Source: Gemmatimonas phototrophica
GTDB taxonomy: Bacteria > Gemmatimonadota > Gemmatimonadetes > Gemmatimonadales > Gemmatimonadaceae
NCBI RefSeq assembly: GCF_000695095.2
Contig: NZ_CP011454.1
Location: forward strand, 2,108,001 to 2,172,000
Reading direction: 5' to 3'
DNA: 64,000 nt
The translations under genes and the position numbers were made by a program. Numbering within the stretch: position 1 is the first letter of the stretch; every line of letters begins with the position of its first letter. Shown piece after piece: positions 1 through 64,000 of the stretch. The notes under the pieces were generated by a model. That model did not search any database and was not told the DNA's origin. It saw only the letters and a program-made list of their open reading frames with translations.

Positions 1-1361
1 GCAAAGCGCCGTGTGTCGGCTATCAGGGTACCGGCGAGTATCGCTCGATGATCGACGAGGTCGTGTGGTTCCTCGAGGGGCGCACCGGCGATGTGGTCCG
101 TCATGTGCGGGAGCGCATGATGGAGGCGTCGGAGCGACTGGACTTTGAGCGCGCCGGCGAATTGCGGGATGCGCTGCGACACCTCGAAAAGATGGAAGAA
201 CCCACGGTGGTGTTGGAGGTCGAGGGCGGGGATCGTGATGTCGTGGGGTATGCCCGCGATGGCGAGGATGCATGCGTGGTCATCTTGCGCATTCGTGGTG
301 GCAAGTTGTTGGCACGCGAACACCGACTGCTTGAACACGCCGAGGGAGAGGATGATGGTGCCGTGCTTGGCGCCTCATTGGCCCAGTGGTATCGCATGGC
401 CGAGGCCCGTGCGGGTGATCTGCTGGTGCCGTTTGATTTCGAAGACCGGGACGTGCTGGAGGCTTCGCTCGAGGGCACGACCATCCGCGTACCCCAGCGG
501 GGACCACGCCGGGCACTGGTGGACCTGGCGGACAAGAACGCGCAACATCTGCTCGAGGAGTTCAAGCTGGCGTCGCTGGAATCGGAAGAGCGCGCCGCAG
601 ATCCCGTGTATGAGCTCCAGCGCGAACTGGGATTACCCCGTCTTCCGCGGTCACTGGTGTGCTTTGATATCTCGCACGCGCAAGGCACCGATGTGGTGGC
701 CAGTGCCGTGTGGTTTGAGAATGCGCGTCCCAAGCGCAGCGAGTACCGCAAGTTCAAGATTCAGATTTTTGAGGGGAATGATGACTTCAAATCCATGCAT
801 GAGGTGGTCACGCGCTATTTCAGGCGCCGCATGGATGAGGAAAAGCCGCTTCCGGATCTGGCGGTGATTGACGGCGGCAAAGGACAGTTGGGGGCTGCCC
901 GCGAGGCGCTGACGGCGCTTGGGGTGACCCAGATGGGGCTGATCAGTCTCGCCAAGAAGGATGAAGAAATCTTCCTGCCTGGGCGCAGCGAAAGCGTACG
1001 ATTGCCGCGGCGCTCGCCGGCCTTGCGCATGTTGCAGCAGGCGCGGGATGAGGCGCACCGGTTTGCGGTGACGTTCCAGCGCCAGAAGCGGGCCGCGCGT
1101 ACCATCACGTCGGAGCTGCTGAAGATCCCCGGCATCGGCCCCACCAAACGGCGCGCCTTGCTGCATGTTTTTGGCAGTGTGCAAGGGGTCAAGGAAGCCG
1201 CCCTCGAGGAGATTGCGCGTGTCCCCGGGTTCGGCGAGTCCACCGCGCGCAAAGTGTTACTCTCGCTTGGGGTGGACCTTCCACTCCCCACGGCGGGCGC
1301 TTCTGGTGAAGTGTCCGCCGCCCCACCTGACGATCCGACCCCACCGTCCACCGACGAATGA
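1..1361 (+). CDS. uvrC: UvrABC system protein C, 5' part outside the window
   Basis: Nucleotide excision repair endonuclease that cuts on both sides of a lesion bound by UvrB. The frame is open from the first bases, starting with the KAPCVGY region that precedes the UVR motif. About 452 residues are visible against roughly 610 in the family, so the N-terminal GIY-YIG nuclease domain lies upstream. Seen in order: a UVR (UvrB-binding) motif around ERLDFERAGELRDAL; an RNase H-like C-terminal nuclease with CFDISH, AVIDGGKGQL and RDEAHRFAV carrying the expected D, D and H; and a double helix-hairpin-helix (KIPGIGPTKRRALL and RVPGFGESTARKVL). An in-frame ATG at 48 is internal and not the real start. 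The stop overlaps the thrC start as ATGA, suggesting coupled translation. Confidence 0.97.
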   Translation, partial: KAPCVGYQGTGEYRSMIDEVVWFLEGRTGDVVRHVRERMMEASERLDFERAGELRDALRHLEKMEEPTVVLEVEGGDRDVVGYARDGEDACVVILRIRGGKLLAREHRLLEHAEGEDDGAVLGASLAQWYRMAEARAGDLLVPFDFEDRDVLEASLEGTTIRVPQRGPRRALVDLADKNAQHLLEEFKLASLESEERAADPVYELQRELGLPRLPRSLVCFDISHAQGTDVVASAVWFENARPKRSEYRKFKIQIFEGNDDFKSMHEVVTRYFRRRMDEEKPLPDLAVIDGGKGQLGAAREALTALGVTQMGLISLAKKDEEIFLPGRSESVRLPRRSPALRMLQQARDEAHRFAVTFQRQKRAARTITSELLKIPGIGPTKRRALLHVFGSVQGVKEAALEEIARVPGFGESTARKVLLSLGVDLPLPTAGASGEVSAAPPDDPTPPSTDE

Positions 1362-2503
1362 CGACTGCATCCTGGACGCTCCGCTGCTCGGCGTGCGACA
1401 CGCCAGCCGCCCTTGAGCGCGCTTCCCTGTGCGGCGCCTGCGGACAACCGCTGTTTGCCCGTTACGCGCCCGTTGCCACGACGACGGAGCTGCGCCCCCG
1501 GTGGGATATGTGGCGGTATGCGCCCTTCATGCCACTGCTCGAGGGGGAAGCACCGGTCACCCTCGGCGAAGGACTGACGCCGCTGATCGAGTGCCAGCCG
1601 TTGGCCGATGCAGTGGGCGTGCGCCGATTGTGGATCAAGGACGAAGCGCAGAATCCGACGGCCTCGTTCAAGGCGCGTGGTATGAGCGCCGCCGTGACCC
1701 GCGCCCGGGCTGAAGGCTTTCCGGGGTTGGTGGTGCCGACCGCGGGAAACGCCGGTGCGGCCCTGGCGGCCTACGGAGCCGCGGCCGGTATGAAGGTGCG
1801 CGTGTATGCTCCCCGGACGACACCTCGCCCCATTCTCGATACGATCGACGCCATGGGGGCCGAATTGATCCGCATCGACGGCCACATTGGCGACGCGGGA
1901 AAGCTGGCCCTCGCGTATGCCGCAGAATCCGGGTACTTCGCGATTTCGACGTTGCGTGAGCCGTATCGCGTGGAAGGCATGAAGACCATGGGCTTCGAAA
2001 TGGCCGAGCAGCTCGGATGGCGGGTCCCTGACGTGGTCGTCTACCCGACCGGAGGTGGCGAAGGGACGGTTGGGATCTGGAAGGCGTTGCAGGAACTCGC
2101 GGCGGGGGGCTGGATTCCCGCCGATCGGGTGCAACCGCAGTATGTGGTGGCGCAGGCGGCCGGCTGTGCGCCCATTGCCCGCGCCTTCGCCGCCGGTGCA
2201 GATCGGGCCGAACCCTGGGTCGATCCGGTGACCTACGCCAGCGGGCTGCGTGTCCCGTCGCCCTTGGGTGACCGGGTGCTGCTCCGAGTGCTTCGGGACA
2301 CCCAGGGCGTTGCTGGTACCGCCACGGAGGAGGCCATTCGCGATTGGACCTTCCGGTTGGCGACCGCCACCGGGATCGACGCCGCCCCGGAAGGGGGATG
2401 TGCCCTGTCCGTTCTGCGCGATGCGGTGGTTGCGGGACGCATTGCATCCGATGCCGAGGTCGTGGTGTACAACACGGGCAGTGGCGCGTCGTACCGCGCA
2501 TGA
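1358..2503 (+). CDS. thrC: Threonine synthase (PLP-dependent)
   Basis: Converts O-phospho-homoserine to threonine in the cytoplasm, the last step of threonine synthesis. The 381-residue protein starts with a zinc-ribbon-like segment carrying two CxxC pairs (CSAC at the start, CGAC about 18 residues later), seen in a subset of threonine synthases. The fold-II PLP core follows: the lysine in NPTASFKARGM should form the Schiff base, TAGNAGAALAAYG binds substrate, and a glycine loop (YPTGGGEGTVG) holds the PLP phosphate. The ATG overlaps the uvrC stop by four bases. No other threonine pathway gene is nearby. Related fold-II enzymes such as cysteate synthase cannot be fully excluded from sequence alone, but the length and motifs favour ThrC. 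Confidence 0.9.
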   Translation: MTTASWTLRCSACDTPAALERASLCGACGQPLFARYAPVATTTELRPRWDMWRYAPFMPLLEGEAPVTLGEGLTPLIECQPLADAVGVRRLWIKDEAQNPTASFKARGMSAAVTRARAEGFPGLVVPTAGNAGAALAAYGAAAGMKVRVYAPRTTPRPILDTIDAMGAELIRIDGHIGDAGKLALAYAAESGYFAISTLREPYRVEGMKTMGFEMAEQLGWRVPDVVVYPTGGGEGTVGIWKALQELAAGGWIPADRVQPQYVVAQAAGCAPIARAFAAGADRAEPWVDPVTYASGLRVPSPLGDRVLLRVLRDTQGVAGTATEEAIRDWTFRLATATGIDAAPEGGCALSVLRDAVVAGRIASDAEVVVYNTGSGASYRA

Positions 2504-2564
2504 CCGTATCTTTCGCGCGGCAGGTCAGCTCCTGCCGCATTCGACGGATTTTCGAGGAGTAGCG

Positions 2565-4055
2565 ATGAAGGTTTCGATGTGGACGCGCGCCGCCGGCGTG
2601 GCATTCTTTTCAATGGTCGGTGGCGCGCTGTCGCCGCTGGCCTCACAGGCCACGTGCAGCGTGAACGATGGTAGCCCGTTTCAGTTGGGCGGCGCCAAGC
2701 AGTACGTGATCAAGGCGGCCAGTTCGAGAAACAACGATGAAATTCCCAAGCATCTGGCCAATGCGATTCGGCTGCTGACGGATAGCCCGGAGAAGATCAA
2801 GAACGAAGCCGGCCGTCAGTGGCTCCTGCTGCGTGCGTTCGCGCAATTCCGGAGCCAGCACGAAGGTGTGTTTGTGCTGAACCGCGGGGACATGGGGTAC
2901 ACCACCAATCCGAAGGGGTCGCAGAATCTGTTGCTGGCGGTGGACAGCGCCGCATCAGCGCTCGAGAAGATTGCTCCGCAGTGTGCCGAGGCCATCAAGG
3001 GCTATCGTCAGCAATTCTACGGCGACGTGTACAACAAGGCGGTGGCGTCGCTGCAGGCCAATCAGGATGACTCGGCCGCGACCTATGCGAACCTGGCGTT
3101 GATGGTGTCGCCGGCGGATCCGCGCCCGTGGAACGTGCTGTCCTCGGTGTATGGCAAGCAGAACAAGGTCGACAGCGCCACGATGGCCATGGAACGCATT
3201 CTTGCGCTGGCTGGCAGCGATACTCTGTACAAGCGCATCAAGCAGCAGAGCCGATACAACCTAGCCGTCATCAACCTCACCAAGGCAGAAAGTGGGGCAG
3301 GGGCGTCCAAGGATGCGGACATCAGCAAGGCGCGCGGGCTGCTGGAGGAATATCTGAAGGAGTCGCCGGGGGAGCCGAATGCGGCTCAGGCGCTCGCCCG
3401 CGCGTTGCGGCTGTCCGGCGATACGGCGGCCGTGGCCAACTTGTTCGGAGACATACTGTCTACGCCGGACAAGTTCACCGCGGACCAGCTTTTCGAGGCC
3501 GGATCAAACGCTGCAGCCAGCGGTCGCGACGAGGATGCGGTCAAATTGTTCGAAGCCGGTTTCAAGAAGAATCCCAATCACCGGAACGCGCTCTACAACT
3601 ATGCCAACGCCCTGTTCTCCATGAAGGAGGCAGCCAAGATGGGGCCGGCCGTTCAGCGTCTGATGACGATCGATCCCAACTTCGAACGTGGATGGCGTCT
3701 GGTGGCCGGCTACTGGCAGCTGCGCTCGCGGGCGGAAACGGACGCAGCCAAGCGGAAGCCGTTCCAGGATTCCACGTTGTACTATCTCGATAAGCAGTCC
3801 AAGGTGAATCCCAAGGTGGACATTGTCGCCTCTGGGGCTGGCCGGACGGGGTATCAGATTCAGGGCTCGGTGTCGAATGGCGGGACGGCTGCGGGCAGCT
3901 GGACGATCAAGTTCGAGATTCTGGACGAGGCCGGGGCGGTGGTGGCGACGCGTGAGGTTGCCGTGGGGCCCATTGAGGCCGGCTCGGCGATGACCTTCAG
4001 TGTGACGGTAGAAGCGCCCAAAGGTGTGGCCTTCCGATACGCGCCCATCAAGTAA
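2565..4055 (+). CDS. Secreted TPR-repeat protein with C-terminal beta-sandwich domain
   Basis: Function unknown. I chose the ATG at 2565 because it follows a GAGGAG ribosome-binding site and begins a clean signal peptide (MKVSMWTRAAGVAFFSMVGG, likely cleaved after PLASQA). The same frame is open further upstream but that part overlaps thrC. The mature part of about 465 residues is mostly helical, with tetratricopeptide-like repeats (for example the stretches around LALMVSPADPRPWNVLSSVYG and KLFEAGFKKNPNHRNALYNYA). The last 80 or so residues switch to beta-type sequence (QIQGSVSNGGTAAGSWTIK and onward) resembling small FxLYD-like domains. It is separated from thrC by 61 bp and followed by a terminator, so it may be its own transcription unit. 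A periplasmic or outer-membrane scaffold role is inference. Confidence 0.8.
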   Translation: MKVSMWTRAAGVAFFSMVGGALSPLASQATCSVNDGSPFQLGGAKQYVIKAASSRNNDEIPKHLANAIRLLTDSPEKIKNEAGRQWLLLRAFAQFRSQHEGVFVLNRGDMGYTTNPKGSQNLLLAVDSAASALEKIAPQCAEAIKGYRQQFYGDVYNKAVASLQANQDDSAATYANLALMVSPADPRPWNVLSSVYGKQNKVDSATMAMERILALAGSDTLYKRIKQQSRYNLAVINLTKAESGAGASKDADISKARGLLEEYLKESPGEPNAAQALARALRLSGDTAAVANLFGDILSTPDKFTADQLFEAGSNAAASGRDEDAVKLFEAGFKKNPNHRNALYNYANALFSMKEAAKMGPAVQRLMTIDPNFERGWRLVAGYWQLRSRAETDAAKRKPFQDSTLYYLDKQSKVNPKVDIVASGAGRTGYQIQGSVSNGGTAAGSWTIKFEILDEAGAVVATREVAVGPIEAGSAMTFSVTVEAPKGVAFRYAPIK

Positions 4056-4141
4056 GGCGCGTGGTAGGAAGGTGTTGAAGAACGCCGAAGTCCATGAAAT
4101 TGATTGACTTCGGGGCTCCCAGTTCGTAGATTTTCTCAGGT

Positions 4142-4176
4142 GGGCGACGACGCTTCTGTCGTCGCCCGTTTGGTTT
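4142..4176 (+). terminator. Intrinsic terminator after the TPR gene
   Basis: A perfect 10-bp stem (GGGCGACGAC with GTCGTCGCCC) encloses the 6-base loop GCTTCT and is followed by GTTTGGTTT. It lies 87 bp past the stop at 4055 and separates the TPR gene from the DUF512-der group. Confidence 0.75.
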
Positions 4177-4222
4177 ACCGGGGGAGGGCCATCGGGCCTC
4201 GCCCCCGTTTTCGTCCCGGGTC

Positions 4223-5518
4223 ATGGTTCGCGTCACACACGTCGAGCCGGGAAGTATTGCCGATCAGGTCGGCATCGTTCCCGGTACCGAGCTGCTCGCC
4301 ATCAACGAACGGCCGTTGGAGGACTTCCTGGATTGGGAGTTTCTGACGGCCGAAGAGTCGTTTGTGGTTTCGGCGCGACAGCCCGACGGCACGGTGGTCG
4401 AATACGACATCGAGCGAACGGACGGGGACTCCATGGGCGTGGAGTTGGCGCCCCCCACCGTTCGGCGCTGTGCGAACCGCTGCGAGTTCTGTTTTATCGA
4501 AGGACTCCCCAAGGGGCTGCGCAAGGGACTCTATATACGCGACGACGACTACCGGCTGTCGTTTGCCTACGGCAACTTCGCCACGCTGTCGAACGTCAAG
4601 GAGCGCGATATCGCGCGCATCCTGGAGTACCGACTGTCTCCGCTGTACGTGTCGGTCCACGCGACCCCGTGGGAAGCACGCAAGGTGCTGCTCAACAATC
4701 CACGAGTGCCCAACATCGTAGAACAGCTCACGCGCCTGGCCGATGGCGGTATTCAGTTCCACTGCCAAATGGTCATTGTGCCTGGCATCAACGATGGTGA
4801 GGTCTTGGAGCAGTCGCTCACTGATCTCTGGAATCTCGGCGAGGCCGTCATGTCGATCGCCCTCGTTCCGGTTGGTGTCACGCAGTTCTCGCATCTGTAC
4901 ACCGGCAAGCCCATGGATGCCGGGAACGCCGGGGGGCTACTCGACGCGGTGCACCGCTGGGAAGAGCGGGCCCTCGAAGAGCGCGGCGACCGCTGGGTGT
5001 TCGGTTCCGATGAACTGTATCTGCTGGCCGGCGAGGAGCTGCCGGATGAAGAGCACTATGGCGAGTTCTCTCAGATCGAGAACGGTGTGGGGGCCGTAAC
5101 CTCACTCCGGGCCCGGGTACGTGATGGACTGTCGCAACTGCCACGCCTCGATGGCCGCCGCATCGGCGTAGTGACCGGTACATCCATGGTACCGCTCATG
5201 CCGGACCTGCTTGCACAGCTTACCGAGGCGACCGGAGCACAGTTCGTGCTCATCCCCACGGAGAATTCGCTGTTCGGGCCCACCACGACCACCGCTGGAC
5301 TGCTGGTTGGCGCCGACATCCGTCGCGCACTCGCGGAACGGTCTGACCTTGATATGGCGCTCATTCCGGCCGAGTGCATCAACGACAATGGCCTCTTCCT
5401 CGACGAAGAGTCGTTCATCGCGGTACGCGAGTCGTTGCCCATGCCGGTATTTCCCTCGTACGACTTCATTGACGCGCTCGTCCCCGAGGGGGATGCGGCG
5501 GTCGTTCCCGCCGCCTGA
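4223..5518 (+). CDS. DUF512 family protein: PDZ plus radical-SAM-like Fe-S domain
   Basis: Conserved protein of unknown biochemical role, often found beside der. Residues 1-65 look like a PDZ domain (VTHVEPGSIADQVGIVPGTEL). Next comes a radical-SAM-type cluster motif with C83, C87 and C90 (CANRCEFCF, Cx3Cx2C), and the remainder of the 431 residues carries the DUF512 domain. The motif suggests a 4Fe-4S enzyme using S-adenosylmethionine, but no substrate is known to me. It is followed 9 bp later by der, so the two are probably cotranscribed, which hints at a link to ribosome assembly or translation. The ATG at 4223 lacks a strong ribosome-binding site. It was chosen because the PDZ motif begins at once after it. 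Confidence 0.85.
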   Translation: MVRVTHVEPGSIADQVGIVPGTELLAINERPLEDFLDWEFLTAEESFVVSARQPDGTVVEYDIERTDGDSMGVELAPPTVRRCANRCEFCFIEGLPKGLRKGLYIRDDDYRLSFAYGNFATLSNVKERDIARILEYRLSPLYVSVHATPWEARKVLLNNPRVPNIVEQLTRLADGGIQFHCQMVIVPGINDGEVLEQSLTDLWNLGEAVMSIALVPVGVTQFSHLYTGKPMDAGNAGGLLDAVHRWEERALEERGDRWVFGSDELYLLAGEELPDEEHYGEFSQIENGVGAVTSLRARVRDGLSQLPRLDGRRIGVVTGTSMVPLMPDLLAQLTEATGAQFVLIPTENSLFGPTTTTAGLLVGADIRRALAERSDLDMALIPAECINDNGLFLDEESFIAVRESLPMPVFPSYDFIDALVPEGDAAVVPAA

Positions 5519-5527
5519 TCCGTTCGC

Positions 5528-6838
5528 ATGAGCATTCCCGTCGTAGCAATCGTTGGTCGCCCCAATGTGGGCAAATCACATTTGTTCAACCGCATCATTG
5601 GCGAGGCAACGGCCATTGTCAGTGATGAGGCTGGCACCACGCGCGACCGGCACTTTGGGCGCGCCGAGTGGGCCGGTCATGATTTCTGGTTGGTCGATAC
5701 CGGTGGTCTGGTCGAGGATTCCAACCTGCCCATGGATGTGGCGATCCGCCGCCAGGTGATGGAAGCCATCGAAGAAGCTGATCTCATGCTCTTCGTGTGC
5801 GATGCGCGGGTTGGCGTGCACCCCAGCGACGCCCGCATCATGGATCTGTTGCGCAACTCCCAGAAGCCATGGTTGCTGGTCGCCAACAAAGTCGACAATC
5901 CCGAGAGCGCCGACTATTTCGAGTTCTATCGGTTGGGGGTCACCGAGGTGTATCCGGTGTCGGCCTCCAACGGCAAAGGATCGGGAGACCTGCTGGACGC
6001 GGTCGTTGGCGCCATTCCGGTCACGGACGAGGAAATCCCGGAAGCAATTCGTGTTGCCGTCATTGGTCGCCCCAATGTTGGCAAGTCCAGTTTCGTGAAC
6101 CGCCTGCTTGGCGAAGACCGACTGGTGGTCCACGACGAATCCGGGACCACGCGAGACGCAATCGACGCGCCCATGCGCTACCACGACAACGAGCTCATTT
6201 TCGTCGATACCGCCGGTTTGCGCCGGCAATCCAAGATCGATGACGGGGTGGAGTTCTATTCGTCGCTGCGCACCCGGCGTGCGATCGAATCGTCGGATGT
6301 GTGCATCCTGATGATTGATGCCACCGAGGGCATGCAGAATCAGGATCTCAAGATTGCCACGATGGCCTGGGAGGCCGGTCGCGGTCTGATCATGGTGATC
6401 AACAAATGGGATCTGTTCGAGGACAAGACCGACAAGAGCGCGGAGAAATTCCGCAAGGATGCGGCCGAAAAAGTGCCGTATTTCAAGTTCGTGCCGTTCC
6501 TGTTCACCAGCGCCATTACCGGTCAGCGTGTCACGAAGGCGCTTGATCTCGTGCTCCAGGTTCAGGAGCAGCGCACGCGTCGCATCTCCACCTCCCAGGT
6601 GAATGACGCGCTGGAACAGCTGATCGCGCGACTGCAACCTCCGCAGGCCGCGGGGCGCGAAGTGAAGCTCAATTACGCCACACAGGTGGAAGTGTCACCA
6701 CCAACCATTGCGGTGTTCGGGAATAACCCGGAAGCCATTCCAGAGCATTACATCCGCTACCTGCACAACGGATTCCGGGAAATCTGGGGATTCACCGGCT
6801 CACCCTTGCGCATCATTCTGCGGAGAAAGAACAGTTGA
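5528..6838 (+). CDS. der: Ribosome-assembly GTPase Der (EngA)
   Basis: Double GTPase needed for maturation of the 50S ribosomal subunit. At 436 residues it has the usual length. Two tandem G domains are clear. The first has a P-loop GRPNVGKSHLFN near the N-terminus, DTGG and NKVD. The second has GRPNVGKSSFVN near residue 180, DTAG and NKWD. A C-terminal KH-like domain ends at RIILRRKNS. The stop overlaps the TTG start proposed for plsY, so der, plsY and gpsA probably share a transcript with the upstream DUF512 gene. Confidence 0.97.
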   Translation: MSIPVVAIVGRPNVGKSHLFNRIIGEATAIVSDEAGTTRDRHFGRAEWAGHDFWLVDTGGLVEDSNLPMDVAIRRQVMEAIEEADLMLFVCDARVGVHPSDARIMDLLRNSQKPWLLVANKVDNPESADYFEFYRLGVTEVYPVSASNGKGSGDLLDAVVGAIPVTDEEIPEAIRVAVIGRPNVGKSSFVNRLLGEDRLVVHDESGTTRDAIDAPMRYHDNELIFVDTAGLRRQSKIDDGVEFYSSLRTRRAIESSDVCILMIDATEGMQNQDLKIATMAWEAGRGLIMVINKWDLFEDKTDKSAEKFRKDAAEKVPYFKFVPFLFTSAITGQRVTKALDLVLQVQEQRTRRISTSQVNDALEQLIARLQPPQAAGREVKLNYATQVEVSPPTIAVFGNNPEAIPEHYIRYLHNGFREIWGFTGSPLRIILRRKNS

Positions 6839-7476
6839 GCGGTGTGTCCATGCCACTCTGGACATTCGGTGCGGCGTATCTCGCCGGATCGTTTCCCACG
6901 GCGTACATCGTGGGAAAGGCCAATGGCGTGGATCTTCGCACGGTGGGCTCCGGAAATCTCGGCGCGACCAATGTGTTCCGGACGCTCGGTTGGAAGTGGG
7001 GACTGCTCGTCTATCTCGTTGATGGCCTGAAAGGACTGCTCCCGACGTTGCTTCTGCCCGGGGCCGTTGGTGCGGCTGGTGGGTGGCCGTGGGGAGTCGC
7101 CGTTGGGGTGCTCACCATTCTGGGGCATGTCAAACCCGTTTTCCTCATGGGGAAGGGCGGCGGGAAGGGAGTGGCAACTGCCAGTGGCGTGTTCTTCGCA
7201 TTGGCACCAGTTGCCGGTGCCTTCGCGGTGCTTGCGTTCGCGCTGGTCGTCTCCCTGACACGCTATGTCTCGCTGGCTTCGCTGGTGGGGGCCGCTGTGT
7301 TGCCCGTGGCCATTCTGGTGCAGGCGGGTGCGGTGACGCCCCTGATGCTCGTGAGTCTTGCCATTTCGGCGTTTGTGTTCTGGACGCACCGTGAGAACAT
7401 CGGGCGTCTCCTCCGTGGTGAAGAACGGCGTATCGGCCGCGGCAGCTCAACGCCGTCCGAAGGATCGCGATCATGA
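6835..7476 (+). CDS. plsY: Acyl-phosphate:glycerol-3-phosphate acyltransferase
   Basis: Inner-membrane enzyme that moves an acyl group from acyl-phosphate (made by PlsX, encoded at 40.3-41.3 kb) to glycerol-3-phosphate, the first step of phospholipid synthesis. It is a multi-pass membrane protein with the family motifs GSGNLGATNVFR, a glycine-rich loop GKGGGKGVAT, and a late segment around WTHRENIGRLLRG. The TTG at 6835 is favoured by the GGAG site at 6822-6825 and by the TTGA overlap with der. A GTG at 6844 or ATG at 6850 would also give a full-length protein. It sits directly before gpsA, whose product supplies the glycerol-3-phosphate substrate. Confidence 0.93.
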   Translation: MSGVSMPLWTFGAAYLAGSFPTAYIVGKANGVDLRTVGSGNLGATNVFRTLGWKWGLLVYLVDGLKGLLPTLLLPGAVGAAGGWPWGVAVGVLTILGHVKPVFLMGKGGGKGVATASGVFFALAPVAGAFAVLAFALVVSLTRYVSLASLVGAAVLPVAILVQAGAVTPLMLVSLAISAFVFWTHRENIGRLLRGEERRIGRGSSTPSEGSRS

Positions 7477-7510
7477 CGCCGTGCACCCCCCGCTTTCTGA
7501 GGGAGCACCA

Positions 7511-8518
7511 GTGACGCAAACGCCCATGCGGTGCACCGTGGTTGGCGGTGGTGCCTGGGGAACGGCCATCGCCGATCGGTTGGCACGCAATGGTCTTGCC
7601 ACAATCCTGTGGGCGCGGGAAACGGACGTCGTGGACGCCGTCAATTCACGTCATGAGAATCCACGGTTTCTCCCCACGATCGCCTTGGCTCCCAATCTGG
7701 TGGCGAGTGGCGATATGGCCGCCGCCCTGCACGGAGCGCAACTCGTGGTGTATGCCGCGCCCTCCCATGTGCTACGCACGGTGGTGGCGAGCTGTGCGCA
7801 GCACATCGCGCCGGGGGCCGTGTTGTCCGTGGCCACCAAGGGCATTGAGCGGGAAACGCTTGCCCTCATGACCGATGTGGTCGGCGAGGCGGCCCCCGGG
7901 CATGCCGTGGTGGCCGTGAGTGGTCCGAGCTTTGCCGCTGAGGTAGCGCAGGGACAGCCGACGGCCGTTGTCGCAGCGTGTGCACACCATGAGGCGGCGA
8001 AGCTGGTGCAGTCCGCCATGAGTGCTGCCGCGTTTCGTGTCTACACCAGCGACGACGTGGTGGGGGTGGAGTTGGGGGGCGCTCTCAAGAACGTCATGGC
8101 GGTGGCCACGGGGATTCTGGACGGCCTTGGCCTCGGTTTCAACCCGCGAGCGGCCCTCATGACGCGCGGGCTTGCCGAGATGACGCGCTTGGGGGTGGCC
8201 CTTGGCGCCAAGAGTGACACCTTCGCCGGATTGGCCGGACTTGGCGATCTGGTGCTTACGTGCACCGGTGCCCTCTCGCGCAATCGCGCTGTGGGCGTGG
8301 CCATCGGACAGGGGCAAAGTCTCGAAGAGGCACTCGCCGGAAAGGACAGCGTAGCCGAAGGAGTGCTCAACACGCAGAGTGCCAAGGCACTGGCCGACAA
8401 GGTCGGCGTCGAAATGCCCATCGTTGACGCCACCCATCGCATCCTGTTTGACGGATGGTCCCCCCGCGATGCCGTGGCGGAGCTCATGGCGCGTGAACTG
8501 CGGCCGGAGCGGGACTGA
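7511..8518 (+). CDS. gpsA: NAD(P)-dependent glycerol-3-phosphate dehydrogenase
   Basis: Reduces dihydroxyacetone phosphate to sn-glycerol-3-phosphate for phospholipid synthesis. The 335 residues match the family length. The N-terminal Rossmann motif VVGGGAWGTAIA binds the cofactor, VSGPSFAAEVAQG is the family's central motif, and ELGGALKNVMAVATG carries the conserved lysine. The GTG at 7511 is preceded by GAGGGAG. An ATG at 7526 is an alternative that shortens the protein by five residues, and the reading frame upstream of 7511 overlaps plsY and does not look coding. It ends 2 bp before the next gene. Confidence 0.95.
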   Translation: MTQTPMRCTVVGGGAWGTAIADRLARNGLATILWARETDVVDAVNSRHENPRFLPTIALAPNLVASGDMAAALHGAQLVVYAAPSHVLRTVVASCAQHIAPGAVLSVATKGIERETLALMTDVVGEAAPGHAVVAVSGPSFAAEVAQGQPTAVVAACAHHEAAKLVQSAMSAAAFRVYTSDDVVGVELGGALKNVMAVATGILDGLGLGFNPRAALMTRGLAEMTRLGVALGAKSDTFAGLAGLGDLVLTCTGALSRNRAVGVAIGQGQSLEEALAGKDSVAEGVLNTQSAKALADKVGVEMPIVDATHRILFDGWSPRDAVAELMARELRPERD

Positions 8519-8520
8519 TC

Positions 8521-8886
8521 GTGGCCGGCGCTCGCGGAGAACTGGTCCAGGAGTTTTACTCCATTGGTGACGTGTGTACGCTCACTGAGCTCAAGCCGCA
8601 CGTGCTTCGGTACTGGGAGAGTCAGTTCAAGCTCCTCAACCCGGCCAAGAATCGCAGCGGAAATCGCGTCTACTCACGACGCGAGGTGGAACTCATTCTG
8701 CTGGTCAAGCACTTGCTGTACACCGAGAAGTACACTATCGACGGCGCGCGTCAGAAGCTCGATGAGCACCGCAAAGGTGGGTCACTTCGTCCGGCCGCGC
8801 GAGCCGCACTCGAAGTCGAAGCATTGGAAAGTCTTGAACGTGAGCTGGCCGACCTCCAGGCGCTGCTCGACGATACGCTGCGCTGA
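8521..8886 (+). CDS. Small MerR-type DNA-binding regulator
   Basis: A 121-residue protein whose N-terminal half is a MerR-like winged helix-turn-helix: YSIGDVCTLTELKPHVLRYW followed by a wing containing NRSGNRVYSRREVELI. The rest (EVEALESLERELADLQALL) is a short predicted coiled coil, suitable for dimer formation. There is no metal- or drug-binding C-terminal domain, so the signal it responds to, if any, is unknown. It starts with GTG just after gpsA and 15 bp before surE, inside the run of housekeeping genes, so a local role in lipid or stress control is possible but unproven. Confidence 0.85.
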   Translation: MAGARGELVQEFYSIGDVCTLTELKPHVLRYWESQFKLLNPAKNRSGNRVYSRREVELILLVKHLLYTEKYTIDGARQKLDEHRKGGSLRPAARAALEVEALESLERELADLQALLDDTLR

Positions 8887-8901
8887 CCCCATACCGTACC
8901 T

Positions 8902-9660
8902 ATGCGCATTCTTCTGAGTAATGACGACGGAATTCTGGCCAAGGGACTGAGCGTGCTGGAGCAGGCCGCCACGCCGTTGGGAGACATTCACGTCGTCGCC
9001 CCCGATCGCGAGCAAAGCGCCACGAGCCACTCGCTCACACTGCATCACCCGTTGCGCCCCGTGCGGCTCAGTGAGAAGCGGTGGCAAGTGGACGGCACGC
9101 CAACGGATTGTGTGATGTTGGCGTGTGAAGCGCTGCTGGACGAACGTCCGGAATACGTGATCAGCGGCATCAATCACGGCCCCAACATGGGTGAGGATGT
9201 GCTGTACAGCGGCACGGTCGCGGCGGCCATGGAAGGGCTTGCCCTGGGTATCCCGGCGATCGCGTTGTCCTTTGGCGGCAGTGTGCTGCGTGCAGATGCC
9301 ATTCTCGATACGCAGGTCACGCAGATCCGGACGTTGCTTGATCATCTCATGCACCTTCCGCAATTCCCGTCCGATACGTTGTTGAATGTGAACTTGCCAG
9401 CGGTCCCGGGAAACGAGATCAAAGGCATCAAGCTCACGCGATTGGGCCGGCGCGTGTTCAGCGACTCCATCACGAAGATGAAGGATCCGTGGGGTCGGGA
9501 AATCCTCTGGATCGGTGGTGGCAGCGTGGAGTGGAGCGGCGCGGCCGACAGTGATTTCCGGGCGGTGCACGACGGCTACATCTCGGTCACACCGTTGCAC
9601 CTCGATCTCACGCATCGGGATGTCCTTAACGCGGCGACGGATTGGTGGCGGGAACCGTAG
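8902..9660 (+). CDS. surE: 5'/3'-nucleotidase SurE
   Basis: Metal-dependent nucleotide phosphatase linked to stationary-phase survival. The family signature is complete: LLSNDDGI at the N-terminus (metal-binding DD), VVAPDREQSATSHSLTL (conserved serine), and SGINHGPNMGEDVLYSGTVAAAMEG (metal-binding asparagine and the glycine-rich loop). The length of 252 residues is normal. Its 3' end overlaps the pcm start, the pairing seen in many proteobacteria. Confidence 0.96.
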   Translation: MRILLSNDDGILAKGLSVLEQAATPLGDIHVVAPDREQSATSHSLTLHHPLRPVRLSEKRWQVDGTPTDCVMLACEALLDERPEYVISGINHGPNMGEDVLYSGTVAAAMEGLALGIPAIALSFGGSVLRADAILDTQVTQIRTLLDHLMHLPQFPSDTLLNVNLPAVPGNEIKGIKLTRLGRRVFSDSITKMKDPWGREILWIGGGSVEWSGAADSDFRAVHDGYISVTPLHLDLTHRDVLNAATDWWREP

Positions 9661-10301
9661 AGCCGGAATTCCGGGGCCCACGTCGGCGTCTGGTTGAAGC
9701 GCTGCAGGACAAGGGGATCAAGGATCTCGCACTCCTGCGCGCCATCGATACCGTGCCGCGGCATCTGTTCGTGCCGTCCACGGTGCGTCACCGCGCCTAC
9801 GAAGACTCGGCCTTGCCCATTGGAAGTGGGCAGACCATTTCCCAACCGTATGTTCACGCCCGGTCGGTCGAGCAACTCATGCTCACGGGCCAAGAGAAGG
9901 TGTTGGAAATCGGCACGGGATCTGCTTATCAGACCGCGTTGCTCTCGCATCTCGCGGCTCAAGTGTTCTCCGTAGAGCGCTACCGTGAGTTGCTCGACAA
10001 GGCGCGTCCCATTTTGCAGCAGGCGAATGTGCGCAACGTCTCGCTCTCTTTGGGTGATGGCACGCTCGGATGGCGGGAGTATGCGCCGTACGACGGGATT
10101 GTGGTGAGCGCCGGAGCACCACATGTCCCGCAGGCCCTCGAGGACCAACTCGCAGAGGGCGGGCGCCTGCTGATTCCGATCGGCGACAAGGAGGAGCAGA
10201 TGCTGACCCTGTTCACAAAACGAGCGGGGCGTCTGGAAAGGCGTGACATCACCCCGGTCCGCTTCGTCCCCCTCATTGGGGCGCAGGGTTGGCCGGGATA
10301 A
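9642..10301 (+). CDS. pcm: Protein-L-isoaspartate O-methyltransferase
   Basis: Repairs damaged proteins by methylating L-isoaspartyl residues with S-adenosylmethionine. Visible motifs: IGSGQTISQPY (substrate binding), VLEIGTGSAYQTALLS (SAM-binding motif I), VFSVERYRELLDKA, and PYDGIVVSAGAPHVPQAL. The length of 219 residues is usual. The start is TTG at 9642 or the GTG at 9645, both inside the end of surE, so the two genes are translationally coupled. Confidence 0.95.
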   Translation: MVAGTVEPEFRGPRRRLVEALQDKGIKDLALLRAIDTVPRHLFVPSTVRHRAYEDSALPIGSGQTISQPYVHARSVEQLMLTGQEKVLEIGTGSAYQTALLSHLAAQVFSVERYRELLDKARPILQQANVRNVSLSLGDGTLGWREYAPYDGIVVSAGAPHVPQALEDQLAEGGRLLIPIGDKEEQMLTLFTKRAGRLERRDITPVRFVPLIGAQGWPG

Positions 10302-10408
10302 TTCTCCCCGAGCCGGAATTGCGCCCCGGCTGGCCGTAGTTCATCTTCGCCCACCCGAAGCACGGATGCCTCGGAGGGCGCGCCCCGCGCACCACGGTCC
10401 TGATTCCT

Positions 10409-11683
10409 ATGTCCACTCCGTACCAGTCTTCCCTCACCTCGGCCCACGCGCCGGTACTCCGGTCCGCCTTGCCGCCCTACGCGGCACCGGCGCCGGCTAC
10501 CCCGATGACGGTGGCCATGCCACGGGTACGACCGTTCATCCCGGAGCCATGGCGAACCGCCATGGCAGCGTCAGAGGCGGTGATGGCGGAGGCAGCCGGT
10601 GTGGAGTCGATCGGCGCGGAGCCAGTCGTTCCGGTCGTGACGAACCTCATGAGCACGATGGTGGTGCGGGATGAGGAACGGGCCGAAGAGGGCGTGTCCT
10701 CGGTCATGGAGGTGCCCGAGCGGATCCCACCGTACCGGCCGCTCCGACCCACGCCGATCATGACGCCGGCCATTCGGACGCCATTGTATATCCCCTCCAT
10801 CCCTGTGCCGTCGGCACCAGCCGCCATGGTTGACGAAGGGGAAATTGCGCCGCTTTTGTTGACCACGAATGAGTTTGCGGCGCCTCTGGCGTTGCGGCCA
10901 ACGCTCTCGTCCGTAGACGCAGTGGCCGTCCCCGACCACGATGAGCCAATGGCTGACGCAGTCGGGAACGTCCCGCAAACGGAGCAGGTGGCCCCCGCTC
11001 CGGAAGCGGTTACGCCGCCAACGCTCGCGACCGATGGCACGTCGGAGTTGCCCTGGATCGAAGCGTTTCTCGCGGCCACACCGGCGGTACCGATGCGGTC
11101 GGTGCCCACCCCACTGGTGAGCCAGATTGTCGAAGCGGCGTCACTGGATACGCTTCCCGACGCAGCCGCGGCTGAACCGCCCGCGGAGGAATGGCCATTA
11201 CAGGACGCGGCCGAGGAATTCCGTGCCTTGAGTGCACAGATGGACATTCCGGCCACCCCCGCCGAAGCTGATGCGATGGCTCAGGATGCCCTCGCGCCCG
11301 ACGCGCTGTTTTCGGGGCCCGCCGATCCTGCCCCTCTCCCGGCATGGAGCGACGACGATCTGATGGACATCATGCCCATCCGTCACTCCGGAAAAACGCC
11401 CCTCTCCAACCCAGCGGTGCAGGGTGATGGGGATCTGTGGGCCGAGCGCGCACGCAAGGCACAGGAGGAGGCACAGGTGTTCAAAGCAATGGCCGCTGCC
11501 CCACCCGCGCCGGAACTGCCGGCGGCAGACGCCACCGCTGAGGAGGCCGCGCACGCGCTCGAAGTGCTTGCTCGTCGCGTCCGGGCGGGAGAATTGATGC
11601 TGCCCAGTTACGATCCTCGCATGGGAGAACCGGCTGCCCTGGTCGCGGCCCTCGCGGCACTGCTCGGCGTCCGACTCCGCTGA
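10409..11683 (+). CDS. Unrecognised Ala/Pro-rich protein
   Basis: I do not recognise this 424-residue protein. Its first 340 residues are low-complexity and probably disordered, dominated by Ala, Pro, Val, Glu and Met with many short acidic patches. The final 80 residues look folded and helical: an Ala/Glu-rich segment (WAERARKAQEEAQVFKAM) is followed by EEAAHALEVLARRVRAGEL and a final LVAALAALLGVRLR. I see no signal peptide or transmembrane helix. Amino-acid use fits a real + strand gene with GC-rich third positions. An overlapping - strand frame exists but has no better support. It stands 107 bp after pcm and 31 bp before apt. Confidence 0.6.
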   Translation: MSTPYQSSLTSAHAPVLRSALPPYAAPAPATPMTVAMPRVRPFIPEPWRTAMAASEAVMAEAAGVESIGAEPVVPVVTNLMSTMVVRDEERAEEGVSSVMEVPERIPPYRPLRPTPIMTPAIRTPLYIPSIPVPSAPAAMVDEGEIAPLLLTTNEFAAPLALRPTLSSVDAVAVPDHDEPMADAVGNVPQTEQVAPAPEAVTPPTLATDGTSELPWIEAFLAATPAVPMRSVPTPLVSQIVEAASLDTLPDAAAAEPPAEEWPLQDAAEEFRALSAQMDIPATPAEADAMAQDALAPDALFSGPADPAPLPAWSDDDLMDIMPIRHSGKTPLSNPAVQGDGDLWAERARKAQEEAQVFKAMAAAPPAPELPAADATAEEAAHALEVLARRVRAGELMLPSYDPRMGEPAALVAALAALLGVRLR

Positions 11684-11708
11684 CCTATGGGGGGGCGTCG
11701 GTTATAGT
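11680..11708 (+). promoter_or_regulatory. Candidate promoter for apt, possibly giving a leaderless transcript
   Basis: CTGACC at 11680-11685 and TATAGT at 11703-11708 are 17 bp apart. A start six or seven bases after the -10 box would fall at or next to the apt ATG at 11715. Confidence 0.4.
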
Positions 11709-11714
11709 TGAGGA

Positions 11715-12266
11715 ATGACGACACCCACCCTCACCGATCGACTGTCCCAGGTCATTCGGGATGTCCCTGACTTCCCCTCTGCCGGAATTCTGTTCAAGGA
11801 CATCACCCCGGTGCTTGCCGATCCCGCGCTGATGCGCGAGACCCTGAGCAGCATGGCGGAGCCTGTTGTTGGTGCCGGGATCACGCATGTGGTGGCGGTG
11901 GAGAGCCGCGGATTTCTCTTCGGGATGCCATTGGCGCTCGAACTCGGCGTGGCCTTCGCGCCCGCCCGGAAGCCAGGAAAACTTCCCTGGCATACCGTAC
12001 GCGAAGCGTACACGCTGGAATACCGAAGTGATGTCCTTGAGATGCACGAAGACGCGCTCACCCTCGGGATGCCCGGGGCGGGTCGCCCCCGTGTTCTCGT
12101 GGTGGATGACGTGCTCGCCACCGGAGGAACAGCGGCGGCCACGTGCCGACTGGTGGAGCGGCTCGGCGGCGAGGTGGTTGCTGTGTCGGTCCTGGTCGAG
12201 TTGGGATTTCTGGATGGGCGCAGCCGCTTGCCCGGGCGCCGAGTGGTACCAGTTGTCCGCTACTGA
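11715..12266 (+). CDS. apt: Adenine phosphoribosyltransferase
   Basis: Salvages adenine to AMP using PRPP in the cytoplasm. The 183-residue protein shows FPSAGILFKDITPVL near the N-terminus, VVAVESRGFLFG, the flexible loop region KPGKLPWHTVREAYTLEY, and the PRPP-binding motif VLVVDDVLATGGTAAA. GAGGA lies directly against the ATG, too close to act as a normal ribosome-binding site, and a promoter-like pair sits just upstream. It is followed by a separately promoted tRNA gene. Confidence 0.95.
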   Translation: MTTPTLTDRLSQVIRDVPDFPSAGILFKDITPVLADPALMRETLSSMAEPVVGAGITHVVAVESRGFLFGMPLALELGVAFAPARKPGKLPWHTVREAYTLEYRSDVLEMHEDALTLGMPGAGRPRVLVVDDVLATGGTAAATCRLVERLGGEVVAVSVLVELGFLDGRSRLPGRRVVPVVRY

Positions 12267-12310
12267 GCCGTCGATCGCCACAAGGAATTGCAGACGGTGC
12301 AGGGGACCCG

Positions 12311-12339
12311 CTGACGGCGGGGGCAACATGTTGTAGAAT
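12311..12339 (+). promoter_or_regulatory. Candidate sigma-70-type promoter for tRNA-Arg
   Basis: CTGACG (12311-12316) and TAGAAT (12334-12339) are separated by 17 bp, placing a start near 12346, about 45 bases before the mature tRNA. Confidence 0.5.
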
Positions 12340-12390
12340 GTGACTGTTGCTGAACAGCTGTGCGGTGGGGGTATCCTCCATCGCTGGTTC

Positions 12391-12464
12391 GCCCCCGTAG
12401 CTCAGTTGGATAGAGCACTCGTTTCCTAAATGAGGGGTCGCAGGTTCGAACCCTGCCGGGGGCA
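12391..12464 (+). tRNA. tRNA-Arg, anticodon CCT
   Basis: A complete cloverleaf can be drawn. The 7-bp acceptor stem pairs GCCCCCG with CGGGGGC and has discriminator A. The D arm is GCTC...GAGC. The anticodon stem CTCGT/ATGAG holds the loop TTCCTAA, giving anticodon CCT (codon AGG). A five-base variable loop and the T arm GCAGG-TTCGAAC-CCTGC follow. The 3' CCA is not encoded and must be added enzymatically. The next base run (CTCATG) shows no immediate terminator. Confidence 0.97.
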
Positions 12465-12603
12465 CTCATGAATTCTGTTGCCTACGCACAGCGCGATGTG
12501 ACACGGCCGGAAAGATGACCCGGAATGGGTGCCTTGCTGCACCGTGATGCGCTATGTTTGAAGGCTACCCGGCAGTTCTCCCTTTTACCGTTGGCAAATC
12601 CGT

Positions 12604-13278
12604 ATGGCGCAGGCGACCCGCAACGCAGGTACTTCGGCCGGCTCTTCGGCCTCCCTGAGCGATGACCCGATCGAGTCCGTCTCGACGTGGTTCCAGCTGA
12701 ACAGCAAGCCGATCCTTATGGCGGTTGGCGGCGTAGCTGTCGCAGCTGCCGCGGTGTTGGTGTACCGCAGCTCCACGGCATCCACCCGTGAAAAGGCATC
12801 GGTCGCGTTGTATGCGGCCCAGACCCCGTACGTGCAGGGGAAGCTGCCGGAAGCCCAGAAGGAGTTGGAGAAGGTTGCCACCCGGTATGGAAGCACGGCA
12901 TCCGGGCAGCAGGCGGCGGTGTTGCTGGCGCAGGTGTTCTTCGAGCAGGGGAAGCCTGACGATGGCATCAAGGCGCTCGAAAAGGCGCTCGGCAGCGCGT
13001 CGGCCGACTTCAAGGGGAGTCTCGAATCGCTGATCGCGGCGGGCTACGAGCAGAAGAAAGATCTTGGCAAGGCGGCCGAACATTATGCGAAGGCTGCCGC
13101 GGCCTCGACCTTCAAGTCGGACAAGTACGGGTATCAGGCGAGCCAGGCTCGCAGCCTGATGTCGGCTGGCAAGGACGCCGACGCTCGGAAGATCTGGGAA
13201 GAATTGGCCAAACTGGATGGCGAGCCAATCCAGCAGGAAGCCAATGTTCGCCTGGGTGAACTGGCCGCCAAGCGGTAA
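12604..13278 (+). CDS. Membrane-anchored TPR-like protein (YfgM-type)
   Basis: A 224-residue protein with a cytoplasmic N-terminal tail of about 38 residues, a single transmembrane helix (ILMAVGGVAVAAAAVLVY) and an extracytoplasmic helical domain with tetratricopeptide-like repeats (EAQKELEKVATRYG, GIKALEKALG, AEHYAKAAAASTF, ARKIWEELAKLDG). This layout matches YfgM-like proteins, which assist periplasmic protein quality control, but the similarity is in architecture only and the role here is unproven. It has its own strong terminator and is the last + strand gene before the strand switch. Confidence 0.75.
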   Translation: MAQATRNAGTSAGSSASLSDDPIESVSTWFQLNSKPILMAVGGVAVAAAAVLVYRSSTASTREKASVALYAAQTPYVQGKLPEAQKELEKVATRYGSTASGQQAAVLLAQVFFEQGKPDDGIKALEKALGSASADFKGSLESLIAAGYEQKKDLGKAAEHYAKAAAASTFKSDKYGYQASQARSLMSAGKDADARKIWEELAKLDGEPIQQEANVRLGELAAKR

Positions 13279-13298
13279 GCAGACGCGAGAACATTGTA

Positions 13299-13346
13299 AA
13301 CGTCGGGCGGACAACCTTCGTGGTGTCCGCCCGACGTTTTTTTGTT
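13299..13346 (+). terminator. Strong intrinsic terminator
   Basis: A perfect 13-bp GC-rich stem (13301-13313 with 13324-13336, extendable by two A-T pairs) with a 10-base loop is followed by TTTTTTTGTTTTT. It closes the + strand TPR gene transcript just before the terminus island. Confidence 0.95.
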
Positions 13347-13488
13347 TTTCCGGATGAAGGGGAGCCGCCGGCGAATTCGGATGAGCTGCAGTCGGTGGCT
13401 GTTTGGTAATGCGGACAGGGAAGACGTCAGTATCGTGCCATAAAGATGGCAGTAAATGAACAGTGATTGCGCGAGCATTGTCTGTTTT

Positions 13489-13516
13489 TATGCGTATAAT
13501 ACATGTTATGTAAACT
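13489..13516 (+). other. dif: Putative dif site (XerC/XerD recombination site)
   Basis: The 28 bp read as an 11-bp XerC-type arm (TATGCGTATAA), a 6-bp centre (TACATG) and an 11-bp XerD-type arm (TTATGTAAACT). The right arm is identical to the right arm of Bacillus subtilis dif as I remember it and matches 9 of 11 bases of E. coli dif. The left arm matches 8 of 11 E. coli bases. The arms show the expected inner inverted repeat (ATAA...TTAT). Position supports it: genes on both sides point toward it, and the + strand goes from G-rich on the left to C-rich on the right, as at a replication terminus. A XerC/D-type recombinase is encoded 17 kb away. Confidence 0.85.
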
Positions 13517-13787
13517 AGTGTTGGTGGATAACTGTGGGAAAAACTTCCGTGGAAATCATCCGGAAATGTGGGAATGTATCGTAAGTGTATGCTCAACAAT
13601 ACTTTGGGTTTACCGGATTCGTCTGTACCGTCGGTGGCAGCTCACGAATGGCAATACTGTCCACCTGTCCACATGGATTTGCGATCATTTTGGCTGGTTG
13701 CCAACACGTGGTCCCTTGGCCCCCCATGGGCACAGTCCGTAACGCATTCGGAAGCTGTTGGTGTGTCGCCATTTCCATCGTCAGACG

Positions 13788-13816
13788 ACAAAAACGGCGC
13801 CCTGATGAGCGCCGTT
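13788..13816 (-). terminator. Intrinsic terminator for the dapF-end transcript
   Basis: On the - strand, AACGGCGC (13816-13809) and GCGCCGTT (13800-13793) form a perfect 8-bp stem with an 8-base loop, followed by further T residues (GTTTTTGTCG). It lies 64 bp past the dapF stop. Confidence 0.85.
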
Positions 13817-13879
13817 CTATGTATGTGGTCTGGGGAGACATCTGCCCGCCTGGCGAGGAATGTCCCTCCTCTCGATACT

Positions 13880-14740
13880 CTAGATGTCCTCAATCACACC
13901 GCGATATACCACCCGCCCCTCTCCTCGTAACGTGGGCCGGTAGTCCGTTCGCATGCCGGTCTTTGTCGGTGCAGCGGCTGGCAACCGGACCTCCAGGGTT
14001 CTCCCGGAGCTGGTGAGGATTCCCACGACCTCCTCCTTGGCGAGACCCCACTCCGCCAACATGACCGCCGTGGCGACCGCGCCCGTCCCGCATGCCAGCG
14101 TCTCGCCTTCAACCCCCCGTTCAAAGGTGCGGTATCGCCATTGGCCGTTCGGCAGTGGAGACACCCAATTGACGTTGGTGCCGCTGGGGCCCGTTGCGGG
14201 ATGCCAGCGGAGTCCGGGACCCCGAACGGCCACATCAATGTTTTCGGCGTTTTCCGTCAGGATGACCAGATGTGGGATGCCGGCGACGACAAAGCCAACC
14301 CGTGTTTCGCCGTCTGCCATTGGGACAGCAATGTCGTTGGTCATCTCGTGGACTGGCTGGAAATCAATCTCCGGCAACCCACGCACTCGGCTTGTGATAA
14401 GGCCTGCTCCCGTCGTCAGGCGCATCCCATCAGCGCTCGCCAGGCCAATCGCCGCGGACAGTGCCGTTGAGCAAAGCGTGGCGTTTCCGCACAAATCTGC
14501 GGGAGTTCCATCGCTGTTGAAATAGTGAATCCGAACATCCGCGTCGCCCGACAGGGGCTCTAGGGCGACTACGCCGTCAGCGCCTATCCCATTATACCTA
14601 TTGCAGATACGTTGTATTGCCTCAGGTGATGTGACAAGTGAGATCGGGACGGTACGACCGTCGAAAAAGACAAAGTCATTGCCAGAGCCCGTCATCTTGG
14701 CAAAGGCGATGCCCCGGAGCGCGTCGGCGAGTGACGACAT
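13880..14740 (-). CDS. dapF: Diaminopimelate epimerase
   Basis: Interconverts LL- and meso-diaminopimelate for lysine and peptidoglycan synthesis. The 286-residue protein begins with the family pattern FAKMTGSGNDFVFFDG. The two catalytic cysteines are in DLCGNATLCS and LACGTGAVATAV. I place the start at 14740, where TGATG couples it to the preceding glycosyltransferase stop. A longer frame reaches 14767 but lacks support. It is the last gene of the - strand run before the terminus, with its own terminator. No other lysine gene is nearby. Confidence 0.95.
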   Translation of the reverse strand: MSSLADALRGIAFAKMTGSGNDFVFFDGRTVPISLVTSPEAIQRICNRYNGIGADGVVALEPLSGDADVRIHYFNSDGTPADLCGNATLCSTALSAAIGLASADGMRLTTGAGLITSRVRGLPEIDFQPVHEMTNDIAVPMADGETRVGFVVAGIPHLVILTENAENIDVAVRGPGLRWHPATGPSGTNVNWVSPLPNGQWRYRTFERGVEGETLACGTGAVATAVMLAEWGLAKEEVVGILTSSGRTLEVRLPAAAPTKTGMRTDYRPTLRGEGRVVYRGVIEDI

Positions 14741-15504
14741 CAATACTGCCCTGAGATGCCCCACCACCTCAGCCGCCAGACCATCCAGATGGCTTCCCGA
14801 ACGATGCGCTTGGACATCTTGGATTCACCTTCCGTGCGATCGTGAAACACAATGGGAATCTCCGCAATGCGGAACCCACGCTTCCAAGCCCGAAAGCTCA
14901 TCTCGATCTGAAAGGCATAGCCGTTGGATCGCACTTTATCGAGCGGAATCGCTTCGAGCACGTGTCGGCGAAAGCACTTGAAGCCGCCGGTCGCATCACC
15001 GAGGTGAAGTCCTGTAATGGCACGAGCATAGATGTTTGCACCGTACGACAGCATCAAACGGGTCATCGGCCAGTTCACGACGGTAACCTTGCCATCGCGG
15101 TAGCGAGAGCCGAGAACCAGATCCGCATCCTTCACGGCGGCAAGAAACTCCGGAAGGTGGGCGGGATCATGCGAGAAGTCGGCGTCCATCTCAAAGACGT
15201 AGGCATAGTCCCGTTCCAGCGCCCACTTGAAGCCAGCCAGATACGCGCGCCCCAGCCCTTCTTTCCCCGCCCGGTGCAGCACATGCACCCGGGAGTCGGC
15301 GGCGGCGAGCTGGTCCGCCAGCCGTCCAGTTCCGTCAGGTGAATTGTCGTCGACCACCAACACATCGAGCCGTGGATCCTGTTGGAGGATCAGCGGCACG
15401 ATGCGCGTGACGTTTTCGCTTTCGTTATAGGTAGGCACGATCACAATGCCCCGCTCTCCTGCAGCGAGGGCACCACGTGCCGGGGTCTTCATACGTGTCA
15501 TCAT
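14740..15504 (-). CDS. Polyprenol-monophosphate mannose synthase-like GT2 glycosyltransferase
   Basis: Likely moves a sugar, probably mannose, from a nucleotide donor to polyprenyl phosphate on the inner face of the membrane. It is a compact GT2 enzyme with VIVPTYNESENV, the donor-binding LVVDDNSPDGTG, the DXD-type FEMDADFSHDP, and LGSRYRDG. It has no C-terminal transmembrane pair, as in soluble Dpm1-type enzymes. The start is uncertain: ATG at 15504 or 15501 (Met-Met) or 15492, none with a good ribosome-binding site. It overlaps the dapF start at its 3' end and belongs to the surface-glycan module on this strand. Confidence 0.85.
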   Translation of the reverse strand: MMTRMKTPARGALAAGERGIVIVPTYNESENVTRIVPLILQQDPRLDVLVVDDNSPDGTGRLADQLAAADSRVHVLHRAGKEGLGRAYLAGFKWALERDYAYVFEMDADFSHDPAHLPEFLAAVKDADLVLGSRYRDGKVTVVNWPMTRLMLSYGANIYARAITGLHLGDATGGFKCFRRHVLEAIPLDKVRSNGYAFQIEMSFRAWKRGFRIAEIPIVFHDRTEGESKMSKRIVREAIWMVWRLRWWGISGQY

Positions 15505-15594
15505 GAGGCAGTGTGGGCCGGCAAATGCCGACCCCGACAATTTGGGGTCGAACTCGCCTGGTGCATACTTGCTGATACATACCCCGAACGGCCC

Positions 15595-15630
15595 TGGGGG
15601 AAGCGGTTCGTTCCTGATCAGCTTCCCCCA
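15595..15630. other. Inverted repeat between the flippase-like and mannose-synthase-like genes
   Basis: TGGGGGAAGC at 15595-15604 pairs perfectly with GCTTCCCCCA at 15621-15630 around a 16-base loop, with no T-run on either side. It sits in the only long gap (about 175 bp) of the glycan gene run. An mRNA-stability or operator role is possible. A second 7-bp inverted repeat (CGACCCC/GGGGTCG, 15530-15551) lies closer to the downstream start. Confidence 0.4.
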
Positions 15631-15679
15631 AACCCGACCGACGGTTCAAAAGTAACGACCAGGCACCCGCAGGTGTTCG

Positions 15680-16633
15680 TTACGGCCGCCGAAGTCCCGC
15701 TCGTTGCGATGGGGACATCAGGAGGAGCCCGATCAGCCCGGGGGCGATTTCCAGCACGGTAAGCCACACGCGAGACGTCGCCCCCAAGATGGCGACATCC
15801 CCCTGCCCTGCGGCTCCAATCCCGACCAGAAAGGCACTGATGGCGAGTTCCCGGAAGCCAATCCCTCCTGGCGCAAACAGCACGAGAAAGCCGACCAGGT
15901 ACGAGGTGGCCCAGACGGCAATGTAGAGCACCGGATCTGTACCGATCCCTGGGGTCACCCCCTGGGCGAACAATCCAAACGCAATGCCGTAGCTGATCCA
16001 CGAAAACGCATTGATACCGGCAGCGAGCCAGACGGTACGTTTGGACAGATGCTGCTCGGCCAACGGCAGTCCTCGCCAGCGCGCGAAACGGTCAAGGATG
16101 GCAGGCAGGACAAAGGGCAATACGGCAACGCCGACCAGAAACGCCACCGCCACTCCAATCGCGACGGCGCGCAGTCCCGGGTAAATCGCATCCAACCCCT
16201 GGGCGCCCGTAATAACCGCTACGGCAAATCCCGCCCCAATATTCAGGGATGTCCCAAGAATGGCGGCGCCAGTAGCGGAAAGCCCGGACACCCCTTCACG
16301 CGATGCCAGCAGACCAAGGGCGCCAATAGACCAGACCTTCCCAGGGAGGTATCGGCCCAGGTTGGCAATGGTCCAGATACGAACGGCAGCGGGATACGCC
16401 AGCGTCCCTCCCCAGCCCGCCAAGAGCATGCGCCAGCTTTGGATGAGCATCGCATAGGTTGCCAGTACGACCACGCTGGCGGCACCGATCCACCCCCACT
16501 GCACATCGAGAGCCCGGGCGGACTGCTGCACCTCAGCCCATTGGGTACTGAGCGTGTACCCAATGAAGCAGAAGGTCACGAGGAGCAACAGCCCTCTGAA
16601 GGCGGGCGAGCGCAGGGCGCCGGTAATGCTCAC
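15680..16633 (-). CDS. LPG-synthase-TM / flippase-like membrane protein
   Basis: A 317-residue polytopic inner-membrane protein, with several hydrophobic helices beginning at FRGLLLLVTFCFIGYTL, of the UPF0104 (lysylphosphatidylglycerol synthase transmembrane region) type. The motif NLGRYLPGKVWSIGALGLLA is characteristic. There is no lysyl-transferase domain, so it is not a full MprF. Stand-alone members near glycosyltransferases are thought to move lipid-linked sugars or lipids, but this is inference. The ATG overlaps the glycosyltransferase stop as ATGA. Confidence 0.8.
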   Translation of the reverse strand: MSITGALRSPAFRGLLLLVTFCFIGYTLSTQWAEVQQSARALDVQWGWIGAASVVVLATYAMLIQSWRMLLAGWGGTLAYPAAVRIWTIANLGRYLPGKVWSIGALGLLASREGVSGLSATGAAILGTSLNIGAGFAVAVITGAQGLDAIYPGLRAVAIGVAVAFLVGVAVLPFVLPAILDRFARWRGLPLAEQHLSKRTVWLAAGINAFSWISYGIAFGLFAQGVTPGIGTDPVLYIAVWATSYLVGFLVLFAPGGIGFRELAISAFLVGIGAAGQGDVAILGATSRVWLTVLEIAPGLIGLLLMSPSQRAGLRRP

Positions 16634-17835
16634 GTTCCCCTCGTTTGCTGAGCGACCGCCTCGCCATAAATCTCGAGGTAGCGAGCGGATACCGCCTGCG
16701 GTGTGAAGCGAGACAGCATGTCGGCGCGGGCCAGCATACCGAGGCGCTCGACGGTGCTCTCGCTCGCGATGACCTGCGCGATGGCGGAGGCCAGCGCCTG
16801 CACATCCCCGGTGGGAACGAGGGTGCCGCCGTGTTCAGGTTGTACAACGTCGATGACGCCGCCGTTGTTGTACGCAATGACCGGGGTGGCACACAGCTGC
16901 GCTTCCACCGCGACGAGGCCGAGGCCTTCACCTCGCGACGGCATCACCACGGCACGTGCCGATGGGTACAGCGGAGCGAGCGCTGGCTGAGGAAGTGTGC
17001 CATGCCACTGAATGCGACTGTTCAGGCCAAGGTGAGCGGCTTGCTGCTGCAGCGCTTCCCGGTCGGGGCCATCGCCCACGACCTGCAACGTGACGCCGGC
17101 CAATGAAGGGAATGCCAGCGCCGCGAGAAGGTCGGCCAGCCCCTTTTGGCTGTTGAGACGGCCCACAAACAGGATGCCCTGCCGCGCGTCAAGATGCGGG
17201 AGCGCAAGGAACTGTTGGGCGTCCACCGGCATGGGGGCCACGACAATCGCGCGATCTGGCGCAATGCGCTGGGCGATGTCCTTCAGCCATGTAGACACGG
17301 CAGTACGCGCCCCGGCCTGCCCGAGCACACCGCGCATGACCGGGTGCACGAGCGTCTTTTTCTCGGCCAATCGCACATCGGATCCATGCAGCGTGATCAC
17401 GATGGGGGGATCATCTGGGCGTCGGCCTCCCCACAGGGCGAGCCCCGACGGGAACCACCAATGGACATGGACCACGTCGTACGGATCGCCGGCGCGGCGG
17501 GCGTCGTCCACGGCGGTACGGACGGCACGTCGGGTGGCGCGGAGGAGTTGCAGCAAGGCGAGTCGCCCACTCCACGACCCCATGACCGTCTCGGCCATGT
17601 TCCCCGTATAGGCGAGGGTCATGCGTTCGTCGCTGGCATAGCGAACGCGTTGAACAGGCACCCCTTCGATGACACTGCTGGGTGCGAGCCCCGCAGCGCC
17701 GGGAGCAATGATCTCTACCCGTGCCCCGTGTTGCCGAAGGCCAACGGCGAGGCGGAGGACAAACGAACCGGCGGCATCCCCGGGGAACCGGGGCGCGTTG
17801 TGCGTCACAAACAGGACGCGCGGAGCCGCACGCAT
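16630..17835 (-). CDS. GT4-type glycosyltransferase
   Basis: A retaining GT-B glycosyltransferase of 401 residues. The N-terminal acceptor domain begins RVLFVTHNAPRFPGDAAG. The C-terminal donor domain starts near ILFVGRLNSQKGLADLL and carries the E-x7-E-type motif in SRGEGLGLVAVEA. There is no signal peptide, so it acts at the cytoplasmic membrane face. The substrate is not predictable. It lies 23 bp after the GT2 gene and overlaps the flippase-like gene, so all three are probably one unit making a surface glycan or glycolipid. Confidence 0.88.
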   Translation of the reverse strand: MRAAPRVLFVTHNAPRFPGDAAGSFVLRLAVGLRQHGARVEIIAPGAAGLAPSSVIEGVPVQRVRYASDERMTLAYTGNMAETVMGSWSGRLALLQLLRATRRAVRTAVDDARRAGDPYDVVHVHWWFPSGLALWGGRRPDDPPIVITLHGSDVRLAEKKTLVHPVMRGVLGQAGARTAVSTWLKDIAQRIAPDRAIVVAPMPVDAQQFLALPHLDARQGILFVGRLNSQKGLADLLAALAFPSLAGVTLQVVGDGPDREALQQQAAHLGLNSRIQWHGTLPQPALAPLYPSARAVVMPSRGEGLGLVAVEAQLCATPVIAYNNGGVIDVVQPEHGGTLVPTGDVQALASAIAQVIASESTVERLGMLARADMLSRFTPQAVSARYLEIYGEAVAQQTRGT

Positions 17836-17858
17836 TGGCGACGCGGAACGTCGCGGCG

Positions 17859-18890
17859 TCAGGCGTCGTCGCGCACCGTGGCGCGCGCGAGTCCCTGTTC
17901 GTCCGTCTCCTGCTGGCCAGCGGCCAGTTCATCCAGCTCGCGGCGCAACTCGCGCACCTCGGAGCGCTGCTGGGCAATCTGTTCGCCCAGAAGACCTGTC
18001 GCAAAAAAGATCGAGCCAAGCATGAGGCACGTCTGAATCACGGTCCAAGCCCAACGCTGACCCTGACCGGAGATGAGCAGCCACGCCAGGGCCCCGAATC
18101 CAGCGAGTACGCCCAGGGCAAAGAGGGCCACGCCGAGCATCCCGAAGGCGAGCAAGGGCTTCTGACCAAAGCGCAGCTCAAACCAGACGGCAAGCATGTC
18201 CAGCACACCGATGGGAATGCGCGACAGGCCAAACTTTGAGCGCCCGGCATGCCGCGGGTACAGCGGAATGGGGACTTCGGTAACCGTAAAGCCCTGCGCG
18301 GCGGCCATGACAATCATGTACCGATGAAAATCCGGACGCATGGGCAGTGCGGCCATGATCTCCCGACGGTACGCCTTCACGTTATTGAGATCACGCACCG
18401 GCACGTGGAAGAGCGTCCGACTGAGCTTGTTGTAAATGCCCGAGACAAACGCCTTCTCATACTTACCCTGCTTGTATCCGGTTACCATCTCGGACTCGCC
18501 GGCGAGAATGGGACCCACCAGGCTTGGGATGTCTTCCGGCTTGAATTGCAGGTCGGCCGGATAAAACACCAGCACCTGACCGCGGGAATGCAGGTACCCG
18601 GTACGGAGTGCTTCGGCGATTCCGCGTTGGGCCCGATGGCGGACGGGATGCAGGAAGGGAAATCGCTCCCGCAGCTCCTGCAGCAGCGCCCAACTGCCAT
18701 CGCTCGACCCGTCGTCCACCACGATGACTTCGTACTGCGCGGACTGCGCACTGATCATCACCTCGCACAACTCGAGGAACAGGGCGAGGTTGCCGGCTTC
18801 ATCCTTGGCCGGGACGAGCACACTGACGTCCACGAGGGGGCGGTTGCCCGCTCGTGCAGCGACAGGGAAAGGACGGGTGCGAACAGCCAT
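17859..18890 (-). CDS. Membrane-bound GT2 glycosyltransferase (GtrB/DPM-like)
   Basis: The N-terminal GT2 domain (SVLVPAKDEAGNL, VIVVDDGSSDGSW, VLVFYPADLQF as the DXD region) is followed by two transmembrane helices (LLAFGMLGVALFALGVLAG and the WTVIQTCLMLGSIFFATGLL region). The end is a charged coiled-coil tail (QQRSEVRELRRELDELAAG). This architecture is typical of enzymes loading glucose or a similar sugar onto undecaprenyl phosphate. It begins 38 bp after rpoN. The coiled-coil tail may mediate oligomer formation. The exact sugar is unknown. Confidence 0.88.
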   Translation of the reverse strand: MAVRTRPFPVAARAGNRPLVDVSVLVPAKDEAGNLALFLELCEVMISAQSAQYEVIVVDDGSSDGSWALLQELRERFPFLHPVRHRAQRGIAEALRTGYLHSRGQVLVFYPADLQFKPEDIPSLVGPILAGESEMVTGYKQGKYEKAFVSGIYNKLSRTLFHVPVRDLNNVKAYRREIMAALPMRPDFHRYMIVMAAAQGFTVTEVPIPLYPRHAGRSKFGLSRIPIGVLDMLAVWFELRFGQKPLLAFGMLGVALFALGVLAGFGALAWLLISGQGQRWAWTVIQTCLMLGSIFFATGLLGEQIAQQRSEVRELRRELDELAAGQQETDEQGLARATVRDDA

Positions 18891-18929
18891 ACCAGTGGTG
18901 CTGAGGTCAGCGCGAACGGACAGCCGCGA

Positions 18930-20426
18930 TCAGACGCGCTTGCGCATACGCGCGGGGAGTACGCCGAGTTGGTCACGGTACTTGGCCACCGTGCGCCGCG
19001 CAATCTGGACGCCAGTCTGCTGCAGAATTTCGACGATGGCCTGATCGGTCAGCGGGTTCTTGGTGTCTTCACCAGCGACCAGCTTTTCAATCTGATCCTT
19101 GATGCCTCGGGCAGAAACGTCGTCACCATCAGCGGTTGAGAGCCCGGACGAAAAGAAGAACTTGAGGGGCAAGACTCCACGGGGCGTCTGTACGAATTTT
19201 TCGTTCGTTACGCGGCTGACCGTGGATTCATGCATGCCGACGGCCTCGGCGACCTCGCGCAAGGTCAACGGCTTGAGCGCCTGCACCCCTCGCTCAAAGA
19301 AATCCTTCTGCCGATCAACGATGTAGTGCATCACCTTGAGCATGGTCTGACGCCGTTGCTCAATTGCCTGGATCATCCAATTGGCGGAATTGAGCTTGCT
19401 CGCGATGAAGTCCTTGCTCTCGGTATCGAACTTCTTCTTGTCGCGGGCGATTTCCTGATACGTACGGGAGAGCTTGAGACGCGGAAGGTTGCCGTCGTTC
19501 AGGAAGATGTGATACTCGTTGTCGATCTTGTCGACCACGAGATCGGGAATGATGTAATTGTCGCTGCTGGCGCTGAAGCGCAGCCCGGGCTTGGGATCGA
19601 GCTTGGCGATCTCGTCGTGCGCACTCTGCACGTCCTGCGCGCTGATTCCGAATCGCTTGGAGAGTTCGCTCCAGCGGTGGGCGATCAGCTCATCAAAGGC
19701 CTCTTCCACCAAACGGTACGCCAGTGATTCGCGCTGACCGGCTGCACGCAGCTGCAGCAACAGGCATTCCCTGAGGTCGCGAGCGCCTACGCCGGGGGGA
19801 TCGAGATCCTGGATGATCTGCAGCATTTCCAGCATCTGCGCGTCCGAGAAACCGGGCGCGTCGGTGTCGAGGTCGCGCTCTTCGGCTTCACGCGTGAGGA
19901 GCTCGTTGATACCGCGCTGGATCTCCTCGAGTGGGCACGCCAGATACCCGTCATCGTTGATGTTGCCGACAAATTCGTCGGCAAGAAACGCCTGCAGCGG
20001 CGTGAGCTCAATGAGAGACAGCTGCTCGGTCAAGTGATCCGAAAGATCCTTGGTCGCAACCGTCACGGGCTCATACCATTCCCGTTGCTCGTGTTCTTCG
20101 CGCTGGCCACCGGTTTCAAAACCATCCAACAGCACGGCTTCCCAATCCACGTCATCGTCACCGGTCTTCTCCGGTTCTGATTCCGTTGTCGTTTCCGGCT
20201 CGGCCAGATCCTGAGCTTCCGCCGTGGTGTCTTCGGCATCGGACGAATCGTCGTCTTCGTCCTCAGGCTCCACCAACTCGAGGAAGGGATTGGTGAGCAG
20301 TTCCTGTTTGAGATGCTGCTGGAGATCGAGCAGGGGCATGTACAGCAAATCCATCGCCTGATACAGGCGAGGATTGACTTTCAGCTCTTGCCGGAGGCCG
20401 GCGTTTTGTTGCAGTCCGGTTTTCAT
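18930..20426 (-). CDS. rpoN: RNA polymerase sigma-54 factor
   Basis: Alternative sigma factor that needs an AAA+ activator and reads -24/-12 promoters. The 498 residues show all regions: a glutamine/leucine-rich N-terminus (QELKVNPRLYQAMDLL) for activator contact, a very acidic region II (EDEDDDSSDAED), the core-binding domain, a helix-turn-helix (LREVAEAVGMHESTVSRV), and the RpoN box ARRTVAKYRDQLG near the end. The ATG overlaps the lptB stop as TAATG. The lptB-rpoN pair is common in diderm bacteria. Confidence 0.97.
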   Translation of the reverse strand: MKTGLQQNAGLRQELKVNPRLYQAMDLLYMPLLDLQQHLKQELLTNPFLELVEPEDEDDDSSDAEDTTAEAQDLAEPETTTESEPEKTGDDDVDWEAVLLDGFETGGQREEHEQREWYEPVTVATKDLSDHLTEQLSLIELTPLQAFLADEFVGNINDDGYLACPLEEIQRGINELLTREAEERDLDTDAPGFSDAQMLEMLQIIQDLDPPGVGARDLRECLLLQLRAAGQRESLAYRLVEEAFDELIAHRWSELSKRFGISAQDVQSAHDEIAKLDPKPGLRFSASSDNYIIPDLVVDKIDNEYHIFLNDGNLPRLKLSRTYQEIARDKKKFDTESKDFIASKLNSANWMIQAIEQRRQTMLKVMHYIVDRQKDFFERGVQALKPLTLREVAEAVGMHESTVSRVTNEKFVQTPRGVLPLKFFFSSGLSTADGDDVSARGIKDQIEKLVAGEDTKNPLTDQAIVEILQQTGVQIARRTVAKYRDQLGVLPARMRKRV

Positions 20427-21631
20427 TAGGCCCGTACTCCCTCGTCAGCTTCCGCGAAGCGTGCACGGAGTCGGGCCGACAACGTCGGTCCGAGGTAGAT
20501 TTCCGCCACGGTGTCGTCAAATACCAGTTCACGAACCGTACCGGATACTTTCACGACGCCATCGTACATAATGTACGCCCGATCGACGATGTCGAGGGTT
20601 TGCTCGACATTATGATCACTGATGAGTACGCCGATGCCACGGTGGCGGAGTCCGGCCACGATCTGCTGGATATCGTGCACCGCAATGGGATCGACGCCGG
20701 CAAAGGGCTCATCAAGCATCATGAACTTGGGCTGCGTGACCAAGGCGCGCGTGATCTCCAGGCGGCGGCGCTCTCCGCCGGAGAGCTGAAACGCGCGACT
20801 GTGTCGCAGGTGCTTGATGCTCAATTCATCCAGCAATGTTTCCAGTCGTTCTTTCCGCTCCGACGCGCTGAGATCCAGCGTTTCGAGGATGGCCAGAATG
20901 TTCTGTTCCACCGTGAGCTTGCGGAAGATGGACGGTTCCTGTGACAGGTAGCCGATTCCCTGACGTGCCCTCTCGTACATGGGCATGTTGGTGATGTCGG
21001 TTCCGTCGAGGTTGATCTTCCCGGTCTGCGGTGCAATGAGCCCCACGAGCATGTAGAAGGTGGTGGTCTTGCCGGCGCCATTCGGGCCGAGCAGCCCCAC
21101 GATCTCCCCCTGGGCAACGCGCAGCGCCACGTCATTCACCACGCGACGGCTGCGGTACACCTTTACCAGCCCTTCGGCCGAAAGGACGGACGCATCAGGG
21201 GGCACTGCCGCCCTGGGATTCCCCGGCGCCTGCACCGCGCGGTGCTCACCCGTGGCGCGCATTGCCCGTGCCAGTTCGGCACGATGGGGCTGGAGCGCCT
21301 GCCAAACCGAAGACACGACACGGACTGCGGGATCGTGATCAGCGTCGTCCACTTCGATGGGTTCAATCACGCCACTGGAAGCCAGACGGGGCAGCAGTGC
21401 CGCCAGGAGATGGCTGCGCACCTCGTCCGGGGCGAGGGCACGGCCGTCGCTGTTTTGTTCGATGTACCGGCGAATGACCGCGTGCAGGGGCACGGCTCCG
21501 GTCATGTCCGATTCATCGATCACGGCACCCATGATGATCGCGAGTGACCGATCACCGTGAACGGCGCGCTCAACCAGCGACGTCACGTCGTTGGCGGTGG
21601 CGGTCGGACGGGGGGCGGGCGAATCGGTCAT
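20426..21631 (-). CDS. lptB: LPS export ABC ATPase LptB with an unusual N-terminal extension
   Basis: Powers extraction of lipopolysaccharide from the inner membrane with LptF/G (not in this window). The ABC domain starts near residue 149 with Walker A GPNGAGKT (about 182-189), [16 protein letters not shown], signature [11 protein letters not shown], Walker [14 protein letters not shown] and the switch histidine in ISDHNV. The family is about 240 residues. This protein has 401, with roughly 147 extra at the front (helical, then a Pro/Ala linker) that I do not recognise. The long start is supported by an ATGA overlap with lptA, and the extension has normal coding composition. Confidence 0.93.
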
Positions 21632-23349
21632 GGACGGCGACGGGGGGCTGCGGACGGTGGACGAAGGGCGAAGTCGTGAGATTCGGGGGCCTCTCCGCCT
21701 GGTGGACGACGGGGGGGCTGTGGTGCGGGGGTACCTGGACGTTCGGGCTGACCACTTCCCTGTCCCCGGCCACCATTCCTATTGGCTTTGGCCGTGGTGG
21801 TGTCGGATAGACTATCGGGAGCCGGTTCGAGATACACCCCGGATGCTGCGGAATCTACGCGAACATCACGCACCGTACCCGAATCGAAGTGCACAAAGAT
21901 TCGGACGCCCCGGACATAGTTGATGGACGGGGGGGCGGTTGGCCCTTTGGAACTCGCAAAATGGAAAAGAGAACTGGCGTTGCCGAGCGCCCGGATCTCC
22001 TTCACTTTCGCCCCGCCACTGTCGGACGCGGCTCCCGGAGCTGTGTCCCGTTTTGCGGTTATTAGGCTGTCGAAAAAGGCCAGAATGCTGTCGCCACGCA
22101 GCAGATCCTTGTCCTTGGTCCGCATTTTCAGGGTGTCGGGCGTACCAATCGCCATGGCATCGCCAATCGCGCGCACTTCCCGGACGTCCTTATCGACCAG
22201 ACGAATGCGCATGGAATCGGCCAGTACGTCCTGCTGAGGCGTGGTGGCTTTGGCACGCCCCTTTCCAAAGGCATAGGCCTCCTCAAGCTGTTGCTCCTTG
22301 AGGCGCATATCGATGTTTTCGGCGTTCAGCACCAGGTCGGTGCTGGTCGCAATCGCCTTGTGACGTGCCACGATGCGATTGAGTTTCCGCGCGGTGCTGA
22401 ACATGTCAATCGTATCGCCCACGAGCGTGAATCGCTGCGCGGTATCACGGTTGATGATGCGTGCACTGCGAATGAGCCGGGACAACTCCGACACTTTGTC
22501 GAACGCGGCGGAGTCTGACCGGGCGTTGATCTTCTCACGGTCAATTTGCACATCGCCCCACGCCATCAGGAGGGAATCACCGGCGTCCTCAAAGCGATTC
22601 GCCGTGACGTAGGTGGGCGGCTGCGGTTTGCCCGCACTGTCCTTCTCAATCAACGTGGCCATGGAGCGCGCGGGAGCAATCAAGCGGGCTTGCGGGCGCT
22701 CCGGCGTGCTGCGGAAGTACTCAATACTGGGCCCCGAAAACGTACTGCCCGTGGCTAACTGCGTCGCGACGACATTGCCGTCAGCATACAGTCGTCCTTC
22801 TTTGGTGAAGTACGTGGCATGGGTGGCGGTGATCTGCACCTTTTGAGGCTCCTCGTACACCACATTGCCGTAGAGATTCACAATACCCGCGGCCTGGAAC
22901 TGCTCCGCGCTATCGGCGCGCAGGCGATTGTTCTCTCCCTGACAATGGCCAACGAATCCCCCCCCGATGAACGTGTTGGACACGCTCTCGGAGATGCGAC
23001 TGTACAACAAACGGGTCTCCGGCGGTGATTCGGAGAAGTCCATGACGCAGGGGCGCGAAACCGCGGGCTTCTTCTTGGCCACCGGCTTCTTGACCGTGTC
23101 GGCGGCGACGACCGAATCGGCCTTGGCCTTGAGGGCCGCACTGTCTGCCCCGGGTGCCGCTGGCTTGGCGGGACTCGTGTCTGGCGCCACGACTTTCACA
23201 CTGTCCGACGGGGGAACGACCGGCGCCGCCTGGGCAGGGGGCGCCGGCCGACGGCTTCCTCGACAGCCCGCTACGCTGGCCGCCACCGCCACCAACGTGA
23301 GCAGCACGACCCGACGGGCGCCCGGGGAAAAGCCAGAACGCGTGTCCAT
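21628..23349 (-). CDS. lptA: LptA/OstA-like LPS transport lipoprotein, very large
   Basis: Periplasmic LPS bridge protein of the OstA fold, here 573 residues against fewer than 200 in E. coli LptA. I start it at 23349, where TGATG couples it to lptC. A frame opening at 23400 has no support. Residues 1-29 form a lipoprotein signal with lipobox VAGC (Cys29). Next come a Pro/Ala/Lys-rich linker to about 100, then repeated beta-rich OstA-type units ([83 protein letters not shown]). The tail is Pro/Gly/Arg-rich. It overlaps lptB as ATGA. Assignment rests on fold-like pattern and context. Confidence 0.82.
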
Positions 23350-23924
23350 CAACGGGTGGGCACCTGGACCGGTGCAATACCCTTGCAGCTCTTGAGGCAC
23401 TTGAAATTGTTGAGTTTCGGATCCGATTCGAAGCCGATTCCCGACAGTTCGCGCTTGGGTTCGTTCAGGACAAAGGCGGAGTCGGAAAAGAACTGGTTCC
23501 GCACTTGATCAAACACCAGCTGCTGGGAGCTGAACCGCTTGCCATCTTCGCGAATCACGACGACGTCTCCCCGGGCCTCCAATCGCTGCAGACGGGAGTT
23601 GTACGTGCCGGTTTTTGACGTCAGCACACCATCCTTCACGCCCTGCGCCGTGTAGAATGTCATATTCACCCGGCGCATTTCGAGCCGGGTGCCGTCTTCG
23701 TACATGTATGCCGTGTCGGCCAACAGCTCGCCATTGCTGACGCCTCTGTTGGTCAGGACGTGCCGCACGCCAAAGCCCATCTGGTCTGCCGAGTCGGGCA
23801 TGGCGGAGCGCTGCGCCCGCTTGGTGGTGGCCGGCTTCTTGGGACATGCCGCACCGCCCAACAGCAGCACGCTGATGGCACCATACATCCAGAAACGGGC
23901 CGTACGGCCTGGACGCGCGCTCAT
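23349..23924 (-). CDS. lptC: LptC-like LPS export protein, lipoprotein type
   Basis: A 191-residue protein likely to pass LPS from the LptB2FG transporter to LptA. The N-terminus has a hydrophobic stretch ending in a lipobox (LLLGGAAC), so it appears lipid-anchored and not held by a plain transmembrane helix as in E. coli. The beta-strand-rich body (LLADTAYMYEDGTRLEMRRV, SKTGTYNSRLQRLEARGDVVV) matches the LptC/YrbK pattern. It overlaps kdsD (ATGA) and lptA (TGATG), so it is translated with them. Confidence 0.85.
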   Translation of the reverse strand: MSARPGRTARFWMYGAISVLLLGGAACPKKPATTKRAQRSAMPDSADQMGFGVRHVLTNRGVSNGELLADTAYMYEDGTRLEMRRVNMTFYTAQGVKDGVLTSKTGTYNSRLQRLEARGDVVVIREDGKRFSSQQLVFDQVRNQFFSDSAFVLNEPKRELSGIGFESDPKLNNFKCLKSCKGIAPVQVPTR

Positions 23925-24928
23925 ACCGCGCCGGCGCGCATGAGATCATGCAGGTGCACCACACCCACCAGCTGCCCCGCGGTGTCAATAACCGGCATGG
24001 CCATGATGCCGTGTGTTTCCATGCGATGCACTACAGCACTCCCTAATTCGTGATCTTCAGCCAGGCGCGGCGACGTGGACATGACCGCCTCGACGGGAAC
24101 TGACAGGACATCCTGCTGACGCTCCAACAGGCGTGTCAGATCTCCTGCCGTGACGACCCCGGATACCCGCCCCTGTTCCACAACCACCGCAATTCCCCGG
24201 CGTTCCGCCAGCAACACGACGGCCTCACGCATGGTGGCGGTTCGCGCCAGCACCGGAAGCGTTTCTCGCACCATCACATCCGACACCCGCGTCAGCAGGC
24301 GGCGCCCGAGGGCACCACCCGGGTGGAGTCGCGCGAAGTCCTCCGCCTGAAATCCTTTGGCCTGCAACACCGCGACCGCCAGCGCATCACCGAGTGCCAT
24401 GGTGACCGTCGTGCTGGTGGTGGGAGCGAGGTCATGCGGACACGCCTCTTCCCTCACCAGCAAATCCAGCGTGACATCGGACAACCGCGACAACCGCGAC
24501 GACGGTACCGCGGTCATGGCGATCCGCCTCACGCCCAAGCGCGCCAGCGCCTCGATGAGCCCCAGCAGTTCGTCGCTTTCTCCGCTCTTGGAGATGAGAA
24601 TGGCCACGTCGTCGGCACCGACAATGCCCAGATCACCATGCACACTCTCCACAGGATGGAGAAACATGGCCGGCGTACCCGTCGAGGTAAACGTGGCGGC
24701 CATCTTGCGACCGACCAGCCCCGACTTTCCGACCCCTGCCACGATCACTCGACCTGTACAGGCCGCCAGAAGTCGTACCGCGTGCACAAAGGCGTCCCCC
24801 AGTGCGGCTTCACTGGCGCGCAACGCTTCCGCCTCCAGCGCCAGCACACGACGTCCACGCTCGATCAACACGGCGCTGTCGTGCACATCGATTGACCGGG
24901 TGGCGGCACTCCCTGATCCGGGACTCAC
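23921..24928 (-). CDS. kdsD: D-arabinose-5-phosphate isomerase
   Basis: Makes D-arabinose 5-phosphate from ribulose 5-phosphate, the first step of Kdo synthesis. The SIS domain (VIVAGVGKSGLVGRKMAATF, FLHPVESVHGDLG, ISKSGESDELL) is followed by two CBS domains (from about VSDVMVRETLPVL to the end). The GTG at 24928 is preceded by GGAGGT at good spacing and overlaps the kdsC stop as GTGA, so I prefer it to an upstream frame opening at 25000. The length of 335 residues matches KdsD/KpsF/GutQ. Kdo genes on both sides favour the Kdo role. Confidence 0.95.
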   Translation of the reverse strand: MSPGSGSAATRSIDVHDSAVLIERGRRVLALEAEALRASEAALGDAFVHAVRLLAACTGRVIVAGVGKSGLVGRKMAATFTSTGTPAMFLHPVESVHGDLGIVGADDVAILISKSGESDELLGLIEALARLGVRRIAMTAVPSSRLSRLSDVTLDLLVREEACPHDLAPTTSTTVTMALGDALAVAVLQAKGFQAEDFARLHPGGALGRRLLTRVSDVMVRETLPVLARTATMREAVVLLAERRGIAVVVEQGRVSGVVTAGDLTRLLERQQDVLSVPVEAVMSTSPRLAEDHELGSAVVHRMETHGIMAMPVIDTAGQLVGVVHLHDLMRAGAV

Positions 24929-25556
24929 TGCGGCACCTCCGATCCTTCGTGTGCATCCCCACTGCGACTCTTCACATAGCGCTCCACCGCATCCGTCCAC
25001 TCCCCACGGGCATACAGCAAGGCCTCGGCAAATTCGCGAACGGCACCGTAGCCACCCCGGGCATTGAGGCGCAGGTGAGCAGCCCGGGCGGCTTCTGGCG
25101 TACTGTTGCCCACGGCGACGGGCAGCCCGACCGCACGCAGCACCGCCACGTCAGGGAGATCGTCGCCAACAAAGGCGACTTCGTCGAGCTCGACACCCAG
25201 ATCGGTGCAAAGACGGCGCAGCGCCGGAAGCTTCCGGGCCTGCGGGTCCTGGATGCAGGCATCAACCCGAAGCTCCCGGGCGCGCATGGCCACACTTTCC
25301 GAGACACGCCCCGTGATGATCGCCACCTTGAGTCCACAGTCGCGCAGCATGGCCATACCAAGTCCGTCCTGTACATCGTAGCGCTTGAGTTCAAATGGAA
25401 CGTGCGCGCCATCCCGGGACGCACTTCCCAGATACAAGCCGCCATCTGTCAACACGCCATCCACATCAAATCCAACCAGCTTGATGCGCTTGGCCAGCGC
25501 GACATCAAGGCGGGCCGGATGAATCAGGAGGGGAGGGAGCCCTTCGCCACTGGACA

Positions 25557-25557
<1 letters not shown>
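24925..25557 (-). CDS. kdsC: 3-deoxy-D-manno-octulosonate 8-phosphate phosphatase
   Basis: Removes phosphate from Kdo-8-P. It is a HAD-family enzyme of about 210 residues without a cap domain: VGFDVDGVLTDGGLYLG holds the nucleophile and general-acid aspartates, AIITGRVSESV is motif II, and AFVGDDLPDVAVL holds the metal-binding aspartates. The ATG at 25557 overlaps the kdsA stop (TGATG), and a TTG one codon earlier is less likely. The tail extends beyond the minimal KdsC by some 20 residues. Confidence 0.94.
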
Positions 25558-28111
<2,554 letters not shown>

Positions 28112-28885
28112 TCAGGCAGACGCAGTCGGCACGGTGTCGGTATACAGCTGATCCCAGCGCGCGTTGGCGCGCTGCAGGTCGTGTTCGGTGTCGATCCCGC
28201 CGTCGGCGCTGGGCACCAGCGCTACGCCAATGGCCAGGCCATGGGCGAGCGGACGCAGTTGCTCAAGGCGTTCGACGAGTTCGAGCGGGTGTGGGGGCCA
28301 CAGCACCCACTGTTGCAGCGCGGGCCGGGAATACGCATACACCCCCACATGCTGGTGCACGAGTGGGGTGAGGAGCGCGATATCCGAAGGATCACGAAGA
28401 AACGGAATGGGTGCCCGTGAAAAATAGAGCGCGAGCCCCTCGTCGGTGCAGACGACTTTCACCACATCCGGCTGCCCAAGCGCCTCCGCAGTGACCGGCA
28501 CGGCGGCGGTACCAATGGGCGCCCGACCGGCCGCGACCACATGCACCGCACCGGCCAAGGCCTCGCGGGACACAAAGGGCTCGTCCCCTTGTACATTGAG
28601 CAGGACATCGAAGGTGGAAAAGTCCGGATGCGCGGCGACTTCAGCCACCCGATCGGTGCCACTGGGATGGTCATGGCGGGTCATGACGACCGGGATACCA
28701 CGCGACCGGCACGCGTCCTGGACGTCGTCGTGATCGGTCGCTACCACCACATGGTCGGCAACCCCGAGGGCGAACACCCGCTGATAGACCCGGACGACAA
28801 GCGGTTCGCCCCCCAGGAGGCGAAGTGGTTTGCGGGGAAGTCGGGTCGCGCCAAGGCGCGCCGGGATCACCGCGAGGACGGCCAT
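28112..28885 (-). CDS. kdsB: 3-deoxy-manno-octulosonate cytidylyltransferase
   Basis: Activates Kdo to CMP-Kdo for lipid A glycosylation. The 257-residue form starting at the ATG at 28885 begins at once with the nucleotide-binding motif AVIPARLGATRLPRKPL. LLNVQGDEPFVSREAL and SRAPIPFLRD are also seen. An upstream extension to 28954 would cross the promoter region and is rejected. It appears to be the first gene of the Kdo/Lpt chain. Confidence 0.96.
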   Translation of the reverse strand: MAVLAVIPARLGATRLPRKPLRLLGGEPLVVRVYQRVFALGVADHVVVATDHDDVQDACRSRGIPVVMTRHDHPSGTDRVAEVAAHPDFSTFDVLLNVQGDEPFVSREALAGAVHVVAAGRAPIGTAAVPVTAEALGQPDVVKVVCTDEGLALYFSRAPIPFLRDPSDIALLTPLVHQHVGVYAYSRPALQQWVLWPPHPLELVERLEQLRPLAHGLAIGVALVPSADGGIDTEHDLQRANARWDQLYTDTVPTASA

Positions 28886-28907
28886 TGTCCAGTTTGTGGG
28901 GGCGTGG

Positions 28908-28935
28908 TTGCAGCAAAATTCACGCCAATTAAGAT
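28908..28935 (+). promoter_or_regulatory. Candidate promoter for terC
   Basis: TTGCAG (28908-28913) and TAAGAT (28930-28935) are 16 bp apart, with a start predicted near 28942. The -10 overlaps that of the divergent kdsB promoter. Confidence 0.45.
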
Positions 28936-28959
28936 ACCCCGTTTGGTGCGCCAAGGCAA
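28931..28959 (-). promoter_or_regulatory. Candidate promoter for the kdsB-pyrG-kds-lpt transcript
   Basis: On the - strand, TTGCCT (28959-28954) and TATCTT (28936-28931) are separated by 17 bp. The predicted start near 28924 leaves a leader of about 40 bases before the kdsB ATG. Confidence 0.5.
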
Positions 28960-29000
28960 ACGGGCGCCCGTGCAGTTTTCAGTCTCTCTCAGCTTTCGGC

Positions 29001-29945
29001 ATGCCCACATCGTGGTGGATCGGCTTTAACGCCCTGGTGCTTTTCCTGCTCGCGCTCGACCTCGGGATTTTCAACCGGAAGCCCCATGCCGTTTCGGTCA
29101 AGGAAGCCCTCGGCTGGAGCGCGGTCTGGATTACCCTCGCGGTCGGCTTTGGCCTGTGGATTGGTCAGGCCATGGGGCGACAGGCGATGCTGGAGTTTTA
29201 TGCCGGCTACCTCGTTGAGCAGGCGCTATCAGTAGACAATCTGTTTGTCTTCATCCTGGTGTTCGGCTACTTCCGGATTCCGCAGGAACTGCAGCACCGC
29301 GTGCTTTTTTGGGGCATTCTGGGCGCCTTGCTGATGCGCGGCGCCATGATTGGGGCGGGCGCTGTCCTCCTCGCCAAGTTCCACTGGATCATTTACCTCT
29401 TTGGCGCGTTTCTGATCTACACCGGTTTCAAAATGGCGTTCGGCGGTGAGAATGAGATTGAACCCGAGCAGAATCCGGTCATCCGGCTGGTCCGCCGCTT
29501 CATGCCGCTCACCACGAAGTTCCACGGCGACAAGTTCTTCGTGCGGGAAGCACTGGAGCCCGGTGGCGTCGTGAAACTGGTGGCGACGCCATTGTTTGTC
29601 GTGCTGGCACTCGTCGAGACCACCGACGTGGTATTCGCCGTCGATTCCATCCCGGCCATTTTTGGTGTCACCAGGAATCCATTCCTTGTGTACACATCGA
29701 ATGTGTTTGCCATTCTCGGGCTGCGGTCAATGTATTTCGTTCTGGCCAACATCATCGGCAAGTTTCACTTGCTGAAGTACGGGCTGTCGATCGTGCTGGC
29801 CTTTGTGGGCGCCAAAATGTTGTTGTCGGAAATCCAGCCCATCAGCATTGGGGTCTCGCTCGGTCTCGTGGCTGGCGTGCTGATCGGCAGCGTGGTGTTG
29901 TCGCTCCTCATCCCGCCCAAGGGTGAGACCCCGACCGAGCACTGA
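29001..29945 (+). CDS. TerC-family integral membrane protein
   Basis: A 314-residue polytopic membrane protein of the TerC/Alx family. Characteristic segments are the start WWIGFNALVLFLLALDLGIF, EQALSVDNLFVFILVF with its acidic metal-site residues, and ETTDVVFAVDSIPAIF with the second acidic set. Family members export manganese or aid metal loading of secreted proteins, or are linked to tellurite tolerance. Manganese homeostasis is the best guess here. The ATG at 29001 begins exactly where homology should. It is the only + strand gene between 13.3 and 63.5 kb and is convergent with the amidotransferase gene. Confidence 0.92.
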   Translation: MPTSWWIGFNALVLFLLALDLGIFNRKPHAVSVKEALGWSAVWITLAVGFGLWIGQAMGRQAMLEFYAGYLVEQALSVDNLFVFILVFGYFRIPQELQHRVLFWGILGALLMRGAMIGAGAVLLAKFHWIIYLFGAFLIYTGFKMAFGGENEIEPEQNPVIRLVRRFMPLTTKFHGDKFFVREALEPGGVVKLVATPLFVVLALVETTDVVFAVDSIPAIFGVTRNPFLVYTSNVFAILGLRSMYFVLANIIGKFHLLKYGLSIVLAFVGAKMLLSEIQPISIGVSLGLVAGVLIGSVVLSLLIPPKGETPTEH

Positions 29946-29989
29946 CCACGTGCGGTTGATTCCGGCCGGCGGATTGCGCCGGTCTGCAA

Positions 29990-30589
29990 CTACGCCGCGG
30001 TTCCCCTACGGAAGGTGCGCGCCATGCGCAGGAAGTTCACCAGCAACGTGCGCCCGTGTTGCGTGAGGATCGATTCCGGGTGGAACTGCACCCCCCACAC
30101 GGGATGCGCGCGATGCTGCAGCGCGTGAATTTCCGTGGCGTCGTCGGTGGCCGTCGCGGTAACGTGCAGGCAATCGGGGAGCGTCTCACGCTTCACGATC
30201 AGCGAGTGGTAGCGCATCACGCCAAAAGGAGACGGGACATCGGCAAAAAGTCCCGTCCCATCGTGGACGAGTTGGGACATCTTGCCGTGCATGACCCGCG
30301 AGGCCCGCACCACGTCGCCGCCGTACGCTTCGCCAATGGCCTGATGGCCAAGACACACCCCAAGCAACGGGATCTGTCCACCGTACCGCCTGATCACGTC
30401 TACCGAGATCCCGGCCTCCCGTGGTGAACACGGTCCTGGTGATACCACAACGGCGTCCGGTGCCATTTGGCCCACTTCGTCGACCGTCAAACGATCATTG
30501 CGGTGGACTTCCAACTCCTCCCCGAGTTCCCCGAAATACTGGACGAGGTTGTACGTGAATGAGTCGTAGTTGTCGATCACCAGCAGCAT
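29990..30589 (-). CDS. Glutamine amidotransferase subunit (anthranilate or aminodeoxychorismate synthase component II)
   Basis: Supplies ammonia from glutamine to a chorismate-using partner (TrpE or PabB), neither of which is in the window. The 199-residue protein begins [18 protein letters not shown] and has the nucleophile cysteine in [17 protein letters not shown], the catalytic histidine in GVQFHPESI, and [14 protein letters not shown]. TrpG and PabA cannot be told apart by sequence, and one protein often serves both. The ATG at 30589 lies 7 bp after the xerD stop. A longer frame to 30709 would overlap xerD and is rejected. Confidence 0.92.
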
Positions 30590-30596
30590 AAGGCGC

Positions 30597-31532
30597 TCAG
30601 GAACGCGGGTGGAATTGCTTGTGTACGCTACGAAGATACTCACGGTCCACGTGCGTGTAGATCTGGGTGGTGGCAATATCGGCGTGGCCGAGCATCTCCT
30701 GCACGGCACGCAGGTCCGCGCCCCCTTCCAGAAGATGCGTGGCGAACGAATGGCGGAGTGTGTGCGGTGACACGGGCTTTTCGATTGCCGCCTGATCCAC
30801 GTATTTCCGCAGGATTTTCCAGGCGCCCATTCTGGTCAGGGGTTTCCCCTGCCCATTCAGAAACAGGATGCCCTTGCCGTGCCCTCGTTCCAGTACGGGA
30901 CGCAGCTCGCGGACATACACGGCCACCGCACCAATCGCCGAACGCCCTATGGGAACGAGTCGCTCCTTGCTCCCCTTGCCGAACACGCGGACGAGGCCGT
31001 CTTCCAGCAGCACGTCTTTCAGCGCGAGACCAATCCACTCGGAAACCCGGAGCCCTGCCCCATAGGCCAGCTCCAGCATCGCACGATCACGAAAGGCCAG
31101 CCGTTCATCGAGCTGTGGCGCGGCCAGGAGGCGCGTCACTTCCTCGACCGACAGGACCTCCGGCAATGTCCGCCAGCGCTGCGGTGAATCCAATCGTTCG
31201 GTGGGGTCGCTGTGAACCAACCCTTCTGCCAGCAGAATGCGGAACCACGTCCTTAGCGCGGAGATATTGCGCCGGATGGAGCTGCCCGCCAACCCGAGAT
31301 CCTTGAGGTGATAGACAAACTCCCGCAAGATCGCCGGTGTAATGGCGGCCGCGCTCGCAATGCCGTGCTCCCGAAGGAACGCGGCACAGCGCAGGACGTC
31401 TCGACGGTACGCGTCAATCGTTCGCGGTGAGGCCCCGTCTTCCAAAGCGAGGGCATCTTCGAACGCCTGGAGATGGAAGCCACGTCGCAGCGTCCGCTCC
31501 TCTTCACTCATGGGCATCGGGGACATAGTCAT
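30597..31532 (-). CDS. xerD: Tyrosine recombinase XerC/XerD
   Basis: Site-specific recombinase that resolves chromosome dimers at dif. The 311 residues comprise an N-terminal SAM-like DNA-binding domain ([22 protein letters not shown]) and a catalytic domain. The catalytic residues are the arginine in [10 protein letters not shown], the lysine in [29 protein letters not shown] (H and R), the histidine in [14 protein letters not shown], and the tyrosine in that same segment. Closeness to XerD over XerC is a judgement from the motifs. The start at 31532 overlaps the dedA stop (ATGA). Met codons a few residues later are possible. Confidence 0.93.
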
Positions 31533-32143
31533 GAACGGCGATGCCCGCGCTGCCGACGCCAAAACACAAACGCGACCGCTACGACCACGATGCCGAGGGC
31601 AACCAGGCCAAGGGTGCGTTGCTGCCGGGTAATGGCGGCCAGCAACTGGTCGGCGCTGGCGCCCGCCCGGAAGGCCAGCAGGCACACGACTCCGTACCAG
31701 ACACCCGACGCCAGGGACATCGCAATCGCGGATCGTCCGGCGCCAATGCCAAGCGCGCCCGCCATTGGCGGCACGAGCGCCCGCACCCCGGGGAGAAAGC
31801 GGCTGATCACGACCGCTACCATCCCCTGCCTCTGGAACTGCCGGGAGAATTCACCGGCCGCCTGCTCAGTGACAATTGAGGGGAAACGGCGGATGAGCCA
31901 CGGCAAACCAAAGCGATGCCCAAGGGCGTACATGAGCATCGCGCCACCAACGTTTCCCACCATGGTGGCAGCCCACACGCCGAGCATGGTACCGTTGCCG
32001 CGTGCGGCCACAAATGCGCCGAGCGCAATCACGGTATCGGCAGGCAACGGTGGGAAAACGTTCTCGGCGAACGCTGCCACCAAAATGGCGCCGTATAGCA
32101 GCGGGTCTGGCAAGCCGGCGAGCCACGCGAGCAGATCGTTCAT
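31529..32143 (-). CDS. DedA-family membrane protein
   Basis: A 204-residue inner-membrane protein of the DedA/SNARE-associated family, some members of which flip undecaprenyl phosphate or phospholipids. It shows the family pattern AFAENVFPPLPADTVIALG, the GNVGGAMLMYALG segment, and FLPGVRALVPPMAGALG with its key arginine. Several transmembrane helices are evident, and the C-terminus is strongly basic. It follows ispF by 37 bp and overlaps xerD. A role in recycling the lipid carrier would fit the many glycan genes but is inference. Confidence 0.9.
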   Translation of the reverse strand: MNDLLAWLAGLPDPLLYGAILVAAFAENVFPPLPADTVIALGAFVAARGNGTMLGVWAATMVGNVGGAMLMYALGHRFGLPWLIRRFPSIVTEQAAGEFSRQFQRQGMVAVVISRFLPGVRALVPPMAGALGIGAGRSAIAMSLASGVWYGVVCLLAFRAGASADQLLAAITRQQRTLGLVALGIVVVAVAFVFWRRQRGHRRS

Positions 32144-32180
32144 GACTCACGCATGGATTGAAGTTGCGTCGCAGCGCCGG

Positions 32181-32687
32181 TCAGGCGCCGTGAATGGTCG
32201 CCGTGCACATCACGGCGAGCCCTTCCTCCCGACCGATCCATCCCATGCCTTCGTTCGTCTTGCCCTTCACAAACACCTGATCGTGCGGAATGCGAAGCGC
32301 GTCACACAGCACGGCGCGCATGGCCTCACGATGCGGACCGATCTTCGGATGCTGGGTAATGACGGTCACGTCGACGTTGTGCACGCGATAACCGGCGTCC
32401 CACAAACGCTCCACCGCCGCCTTCAGCATCACGATCGAATCCTTGCCCTTGTTGGCCGAGTCCGTATCCGGAAACATCTGGCCGATGTCGCCGAACGCCG
32501 CCGCACCGAGAATCGCATCGGTGATGGCATGGCAGATGGCATCCCCATCGGAGTGACCGGCACAGTGTACATCCCCGGCAATGTCAATGCCGCCGAGGCG
32601 CATGGGCCCACCCTCACCGAAACGATGCGAGTCGTATCCGATGCCCACCCGCGTGTTCACCAACGTCGATGGCGGGATGTCCGTCAC
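32181..32687 (-). CDS. ispF: 2-C-methyl-D-erythritol 2,4-cyclodiphosphate synthase
   Basis: Fifth step of the MEP isoprenoid pathway. The 168-residue protein has the metal-binding GIGYDSHRF, the AGHSDGDAICHAITDAILGAA motif with catalytic histidine and aspartate, and QHPKIGPH. TNEGMGWIGREEGLA near the end matches the family. The neighbour ispD is not here. ATGA overlap with mqnC suggests co-regulation, reasonable since isoprenoids form the menaquinone side chain. Confidence 0.97.
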   Translation of the reverse strand: MTDIPPSTLVNTRVGIGYDSHRFGEGGPMRLGGIDIAGDVHCAGHSDGDAICHAITDAILGAAAFGDIGQMFPDTDSANKGKDSIVMLKAAVERLWDAGYRVHNVDVTVITQHPKIGPHREAMRAVLCDALRIPHDQVFVKGKTNEGMGWIGREEGLAVMCTATIHGA

Positions 32688-33742
32688 GCCGCCACCGTGG
32701 CGTGCGCGTCGGACGCTGCGGTGACACCGCTCGAGATGAGCGAATAGTCCTGACGCCGCCGCGCGGGAGTAAACCCGGCGTCGGTGATGAGCCGGTCGAG
32801 CTCATGGACAGTGGTGCGGTGTGTGGTGTTGGCCGCCGACACCACGTTCTCCTCGATCATGAGTGAGCCGAAGTCGTTGCAGCCATAGCGCAGGGCCATC
32901 TGCCCCACCTTCATGCCCATCGTCACCCAACTGGATTGCAGGTTGGGCACGTTGTCGAGCACAATGCGAGAGATGGCTACCGTACGCAGGTACGTGGTTG
33001 CGTCCGTCTTGGGCATGTGAGACATGGTGGGCGTATTTTCCGGCTGCAGCGGCCAGGTGATGAACGCCGTGAAGCCGTTGGTGCGCGCCTGCAGGTCCCG
33101 CACCCGCTGCAGATGCTCGATACGCTCCGCCAGCGTTTCGCCAATGCCGTACATCATGGTGACGGACGTTTTCATCCCCTCGTTGTGCGCGAGCTCCATG
33201 ATTTCCAACCAGCGATCAGCACCTGCCTTCTTGGGCGCTGCAATGTCGCGGACGCGCTGCACCAGAATTTCCCCACCGCCGCCAGGGATGGAATCGAGGC
33301 CGGCGGCCTTGAGCTCACGAATGACATCGCGCGCATCCATCCGGAAGCGCGTGGAGAAGAAATCCACTTCGCTGGGCGAGAAGCCGTGAATGTGAATGGG
33401 ATGATTCGTCTTGATGTAGCGCAGCAGATCGAGGTACCACTCAAACGGGATGTAGGGATTATGCCCACCCTGAATGAGAATCTGGACGCCGCCGAGGGCC
33501 TTCGTCTCCTCGATCTTCTCGCCGATCTGCTCGTACGACAGCGTGTACCCTTCCCCGTGTTTGGGGCGGCGATAGAACGCACAAAAGCCGCAGTCCGCCA
33601 CACATACATTCGTGTAGTTGATATTGCGGTCAACGATGTACGTCACCACACCGTGCGGGTGCTTCTGCTCCCGGATGCGGTCGGCCTCGAGGCCGAGTTC
33701 CAGCAACGGAGCGTTGGTGTAGAAATCGAGGATGTCACGCAT
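32684..33742 (-). CDS. mqnC: Cyclic dehypoxanthine futalosine synthase
   Basis: Radical SAM enzyme of the futalosine menaquinone pathway that cyclises dehypoxanthine futalosine. The 352 residues contain the cluster motif C47-x3-C51-x2-C54 (CVADCGFC), followed by AFYRRPKHGEGY, which is distinctive for MqnC, and LIQGGHNPYIPFEWY. It overlaps ispF (ATGA) and follows mqnA by 29 bp. MqnB and MqnD are not in the window. Confidence 0.95.
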   Translation of the reverse strand: MRDILDFYTNAPLLELGLEADRIREQKHPHGVVTYIVDRNINYTNVCVADCGFCAFYRRPKHGEGYTLSYEQIGEKIEETKALGGVQILIQGGHNPYIPFEWYLDLLRYIKTNHPIHIHGFSPSEVDFFSTRFRMDARDVIRELKAAGLDSIPGGGGEILVQRVRDIAAPKKAGADRWLEIMELAHNEGMKTSVTMMYGIGETLAERIEHLQRVRDLQARTNGFTAFITWPLQPENTPTMSHMPKTDATTYLRTVAISRIVLDNVPNLQSSWVTMGMKVGQMALRYGCNDFGSLMIEENVVSAANTTHRTTVHELDRLITDAGFTPARRRQDYSLISSGVTAASDAHATVAA

Positions 33743-33771
33743 GACGGATATGCTGGCTCACGGAAAGTCGG

Positions 33772-34641
33772 TCACGCGGCGGGCAGGAAGGCCAGCGAGC
33801 CATCAGGCACGCGGCCGGCCAGAACAAGCCGCCGGAAGAACTCCGTCAGACCCGCGAGATGCGGGTACGACAGTCGATAATCAAGCCCCGCGAAATACTC
33901 GCGGCACGCCTCCACCGAAACACCGCTGGCGAGTGCCGCTTGCGCGGAAATTTGCGGCAGATGCTGCAAGCCCCAATCGCGCGAAGCGATCAGTGAGGCG
34001 TGCGCGGACAGCGACGCATGGACCGGCGTCCGCCGTTGTGCAACCCACACGGCAAAGACAAAGGGCAAGCCGGTCCACGCCTTCCAGGCCGCTCCCAGGT
34101 CTTCCCGGTACGGATACCGCTCCGCCCACATACCACCGCGGCTGGCCGCATCAAACAACTTCAGCGCCGCATCACCGATCACCAGTCGGGCATCATGCGG
34201 CTCGTCGTCAAACCGGGCGATATCGCCCATCTCCGCATCACCCGGAACAAACTCCGGACGACACTTCCAGACATGCTCGAACAGCAGTTCGAGCAGATGT
34301 ACGGAGGTCATGCTGCTCTTGCTCACCACGACGCGACGGCCACCGAGGTCGCGTGCATCCCGCTTGCTGAAAAGCATGACACTGCGCACTGGGCCATCGC
34401 TGGTGATCCCCAATTCGGGGAGCAGCAAAAACTGGTGCGCATCCCGCGCATACTCCACCGCGGAGACCACACTGACGTCAATTTCACCGGCAGCCATCAG
34501 GCGATTCAGCTGGGTCGGTACACCGTCCACCAATTCGCCTGCCAGCGGCACGATGCCACGTTCAATGGCACTGTAGACCGGGAAACAGTTGATGTACCGA
34601 ATGCGACCAACTCGCAACGGTGAATGCCCGGTCTCGTCCAT
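33772..34641 (-). CDS. mqnA: Chorismate dehydratase MqnA
   Basis: First step of the futalosine route: dehydrates chorismate to 3-enolpyruvylbenzoate. The periplasmic-binding-protein-like fold shows RVGRIRYINCFPVYSAIE at the N-terminus, GVPTQLNRLMAAGEIDVSVVSAVEYA, and SKSSMTSVHLLELLF in the middle. The ATG at 34641 follows a GGGAG site and is one base past the mqnE stop, so I prefer it to the longer frame opening at 34668. The protein has 289 residues and no signal peptide. Confidence 0.94.
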   Translation of the reverse strand: MDETGHSPLRVGRIRYINCFPVYSAIERGIVPLAGELVDGVPTQLNRLMAAGEIDVSVVSAVEYARDAHQFLLLPELGITSDGPVRSVMLFSKRDARDLGGRRVVVSKSSMTSVHLLELLFEHVWKCRPEFVPGDAEMGDIARFDDEPHDARLVIGDAALKLFDAASRGGMWAERYPYREDLGAAWKAWTGLPFVFAVWVAQRRTPVHASLSAHASLIASRDWGLQHLPQISAQAALASGVSVEACREYFAGLDYRLSYPHLAGLTEFFRRLVLAGRVPDGSLAFLPAA

Positions 34642-34642
34642 G

Positions 34643-35842
34643 TCAGCTCCCAAGCGGCACGAGTTCATCGGCCGGCGCGGTGATCCCCTCGCCGGTGTCG
34701 TCGGGCATGAACTCCCGAATGACCTGATAGAACGAATTGCGTTCCGCGGGGGCTTTCCCGGCCCCGCGGATGAGTTGCAGCAATTGTGGCAGCGTCATCC
34801 CCTGCGGGGTGCTGGCACCCACGGCATGATAGATCTTCTCCCGCACCACAGTGCCTTCAATGTCATTCACCCCGAAATGCAGGGCGATTTGCGACAAGGC
34901 TGGCGTCACCATGATCCAGTGTGTCTTGATGTGCTCGAAGTTGTCGAGAAACAACCGGCCCACCGCCAGATTGCGCAGATCATCGAAACCGGTGGTGCTG
35001 GTACCGGTGCGCCCCAGCGTCTTGCCGAGTTCGTTATCGTCGGGGTGATATGCCAACGGGATGAAGGCCAGGAATCCGCCTGTCTCGTCCTGCAAATCAC
35101 GCAACATGCTGAGGTGCTGCATCCGATCGTCAATTGTTTCCACATGCCCATAGAGCATGGTGCAGTTGGACCGGATGCCGAGCTGGTGCGCGGTGCGGTG
35201 AACGTCGATGTAGTCCATGCCGCCCAACTTCTTGTCGGCAATCTGTTCACGCACGGCGGCGCTGAATGTCTCCGCTCCGCCGCCCGGCAGGGTATCCAGC
35301 CCGGCCTCACGGAGCGAGAGCAGTACCTCCTCACGTGTCATCTTTTCGATGCGCGCGAGATGGGCGATTTCCACGGCCGTCAACGCCTTGATGTGCACCT
35401 GCGGATGCCGTGCCTTGAGGGCGCGGAACATCGTGCGGTAGTACTCAAGCCCCGCCTGCATATCGAGGCCGCCCACAATGTGAAACTCGCGCGTGATGGT
35501 CCCGTCGGCGCGGTCGGACTCGGCCAGCACCTGTTCCAGCGTGTAGCGGTATGCCCCCTCTTCTTTGGGCAAGCGCGCATACCCGCAGAAGACGCAGGTC
35601 TTCCGCAGGACGCAGATATTGGTGGGATTGATATGCTGGTTGGCGGCGAACGTCACCCGGTCACCGTGGCGCGCACGGTTGGCCGCATCGGCCATGGCCC
35701 CGACTCCCAGAATGTCTGGCGAGGTGTACAACAGGGCACCGTCGGCAACGGTCAAACGCTCTCCCCGGATCAGCTTTTCACCGATGGGGCGCAGCGACGG
35801 ATCGCGCAGTTTCTCGAGGTCAAACGGGACAGCAAGCGGCAT
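34643..35842 (-). CDS. mqnE: Aminodeoxyfutalosine synthase, with altered cysteine spacing
   Basis: Radical SAM enzyme joining 3-enolpyruvylbenzoate to S-adenosylmethionine in menaquinone synthesis. The 399 residues include HINPTNICV just before the cluster site, LGGMDYIDVHRTAHQLGI, and MLYGHVETIDDR. The cluster cysteines are C77, C83 and C86 (CVLRKTCVFC), that is Cx5Cx2C and not the usual Cx3Cx2C that MqnC has next door. The bases are clear here, so this is not a reading-frame artefact. Genes for MqnA and MqnC follow directly, which supports the assignment. Confidence 0.92.
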   Translation of the reverse strand: MPLAVPFDLEKLRDPSLRPIGEKLIRGERLTVADGALLYTSPDILGVGAMADAANRARHGDRVTFAANQHINPTNICVLRKTCVFCGYARLPKEEGAYRYTLEQVLAESDRADGTITREFHIVGGLDMQAGLEYYRTMFRALKARHPQVHIKALTAVEIAHLARIEKMTREEVLLSLREAGLDTLPGGGAETFSAAVREQIADKKLGGMDYIDVHRTAHQLGIRSNCTMLYGHVETIDDRMQHLSMLRDLQDETGGFLAFIPLAYHPDDNELGKTLGRTGTSTTGFDDLRNLAVGRLFLDNFEHIKTHWIMVTPALSQIALHFGVNDIEGTVVREKIYHAVGASTPQGMTLPQLLQLIRGAGKAPAERNSFYQVIREFMPDDTGEGITAPADELVPLGS

Positions 35843-35908
35843 CAGGGCGTACCAAGGCTCCGGCGCGGCGTCACACCGCGCATCACCTCAATGAACGCCC
35901 CGATGGCC

Positions 35909-37150
35909 TTACCCGTGCCAGCGTCGGAGCGCGATCGAGACGTTGTGACCACCAAACCCGGAGCTATTGGAGATCGCGACGTTCACCTGGCGCGCCTTGG
36001 GCACGTTGGGGGTGACATCGAGGTCGCACTCCGGATCGGGGGTGCTGTAATTGATCGTGGGTGGAATCATACTGTCCCGCATAGCCAACGCGCACGCAAT
36101 GAATTCCACGCTCCCCGCCGCGCCCAGCATATGCCCGGTGGCGGACTTGGTGGAACTCACCGACAACTGGTACGCGTGCTCACCGAACACCGCCTTGATC
36201 GCCTTGATCTCGTTGGGATCGTTGAGCGGCGTGGATGTGCCGTGCGCGTTGATGTAATCGACATCGGACGGCGCCAATTTGCCATCGGCCAGCGCCTTAC
36301 GCATGGCCCGCTGCAGCCCTTCGTGCGCGTCCGGCTGCCCGGTCAGGTGATAAGCGTCACCGGTGGCGCCGTAGCCGATCACCTCGCCATAGATCCGGGC
36401 CCCGCGCCGCAGGGCGTGCTCGAGTTCTTCGAGCACCACCACCCCTGCCCCTTCGCCGAGCACAAACCCGTCCCGCGTGGCATCGAACGGACGAGAGGCC
36501 GTCGCCGGCGAATCGTTCCGCTCCGACAGGGCGGTCATGTTGCCGAAGCCGCCAATCGCCATGGGCAACACGGCTGCTTCTGTCCCGCCAACCAACATGA
36601 CATCGGCGTCGCCGTACGAAATGGTGCGGAACCCTTCACCGATCGCGTGCGCACTGGTGGCACACGCCGACATGGTGGCATAGTTCGGGCCCTTCGCGTT
36701 GAAGCGCATGGACACGATGCCCGCCGCGATGTCGGCGATGTACATCGGGATGAAGAACGGCGAGATCCGCCGGTTCCCCGACTTTATCAGCGTGGAGTGC
36801 TGGTCTTCCATGGTGGCCAGCCCACCGATCCCACTGCCAATAATGACGCCGGTCTCCTCGGGAACGTACCCTCCGTTCTCGAAGCCCGCGTCATGCATGG
36901 CCTGCACGGCAGCGCCCATCGCATACTGGGTGAACAGATCGGCGCGCTTGGCTTCCTTGCGGTCCATGTACAGGCCCACATCGAAACCCTTCACCTCGCA
37001 TGCAAACTTCACCTTGAAGTCTGATGCGTCGAACTTGGTGATCAGCGCGCCCCCGGACACACCCCCCAGCAGCGACTGCCAGGTCGTCGACACGTCGTTC
37101 CCGACGGCCGTGATCGCCCCAAGACCCGTGACGACGACCCGACGACGCAT
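35909..37150 (-). CDS. fabF: Beta-ketoacyl-ACP synthase II
   Basis: Elongates acyl-ACP with malonyl-ACP. The 413 residues start VVVTGLGAITAVGND. The Cys-His-His triad is in SACATSAHAIGEG, HGTSTPLNDPNE and KSATGHMLGAAGS. The ATG overlaps the acpP stop (TGATG), the classical acpP-fabF arrangement. FabB and FabF are similar, but length and context indicate FabF. Confidence 0.97.
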   Translation of the reverse strand: MRRRVVVTGLGAITAVGNDVSTTWQSLLGGVSGGALITKFDASDFKVKFACEVKGFDVGLYMDRKEAKRADLFTQYAMGAAVQAMHDAGFENGGYVPEETGVIIGSGIGGLATMEDQHSTLIKSGNRRISPFFIPMYIADIAAGIVSMRFNAKGPNYATMSACATSAHAIGEGFRTISYGDADVMLVGGTEAAVLPMAIGGFGNMTALSERNDSPATASRPFDATRDGFVLGEGAGVVVLEELEHALRRGARIYGEVIGYGATGDAYHLTGQPDAHEGLQRAMRKALADGKLAPSDVDYINAHGTSTPLNDPNEIKAIKAVFGEHAYQLSVSSTKSATGHMLGAAGSVEFIACALAMRDSMIPPTINYSTPDPECDLDVTPNVPKARQVNVAISNSSGFGGHNVSIALRRWHG

Positions 37151-37389
37151 CAGCCCGTGACCTTCGCCTCGAGGTACGCGATGGCGTCACCTACGGTGCG
37201 CAGCTTCTCGGCATCCTCGTCGGGAATATCGATGTTGAATTCCTTCTCGAATTCCATGACCAGTTCGACGATGTCGAGCGAGTCGGCGCCGAGGTCTTCG
37301 ATGAAGCTCGCTTCGGGGGTGAGCTTCTCGCGCTCAACGCCGAGTTCCTTCTCGATGATGTCCTTGATTTTCGACGCGTTATCCGACAT
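37150..37389 (-). CDS. acpP: Acyl carrier protein
   Basis: Carries the growing acyl chain on a phosphopantetheine attached to the serine in [15 protein letters not shown]. The 79 acidic residues have the normal length. A good AGAGGAA ribosome-binding site precedes the ATG. It is separated from fabG by a 115-bp gap with a hairpin, so it may be made from both the fab transcript and a separate one. Confidence 0.98.
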
Positions 37390-37453
37390 GGGAACGGTTC
37401 CTCTGAAGTTGTTAAAGTGAGAATGCGGAACTTAGCCACAGCAAGGCGTCACA

Positions 37454-37494
37454 GGGAGGGTCTGCGGGGACAAAACCCGCGGAAGTGACCTCCC
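37454..37494 (-). promoter_or_regulatory. Hairpin between fabG and acpP
   Basis: An outer stem (GGGAGG 37454-37459 with CCTCCC 37489-37494) and an inner 7-bp stem (37462-37468 with 37476-37482, one G-T wobble) fold around a 7-base loop, without a T-run. It lies just past the fabG stop and could be an RNA processing or attenuation element that lets acpP be expressed at a different level. Confidence 0.35.
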
Positions 37495-37504
37495 AGGCGC
37501 CGGT

Positions 37505-38266
37505 TTACATCACCAGGCCGCCGTCCACGACAAAGACCTGCCCAGTTACATAACTGGTCAGGTTGGATGCGAGCACGACCACCATGCCCGCGATATCATC
37601 CGGTGTCCCCAAACGCTCCAGGGGGATCCCGGCACTCATGGACGCTCGCGCCTCCGGGGGCATGGCGGCCGTCATATCGGTTTCGATGAAGCCGGGCGCC
37701 ACGACATTGGCCAGAATGTTCCGCGAGGCCAGTTCCTTGGCGATCGATTTCGTCATCCCGATCAACCCCGCCTTGCTGGCGGCATAATTCGCCTGCCCCT
37801 TGTTGCCAATCAGTCCCACCACGCTGGCCACGTTGATGATCCGCCCCCAGCGCCGCTTCATCATCCCACGACTGGCGGCTCGGCAGGTGGCGAAGGCACC
37901 GCGCAGATTGGCGTTGATGACGGCATCCCAATCGTCGTCCTTGAGACGCATCATGAGATTGTCCCGGGTCAGGCCGGCGTTGTTGACCAGAATGTCCAAT
38001 TGGCCAAAATCCTTTTCCACCGCCTCCACCAGGGCCGTGGCCTGCGCAACCTCGGACACATCGGTGGCGTACCCCTTTACCTCGGCTCCGGTCGCGGCCG
38101 CAATCTCTGCTGCCGCCGCCTCCGCCTTCGCCTGATCACGGCCAGTCACAGCGACCCGCGCCCCGGCTTTGGCCAGCGCCGTGGCGATGGCTCGCCCGAT
38201 CCCGCGTGTTGATCCCGTTACCAGGGCCACGCGCCCATTGAGTTCGATCTGCATGCCAGCCGCCAT
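37505..38266 (-). CDS. fabG: 3-oxoacyl-ACP reductase
   Basis: Reduces beta-ketoacyl-ACP with NADPH. It is a short-chain dehydrogenase of 253 residues with VTGSTRGIGRAIA (cofactor), NNAGLTRDNLMMR, serine in INVASVVGLIGN, and the catalytic YAASKAGLIGMTKS. The start is ATG at 38266 or a second ATG four codons later (MQIELNGR), which gives a more typical N-terminus. It follows fabD by 14 bp. Confidence 0.96.
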   Translation of the reverse strand: MAAGMQIELNGRVALVTGSTRGIGRAIATALAKAGARVAVTGRDQAKAEAAAAEIAAATGAEVKGYATDVSEVAQATALVEAVEKDFGQLDILVNNAGLTRDNLMMRLKDDDWDAVINANLRGAFATCRAASRGMMKRRWGRIINVASVVGLIGNKGQANYAASKAGLIGMTKSIAKELASRNILANVVAPGFIETDMTAAMPPEARASMSAGIPLERLGTPDDIAGMVVVLASNLTSYVTGQVFVVDGGLVM

Positions 38267-38280
38267 AAAGCGTTGTCCGG

Positions 38281-39234
38281 TCAGGAGTTCTGAGAGGCCG
38301 ATTCGAGAAACTTCTCGATGTCCGCCACAGTGCTCACCGTCATGGTGCGCACTGCGGGAGCAATCCGCCGTGCCAATCCGGTCAACACCGCACCACTACC
38401 AATCTCCACGAACGTGGCATCCGGATGGCGTTCCGCCAAGGTGCGCATGACGCGCGTCCACTGCACGGGGGCGGTGAGCTGCTGGAGCAGCAGATCACGG
38501 GCCTGTTCGGCACTGGCGATGGGTTCGGCGTTCACATTCGCCACAACCGGGACCACCGGGTCGCGCCACGTTTCCGCGCTGAACGCCTCGGCAAGTCCCG
38601 CCACGGCGGGGGCCATTAAGGGCGAATGGAATGCGCCACTGACCGGCAAGGGCAAGCACCGCTTGGCGCCGGCCTCCTTCGCCAACTCCATGGCGCGCTC
38701 CACGCCGGCAACCTCGCCGGAAATGACCACCTGCTCTTCACTGTTGTAGTTGGCCGGCACCACCAGACCACGCTCGCGACTCGCCTGCGCGCACAAGCCG
38801 TCGATGGAGGCCGTCAGTACGCCCAGGATGGCCGCCATGGCTCCCGGACGCTGCACACCTTGCTCGTACATGAGCGTGCCACGCCGGCGCACGATACGGG
38901 CGGCGGCGGCAAGATCGAGGGTGCCGGTGACATGGTACGCCGAAAACTCACCCAAAGAGTGCCCGGCGGCGGCCGCCATGCGACCATCCATGGCGCTCCC
39001 GATCACCGCCCAAACGGCGGCACTGTGGGCGAGCAACGCCGGCTGCGCGTTCAGAGTACGCGTCAGCTCGTCGGCTGGCCCTTCAAAGGCCAGGGTCGAG
39101 AGCGCGGCGCCAACGGCATCATCGACGGCATGAAAGGCATCCCTAGCCGCGGGAAAGGCCTCATAGAGGTCCTTGCCCATGCCAACTTTCTGTGAACCCT
39201 GACCGGGGAGCAGGAACACGTATTGCATGGCCAT
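38281..39234 (-). CDS. fabD: Malonyl-CoA:ACP transacylase
   Basis: Loads malonate onto ACP. It starts YVFLLPGQGSQKVGMGKDLY. The nucleophile serine is in AAGHSLGEFSAYHV, and SGAFHSPLMAPAV holds the catalytic histidine. At 317 residues it is typical. It lies 63 bp downstream of fabH in the fab cluster. Confidence 0.97.
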   Translation of the reverse strand: MAMQYVFLLPGQGSQKVGMGKDLYEAFPAARDAFHAVDDAVGAALSTLAFEGPADELTRTLNAQPALLAHSAAVWAVIGSAMDGRMAAAAGHSLGEFSAYHVTGTLDLAAAARIVRRRGTLMYEQGVQRPGAMAAILGVLTASIDGLCAQASRERGLVVPANYNSEEQVVISGEVAGVERAMELAKEAGAKRCLPLPVSGAFHSPLMAPAVAGLAEAFSAETWRDPVVPVVANVNAEPIASAEQARDLLLQQLTAPVQWTRVMRTLAERHPDATFVEIGSGAVLTGLARRIAPAVRTMTVSTVADIEKFLESASQNS

Positions 39235-39297
39235 CGCGTTGCTGAAAGGCGGAGGTACGGGAACTGATATAAGCTGGAGGTTACGATCGTGCCGGCC

Positions 39298-40290
39298 TCA
39301 GAACCGGGCGACGATCGACCCCCAGGTAAAGCCGGCGCCAAAGGCGGCAAAGAGCACAGTGCTGCCCTCTTTGATGCGTCCCTGTTCCATGGCGTCGTTC
39401 AACGCGATCGGAATGGATGCCGCAGAGGTATTGCCAAACCGGTCCACGTTCACGAACACCTTCTCCATCGGGATGCCGGCGTGCTTTGCCGTTGCTTCGA
39501 TGATCCGGATATTCGCCTGGTGCGGAATGAGCAGATCCACATCGGCCGCCGTGAGGCGGGCGCTGTCCAGCGCGCGATCGGTAGCCTCGGCCATGGAGCG
39601 CACGGCGTGCTTGAACACTTCGCGCCCCGCCATGTGAATGAACTGCCGCTTCCCTACTTCTGGCGAGTACGGCTCGGCACCGCCACCGGCGGGACGCCAG
39701 AGCAGTTCCGCGAGGGCTCCGTCGGAACGCATGAAGGTGGACATGATGCCCTTGTCCTTCTTGTCTCCGCGAGCCCGCCGCAACACCGTGGCGCCGGCAC
39801 CATCGGCGAACAGAATGCAGGTGTTGCGATCGGTCCAGTCAACAATGGCACTGAGCTTTTCAGCGCCAATGACAAGCACGGTGTCAGCCGAACCGCTGGC
39901 GATCAGGGAGTCACCGACAATGGCGCCATACAGCCAGCCCGAGCAGGCGGACGCTACGTCGAAGGCAGCGGCGCGCGACGCGCCCAACGCGGTTTGTACT
40001 TCAACCGCCTGCGATGGCAACAGGTGATCGGGCGAAGCGGTGCCGCAGACAATTACATCGATTTCGCCGGCGGTGACGCCGGCTTTGGCCATGGCCTGCT
40101 GCGATGCCTTGGCGCACAGTGAGGTGAGCGACTCTCCCGGCTCCGCGATATGGCGCTGCCGGATACCGGTGCGCTCAATAATCCACTCGTCGTTGGTTTC
40201 GATCCCCATGGCGGCGAGGTCGTTGTTCGTAACGACCTTGGCCGGCACTGCGTGACCAGTGCCGGCGATATACGAGAACGGACGCTTCAT
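39298..40290 (-). CDS. fabH: Beta-ketoacyl-ACP synthase III
   Basis: Starts fatty-acid synthesis by joining acetyl-CoA (or branched acyl-CoA) to malonyl-ACP. The catalytic residues are cysteine in FDVASACSGWLYG, histidine in IPHQANIRIIEA and asparagine in FGNTSAASIPIAL. The 330 residues are normal. ATGA overlap with plsX. Confidence 0.97.
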   Translation of the reverse strand: MKRPFSYIAGTGHAVPAKVVTNNDLAAMGIETNDEWIIERTGIRQRHIAEPGESLTSLCAKASQQAMAKAGVTAGEIDVIVCGTASPDHLLPSQAVEVQTALGASRAAAFDVASACSGWLYGAIVGDSLIASGSADTVLVIGAEKLSAIVDWTDRNTCILFADGAGATVLRRARGDKKDKGIMSTFMRSDGALAELLWRPAGGGAEPYSPEVGKRQFIHMAGREVFKHAVRSMAEATDRALDSARLTAADVDLLIPHQANIRIIEATAKHAGIPMEKVFVNVDRFGNTSAASIPIALNDAMEQGRIKEGSTVLFAAFGAGFTWGSIVARF

Positions 40291-41327
40291 GTCGTGATTC
40301 CGGAGCCAGTGGTCGCGGGCATCGACTCAGCCAGTCGCCGCCCGATCTGTTCGGTCATCCCCGATTCGTGGGCGCGCAGCGCCACATGGATGGCATTCTT
40401 GATCGCCTTGGGGGAACTCTTGCCATGTGAGATGATGGAGACTCCGCGGACGCCCAGCAGCGGCGCGCCGCCGTATTCGTCCACATCAAGTTCCTTCAGC
40501 GAACCCGCCACTTCCCGCGCGTCGAGTCCGGCGACTTTGGACACCATGCCGATCAGCATGGGGCCAATGCTTTCGTAGAACTTGAGGAGGATGTTGCCGG
40601 TAAACCCATCGCAGACCACCACGTCAATCGGACCGCGGTCGCAGACGCCCTTGGGCAGGTCGCGCCCCTCGACATTGCCGAGAAAGTTGATTCCGGCATG
40701 GAGCAGACGCTGGTGGGCTTCCTTCACGGCGAGATTGCCTTTTTCCGGCTCTTCGCCAATGGACAGTAGGCCCACCGCGGGATTGCTCCGGTCGAGCAGT
40801 GCCTGCGCGTAGACGGTCCCGATACGGGCGAACTGCACCAGTTCTTCCGGGGCACAGTCGACATTGGCCCCCACATCGAGCACCAGAATGGGCTGCCGAG
40901 CGGTAGGGAAAATGGTCCCGATGGCCGGGCGCGTGAGCCCGGTGTGCAGTTTGAGCAACACCAAAGACGCGGCCATCTGCGCGCCGGTATTGCCGGCGGA
41001 GACGAACGCGTGTGCCTGGCCTTCGGCGACCCGCTTGATGCCGATGACCATTGAGCTATTGGGTTTTCGACGCAGGGCAGCCGACGGCTTGTCGGTCATG
41101 TCCACTACTTCGGGCGCTTCGACGATGGTCAGTCGGTCCCGAACATGAGCGACCGAGGCAAACTCCTCACGGAGTAATCCGTCGAGTTCGGCCTCGATGA
41201 CGGCCGTTTGGCCGACGAGCTCAATGTGGTGGTCGGGCCCCAGCGCGCTGAGCGCATGGAGGGCGCCCGCGATGGGGGCCCGGGGGGCAAAGTCTCCCCC
41301 CATGGCATCCACAGCGATGCGCGCCAA
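40287..41327 (-). CDS. plsX: Phosphate acyltransferase PlsX
   Basis: Makes acyl-phosphate from acyl-ACP for PlsY, linking fatty acid and phospholipid synthesis. The 346 residues begin RIAVDAMGGDFAP and contain VSAGNTGAQMAASLVLLK, VLDVGANVDCAPEELVQFA and CDGFTGNILLKFYE. The plsX-fabH-fabD-fabG-acpP-fabF order is the classical one, preceded by rpmF. Confidence 0.97.
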   Translation of the reverse strand: MARIAVDAMGGDFAPRAPIAGALHALSALGPDHHIELVGQTAVIEAELDGLLREEFASVAHVRDRLTIVEAPEVVDMTDKPSAALRRKPNSSMVIGIKRVAEGQAHAFVSAGNTGAQMAASLVLLKLHTGLTRPAIGTIFPTARQPILVLDVGANVDCAPEELVQFARIGTVYAQALLDRSNPAVGLLSIGEEPEKGNLAVKEAHQRLLHAGINFLGNVEGRDLPKGVCDRGPIDVVVCDGFTGNILLKFYESIGPMLIGMVSKVAGLDAREVAGSLKELDVDEYGGAPLLGVRGVSIISHGKSSPKAIKNAIHVALRAHESGMTEQIGRRLAESMPATTGSGITT

Positions 41328-41329
41328 GC

Positions 41330-41512
41330 TTACGCTTCCTGCGCCGTTACCCGCTGCTCACCCGCATAGTACCCACAGTCCGCGCAAACGCGGTGCGGGC
41401 GCTTGGCCGTGCCACACTGCGGGCACGACTGAATCACGATGGCGGGCGCGGTCTTGTGCGTGTTGCGGGCGCGCTTCCGCCGCTTGGATGTACGGCGCTT
41501 CGGTACGGCCAT
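41330..41512 (-). CDS. rpmF: 50S ribosomal protein L32
   Basis: Sixty residues: a basic start AVPKRRTSKRRKRARN and a zinc ribbon of two pairs, CPQCG and CADCG, making it a zinc-containing (C+) form. It ends 2 bp before plsX and follows the YceD-like gene, the arrangement found in many bacteria. Confidence 0.98.
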   Translation of the reverse strand: MAVPKRRTSKRRKRARNTHKTAPAIVIQSCPQCGTAKRPHRVCADCGYYAGEQRVTAQEA

Positions 41513-41557
41513 GGGATGCTGACCTGACTTTTTGAGACGTAAGAACCGACAAGGGGC

Positions 41558-42058
41558 TCAGCGCAGATTGCGCAAAGCGTCCCATCGGGGATCAGAGGGT
41601 GGAGGACAGGTGCAATCCCCCGTGTTGCGATCGGCACCGCAGGACGGACAGAGTCCCTGGCACTCCTCCCGACACAGCGCAAACGCCGGAACGGCCAACA
41701 GCCATTCCTCGCGCAACGCCGGGCGAAGATCGAGTTCCCGTTCGCCTGCAGGGATCAGCACGACATCGTCCTCTTCAGCGACGTCGAGATTCGACTCCGC
41801 AAAGAGCAACTGCACATCATCCGACACCTGCGTGGTGACGTCGGTCAGGCACCGCCTGCACGTCGTCTCCGCCATACCTTCAAACCGGCCGCTGAAGTAA
41901 AAGCGACCTTGCCCGGCACTGGAGAGGCGGCCAGTCACGTGCACCCCGGGATCAACCGGACGTGAATCACCCTCCCCCCATACGGAATCCGCCCCGTCCA
42001 GCAGACTATCGACGCTCTCGGCGCGGGATTCCAACGTGCGGATGTCAAAGCACAGCAT
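41558..42058 (-). CDS. YceD/DUF177 family protein
   Basis: A conserved 166-residue protein usually located upstream of rpmF. In other organisms it is linked to 23S rRNA or ribosome biogenesis. The ATG at 42058 (MLCFDIRTLES) is chosen over a longer frame to 42124 that would cover the hairpins upstream. It contains the cysteine pair in ETTCRRCLTDV, the acidic stretch FAESNLDVAEEDDVV, and a C-terminal zinc-ribbon-like set (CREECQGLCPSCG, CTC) that suggests metal binding. Function remains inferred from context. Confidence 0.9.
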   Translation of the reverse strand: MLCFDIRTLESRAESVDSLLDGADSVWGEGDSRPVDPGVHVTGRLSSAGQGRFYFSGRFEGMAETTCRRCLTDVTTQVSDDVQLLFAESNLDVAEEDDVVLIPAGERELDLRPALREEWLLAVPAFALCREECQGLCPSCGADRNTGDCTCPPPSDPRWDALRNLR

Positions 42059-42074
42059 AGCCGTGTAACGTAGA

Positions 42075-42115
42075 GCGCCAGCCCCCGTCACACAAGGGCT
42101 GGCGCCGCTTTTTTT
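42075..42115 (+). terminator. Terminator-like hairpin pointing rightward
   Basis: A perfect 10-bp stem (GCGCCAGCCC with GGGCTGGCGC, 11-base loop) is followed by CGC and seven T residues on the + strand. No + strand gene lies to its left for over 12 kb, so either it blocks antisense transcription from the YceD-like gene or it acts as a structured leader on the - strand. Confidence 0.6.
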
Positions 42116-42118
42116 CAC

Positions 42119-42152
42119 CCGCACGGCGGCGCCAAGTGACGCCGCCGTGCGG
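42119..42152 (-). terminator. 13-bp hairpin downstream of ndk
   Basis: CCGCACGGCGGCG pairs perfectly with CGCCGCCGTGCGG around an 8-base loop, 42 bp past the ndk stop. On the - strand it is followed by GTGAAAAAAAGC, lacking a T-run, so it is a weak terminator candidate or an mRNA end protector. Confidence 0.5.
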
Positions 42153-42194
42153 AGTTAGCCAACGGGCCGGGAGAACCGCCCCGCCCGGATCGCC

Positions 42195-42617
42195 TTACGC
42201 AATCACGTCGGCTTCGGCAAAGAAGAACCGCGCCTCACGGGCGGCGTTTTCGTCGGAGTCGGAGGCATGAATGGCGTTCTTCCCCTTCGACTCAGCGTAC
42301 AGCTTGCGGACGGTGCCTTCGGCGGCCTCAGCCGGGTCGGTCGCGCCAATGGCCGTACGGAGCGAGGCCACCGCGTCGTCCTTCTCAAGGATCAGCGGCA
42401 TGCAGGGGCCACTGGTCATGAATTCCACCAGTTCGCCGTAGAACGGGCGGGCGGCGTGGACTTCGTAGAACGCGCCGGCCTGGGCCGTCGTCATGTGCAT
42501 GACGCGGGCCGCCTTTACCGCAAAGCCCTGCTTTTCGAGGAGGGCGACGATGTTGCCCGCGTTGCCCGCGCCAAAGGCGTCAGGCTTGATGATGGTAAGG
42601 GTGCGACGACCGGCCAT
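42195..42617 (-). CDS. ndk: Nucleoside diphosphate kinase
   Basis: Balances nucleoside triphosphates by phosphate transfer through a histidine. The 140 residues include [10 protein letters not shown] at the start and the active-site histidine in [12 protein letters not shown] near the end, as in all NDKs. It follows sucD by 98 bp and may share its transcript, a coupling seen in other bacteria where NDK associates with succinyl-CoA synthetase. Confidence 0.98.
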
Positions 42618-42715
42618 GGTCTGGTGTTGGGCAGAGGGTTGAACGACGGCGCCGGAAAACAGGCGCGGCGGGAGCCAGTGGCCCCCGCCGCGCGGAAGAT
42701 AACCAACCCGGGCGC

Positions 42716-43588
42716 TTAGGAAAGCCGCGCCTTGATCAGCTCCACAAAGTCGATCGGACGCTGGGCGACGCCCATGCCCGCCGCCTTGAACGAATCGATC
42801 TTCTCCGCCGCCGTCCCGGCCGACCCGGAAATGATCGCGCCCGCATGGCCCATACGGCGGCCTGGCGGGGCGGTCTGACCGGCGATGAAGCCCACGACCG
42901 GCTTGGTCATGTGGTTCTTCACGAAATCCGCCGCTTCCTGTTCGTCGGTGCCACCAATTTCGCCCATCATGGCAACGGCCTTGGTGTTCGGATCAGCTTC
43001 GAACGCCGCGAGGCAATCGATGAAATTGGTGCCGTTGATCGGGTCACCACCGATGCCGACGCACGTGCTCTGGCCGATGCCGGCCTTGGTCAGCGCGTTC
43101 ACCACTTCGTACGTCAGCGTGCCGGAGCGGCTCACCACACCCACGGGTCCCGGCGCGCAAATGCGACCCGGAATGATGCCCACCTTGCTCTGCCCCGGCG
43201 TAATGAGCCCCGGGCAGTTGGGGCCGAGCAGGCGTGCGCCATGCTCCTTCACGTACGGATACACCTTGGTCATGTCCAAAACGGGCACGCCTTCGGTGAT
43301 GCACACGATGAACTTCACACCCGCTGCAGCGGCTTCCATGATCGCATCGGCCGCGTACATGGGCGGCACGTAGATCACGGACGTGTTGGCGCCGGTGGCC
43401 TGCACGGCATCATACACGGTGTCGAAAATCGGCGCGGTGCCCTCAAACGTCTGGCCACCCTTACCCGGTGTGACGCCGGCCACGACCTGCGTGCCGTATT
43501 CGATCATCTGCTTGGCATGGAACGAGCCGTCGCGGCCCGTGATGCCCTGCACCACCAGCTTGGTGCTGTTGTCGATGAAGATGCTCAT
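42716..43588 (-). CDS. sucD: Succinyl-CoA synthetase alpha subunit
   Basis: TCA-cycle enzyme making ATP or GTP from succinyl-CoA. The 290 residues start [20 protein letters not shown] (CoA site) and contain the phospho-histidine in [11 protein letters not shown] and the CoA-binding [11 protein letters not shown] region. The ATG at 43588 overlaps the sucC stop (ATGA). A longer upstream frame is only a shadow of sucC. Confidence 0.98.
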
Positions 43589-44730
43589 GCGGCACCTCCC
43601 TTGGTGGCAAGTTCCACGGCGCGCTGCACGGCCGAATCCATGTCGCTCGAGGCGGCGAAACCGTTCTCCTCCAGGATCTTCAGGGCGATCTCCTCGTTGG
43701 TGCCGGTGAGGCGAATGACAATCGGCACCTTGAGCGGATTCTGCTTGGTGGCGGTCACGATGCCGTTCGCCACGTCGTCGGTGCGCGTGATGCCACCGAA
43801 GATGTTGAACAGAATGCACTTCACGTTCGGATCCGACGTGATGATGCGCAGCGCGTTCACGACCTTTTCCGGATTCGACGAACCGCCGATGTCGAGGAAG
43901 TTGGCCGGATCGCCGCCGTAGTACTTCACGAGGTCCATCGTGGCCATGGCCAGGCCGGCGCCGTTCACCACGCAGCCCACGTTGCCATCGAGCTTGATGA
44001 ACGTGAGGTTCGCGTTGCGCGCGTCCACTTCGCTGGGCGCTTCCGACGACTCGTCGCGCAGCGCCGAGATCTCGGGGCGGCGATCGAGTTCATTGTCGTC
44101 GATCACCATCTTGCCATCGACGGCAATGAGCTCACCCTGCGGCGTCATCACGAGCGGGTTGATTTCGGCCAGCGAGCAGCCGGCGTTCATGAACGCCGTG
44201 TACAACCGCTGCATGATCTTGGCCGCCTGACGCGCCAGCTTCACATCCTTGTACAGAAAGAAGCCCATGCGCATGGCTTCGAAGGGCAGTAGGCCGTAGC
44301 GCGTGTCCACCGGATAGTAGAGAATCTTTTCCGGCGTGCTCGCGGCTACTTCTTCGATGTCGATACCACCGGCCGCCGAGACCATGAAGACGGGCTTCTT
44401 GGTCGCGCGATCCACGATGATGCCCACGTAGGCTTCGGACCCGATGTCCGCGGCCACGGTGACCAGCACCTTCTCCACCGTGAGATCCTTGATGGTCATC
44501 CCGAGAATGGCCTGCGCCTTTTCCTTGGCGGCCTCCGGGGTGGGACAGAACTTCACGCCACCGGCCTTGCCGCGACCGCCGGCATGGACCTGGGCCTTGA
44601 CCATAACGGCGGTGCCATAGCGCGTGGCAATGGCTTCCGCTTGCTCCGGCGTCGTGGCGACTTCGCCGGGCGGGATCGGCACACCGGCCGCCCGCAACAG
44701 CTCTTTCGCCTGATACTCGTGTAGGTTCAC
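43585..44730 (-). CDS. sucC: Succinyl-CoA synthetase beta subunit
   Basis: ATP-grasp subunit partner of SucD. The 381 residues begin [19 protein letters not shown], with [18 protein letters not shown] (nucleotide site), [18 protein letters not shown], and [17 protein letters not shown] in the C-terminal domain. The start is GTG at 44730 with a TGGAG ribosome-binding site. Confidence 0.98.
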
Positions 44731-44765
44731 GTGGTCTCCACGTTCTGGGGAATGTCAGCGGTTCA

Positions 44766-44795
44766 ATGCTAGGTGGTCGTACCTGTCGTCAACAA
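44766..44795 (-). promoter_or_regulatory. Candidate promoter for sucC-sucD-ndk
   Basis: On the - strand the -10 is TAGCAT (44771-44766). The -35 may be TTGACG (44792-44787, 15-bp spacer) or TTGTTG (44795-44790, 18-bp spacer). It lies about 36 bp before the sucC GTG. Confidence 0.45.
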
Positions 44796-44872
44796 TACAC
44801 GTATTGCCAACTGTTCAGGCCCGTCCTGACGGAAAAGTTGCCGTGAACCGGCGACAACTTTCCCGGCCGCAA

Positions 44873-47419
44873 TCACTGCGGCGGTCTACCCAAGGCCCGT
44901 CCGAGGCTGTCAAATGCCGCCCCGAACGCGCTCCAGTTTCCTTGTTTCATCGCGTGTCGCATCGCGTCGTACCAACGTGCGGCGACATCATCGGTGCCCT
45001 CCCAATCGACCACCGGGGCGGGTGAGCCGGGGAGCAGGCCACCCGACACACGCTCCCCCAACATCGTCAGCGCGTCGGCCAGCGTCGCTCCCGCCCCCAC
45101 GGCCACCCCATCGGTTACCAACACGCGCGCCAGGACCAGCCGGCCATCACCTCGTGTCAGCTGCACGGTCTGCACGAGCAGCAGGCCGCGCGACGTGACC
45201 AGAGGTTCGGCGCGTCCAAGACGTACGCGCGCCTCACGCCGGCCGCTGTCGGCGGGCGCCGGCTGCGCACTGTCACTAAAGGCCCGGAGGCGCTCCAGCA
45301 GTGTGGGCCAGCGTTGCCCTCCTGCGGCAGCGGGGCTCCACCACACCATCTGGTCCGCGCCACCGGTGACGGTGGCCACCCCCGCCACGTCGTCATTCGC
45401 GGACAGGAGTGCGACACTCCAAGCCAGACGTGTCGTGGCTCCCTGCTCAACGAGAAACGGGGCCGGCTCTCCTCCCGCCAACGCACTGTCCGGGAAATGG
45501 CGCTGCTGAGAGCCATCTGCCCGCGAGCCAAAGCGGGCAAAGGTGCGCAGTTGCGCGATCGCCCCGTCGGTTGCCGGGGGGATCGCGGCCAGAAGAGAGA
45601 GCGGAAGCGCTGAGGCTGGAGAGTATACCGCCGGCACACGGGCCATCCAGGTGCGCGCGAGGGCATCGGGACGTGGCGCGGCCACCAGGCGCACCCGCCC
45701 GGTGCCAGCGTCTACCACCGCGGTGGCGGCACGCTTGAAGTACGAATAGATCCCGCCGGCCACCTGCCATCGCTGGCTGAGCGGATAGCGATCTGACGCG
45801 CTGTAAAGATGCAGGATCCAGTAGAGGCGATCCCCGTCGCGGACGGGATACACGTGCGCCCCCTGCACAAACACCGGTGCCAGTCGCCGAATGCGTTCAC
45901 GCACGTCGCGATGGGTCACCAGCAACGGCGCCCCGCTGACCGAATCGGCTTTGAGCAGGGCCAGGTCGCGCATGGCCCAGGCGTGGGCGAGCCGCGCCTG
46001 CGGGGTGTCCAGCATCGCCCCCTGCACCTCCGGAGCGTCCGCGGCATCCAGCAAGCGTGCGCCCTGGACCCCCGGGCCGACAAGCGGCCACGGACCACGC
46101 GCGTCTTCGTCGGCGGTACCCCACGGCGCCACGGTGCTGTCGCGCACCACGGGGTGTGTCGCGTCCACGACTGACAGTTTCCACGGTTCCACATCGGACA
46201 GTGGCCGAAGAACGCGCAGCGCCGACAGTCGCCCGTTTATCATCGCCCATCCGGGAGCCGCCGCATCGACCAGAGAGGGGGCCGCCGTGCTGCCCTGTGC
46301 TACTCCCGGGCGGGGCGCCCCTGAGGCCGCCTCTCCAAGCCCCTGCGCCAGCGTCAGCGCATCCCACAGGCTGGTCCGCTGCGGGAGAGTCGCGGTCCTG
46401 GTTGGCACGGGCGCGGCCACGCCCGTGTCTGCAGCCACCAGGCGGATGGCGTCCACATCGAACGCCCGGCGACTGTACAGCGCGCGCGCCGCGACATAAT
46501 CCCCATCGCGTCGCGCGGGGTCCCCAAGAAGATCGCCGCGCGCCAACACCGCGGGCACCACATGCCGTAGCCCAACAGCCGCGACGAGCACGATCGTCAG
46601 GGTCACGAACGCCGCCCGCAAGTGTCCCGCCCACCCGGTTCGCAAAATGATCAGCGCGGCGATGGCCGACCCGTACGACAGGACGGCATCCATGCGCAAG
46701 GTGACGCGGTGATCGACCCGCAGGAACAGTCCGTCGGGTCCGCTTCCCTGCAAGAGCAAGTCGAAGCCGTCCAGTCGGTAGCTCCACGCCAGCAGCAGGA
46801 GTACCAGCGCGCCGAGTACACTGAGATGCCGACGCACATGATTGGAGGCCGCCAGTCGGCGTCCTTCCAGGCGGAGGGACCGGGTGAGGGCGTACAGGAC
46901 CAGGACCATGGCCGTGAGCGACACCACATTCACCAGCGACCACACATATAGCGTTTCTTCGAATGGCAGCCAGTAGACGTAGTGGCCGAGATCGCGATCG
47001 AAGATCCCTTCAATTTCACCGAACGGCAGCCCGTGGCGGACCAGTGCCAGCGTTTCCCAGTTGGTGAGCGGCACGGCCAGCACCGCGCCAACCAGCAGCG
47101 CCAACACAATGGTCACCGACAGGAGTCGTTTGCCGGGGACCATGGCCGTCAGCTCGATATTCGCCACCCGTGAGGGAATGGCCACGGCATGGATGGTCTG
47201 CCGAACGGCATGCAGATTCGCAAAGGCAAACAGCGATCCCGCCACCCATGCGCCCCCCTGCAGCAACAGCGTATCGACCACCTGTTCCCAGAACAGCGCC
47301 GGTGCACCGATCGACGCGAACCATGCATGATCAACCACCAAAGCCGTGGCCGTGCGCCCCACAAGGAGGAGCACGGCGGCAATGGCCGCACCGATGAGCA
47401 GCCAAGCCCGGGCGCCCAT
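44873..47419 (-). CDS. UPF0182 family large membrane protein
   Basis: An 848-residue protein with about seven N-terminal transmembrane helices (first ARAWLLIGAAIAAVLLLVG) in the first 300 residues, followed by a long extracytoplasmic domain. The whole resembles UPF0182 (PF03699), a family of unknown function. Matching parts include WLPFEETLYVWSLVNV and, in the soluble part, VHPVRDG-like and RLYWILHLYSASDRYPLS segments. It lies 21 bp after the phosphohexomutase and may be cotranscribed with it. A possible imperfect hairpin follows the stop in the gap before sucC. Confidence 0.85.
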   Translation of the reverse strand: MGARAWLLIGAAIAAVLLLVGRTATALVVDHAWFASIGAPALFWEQVVDTLLLQGGAWVAGSLFAFANLHAVRQTIHAVAIPSRVANIELTAMVPGKRLLSVTIVLALLVGAVLAVPLTNWETLALVRHGLPFGEIEGIFDRDLGHYVYWLPFEETLYVWSLVNVVSLTAMVLVLYALTRSLRLEGRRLAASNHVRRHLSVLGALVLLLLAWSYRLDGFDLLLQGSGPDGLFLRVDHRVTLRMDAVLSYGSAIAALIILRTGWAGHLRAAFVTLTIVLVAAVGLRHVVPAVLARGDLLGDPARRDGDYVAARALYSRRAFDVDAIRLVAADTGVAAPVPTRTATLPQRTSLWDALTLAQGLGEAASGAPRPGVAQGSTAAPSLVDAAAPGWAMINGRLSALRVLRPLSDVEPWKLSVVDATHPVVRDSTVAPWGTADEDARGPWPLVGPGVQGARLLDAADAPEVQGAMLDTPQARLAHAWAMRDLALLKADSVSGAPLLVTHRDVRERIRRLAPVFVQGAHVYPVRDGDRLYWILHLYSASDRYPLSQRWQVAGGIYSYFKRAATAVVDAGTGRVRLVAAPRPDALARTWMARVPAVYSPASALPLSLLAAIPPATDGAIAQLRTFARFGSRADGSQQRHFPDSALAGGEPAPFLVEQGATTRLAWSVALLSANDDVAGVATVTGGADQMVWWSPAAAGGQRWPTLLERLRAFSDSAQPAPADSGRREARVRLGRAEPLVTSRGLLLVQTVQLTRGDGRLVLARVLVTDGVAVGAGATLADALTMLGERVSGGLLPGSPAPVVDWEGTDDVAARWYDAMRHAMKQGNWSAFGAAFDSLGRALGRPPQ

Positions 47420-47440
47420 GTCAGTGCTTCCGGCGGGTAA

Positions 47441-48820
47441 TCAGAGGGACACGCCCTGTTCGCGCACCCAGCCTTCCATGACCGCGCGAATTTCCTCCAG
47501 CCGCTCCGGTGTCCGCGCTTCGTAGCGCGCCACAATCACGGGCTGGGTATTGGAGGCCCGCAACAGCCCCCACCCGTCGCCGAACAGGACACGCACGCCG
47601 TCCACGTCGATCACCTCGTACGACGCGGCAAAATGCGACACCGCTTTCGACATGACGGCAAACTTGGTCTCCTCATCCGTATCGATCCGGATTTCCGGCG
47701 TGGACACAAACGGGGGGACATCGCTCAGCAGTTCGTCGATCCGCTGTCCGCTATCGGCAACAATGCGCAAGAGCCGCGCCGCCGCGTACAGCGCGTCATC
47801 GTGCCCATAGAACCCCTCGGTGAAGAACATATGCCCGGACATTTCCCCGGCAATCGGGGCGTGCATCGCCTTCATCTTGTCCTTGATCAGCGAGTGGCCC
47901 GTCTTCCACATCACCGCTGTGCCGCCCGCCTTCTCAATTTCGTCGGTCAACGCCTGCGAACATTTGACGTCGAAGATGATGGGTTGCCCGGTTCCCGTCC
48001 GCGCCAGCACATCGCGCGCGTAGAGAATGAGGATATGGTCTCCCCAAATGATGCGGCCGTTCCTGTCCACGACCCCAATGCGATCGGCGTCGCCATCAAA
48101 CGCCACCCCGAGCTCCGCGTCGCTGGCCTTCACCGCGGCAATGCAGTCTTCGAGATTTTCGGGGACGGTTGGATCGGGATGATGGTTGGGGAACGTGCCA
48201 TCGCTCTCGGTGAACAGCCCAACGCCGTCAACGCCCAGGGCGGCGAACAGCTGTGGCGCCACGAGGGCGGCTGCCCCATTCCCGCAATCGTACACGATGC
48301 GCATGGGACGGCCATCTGCATGCGTGAGTCGACCGATGCGCGTGGCGATGTCCTCGACGTACCGATCAATGACTTCCGCATGCCGGACCTGCCCGTGCCC
48401 CGACGGATGCTGCCCGGCTACGATGTACTGATACAGCGTCTGGATGTCGGCCCCGTGCAGGGATGCCGTGCCCAGGCACATCTTGAACCCGTTGTACTCC
48501 GGCGGGTTGTGGGAGCCCGTGATCTGGATGCCCCCCACGACATGCTCGTGGTGCAACGCCCAGTAGAGTAACGGCGTAGGCACCACCCCGACATCCACGA
48601 CATCCACCCCACATTCGGTCAGCCCGCGTACGAGGGCATCACGCAGCGCATTTCCGCTCGGGCGGTTGTCCCGACCCACGGCAACCGCCCCGGAGATTCC
48701 GCGAGCAGCCAGCAACGTGGCGTAGCCGCGCCCCAACCCGTACGCGACTTCGTCGGTCAGGTCGGTGCCCACAATACCGCGAACGTCGTACTGCCGGAAA
48801 ATGGTCTGACTGATGCTCAT
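47441..48820 (-). CDS. Phosphomannomutase/phosphoglucomutase (AlgC/ManB type)
   Basis: Interconverts hexose 1- and 6-phosphates for sugar-nucleotide synthesis, feeding LPS and surface glycans. The 459 residues have VGRDNRPSG, the phosphoserine loop QITGSHNPPEYNGFKM, the metal-binding FDGDADRIGVVD, and the sugar-specificity loop GEMSGHMFFTEGFYGHDDA. The last domain carries the phosphate-binding RASNTQPVIVARYEA. The GEMSGH motif suggests dual mannose/glucose use. It starts 103 bp after nuoN. Confidence 0.93.
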   Translation of the reverse strand: MSISQTIFRQYDVRGIVGTDLTDEVAYGLGRGYATLLAARGISGAVAVGRDNRPSGNALRDALVRGLTECGVDVVDVGVVPTPLLYWALHHEHVVGGIQITGSHNPPEYNGFKMCLGTASLHGADIQTLYQYIVAGQHPSGHGQVRHAEVIDRYVEDIATRIGRLTHADGRPMRIVYDCGNGAAALVAPQLFAALGVDGVGLFTESDGTFPNHHPDPTVPENLEDCIAAVKASDAELGVAFDGDADRIGVVDRNGRIIWGDHILILYARDVLARTGTGQPIIFDVKCSQALTDEIEKAGGTAVMWKTGHSLIKDKMKAMHAPIAGEMSGHMFFTEGFYGHDDALYAAARLLRIVADSGQRIDELLSDVPPFVSTPEIRIDTDEETKFAVMSKAVSHFAASYEVIDVDGVRVLFGDGWGLLRASNTQPVIVARYEARTPERLEEIRAVMEGWVREQGVSL

Positions 48821-48923
48821 GCCGTGGCGAACAGGTGGGAAGGAATGGAGGATTCGCGTCGCCGTCTAAACTATCGCTGGAGGCGCAAGCGGGAGCGCTC
48901 CCGACGGAGCCGATTCTCAGCGC

Positions 48924-50507
48924 CTAGGGCCGATCGTCTGGAAACAGGTACCCGGCGGCCTGCACCCGCGGGCCGCCAGGAATTGGCGCGGCGGGGATGA
49001 GCGGCGCGACCTGATTGCTGGTCAACGCCTGTCGTGCCAGCTGCACCACGGGGGTGGGATACAACCCGAAGGCGAGCAACGCGACGGCCGTGATGGTGAT
49101 CAGCGAGCGGAGCGTGGGAGCGCTGGCCGGCACCGGTTGTCCTTCCGGACGCGGGCGCATGAACATGGCCGAAATGACCATCAGGTAATACGCGGCGGAG
49201 ATGGCGCTGCTGATGACCAGCACCACCGCCAGGATGGTCTGCGGGGAGGACGCCTGCAACGCCGCCTGCAGCACATACCACTTGGCAAAGAAGCCCATCC
49301 CACCAACCAGCGGCATGCCAAGAAACGCGAGCAGGTAGACAGCCATCGCTGACGCCAGCCACGGACGTACCAGCCAGAGTCCGGCGATATCGTCCACCGT
49401 CGGCGAGGCATCGCGACCGTTGTTGATGGCCACCAGCACGCCGAAGGCGCCCATCGTCGCGAGCGTATAGGACACCATGTAGAACACGATCGCCGTGGTG
49501 GCCGGCGCTCCACCCACGACGATGGCGACCAACAAATAGCCCGCGTGGGCGATGCTGGAATAGGCCAACAGGCGCACCAGGTTGCGCTGCGACAGTGCGA
49601 ACACGTTGCCCACGACCATGGTGACGACCGCCAGCCACCAGAGTCCGGTGTGCCACCGGGCGGCGGCCGATCCCAGCGCCTCAACCATGACCCGGGCGAA
49701 CACCGCAAACGCGGCGGTCTTCACCGTCGCCGACATGAACGCCGCGATGGGGAGCGGCGCCCCGTCGTATACATCCGGCGTCCAGAGATGAAACGGGGCT
49801 GCCGCCACTTTGAATGCAAACCCGACCAACAGCAAGGCCGCCCCCATGACAAAAAGCGGGGTCAGCGTGGGATGCGCGCCAACCCACTGCGCGATGTCCA
49901 CCAGTCGCGTACTCCCAGTCGCACCGTAGAGCAGTGCGATGCCGTACAGCAGGAATCCTGAGGCCACGGCACCAAGCAGGAAATACTTGACGGCCGACTC
50001 TGCCCCCCGCTTGCTGCGCCGATTCACTCCGGCCAGCACGTAGACCGCGAGGGACATGAGTTCGATGCCGAGGAATACGAACATGAGATCTCGAGCCGCC
50101 GCCAGCACCATCATGCCAACGGCTGCCAGCAGCACCAGCACCGGAACTTCCGGGCTGAAGGCGCTGCTGCGCTGCTGGTCAGCCTCCATGAGCACCAGCG
50201 CCAGCATCGTTCCGAGCAGAATCACCAGGTCAATGGCCCACCGGAACCCATCGCCGGCGATGCGCAGGTCGGCAGTGCCGGACGCGCCGTCTCCCCAGGC
50301 GATGACCACTACCAGCCCCACGAGCAGACACAGGACGATGCCGAATCGCGACAGGGTGGAGGTGCGCTCGGCGCCTTCGGCCACGCCGACCTGCTGGCTT
50401 TGCGGGTGCCACACGGCGGCCAGAAGCATCACCATCGCACCGCCCGACAGCAGCAGCTCCGGTGCAAGCGCGCGCAGCAGCGCGCCGCCAGACATCAACT
50501 CGCTCAT
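48924..50507 (-). CDS. nuoN: NADH-quinone oxidoreductase subunit N
   Basis: Antiporter-like proton-pumping subunit in the membrane arm of complex I. The 527 residues are almost all transmembrane helices, with the family patterns FLGIELMSLAVYVLAGV, KYFLLGAVASGFLLYGIALLYG and LRDRNLVRLLAYSSIAH-type lysine helix (seen as SQRNLVRLLAYSSIAHAGYLL). Last gene of the nuo operon, overlapping nuoM (ATGA). A C-terminal tail of some 50 residues past the last helix is longer than usual. Confidence 0.96.
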   Translation of the reverse strand: MSELMSGGALLRALAPELLLSGGAMVMLLAAVWHPQSQQVGVAEGAERTSTLSRFGIVLCLLVGLVVVIAWGDGASGTADLRIAGDGFRWAIDLVILLGTMLALVLMEADQQRSSAFSPEVPVLVLLAAVGMMVLAAARDLMFVFLGIELMSLAVYVLAGVNRRSKRGAESAVKYFLLGAVASGFLLYGIALLYGATGSTRLVDIAQWVGAHPTLTPLFVMGAALLLVGFAFKVAAAPFHLWTPDVYDGAPLPIAAFMSATVKTAAFAVFARVMVEALGSAAARWHTGLWWLAVVTMVVGNVFALSQRNLVRLLAYSSIAHAGYLLVAIVVGGAPATTAIVFYMVSYTLATMGAFGVLVAINNGRDASPTVDDIAGLWLVRPWLASAMAVYLLAFLGMPLVGGMGFFAKWYVLQAALQASSPQTILAVVLVISSAISAAYYLMVISAMFMRPRPEGQPVPASAPTLRSLITITAVALLAFGLYPTPVVQLARQALTSNQVAPLIPAAPIPGGPRVQAAGYLFPDDRP

Positions 50508-52078
50508 CGGTTCAGCGAAACAGGGGGAAGGAGCGTCGGCGCATTCGGACCAAATCGTACCGACTCCACAAGATCACGAGACGCACGTTCAGAACGCTGG
50601 AGCACCTGCTGCGGCACAAAGCCCAGATACAGGATGGCGGCCGCGAAGACCGTCATGACGAGTTTCTCCCGCGACGAGAGGTCCGCCATCGCCCCATTGG
50701 TACTCACATCAAGCCGCCCGAACAACAGCTCCTGCAATGCGCGCATGCCGTAGGCCGCCGCAAAAATGACCCCACTCGTTGCCACCACCGCCAAGACGGG
50801 CAGGTCCGCGTAGGTTCCGAGCAGAATCAGGAACTCCCCGACAAACCCATTGGTCCCGGGCAAGGCAACGGTAGACAGCATCACCAGGGTCAGCATGACG
50901 CTGAACCACGGCACCACACGGGCCAGGCCACCAAATGCGCGCATGTCCGTCGTCCCGGTGCGATCCTCCAGCATGCCGGCCATCAGGAACAGCGCACTGG
51001 TGGAGACGCCACTGTTGACGATGCTCAAGACGGCGCCCTGGACGCTCTGCTGGGTGAGCGCAAAGCTGCCCAGCATGATGAAGCCAAGGTGGCTGATGGA
51101 GCTGTAGGAGATGAGGCGCTTCAGATCGCTCTGCGCCATGGCCATGAGCGCCCCGTAGAGCACCGCGATGACTGACAGCACGAGGATGGTGCCGCGCACC
51201 ACGTCGTGGGAGGCGGCCGCCGGGAACAGCGGAATGGCAAACCGCAGGATTGCATAGGCTCCCACCTTCAAACCCAGCGTCACGGCCGCGAAGGTGGGCG
51301 CCGCACTCTGCGCATCCGGGAGCCACGTGTGGAACGGCACCAGCGCCGACTTTACCGCAAAAGCGGAGAAGAAGGCGAGGAACATGAACAGCTGCGTTCG
51401 CGGTGACAGGGCGACGTCGCGCAGTGTATCGAGGTGCAGCGATGTGCCGCCACCAAGATTCCACAGGGCAATGATCGCCACCAGCATGAGCAACGAGCCA
51501 ACCAGCGTAAACAGCACATAGCGCAAGCTGGCCCGCGAGGTACCCACTGCTCCCCAGACACCCACCAACAGGTAGGTGGGGATGAGCATCAGCTCCCACG
51601 CCAGATAGAACAGCAGCAGATCAAGCGTGACGAACACGCCGATCAACCCGGAGGTCAACAGCAGAGCGAGTGCACCAAACGCCGGCGTTCGCGTGCGCAC
51701 GTTGTTCCATGACCCGAGCAGCGCCAGCGGGGCCACGATCGCGGTCATGAGCACCATGGGGAGCGACAGGCCATCAACGGCCACACTGAACGTCGCGCCC
51801 AGATCGGTCAACCAAGGAAGGTCCACCCGTGCCTGCCAACCACGTTCCGAGGCATCGAAGAGGCCCCAGAGGGCGACGGCCAACAGAGCCTCGATCACCA
51901 GGGCGCCCAGCGTGAGCACCCGGGCATCGGGACCACCACTTGGCGCTTCCGCACCACTCTCATCCCGGGCGATATCCCGACCCAGCACGCGAACCAAGGC
52001 GGCCGCAGCGATGGGCCACAACAGCATTGCCGGAAGCACCCAGCGGTCCACACCCATCGACAACAGGAGTTCTCGCAT
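50504..52078 (-). CDS. nuoM: NADH-quinone oxidoreductase subunit M
   Basis: Second antiporter-like subunit, 524 residues. Family signatures are FYLAWELMLIPTYLLVGVWG with the key glutamate, FHTWLPDAQSAAPT, and DLKRLISYSSISHLGFIMLG. A 65-residue variable N-terminal part (DESGAEAPSGG) has an inserted hydrophilic loop. It lies 3 bp after nuoL. Confidence 0.97.
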   Translation of the reverse strand: MRELLLSMGVDRWVLPAMLLWPIAAAALVRVLGRDIARDESGAEAPSGGPDARVLTLGALVIEALLAVALWGLFDASERGWQARVDLPWLTDLGATFSVAVDGLSLPMVLMTAIVAPLALLGSWNNVRTRTPAFGALALLLTSGLIGVFVTLDLLLFYLAWELMLIPTYLLVGVWGAVGTSRASLRYVLFTLVGSLLMLVAIIALWNLGGGTSLHLDTLRDVALSPRTQLFMFLAFFSAFAVKSALVPFHTWLPDAQSAAPTFAAVTLGLKVGAYAILRFAIPLFPAAASHDVVRGTILVLSVIAVLYGALMAMAQSDLKRLISYSSISHLGFIMLGSFALTQQSVQGAVLSIVNSGVSTSALFLMAGMLEDRTGTTDMRAFGGLARVVPWFSVMLTLVMLSTVALPGTNGFVGEFLILLGTYADLPVLAVVATSGVIFAAAYGMRALQELLFGRLDVSTNGAMADLSSREKLVMTVFAAAILYLGFVPQQVLQRSERASRDLVESVRFGPNAPTLLPPVSLNR

Positions 52079-52081
52079 ACG

Positions 52082-54109
52082 TCAGCTCAGCGTCAGCGCC
52101 GCAATGAGTGCCAGCGCGCCTGCCGCCAGCATCCAGGCATACTTGCCTACGTCCCCATCTTGCAGTCGTGCGCCCATGAGCGACGCGGTCCGGGCCAGCA
52201 GTGAGCCGCCAGCGCTGAAGCCGCGATCAACCCCACGATCGACCCCACGATCAAGGACCACACTGGCCACCAGTTGCACCGGGCGAACGATGAGGGTGTC
52301 GACCAGGGCATCGACACCATACGCCCGGGCCAGCAGACTGGTGTCCACCGGCGAGTCCGTCTTATTGGCCATCGGTTTGCGGTAAAGCACCAGCGAAATC
52401 ACAATGCCCACCACGGCCACTCCCGTGGCAATCCCTACCAGCATCCACTCGGTGTTGTGCGAGAGGTGGCCCGTGCCGCCCAGGATCTTGGTACTCGCCC
52501 CGGTCACCGGCTCCAGCCAATGCTCAAGGGCACCGACCGGTCCGAGCGGGAGGAGCGCCGGAAGATTGAGCCACCCGCCGGCCACGGTGAGGAGCGCGAG
52601 TACCAACACCGGGACCGTCATGATGGCGGGCGCCTCGTGGAGCGCTGCACGCTCGGACTCGCCGGTGCGATTCTCGCCGTAGAAGGTGAGCAGCAACATC
52701 CGCGTCATGTAAACCGCGGTAAGAAGGGCCGTCAGGACCCCCATGCCGTAGACCATATACAACAGCGACTGCCCAGGAATGCCAAAGAGCGACGCCGTAG
52801 CGAGCGGAGATCCCTGAGCCCTCAGGATGACAGACGCGAGGATTTCGTCTTTCGAGAAGAACCCGGACAACGGCGGAATCCCGGCGATCGCCAGTGTTGC
52901 CAACGTCATGGCCGTCGCCGTCGCGGGCATGAACTTCGCCAGTCCGCCCATATTGCGGAGGTCCTGGGGGTCGTCGTGGCGATGCGTGTGATGGTAGGCG
53001 TGGTGCATGGCATGAATCACTGAGCCAGCCCCGAGAAAGAGTAGCGCCTTGAAGAACGCGTGGGTGACCAGATGGAACACGCCTGCCGTATACGCCCCCG
53101 CGCCGACGCCTACGAACATGTACCCCAACTGGGACACGGTGGAATAGGCCAGCACCTTCTTGATGTCCCACTGTCGGAGGGCAATCGTGGCGGCATACAG
53201 TGCCGTCAGCGCGCCAACCAAAGTGACGACCAGCGAGGCTTCAGGAGCCCCGGAGAACACGGGGGCCGCACGGGCAACCAGATACACCCCGGCGGTCACC
53301 ATGGTGGCCGCGTGAATGAGCGCCGAGACGGGCGTTGGGCCCGCCATGGCATCCGGCAACCAGATGTACAACGGCAGCTGGGCACTCTTGCCCACACAGC
53401 CTACGAACAGGAACAGCGCAATGGCCAGCACCACCGGCGAGCCGGCCATGGTCGACAAGGCGGCATGCGCTCCCACGAAGTCCAGCGTTTGCGTGGTCGT
53501 CCAGATGAGGAACATGGCCACGAGGAAACCGAAGTCACCAACGCGGTTCACCACAAACGCCTTTTTGCCCGCATCCGCGTTGGCTTTTTCGGTGAACCAG
53601 AAGCCGATGAGCAGGTACGACGCCAGCCCGACGCCTTCCCAGCCAACAAACATGACCGGGTAACTGCCCCCCAACACCAGCACCAGCATGAATGCGACAA
53701 ACAGGTTGAGATACGCAAAGTACCGCGCGTATCCCGCGTCATCGCGCATGTAGCCAATGGAGAACAGATGAATCAGTGAGCCAACACCGGTAATGACCAG
53801 CACCATCAACATGGAGAGCTGATCCAGCTGCAGGCTCCAGTCCACGGCGAGCGTGCCGGCCACCATCCACTGACCGAGCGTGACCACGACCGGACCAGGA
53901 ATGCCCACTCGAACACGCATGAACAACACCACGGCCAATGCAAACGCCGCAATGATCACCCCGGGGCCAAGGATGGTCACGACCGGATTGCGCGCGGTCG
54001 TCACGACCGTTGAACCGTCCGCGGGCTTGGTCATCAGGGCGATGGCGCCGTTGATCACGAAGCCGAGGATCGGCAGCAGGATCAGGATCGGCAACAAGGT
54101 GGCGATCAT
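52082..54109 (-). CDS. nuoL: NADH-quinone oxidoreductase subunit L
   Basis: Largest proton-pumping subunit, 675 residues, with the lateral helix anchoring the membrane arm. Visible: [66 protein letters not shown], and a His-rich loop [16 protein letters not shown] repeat-like [11 protein letters not shown] segment near the C-terminus is a short tandem duplication. It overlaps nuoK (ATGA). Confidence 0.97.
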
Positions 54110-54399
54110 CCGCGCAGCGTCCGGAGGTTGGAGAGATCCACGGTGCCAAAGTGCCGGAAGATCGAAATGATGATGGCGAGTCCCACCGCCGCTTCGGCCG
54201 CCGCGATGGTCATCACCATGACCACGAACACCTGCCCCGTCACGTTATGCATCTTGGCGAACGCCACAAAACTCAGATTGACGGCGTTGAGCATCAGTTC
54301 AGCGCACATGAACAGGATGATGGCGTTGCGCCGGGTGAGCACCCCCACGACACCGATCACGAACAGGATCGCCGACACGATAAGGGCTTCGGTGATCAT
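54106..54399 (-). CDS. nuoK: NADH-quinone oxidoreductase subunit K
   Basis: Small membrane-arm subunit of 97 residues with three helices. [16 protein letters not shown] carries the conserved glutamate, and the second glutamate is in [17 protein letters not shown]. It overlaps nuoJ and nuoL by four bases each. Confidence 0.97.
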
Positions 54400-54898
54400 G
54401 CCTGTACCCGCTTCTTGGCGAGGAGGACGGCTCCGATCACGGCGACCAACAGGACGAGGCTGGTGAGTTCAAAGGCCACGAGATAGTCCGTAAAGAGCGA
54501 TGCCGCCACAGGCTCAACAACGTTGTCCGACGCTGGAGACGACGGCACGCGCGGCAGGCGGTTGCGCTGCGCCACCAACAGATTGGCCAGCAAGGCTATG
54601 CCCACCAACCCGGCGCCCAATCGGGAGCCGAGGCTGCGAAGATCGGAGATTTCACTGTGCCCGAGGTTGAGCAACATGACGACGAAGACGAACACCACCA
54701 TGATGGCGCCGGCATAGACCAACACCTGAATCGCGCCGATGAACGGGGCGTCGAGCATGACGTACAGGCCTGCCAACGCGAACATGACGTTTACCAGCCA
54801 CAACGCCGCCGGCACCGGGTTCTTCCGCGTGACAAACAGCAACGCAGAGGCCACGGCGAGCAGCGAGAACAGGTAAAACTGGAACTCGAAGAATCCGT

Positions 54899-54902
<4 letters not shown>
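54396..54902 (-). CDS. nuoJ: NADH-quinone oxidoreductase subunit J
   Basis: Membrane-arm subunit of 168 residues with five helices. It has the conserved [26 protein letters not shown]-type helix 3 (seen in the segment around [16 protein letters not shown]). The start at 54902 overlaps the nuoI stop (ATGA). The frame is open to 54929 but that part belongs to nuoI. Confidence 0.96.
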
Positions 54903-55395
<493 letters not shown>

Positions 55396-55396
<1 letters not shown>

Positions 55397-56769
55397 CAGT
55401 CAACTCCTTCGGCAATCAGGGTCTGTCCTGCAGTCGCCACGGCTGGCGTCCCGGTTGCAGTGGTGTGCTGCGCCACCAACTGCCGGCGCGACAGATCCAA
55501 CCCGCGCGCCCGCAGGCGCTCGAGATCCAGCGGCGCCACTCGCGCGCTGGCCGGGCTGATCAACTTCCCGCGGTCGAGCCACGAGAGCAGGATCACGATG
55601 AGCACGATATTCAGCGCCAGCAAAGCCAGCGAGAACAGGGGACCGCGAGCTACCCCGAGCATATCCAGCCCCAGTGTCGCCGAGGCGATCACCACGATGT
55701 ATGCCAGGGCGATGGGCAGCATGACACTCCATCCGAGCGACATGAGCTGATCGTAGCGGAAGCGCGGTACCGTCCAGCGAACCCACATGAATACGAAGAT
55801 GAAGAAACCGATCTTTGAAATCATCATGAGCAGCGTGGCCACGGTCTTCAGCACCGAGTATGGCCCGGCATTGTCCCACTGCGTGAAGGGGATATCCCAT
55901 CCGCCGAAGAACATGACGGCGGTCAAACCGCTCACCGTCAGCATGTTGGCATACTCGGCAATGAAGAACATTGAGAACTTCATCCCGCTGTATTCCGTGT
56001 GATAGCCGGCCACGAGCTCCGATTCCGCTTCCGGAAGATCGAACGGCAGTCGATTCGTTTCGGCGAAGGCGGCCACGAGGAACGTGAACCACGCGATGGT
56101 GAGCGAGAGCACGTTCCAGCCCATGGACGACTGCTGCTGGACGATGGCGCCCAACGACACATTGCCCGCCAGCAGCAACACCGGGATGGTGGACATGCCC
56201 ATGGCGATCTCATAGGAGATCATCTGCGCACTTGAGCGCAGCCCACCCAGCAAAGCGTACTTGTTGTTGGAGGACCATCCAGCAAGCACAATGCCGTAGA
56301 CCCCGAGCGATGAAATGGCCAGGGTGAACAAAAATCCAACCGGCAACGGCGCGATGGCCATCTCGATCAAGCCCCACGGCGTGGGGAGCGGGGCCGCAAA
56401 TGGCAGCACTGCCCACGTCATCATGGCGGGAATGAATGCGAGCGCCGGCGCAATGAGGAAGAGCCATCGATCCGCAAAAGGCGGATTGGTCTCCTCCTTC
56501 ATGAAGTTCTTGATGCCGTCAGCCACTGGCTGCAGAATACCGCCGGGACCGGCCCGGTTTGGACCACGACGGTCCTGGAACCAGGCGGCCAGCTTCCGTT
56601 CCAACAAGGTCAGCAGCGCCACCGTGACCAGGTAGACTCCAAAAAACACCAGAATCTTCACCACGCTCGCGGCCACAAACGTCCCGATGGCGTCCGGAGC
56701 CAACTGCGGGTTGGCACGCGGAAACAGTTGAGCCACATCAAGCGCGGCCACGATCGCCAGCGCCGTCAT
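55396..56769 (-). CDS. nuoH: NADH-quinone oxidoreductase subunit H
   Basis: Quinone-site membrane subunit. Its 457 residues exceed the usual 325-430 because of a C-terminal soluble tail of about 60 residues (from LDRGKLISPASARV). Signatures: LLERKLAAWFQDRRGPNRAGP, GGLRSSAQMISYEIAMG, NRLPFDLPEAESELVAGYHTEYSG-type quinone-site motif. It overlaps nuoG (ATGA). Confidence 0.97.
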
Positions 56770-58343
56770 ATGGCCGCCCCAGCGGTGGCAGTCTCGGATG
56801 CAAGGACCGGCAGCCCGTGCATGCCCAGCGATTCGTAGTCGAGCCCCGCGAACGCCTGATGCGTGGACACCATCGCGGCAAACACATCTGCCGGCAGGTG
56901 AAATTCCGCCGCACCGCCGGTCGCAGCCAGCAGATCGGTCAGCACAAACCAGGATGGGCGCGCCACACCGGGCGCGGTCCGTCCCTGCAGGAAGCGCTGC
57001 ACACGCCCACGCAAATTGGTAAAGGTGCCCTCTTCCTCAACCGTATTCGTGATGGGGAGTACCGCAACCGCGCGTTCGGCAACAGCGGTTGGAATGGTCG
57101 TTCCCACAAACACGAGGGAAGACAACGCCGCCAACTCGCTGGGAGTGACGCCATCGAGCGCATCCCCAACTACCAGCAACGCATCATCATGCCGAAGGGC
57201 ACTGCCCACCGTGGTCACCTCGGCAAAGCCCAGCAGACGCGCCCCGGCCGCGTTGGCCGCACGCTCTTCACGCAGCGCGAGATCGGCTACGCCAGGCAAC
57301 GGAACCGTCTCGCCGCGCGCGACTCGGAAAACACCTTGTCCATTCAACTGTGCGACCAGTCGCTCCAGCAGGAACAACGCCTCGTTGGACAGGTTCGGCG
57401 AGGCCAGCACGACCACACGCTTCCCGGACAACGCGCCCACGGCCGCGGTCACGGCGTCTTCCCAATCGACTTCCGTCAACGTGCCGTTGATGCGAACCAA
57501 CGGCTGATCGGCACGATCCCGACGCGCGAATTCGCGGTAGGACTGTCGTCCGACTTCGCACATGTAATACTGGTTCACTGCGTCGTTGGGACGCGGCTTC
57601 AGGCGGACCGGCACGTTGTCCCGCGTTTCCACCACCGCGTTGCACCCCTGACTGCAGCCGGTGCACACGGTGGGGGCCCGGTCGAGTTCCCAGGCACGGG
57701 CCTTGTTCAGGAAATCCTTACTCAGCAAGGCCCCCACGGGACACAGATCAATCACGTTCCCCGCCCATGGGTTGGTGAGATCATGCCCTTCCGCCTTGCC
57801 GATAAACGCCCGATCACCGCGCTCAGACACATTGAGCACGGGCTCGTCAGCCACGTCGCTCATGAAGCGAACGCAACGGGTGCACAGGATGCAGCGGTTC
57901 TGCACATACAGCACATCACCACCAAAATCCTCCACCGGGTTGAAGCGCTTCGGTTCGCGATACCGCGAATCCGCGCGCCCTTCCGCGAAGGTATAGTCCT
58001 GCAGCTCGCACTCACCCGCCTGATCGCAAATCGGACAATCGAGGGGATGGTTGATCAGCAGAAACTCCAGCACTCCCTTGCGCGCTTCCAGCGCTTTGGG
58101 TGAATGCACGTGCACCACCTGCCCTTCCATGACCGAAGTGGCACACGCCGGTGCCAGCTTGGGCATCTTCTCCACCTCGACCAGACACATGCGGCACACG
58201 CCGGCCACCGGAAGCCCAGGGTGGTAGCAGTAGTGCGGCACGAGCACACCCGCCGTCTTGGCCGCTTCCAGAATGGACATGCCATCTGGTACGGTGACCG
58301 GGCGCCCCTCAATGGTGAGTGAGACCATCTTCACGTCTGCCAT
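56766..58343 (-). CDS. nuoG: NADH-quinone oxidoreductase subunit G, short form
   Basis: Electron-input subunit with several Fe-S clusters. The 525 residues start with a 2Fe-2S domain (HYCYHPGLPVAGVCRMC, PACATSV). Next come the His/Cys N5 site (HPLDCPICDQAGEC), the N4 site (CILCTRCVRF and CPVGAL), and CTGCSQGC with a further Cys 27 residues later, the Cx2Cx3Cx27C pattern of the extra cluster N7. The molybdopterin-like C-terminal domain is shortened compared with E. coli (about 908 residues). It follows nuoF by 7 bp. Confidence 0.96.
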   Translation of the reverse strand: MADVKMVSLTIEGRPVTVPDGMSILEAAKTAGVLVPHYCYHPGLPVAGVCRMCLVEVEKMPKLAPACATSVMEGQVVHVHSPKALEARKGVLEFLLINHPLDCPICDQAGECELQDYTFAEGRADSRYREPKRFNPVEDFGGDVLYVQNRCILCTRCVRFMSDVADEPVLNVSERGDRAFIGKAEGHDLTNPWAGNVIDLCPVGALLSKDFLNKARAWELDRAPTVCTGCSQGCNAVVETRDNVPVRLKPRPNDAVNQYYMCEVGRQSYREFARRDRADQPLVRINGTLTEVDWEDAVTAAVGALSGKRVVVLASPNLSNEALFLLERLVAQLNGQGVFRVARGETVPLPGVADLALREERAANAAGARLLGFAEVTTVGSALRHDDALLVVGDALDGVTPSELAALSSLVFVGTTIPTAVAERAVAVLPITNTVEEEGTFTNLRGRVQRFLQGRTAPGVARPSWFVLTDLLAATGGAAEFHLPADVFAAMVSTHQAFAGLDYESLGMHGLPVLASETATAGAAI

Positions 58344-58350
58344 CGTCCCC

Positions 58351-59679
58351 TCACGCGGCCGAGGCGCGCAGCGCCCCGGGTACAGTCACCATGGCCGGAT
58401 TCGCCGCAATCTTCGCTTCGAACTCGTGGCGGAATTTCTTCAGTCCCGACATCACCGGCGTGGCGCAGGAGTCGCTCAGAACGCAGATCGTCTTGCCACT
58501 CATGCCATCGGCAATGGACACCAGCGTGTCGAGATCCTCCGCGGTGCCTTCACCGTCGCGAATACGCTCCATGATGCGCGTAATCCACGCCGTGCCTTCG
58601 CGGCACTGCGAGCACTGGGCGCAGCTTTCGTGCGCGTAGAAGCGCGTCAGCCGCGCGATCTGCCGGACCATGCACTGCCGATCATCAAAGACGATCGCTC
58701 CGCCGGAGCCGAGCATCGTTCCCGCGGCGACCATCCCCTCATAGTCCATGATGGCGCCTTCGGCCTCTTCCCGCGTCAGAATGGGCACCGAAGACCCGCC
58801 GGGAATGACGGCCTTAATCTCGCGGCCCGGCAACGGCCCACCGCAGAGGTCGTACAGAAAATCCTTGAACGGAAAGCCCAACGCGACTTCGTAGTTACCA
58901 GGGCGCGTGATATTGCCGCACACCGAGAACAACTTCGTGCCGATGCTTTTGGGATTGTCCGGGCGTCCAAACTGCTTGTACCACTCCGCGCCGTTCTTGA
59001 TGATGTACGGGACGGTGGTGAGGGTTTCGACGTTGTTGATGGTGGTGGGCTTTCCGAAGAGCCCTGCCACCGCCGGGAACGGCGGCTTGATGCGCGGATT
59101 GCCACGCCGTCCCTCAAGGGAATTCATGAGCGCGGTTTCTTCGCCGCAGATGTACGCGCCCGCCCCCCGATGCACATGGACGTCCACCTGCTTGCCGCTC
59201 CCCATGGCGTTGGCGCCGAGGATGCCGGCCGCATACGCCTCTTCGACCGCGGCGGTGACACGCGCGTACGGTTCGGTGAACTCGCCCCGAATGTAGATGT
59301 ACGCCGTTTGCGCGTAGATCGCGTGGGCCGCCAGGGCCACCCCTTCCACCAATCCATGGGGCGTCCAGCGCATGATCTCACGATCCTTGAACGTCCCCGG
59401 CTCGGACTCGTCGGCGTTGCAGCAGAGGTAATGCGTCTTGCCATCGGGTTTCATGAACGACCACTTCATGCCGGTGGGAAATCCGGCACCGCCACGGCCA
59501 CGTAGGCCGGAGTCCTTCACGATCGTCTGCAGTTCCTGCGGGTCCGTAAACAACGCTTTCTGCAACGCCTCATACCCGCCGCGCGCCCGCCACCCTTCAA
59601 GGGTGCGCGCCTCGGCATCGCCGAAGTACTTCGACAGGATGGGTGTTTCGCGCGGATGAGACGGATGTGGATACCCCAT
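58351..59679 (-). CDS. nuoF: NADH-quinone oxidoreductase subunit F
   Basis: Binds NADH, FMN and cluster N3. The 442 residues have LRGRGGAGFPTGMKW (FMN/NADH), CNADESEPGTFKDRE, YICGEETALMNSLEG and the cluster motif ESCAQCSQCREG with the fourth Cys in SDSCATPVMSG. The ATG overlaps the nuoE stop (TAATG). Confidence 0.98.
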   Translation of the reverse strand: MGYPHPSHPRETPILSKYFGDAEARTLEGWRARGGYEALQKALFTDPQELQTIVKDSGLRGRGGAGFPTGMKWSFMKPDGKTHYLCCNADESEPGTFKDREIMRWTPHGLVEGVALAAHAIYAQTAYIYIRGEFTEPYARVTAAVEEAYAAGILGANAMGSGKQVDVHVHRGAGAYICGEETALMNSLEGRRGNPRIKPPFPAVAGLFGKPTTINNVETLTTVPYIIKNGAEWYKQFGRPDNPKSIGTKLFSVCGNITRPGNYEVALGFPFKDFLYDLCGGPLPGREIKAVIPGGSSVPILTREEAEGAIMDYEGMVAAGTMLGSGGAIVFDDRQCMVRQIARLTRFYAHESCAQCSQCREGTAWITRIMERIRDGEGTAEDLDTLVSIADGMSGKTICVLSDSCATPVMSGLKKFRHEFEAKIAANPAMVTVPGALRASAA

Positions 59680-60230
59680 TACTTCAACTCCGCCAGAATG
59701 CGTGGCACCGACTCGGGCGTCACGGATTCAATGAAATCGTTGTTGATCATGACCGGCGTGGCAAAGCCACAGGCGCCCAGACATTCCACTTCGATGACCG
59801 TGAACCGGCCATCGGCGCTGGTGAGCCCGAGGTCACCGCACCCGGTATGCTCGAGAAAACTCTTGACCACATCTTCCGCACCACAGACGTTGCACGGGGT
59901 CGTCGTGCAGACCTGAATGAAGTGCCGGCCGACCGGGTGCTGGTGATACATGGTGTAGAAACTCACCACGCCCTTGATGTAGGCCGGCGTAATGGCGAGC
60001 AGCGCCGCAATCTCCTCGATCCCCTTGTCGCTGACCCAGCCGCGCGCATCCTGCAACATCCAGAGCGCCGGCAACAGGGCGGCCTGTTTGGTGGGATAGC
60101 GCGAAAGAATGGTATCGAGTTGCGTGCGGGCCTCACCCACGAAAACCGGTTCATGCGGTTCGTCGTGGTGATGGCCATGCGGCGGGGCGGCCACAAGGGC
60201 GCCTCCACTGGCGGACGGGCCATGGCTCAC
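59679..60230 (-). CDS. nuoE: NADH-quinone oxidoreductase subunit E
   Basis: Holds the 2Fe-2S cluster N1a. Cysteines occur as CTTTPC and ECLGACGFATPV (Cx4C and Cx3C). I place the start at the GTG at 60230, which overlaps the nuoD stop (GTGA) and has a GGGAGAG site. Frames opening further upstream run through nuoD. The N-terminus then carries a His-rich stretch (PPHGHHHDEPHE) not typical of the family. The body is 183 residues long. Confidence 0.95.
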   Translation of the reverse strand: MSHGPSASGGALVAAPPHGHHHDEPHEPVFVGEARTQLDTILSRYPTKQAALLPALWMLQDARGWVSDKGIEEIAALLAITPAYIKGVVSFYTMYHQHPVGRHFIQVCTTTPCNVCGAEDVVKSFLEHTGCGDLGLTSADGRFTVIEVECLGACGFATPVMINNDFIESVTPESVPRILAELK

Positions 60231-61537
60231 CGGTCGATCTCTCCCATCACGATATCGATGCTGGCGTTGATGGCAATCACGTCGGAGAGCAAGTGTCCCT
60301 CCACCATCTTCGGAATTGCCGACAGGTTGACGAATGACGGCGGGCGAATACGCCAACGCACCGGCTTGGAGGTCCCGTCACTCACGAAATAGTATCCCTT
60401 CTCACCCTTGGGACTTTCCACGGCGACATAGCACTCCCCCGCCGACGGACGCGGGCCTTCCATGACGAGCTTGAAGTGATGGATCATGCTCTCCATCTCG
60501 CTCGTGGCTTTGTGCTTCGGCGGCAGGATCAGCCGCGGATCATCGATGTTGATCGGCCCACCCGGCAGCCGCTTGAGCGCCTGCTCGAGAATGCGCACGC
60601 TCTGCCGCATCTCTTCCACACGCACCAGGAACCGATCATAGACGTCGCCCTGGGTTCCGACGGGCACATCAAAATCGTAGGTCTCGTAATCGAGATACGG
60701 GAAATCCTTGCGCACGTCATACGCCACACCCGAGGCGCGCAGCATGGGGCCGGAGAGCCCCGCGTTGACCGCTTCTTGCGCGTTCATTGCACCAAGTCCC
60801 ACGGTACGGCCGGCCCAGATGGCATTGGTTTCCAGCATCGCCACGGACTCCTCGAGCGTCTTCGGGAAGCCCTTGAGGAACGCCCGCAGGCCATCGAGCC
60901 ACCCATCGGGAAGATCCGCCGCCATGCCGCCAACGCGGGTGGCGGTGGTCGTGAGGCGGGCGCCGACCCACCCTTCCAGGAGGTTGTACACGTTCTCGCG
61001 CTCCTGATACAGCCACAGGAACGGCGTAAACGCCCCGATGTCCACCGACGTGGTGCCCAGCCAGACCAGATGTGAAATGATGCGGGAGAGCTCCATGAGA
61101 ATGACCCGCAGCACTTTGGTGCGCTCCGTCATCCCCACCCCGAACAACCGTTCGGCTCCCAGCACGAACGCCACGTTGTTGCCAGGCGAGTTGAGGTAGT
61201 CCTCGCGATCGGTCCAGGGAATGATCTGATTGTACTGGCGGTATTCCCCGATCTTTTCGAACCCGCAATGCAGGTAGCCGATGTGCGGAATGCACCGCAC
61301 GACGGTCTCACCGTCCAGCTCCAACACCAGACGTAACACCCCGTGTGTTGCCGGGTGCTGAGGGCCGATGTTGATGAGCATGTGATCAGCCTCGAGCTCC
61401 GGCTCTGGCGCCAGTGCCGGGGTATCCAGCGCGACGGCGCGTCCGCCCTGTGCCACCAACGCGGCGCGAAGCGGCTGCCCCTGTGCATCCAATCCGCTCG
61501 TGCCGAGTGCCACCTCAATGGTTCGACGCGCGCTCAT
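60227..61537 (-). CDS. nuoD: NADH-quinone oxidoreductase subunit D
   Basis: Quinone-reduction-site subunit related to NiFe hydrogenase large subunits. The 436 residues contain NIGPQHPATHGVLRLVLELDGE, CIPHIGYLHCGFEKIGEYR, TDREDYLNSPGNN, and the late GPRPSAGECYVAVESPKGE. An N-terminal extension of about 50 residues precedes the core. It overlaps nuoC (ATGA). Confidence 0.97.
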   Translation of the reverse strand: MSARRTIEVALGTSGLDAQGQPLRAALVAQGGRAVALDTPALAPEPELEADHMLINIGPQHPATHGVLRLVLELDGETVVRCIPHIGYLHCGFEKIGEYRQYNQIIPWTDREDYLNSPGNNVAFVLGAERLFGVGMTERTKVLRVILMELSRIISHLVWLGTTSVDIGAFTPFLWLYQERENVYNLLEGWVGARLTTTATRVGGMAADLPDGWLDGLRAFLKGFPKTLEESVAMLETNAIWAGRTVGLGAMNAQEAVNAGLSGPMLRASGVAYDVRKDFPYLDYETYDFDVPVGTQGDVYDRFLVRVEEMRQSVRILEQALKRLPGGPINIDDPRLILPPKHKATSEMESMIHHFKLVMEGPRPSAGECYVAVESPKGEKGYYFVSDGTSKPVRWRIRPPSFVNLSAIPKMVEGHLLSDVIAINASIDIVMGEIDR

Positions 61538-62277
61538 TCGCCTTCCTCGGTCTCGCCGTGGGCCGCACGATCGGCAAGACGCCGCTTCATGTCCTCCGGC
61601 AAGGAGTCGAAAGCATCGGCGATGCTCAGTTCTTCCATCGAGTAGCGCGCTTCCGGATCAGCGGCGAGTACCTGCTTGAGCTGCTCGGCGCGCGAGAAGC
61701 GGCCCCGCAGTGGAAAGTCCTTTCGCAACGGATGCCCTTCCTTGTACTGCTCCCACATAAGCAGCCGCCGAAGATCCGGATGGCCTTCGAACCGGATGCC
61801 GAACATGTCATAGCACTCGCGCTCCAGCCAATCAGCGCCCGAATAAATGTCCATGACGCTCGGCACCCACAGGGCTCCACGCTTGGGCAGTTCAACCTTC
61901 AGTCGCAGAAAGCGGCGATGCCCCAACGCGCGTAAGTGCCAGACCACTTCCAGTGGGCGTGTCCCGTCACGGTATTCCACCGCGGTGACATCCACGAGAT
62001 AGTCGTATCGCTCCGACGGTTCGTCGTGCAGGAACCGGACGATGCGGTGGATGGCGTCGCGCGTGACAAAGACCGTCGTCTCGCCCCAGACCACTTCGGT
62101 GCGCAGGACGTCGCTACCGAACCGGGCCGTCAGAACGGCCGCGGTCGGATTGGCGGGGGCCCCGTGGCGCGGCACGTTGACCGGCGTCATGGGCATACCG
62201 TGCACGTCGGTCGCGACGGCGGCCATGACGTCAGCGGCGGCCGCGGTGACAGGCGGAACCGGGACAGGCGCCGTCAC
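61534..62277 (-). CDS. nuoC: NADH-quinone oxidoreductase subunit C
   Basis: Peripheral-arm subunit of 247 residues. The core shows [42 protein letters not shown] (the 30-kDa signature, here in part) and [18 protein letters not shown]. The first 45 residues are Ala/Pro/Val-rich and look disordered. It is separate from nuoD, unlike the fused NuoCD of E. coli. Overlap with nuoB is four bases. Confidence 0.96.
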
Positions 62278-62900
62278 GGTGCCGACCGGGTCTGATGCAC
62301 GGAGTTGCCGAACGGCTCCGACAGTTCGTCAATTCGCGACGGCGGAATGTACAACTGGCTGGACGGATCCGGCTCAATTTCGACGTGACGCGTACTGTCC
62401 TTGAGGCGCTCCTGCATGACCTTCTTCTGAAGCATCATGATGCCATGGATCAGCGCTTCCGGACGCGGTGGGCACCCCGGGACATAGACATCGACGGGAA
62501 TGATGGTATCGATGCCCTGCACCACGGCATAGTTGTCGAACATGCCACCGGTGGAGGCGCATGCCCCCATGGAGATCACCCACTTCGGCTGCGGCATTTG
62601 CTGATAGATGCGTCGAATGACCGGCGCGAGCTTGAGCGGCACCCGCCCCGCGCACAACAGCACATCCGCCTGCCGTGGCGAGTAGCTGAGGCGCTCCATG
62701 CCGAAGCGTGCAAGGTCATAGCGGCTGGCGGCCGTGGCCATGAACTCAATGGCACAACAGGCCGTGCCGAAGGGCATGGGCCACAACGAGCCGGCGCGCG
62801 CCCAGTTCACGAGAAAATCGAGGCGCGTGGTGATCCAGCCATCCTGTGCGCCCGGATCAACCTGCACCACACGCGATTCGTTGGCGGGGATCAGTCCCAC
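62274..62900 (-). CDS. nuoB: NADH-quinone oxidoreductase subunit B
   Basis: Holds terminal cluster N2 next to the quinone site. Cysteines are in [31 protein letters not shown] and [16 protein letters not shown] start at GTG 62900, preceded by a GGGAG site within nuoA, so nuoA and nuoB overlap by ten bases. A frame reaching 63059 lies inside nuoA and is rejected. The protein has 208 residues. Confidence 0.96.
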
Positions 62901-63295
62901 GTCAGCGCTCCCTTCTTCCAGACATAGAGGAATCCGACCACGAGGATCAGAGCAAACACCAGCATCTCGCCGAGTCCAAAGAACGACAGTTGTCCCGTTG
63001 GGCAGGCATTGGACACCAGCGGTACCTGGCAGGAGAGCTGCCGGTAATGAACGCCCCACGGGATCATGAACACCGTTTCGATATCGAAGACGATGAACAG
63101 CATGGCCACGAGGTAGAACTTCACGGAAAAGCGCTCGCGGGCATCACCCAGCGGGCTGATACCGGACTCGTACGGCTGGGATTTCACCGCGGTGGGCTGC
63201 GACTTCGTAGTCAGGTGCGCGATGCCGAGAATCAGCACCGCGTTCAGAATCACAAAGCCCAGGAGCAGCAGAACCGGCAGATAGGTACGTAGCAT
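62891..63295 (-). CDS. nuoA: NADH-quinone oxidoreductase subunit A
   Basis: First gene of the nuo operon. The protein has 134 residues and three helices. The loop [36 protein letters not shown]-type family signature is present (YESG and FDIETVFM seen). The loop before the last helix has two extra cysteines ([14 protein letters not shown]). The ATG at 63295 was chosen because upstream residues do not match the family and include the leader hairpin. Confidence 0.95.
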
Positions 63296-63320
63296 CGCGG
63301 TGCAGCAAGGATCCGACAGA

Positions 63321-63344
63321 TCACGAAGGGGAGTGACTTCGTGA
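63321..63344 (-). promoter_or_regulatory. Hairpin in the nuo operon leader
   Basis: TCACGAAG and CTTCGTGA (63321-63328 and 63337-63344) form a perfect 8-bp inverted repeat with an 8-base loop, 26 bp upstream of the nuoA ATG. It could be an operator or an RNA element. Confidence 0.4.
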
Positions 63345-63368
63345 AAGAATTCACAAGTGATGTAGCGG

Positions 63369-63397
63369 AAGGTACCAACGGGACCAGAATCCCTCAA
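63369..63397 (-). promoter_or_regulatory. Candidate promoter for the nuo operon
   Basis: On the - strand, TTGAGG (63397-63392) and TACCTT (63374-63369) are 17 bp apart, about 74 bp upstream of nuoA. The match is moderate. Confidence 0.35.
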
Positions 63398-63442
63398 CAG
63401 CGTGCGGAATTGTTTTTCCGTGAAGTAACCGTTGAACCTGTT

Positions 63443-63472
63443 TTGGCAGGCTCCACTAGTCGAGAGTAGACT
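63443..63472 (+). promoter_or_regulatory. Candidate promoter for dcd
   Basis: TTGGCA (63443-63448) and TAGACT (63467-63472) are separated by 18 bp, with a start near 63479 and a leader of about 82 bases. Confidence 0.45.
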
Positions 63473-63515
63473 TAACGAGGAGTTTCGGCGCCAAGCGCGC
63501 CGCGCATCATGGACC

Positions 63516-63543
63516 GGTTGGTCCTAGTGCGTACCGACCAACC
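63516..63543 (+). promoter_or_regulatory. Hairpin just upstream of dcd
   Basis: GGTTGGTC and GACCAACC form a perfect 8-bp stem with a 12-base loop, ending 17 bp before the dcd ATG. Its place where a ribosome-binding site should be suggests translational effect, or an operator. Confidence 0.4.
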
Positions 63544-63560
63544 CTCTGCTCTCCCACCCC

Positions 63561-64000
63561 ATGGGGCTCTGCTCAGATCGCTGGATCACGCGCATGGCGC
63601 GCGAACACGGCATGATCGACCCGTTTGAGGATCGCCAGGTCCGCCAAGGGGTCATCTCCTACGGCGTCAGTTCATACGGCTACGACATGCGGGTGGCGTC
63701 CGAATACCGGATCTTCACCAATGTGCTGAGTTCCATTGTCGACCCGAAGCAGTTCGACCCCAAGAGTTTCGTGGAGTTTGAGGGAGACGTCTGCATCGTG
63801 CCGCCCAATTCCTTCGCCCTGGCCCGGAGCGTGGAGTATTTCCGCATTCCCCGCAACGTGCTCACCCTGACGGTGGGCAAGAGCACCTATGCCCGATGCG
63901 GGATTATCACCAACGTCACGCCCTTCGAGCCCGAATGGGAGGGGTACGTGACGCTCGAGATCTCCAATACGACCCCGTTGCCAGCCAAGATCTATTCGAA
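63561..64000 (+). CDS. dcd: dCTP deaminase, 3' part outside the window
   Basis: Deaminates dCTP to dUTP for thymidylate synthesis. About 146 residues are visible from the ATG at 63561. They match the family from the start: [87 protein letters not shown] and [20 protein letters not shown], the last with the catalytic glutamate region. The frame runs off the end without a stop at PAKIYS. No clear ribosome-binding site precedes the ATG, and the leader has a hairpin. It is divergent from the nuo operon. Confidence 0.95.

Follow-up and report, generated by a model that had tools for sequence, protein, structure and literature searches.

The replication terminus of Gemmatimonas phototrophica carries a 28-bp dif site that is accompanied, on its XerD side, by a short and highly conserved tandem element, and such a pair of DnaA-box-like sequences beside dif is previously undescribed. 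The 28 bases are almost certainly the chromosome's sole dif, where joined daughter chromosomes get separated, and we see very little room for doubt that 13489-13516 is a functional chromosomal dif at which recombination would take place. We are also highly confident that the dif-linked element is a real one. The sequence, its uniqueness, the terminus position, the set of Xer and FtsK genes, the conservation and the fixed spacing were observed directly. Positions are those of the window, that is, the whole stretch of 64,000 nucleotides that was analysed, unless they are given for the chromosome or for other contigs; the features are collected in Table 1.

Table 1. Features of the dif locus and its surroundings in the window
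Feature	Position	Strand	Remarks
TPR-repeat protein	12604..13278	+	conserved left neighbour
inverted repeat, 16-nt perfect arms, T-run on + strand	13298..13339		likely terminator of TPR gene
dif, XerC-side arm TATGCGTATAA	13489..13499	+	8/11 to E. coli; positions 3-6 and 8-11 invariant in 27 Gemmatimonas loci
dif, central region TACATG, 6 bp	13500..13505	+	other genera: GATATA, TATGTA, GATATG etc.
dif, XerD-side arm TTATGTAAACT	13506..13516	+	11/11 to B. subtilis dif; near-invariant in genus
spacer, 7 bp	13517..13523		first six bases weakly conserved; seventh (13523) G in 85%
accessory repeat 1 GTGGATAA (minus strand TTATCCAC)	13524..13531	-	invariant in 27/27 genus loci
accessory repeat 2 TGTGGGAAA (minus strand TTTCCCACA, DnaA-box-like)	13533..13541	-	offset 17 in 27/27 genus loci
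dapF (diaminopimelate epimerase)	13880..14767	-	convergent right neighbour; TIGR00652 above cut-off
xerD	30597..31685	-	TIGR02225 353.9 bits, cut-off 329.6

A single dif site at the replication terminus

The experimentally confirmed dif seeds quoted by Kono et al. 2011 (PMC3025954) served as references, and against them the 28 bases agree with B. subtilis dif at 21/28 positions (11/11 in the XerD arm) and with E. coli dif at 20/28 (8/11 in the XerC arm). A preliminary description of this DNA had proposed a probable dif with two arms around a 6-bp centre, a right arm identical to the B. subtilis XerD arm and a left arm matching E. coli at 8 of 11 bases, and was correct on each of these points (TATGCGTATAA TACATG TTATGTAAACT); it had put the overall match to B. 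subtilis dif at about 22 of 28 bases. Within the 1.56 Mb searched (33% of the chromosome), the 28-mer was the top match to both references, the runners-up reaching 18/28 for the E. coli and 19/28 for the B. subtilis reference, and shuffled windows returned no dif match. Over the whole chromosome, a single contig of 4,716,552 bp, it occurs once at up to 3 mismatches, with no match for the reversed control, and the expectation that no second copy would be found thus holds genome-wide.

Cumulative G minus C, at 500-bp resolution, peaks at chromosome position 2,121,500, in the same bin as dif (2,121,489-2,121,516). The skew was computed from 33% of the chromosome, with a contiguous 464 kb around dif (1.928 to 2.392 Mb), and interpolated elsewhere; the interpolated whole-chromosome curve has its maximum in the 2-kb bin ending at 2,122,000 and its minimum beside dnaA, which starts near base 150 of the contig, and dif lies 237 kb off the point opposite dnaA. 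After random removal of blocks (30% of those sampled), the maximum stayed in the same bin in 238/300 trials and moved to a bin 8 kb away in 62. The change from G-rich to C-rich that had been placed at about 13.5 kb is therefore found there, and the flip in gene orientation read at the same point is confirmed by the genes that could be identified: to the left, on the plus strand, uvrC, a PALP enzyme, a TPR protein, a radical SAM/DUF512 protein, EngA, surE, apt and a second TPR protein, and to the right, on the minus strand, dapF, GT2, GT4, rpoN, an ABC ATPase, xerD and a NuoL-like gene. An unprejudiced octamer count returned GGGCAGGG, a form of the E. coli FtsK-orienting octamer GGGNAGGG, as the most strand-polar octamer in both replichores. 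As expected of an FtsK-orienting sequence, GGGNAGGG is polar towards dif, with strand counts of 89/22 and 94/35 in the two replichores, and its polarity switches between 2,115,250 and 2,133,750 (69/78 sites concordant).

Tomasch et al. 2024 (PMC11237797) described a high-strand-bias domain of 600 kb at the terminus of Gemmatimonadota, in which gene direction switches where the GC skew changes sign. They deduced the terminus from gene direction and skew, and in the main text of that paper we found dif mentioned only once, in a general remark. The window appears to fall within this domain and, compared with that work, the dif site itself is now located, at the plus to minus switch, by which the Gemmatimonas terminus is fixed to the base.

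Conservation of the locus and the Xer machinery

Among 61 genomes searched, dif was present in 26/29 other genomes of the genus, with no match for the reversed control, in one copy each except for two copies in one fragmented assembly. Almost all sufficiently long loci of these congeners show the TPR gene to the left and, to the right, dapF followed by the GT2 gene, so that the 28-mer is kept in relatives that retain the flanking genes, as had been anticipated, and linkage of dif with dapF extends into families f2 and f3 (f1 to f11 are anonymous family ranks from the search tool, and many of the relatives are metagenome assemblies). Two dif copies per assembly were seen in G303 (C12:79302 and C41:693) and in G011 (C159:6911 and C260:52), which probably reflect mixed strains, because the flank is similar at each copy.

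The recombinase that the preliminary description had noticed 17 kb away is XerD (TIGR02225 above cut-off). Its true start, judged from where the alignment of relatives begins, is probably about 64 codons inside the GTG at which the open reading frame of the window begins, near 31493; a XerD with a conserved N-terminal DNA-binding extension was considered and discarded, the first 64 residues being unaligned in most relatives outside the genus. The xerD gene keeps its linkage to the site: in more than 30 genomes of the order it is located on the XerD side of dif, about 16-29 kb past that arm. The gene for XerC is found at about 3.03 Mb (TIGR02224 just over cut-off), and FtsK is encoded with its gamma domain. 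An integron integrase was also matched (L113 1351-2418, G000:C1:4315523-4316068; TIGR02249, 379.9 bits, cut-off 265), and there may be a chromosomal integron nearby.

The site thus has the 11+6+11 layout, the single copy, the terminus position, the XerC, XerD and FtsK-gamma genes and the conserved locus of a XerCD dif. Mobile elements that use Xer do exploit dif-like sites, and the 28-mer could in principle be the attachment scar of one of them, or a plasmid dif module; the probability of this is vanishingly small, and it is already refuted by position and conservation, as the 28-mer is present in single copy with core genes in synteny on both sides, is kept across genus and order, and sits exactly at the skew maximum. 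Three observations had been named beforehand as able to overturn the proposal of a dif at the terminus, namely a skew extreme elsewhere, several copies of the motif, or its loss in relatives that keep the flanking genes; each was looked for, and none was found. Taken alone the site is ordinary, dif having been predicted computationally in hundreds of genomes, one of them from the Gemmatimonadetes (Kono et al. 2011, PMC3025954).

A conserved tandem element on the XerD side of dif

What the preliminary description overlooked is a second conserved element, GTGGATAAcTGTGGGAAA at 13524-13541, which starts 7 bp after the XerD arm in all 27 genus loci and is there conserved as highly as dif (27/27 Gemmatimonas loci). 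In the column profile of these loci 16 of the 18 columns of the element (GTGGATAACTGTGGGAAA) are invariant, and the other two reach 81% and 96%. The flanks outside dif and the element carry little information in the same profile: conservation is low upstream of dif, and no conserved block lies within 60 bp on the XerC side. GTGGATAA and GTGGGAAA, direct repeats with a spacing of 10 bp, make up the element; their consensus is TTNYCCAC(A) on the strand reading towards dif. On the minus strand repeat 1 is DnaA-box-like, its ninth base, at 13523, giving C and not A. The element 18-mer is unique in the genome, where nothing else comes nearer than 3 mismatches. No hairpin was found in the region of the element, the only inverted repeat there being that at 13298-13339, and an Rfam search of the intergenic gap gave no credible match, all scores being far below gathering.

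Outside the genus, loci were selected by dif alone and their downstream flanks were then scanned for the repeat. In families f1 and f2, GTGGRNAA was confined, within the 120 bp downstream of dif, to offsets 6, 7, 16 and 17, with 25/28 loci positive in f1, 19/20 in f2 and 27/27 in the genus, and on the XerC side most loci of this survey had no repeats within 120 bp. With the relaxed form GKGGRNAA and extra genomes, fixed offsets were seen in 44/44 loci of f2 and in 16/19 of f4 and f6 together. Overall, 72/75 loci have a repeat at the fixed offsets, against a mean of 0.1/75 for shuffled flanks. In the other families repeat 1 stands at offset 6/7 in part of the loci, and TGTGGANAA at offset 16/17. 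The two f3 loci show near-matches only, in the usual place of the element, which is absent at the dif of f5 (0/8), f8 (0/2) and f7 with f11 (0/16), in total 0/26. As f5, f7, f8 and f11 have dif without it, the element is dispensable for dif function in general.

Other phyla were probed with the exact form GTGGATAA and through E. coli only, whose dif locus has no such repeat. Dif followed by GTGGATAA was found in 63/395 genomes of the phylum, with none for the control, and in a scan of 84,980 species genomes the matches to this combination, at this spacing, are mostly Gemmatimonadota. The named matches clearly outside the phylum are scattered and lack tandem structure, and their small number is compatible with chance, and two composite-pattern matches in viral contigs were taken as chance too.

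In 9/19 loci of f4 and f6 an inverted third copy, TTNYCC(A/C)C, was observed near +33 from dif, which in some of them forms a perfect palindrome of 8-11 bp with repeat 2; G294:C168:14816-14883 and G275:C116:34502-34569 are examples of dif loci from these families. A third conserved box in f2 (TTAATCACACC) was set aside as the 3' end of dapF, since the match to that gene stops there.

A plain E. coli-type dif, beside a conserved block that belongs to the convergent dapF or TPR units as a 3' end, terminator or promoter, would account for the element in another way, since the gap is convergent and syntenic and its sequence could have been inherited along with the genes. The distances speak against it: dapF can be as close as about 60 bp to the start of dif or over 2 kb away from it, while the repeats stay 6/7 and 16/17 bp from dif, and in L230, L254 and L264, with dapF 0.8-2.2 kb away, the position of the repeat is unchanged. 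The element therefore goes with dif rather than with the gene beside it. The remainder of the gap is also unconserved, and the block has neither a hairpin nor a credible Rfam match. We consider this explanation strongly disfavoured and very improbable.

DnaA as a putative ligand of the repeats

Repeat 2 takes the form TGTGGANAA in 41 f1 and f2 loci from genera other than Gemmatimonas; the ninth base (the first T), on which the selection did not bear, is found in 40/41. On the other strand TGTGGANAA reads TTNTCCACA, the DnaA-box consensus, 16-17 bp from dif. This 9-mer is matched by repeat 2 in most f1 and f2 genera; Gemmatimonas has TTTCCCACA and TTATCCAC(C) instead, and with repeat 1 lacking the final A neither of its repeats is a perfect box. 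Published DnaA boxes are TTATCCACA or TT(G/C)TCCACA, with a variable third position, and TTGTCCACA is a DnaA box in M. tuberculosis and S. coelicolor (PMC4285127). Across the order, dnaA promoters (30 loci) mostly have TTATCCACA, TTTTCCACA or TTGTCCACA, and one carries TTTCCCACA, the sequence of Gemmatimonas repeat 2. In the dnaA-dnaN gap of three Gemmatimonas genomes we found the pair CGCTCCACA-G-TCCCCCACA or a close variant, with a 10-bp period like that of the element, these boxes being degenerate and keeping only YCCACA. The motif is thus present at the dnaA promoter and, in degenerate form, between dnaA and dnaN in the same organisms. A genome-wide scan found no strict clusters of TTNTCCACA at the origin, and the 9-mer is not much enriched (67 sites vs 49 for reversed controls); at only one place in the genome, G000:C1:1819309-1819422, do three TTNTCCACA sites come together within about 110 bp. 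In the open papers searched we found no DnaA box described as keeping a fixed distance from dif.

From the resemblance of the repeats, we give about even chances to DnaA being the putative ligand of the element. Other proteins sharing a DnaA-box-like motif could also bind it. One protein of 579 residues (G000:C1:1881586-1883166; L116 1486-3225) was examined and rejected as such a ligand: it matches the AAA+ ATPase domain of DnaA twice, and a DNA-binding domain of the DnaA type was not detected in it. An accessory protein other than DnaA, a Gemmatimonadota factor giving directionality to XerCD as ArgR/PepA and ArcA/PepA do at cer and psi, would fit the fixed and helically phased spacing to the XerD arm and the confinement of the element to one set of families, and the inverted copy of f4 and f6 would suit a dimeric protein. 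The motif, however, coincides with a DnaA box down to its degenerate third position, and no candidate gene was identified, so that we think such a factor rather unlikely.

A proposed mechanism for the control of XerCD

In E. coli, FtsK follows polar octamers along the DNA until it reaches dif, where its gamma domain activates XerD, and strands are exchanged by XerD first and then by XerC. By analogy, FtsK guided by GGGNAGGG-type octamers would bring the Gemmatimonas terminus to the septum and activate XerD through its gamma domain, and XerC and XerD would recombine the two dif copies, resolving chromosome dimers. The two direct repeats, one helical turn apart and 6-7 bp from the arm, would act as an accessory site on the XerD side, with DnaA as first choice, or a protein of like specificity, binding them on one face of the DNA beside XerD. 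The bound protein, one to two helical turns from the XerD arm, might contact XerD or bend the DNA, and could permit or delay XerCD synapsis, which would tie dimer resolution to the state of replication; with DnaA as the ligand, the amount of the initiator or its nucleotide state would influence how dimers are resolved.

Because XerD, the target of FtsK, sits on the side of the element, the repeats might instead be sequences that load or orient FtsK next to dif. We regard this as highly improbable: GTGGRNAA is little polar (96/85 and 134/114, vs 89/22 and 94/35 for GGGNAGGG), and to the right of dif the repeats are on the strand opposite to that expected of a G-rich leading-strand motif. As an FtsK motif, GTGGRNAA was accordingly rejected for its lack of strand polarity.

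The explanation that we favour, with moderate confidence, is a functional dif combined with a XerD-side accessory site, most likely bound by DnaA, that would control XerCD synapsis; the recombination, the ligand and the regulatory effect are what we infer. A more specific proposal, that in much of the class Gemmatimonadetes (f1, f2, f4 and f6) DnaA binds the phased box pair and gates XerCD recombination, is put forward tentatively, and we would rather bet against it than for it.

Comparison with known systems

Gemmatimonas dif resembles those of E. coli and B. subtilis in its 28 bp with 11+6+11 layout, single copy, location at the GC-skew maximum, and presence of XerC, XerD and FtsK-gamma, and differs from that of E. 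coli in having a tandem element at a fixed distance on the XerD side. The plasmid sites cer and psi carry about 150-180 bp of accessory DNA on the XerC side, on which ArgR/PepA or ArcA/PepA act. Both arrangements place accessory DNA beside a Xer core site, but in Gemmatimonas it takes less than 30 bp, is on the XerD side and accompanies a 6-bp centre, and is therefore not of the cer/psi type. In proteobacteria, Carnoy and Roten (PMC2731167) took a 6-bp centre as a sign that accessory elements are not needed, and the genomes with the element offer a test case for that argument.

The nearest precedent for a chromosomal dif with conserved flanking sequence is that of the Thermococcales, whose flanks are of unknown function; Cortez et al. 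2010 (PMC2958812) suggested a protein partner yet to be identified. There, AT-rich inverted-repeat flanks of about 23 bp surround a dif served by XerA alone (PMC2958812), whereas the repeats of Gemmatimonas are direct, lie on one side only, and go with XerCD plus FtsK. The element resembles the DnaA boxes of oriC, the dnaA promoter and datA/DARS in its tandem sites and, through repeat 2 of most f1 and f2 genera, in the TTNTCCACA motif, and the 10-bp spacing recurs in the dnaA-dnaN gap of Gemmatimonas; it differs from them in its place at dif, with rigid spacing to a recombinase site. Chromosomal dif is usually regarded as a bare 28-bp site under the control of FtsK only, and a dif with a conserved and rigidly spaced DnaA-box-like neighbour in about a hundred surveyed genomes suggests a second layer of control, which would sit in a phylum with an unusual terminus domain. 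Should gating by DnaA prove true, a single protein would sense the replication cycle at its start as well as at its end.
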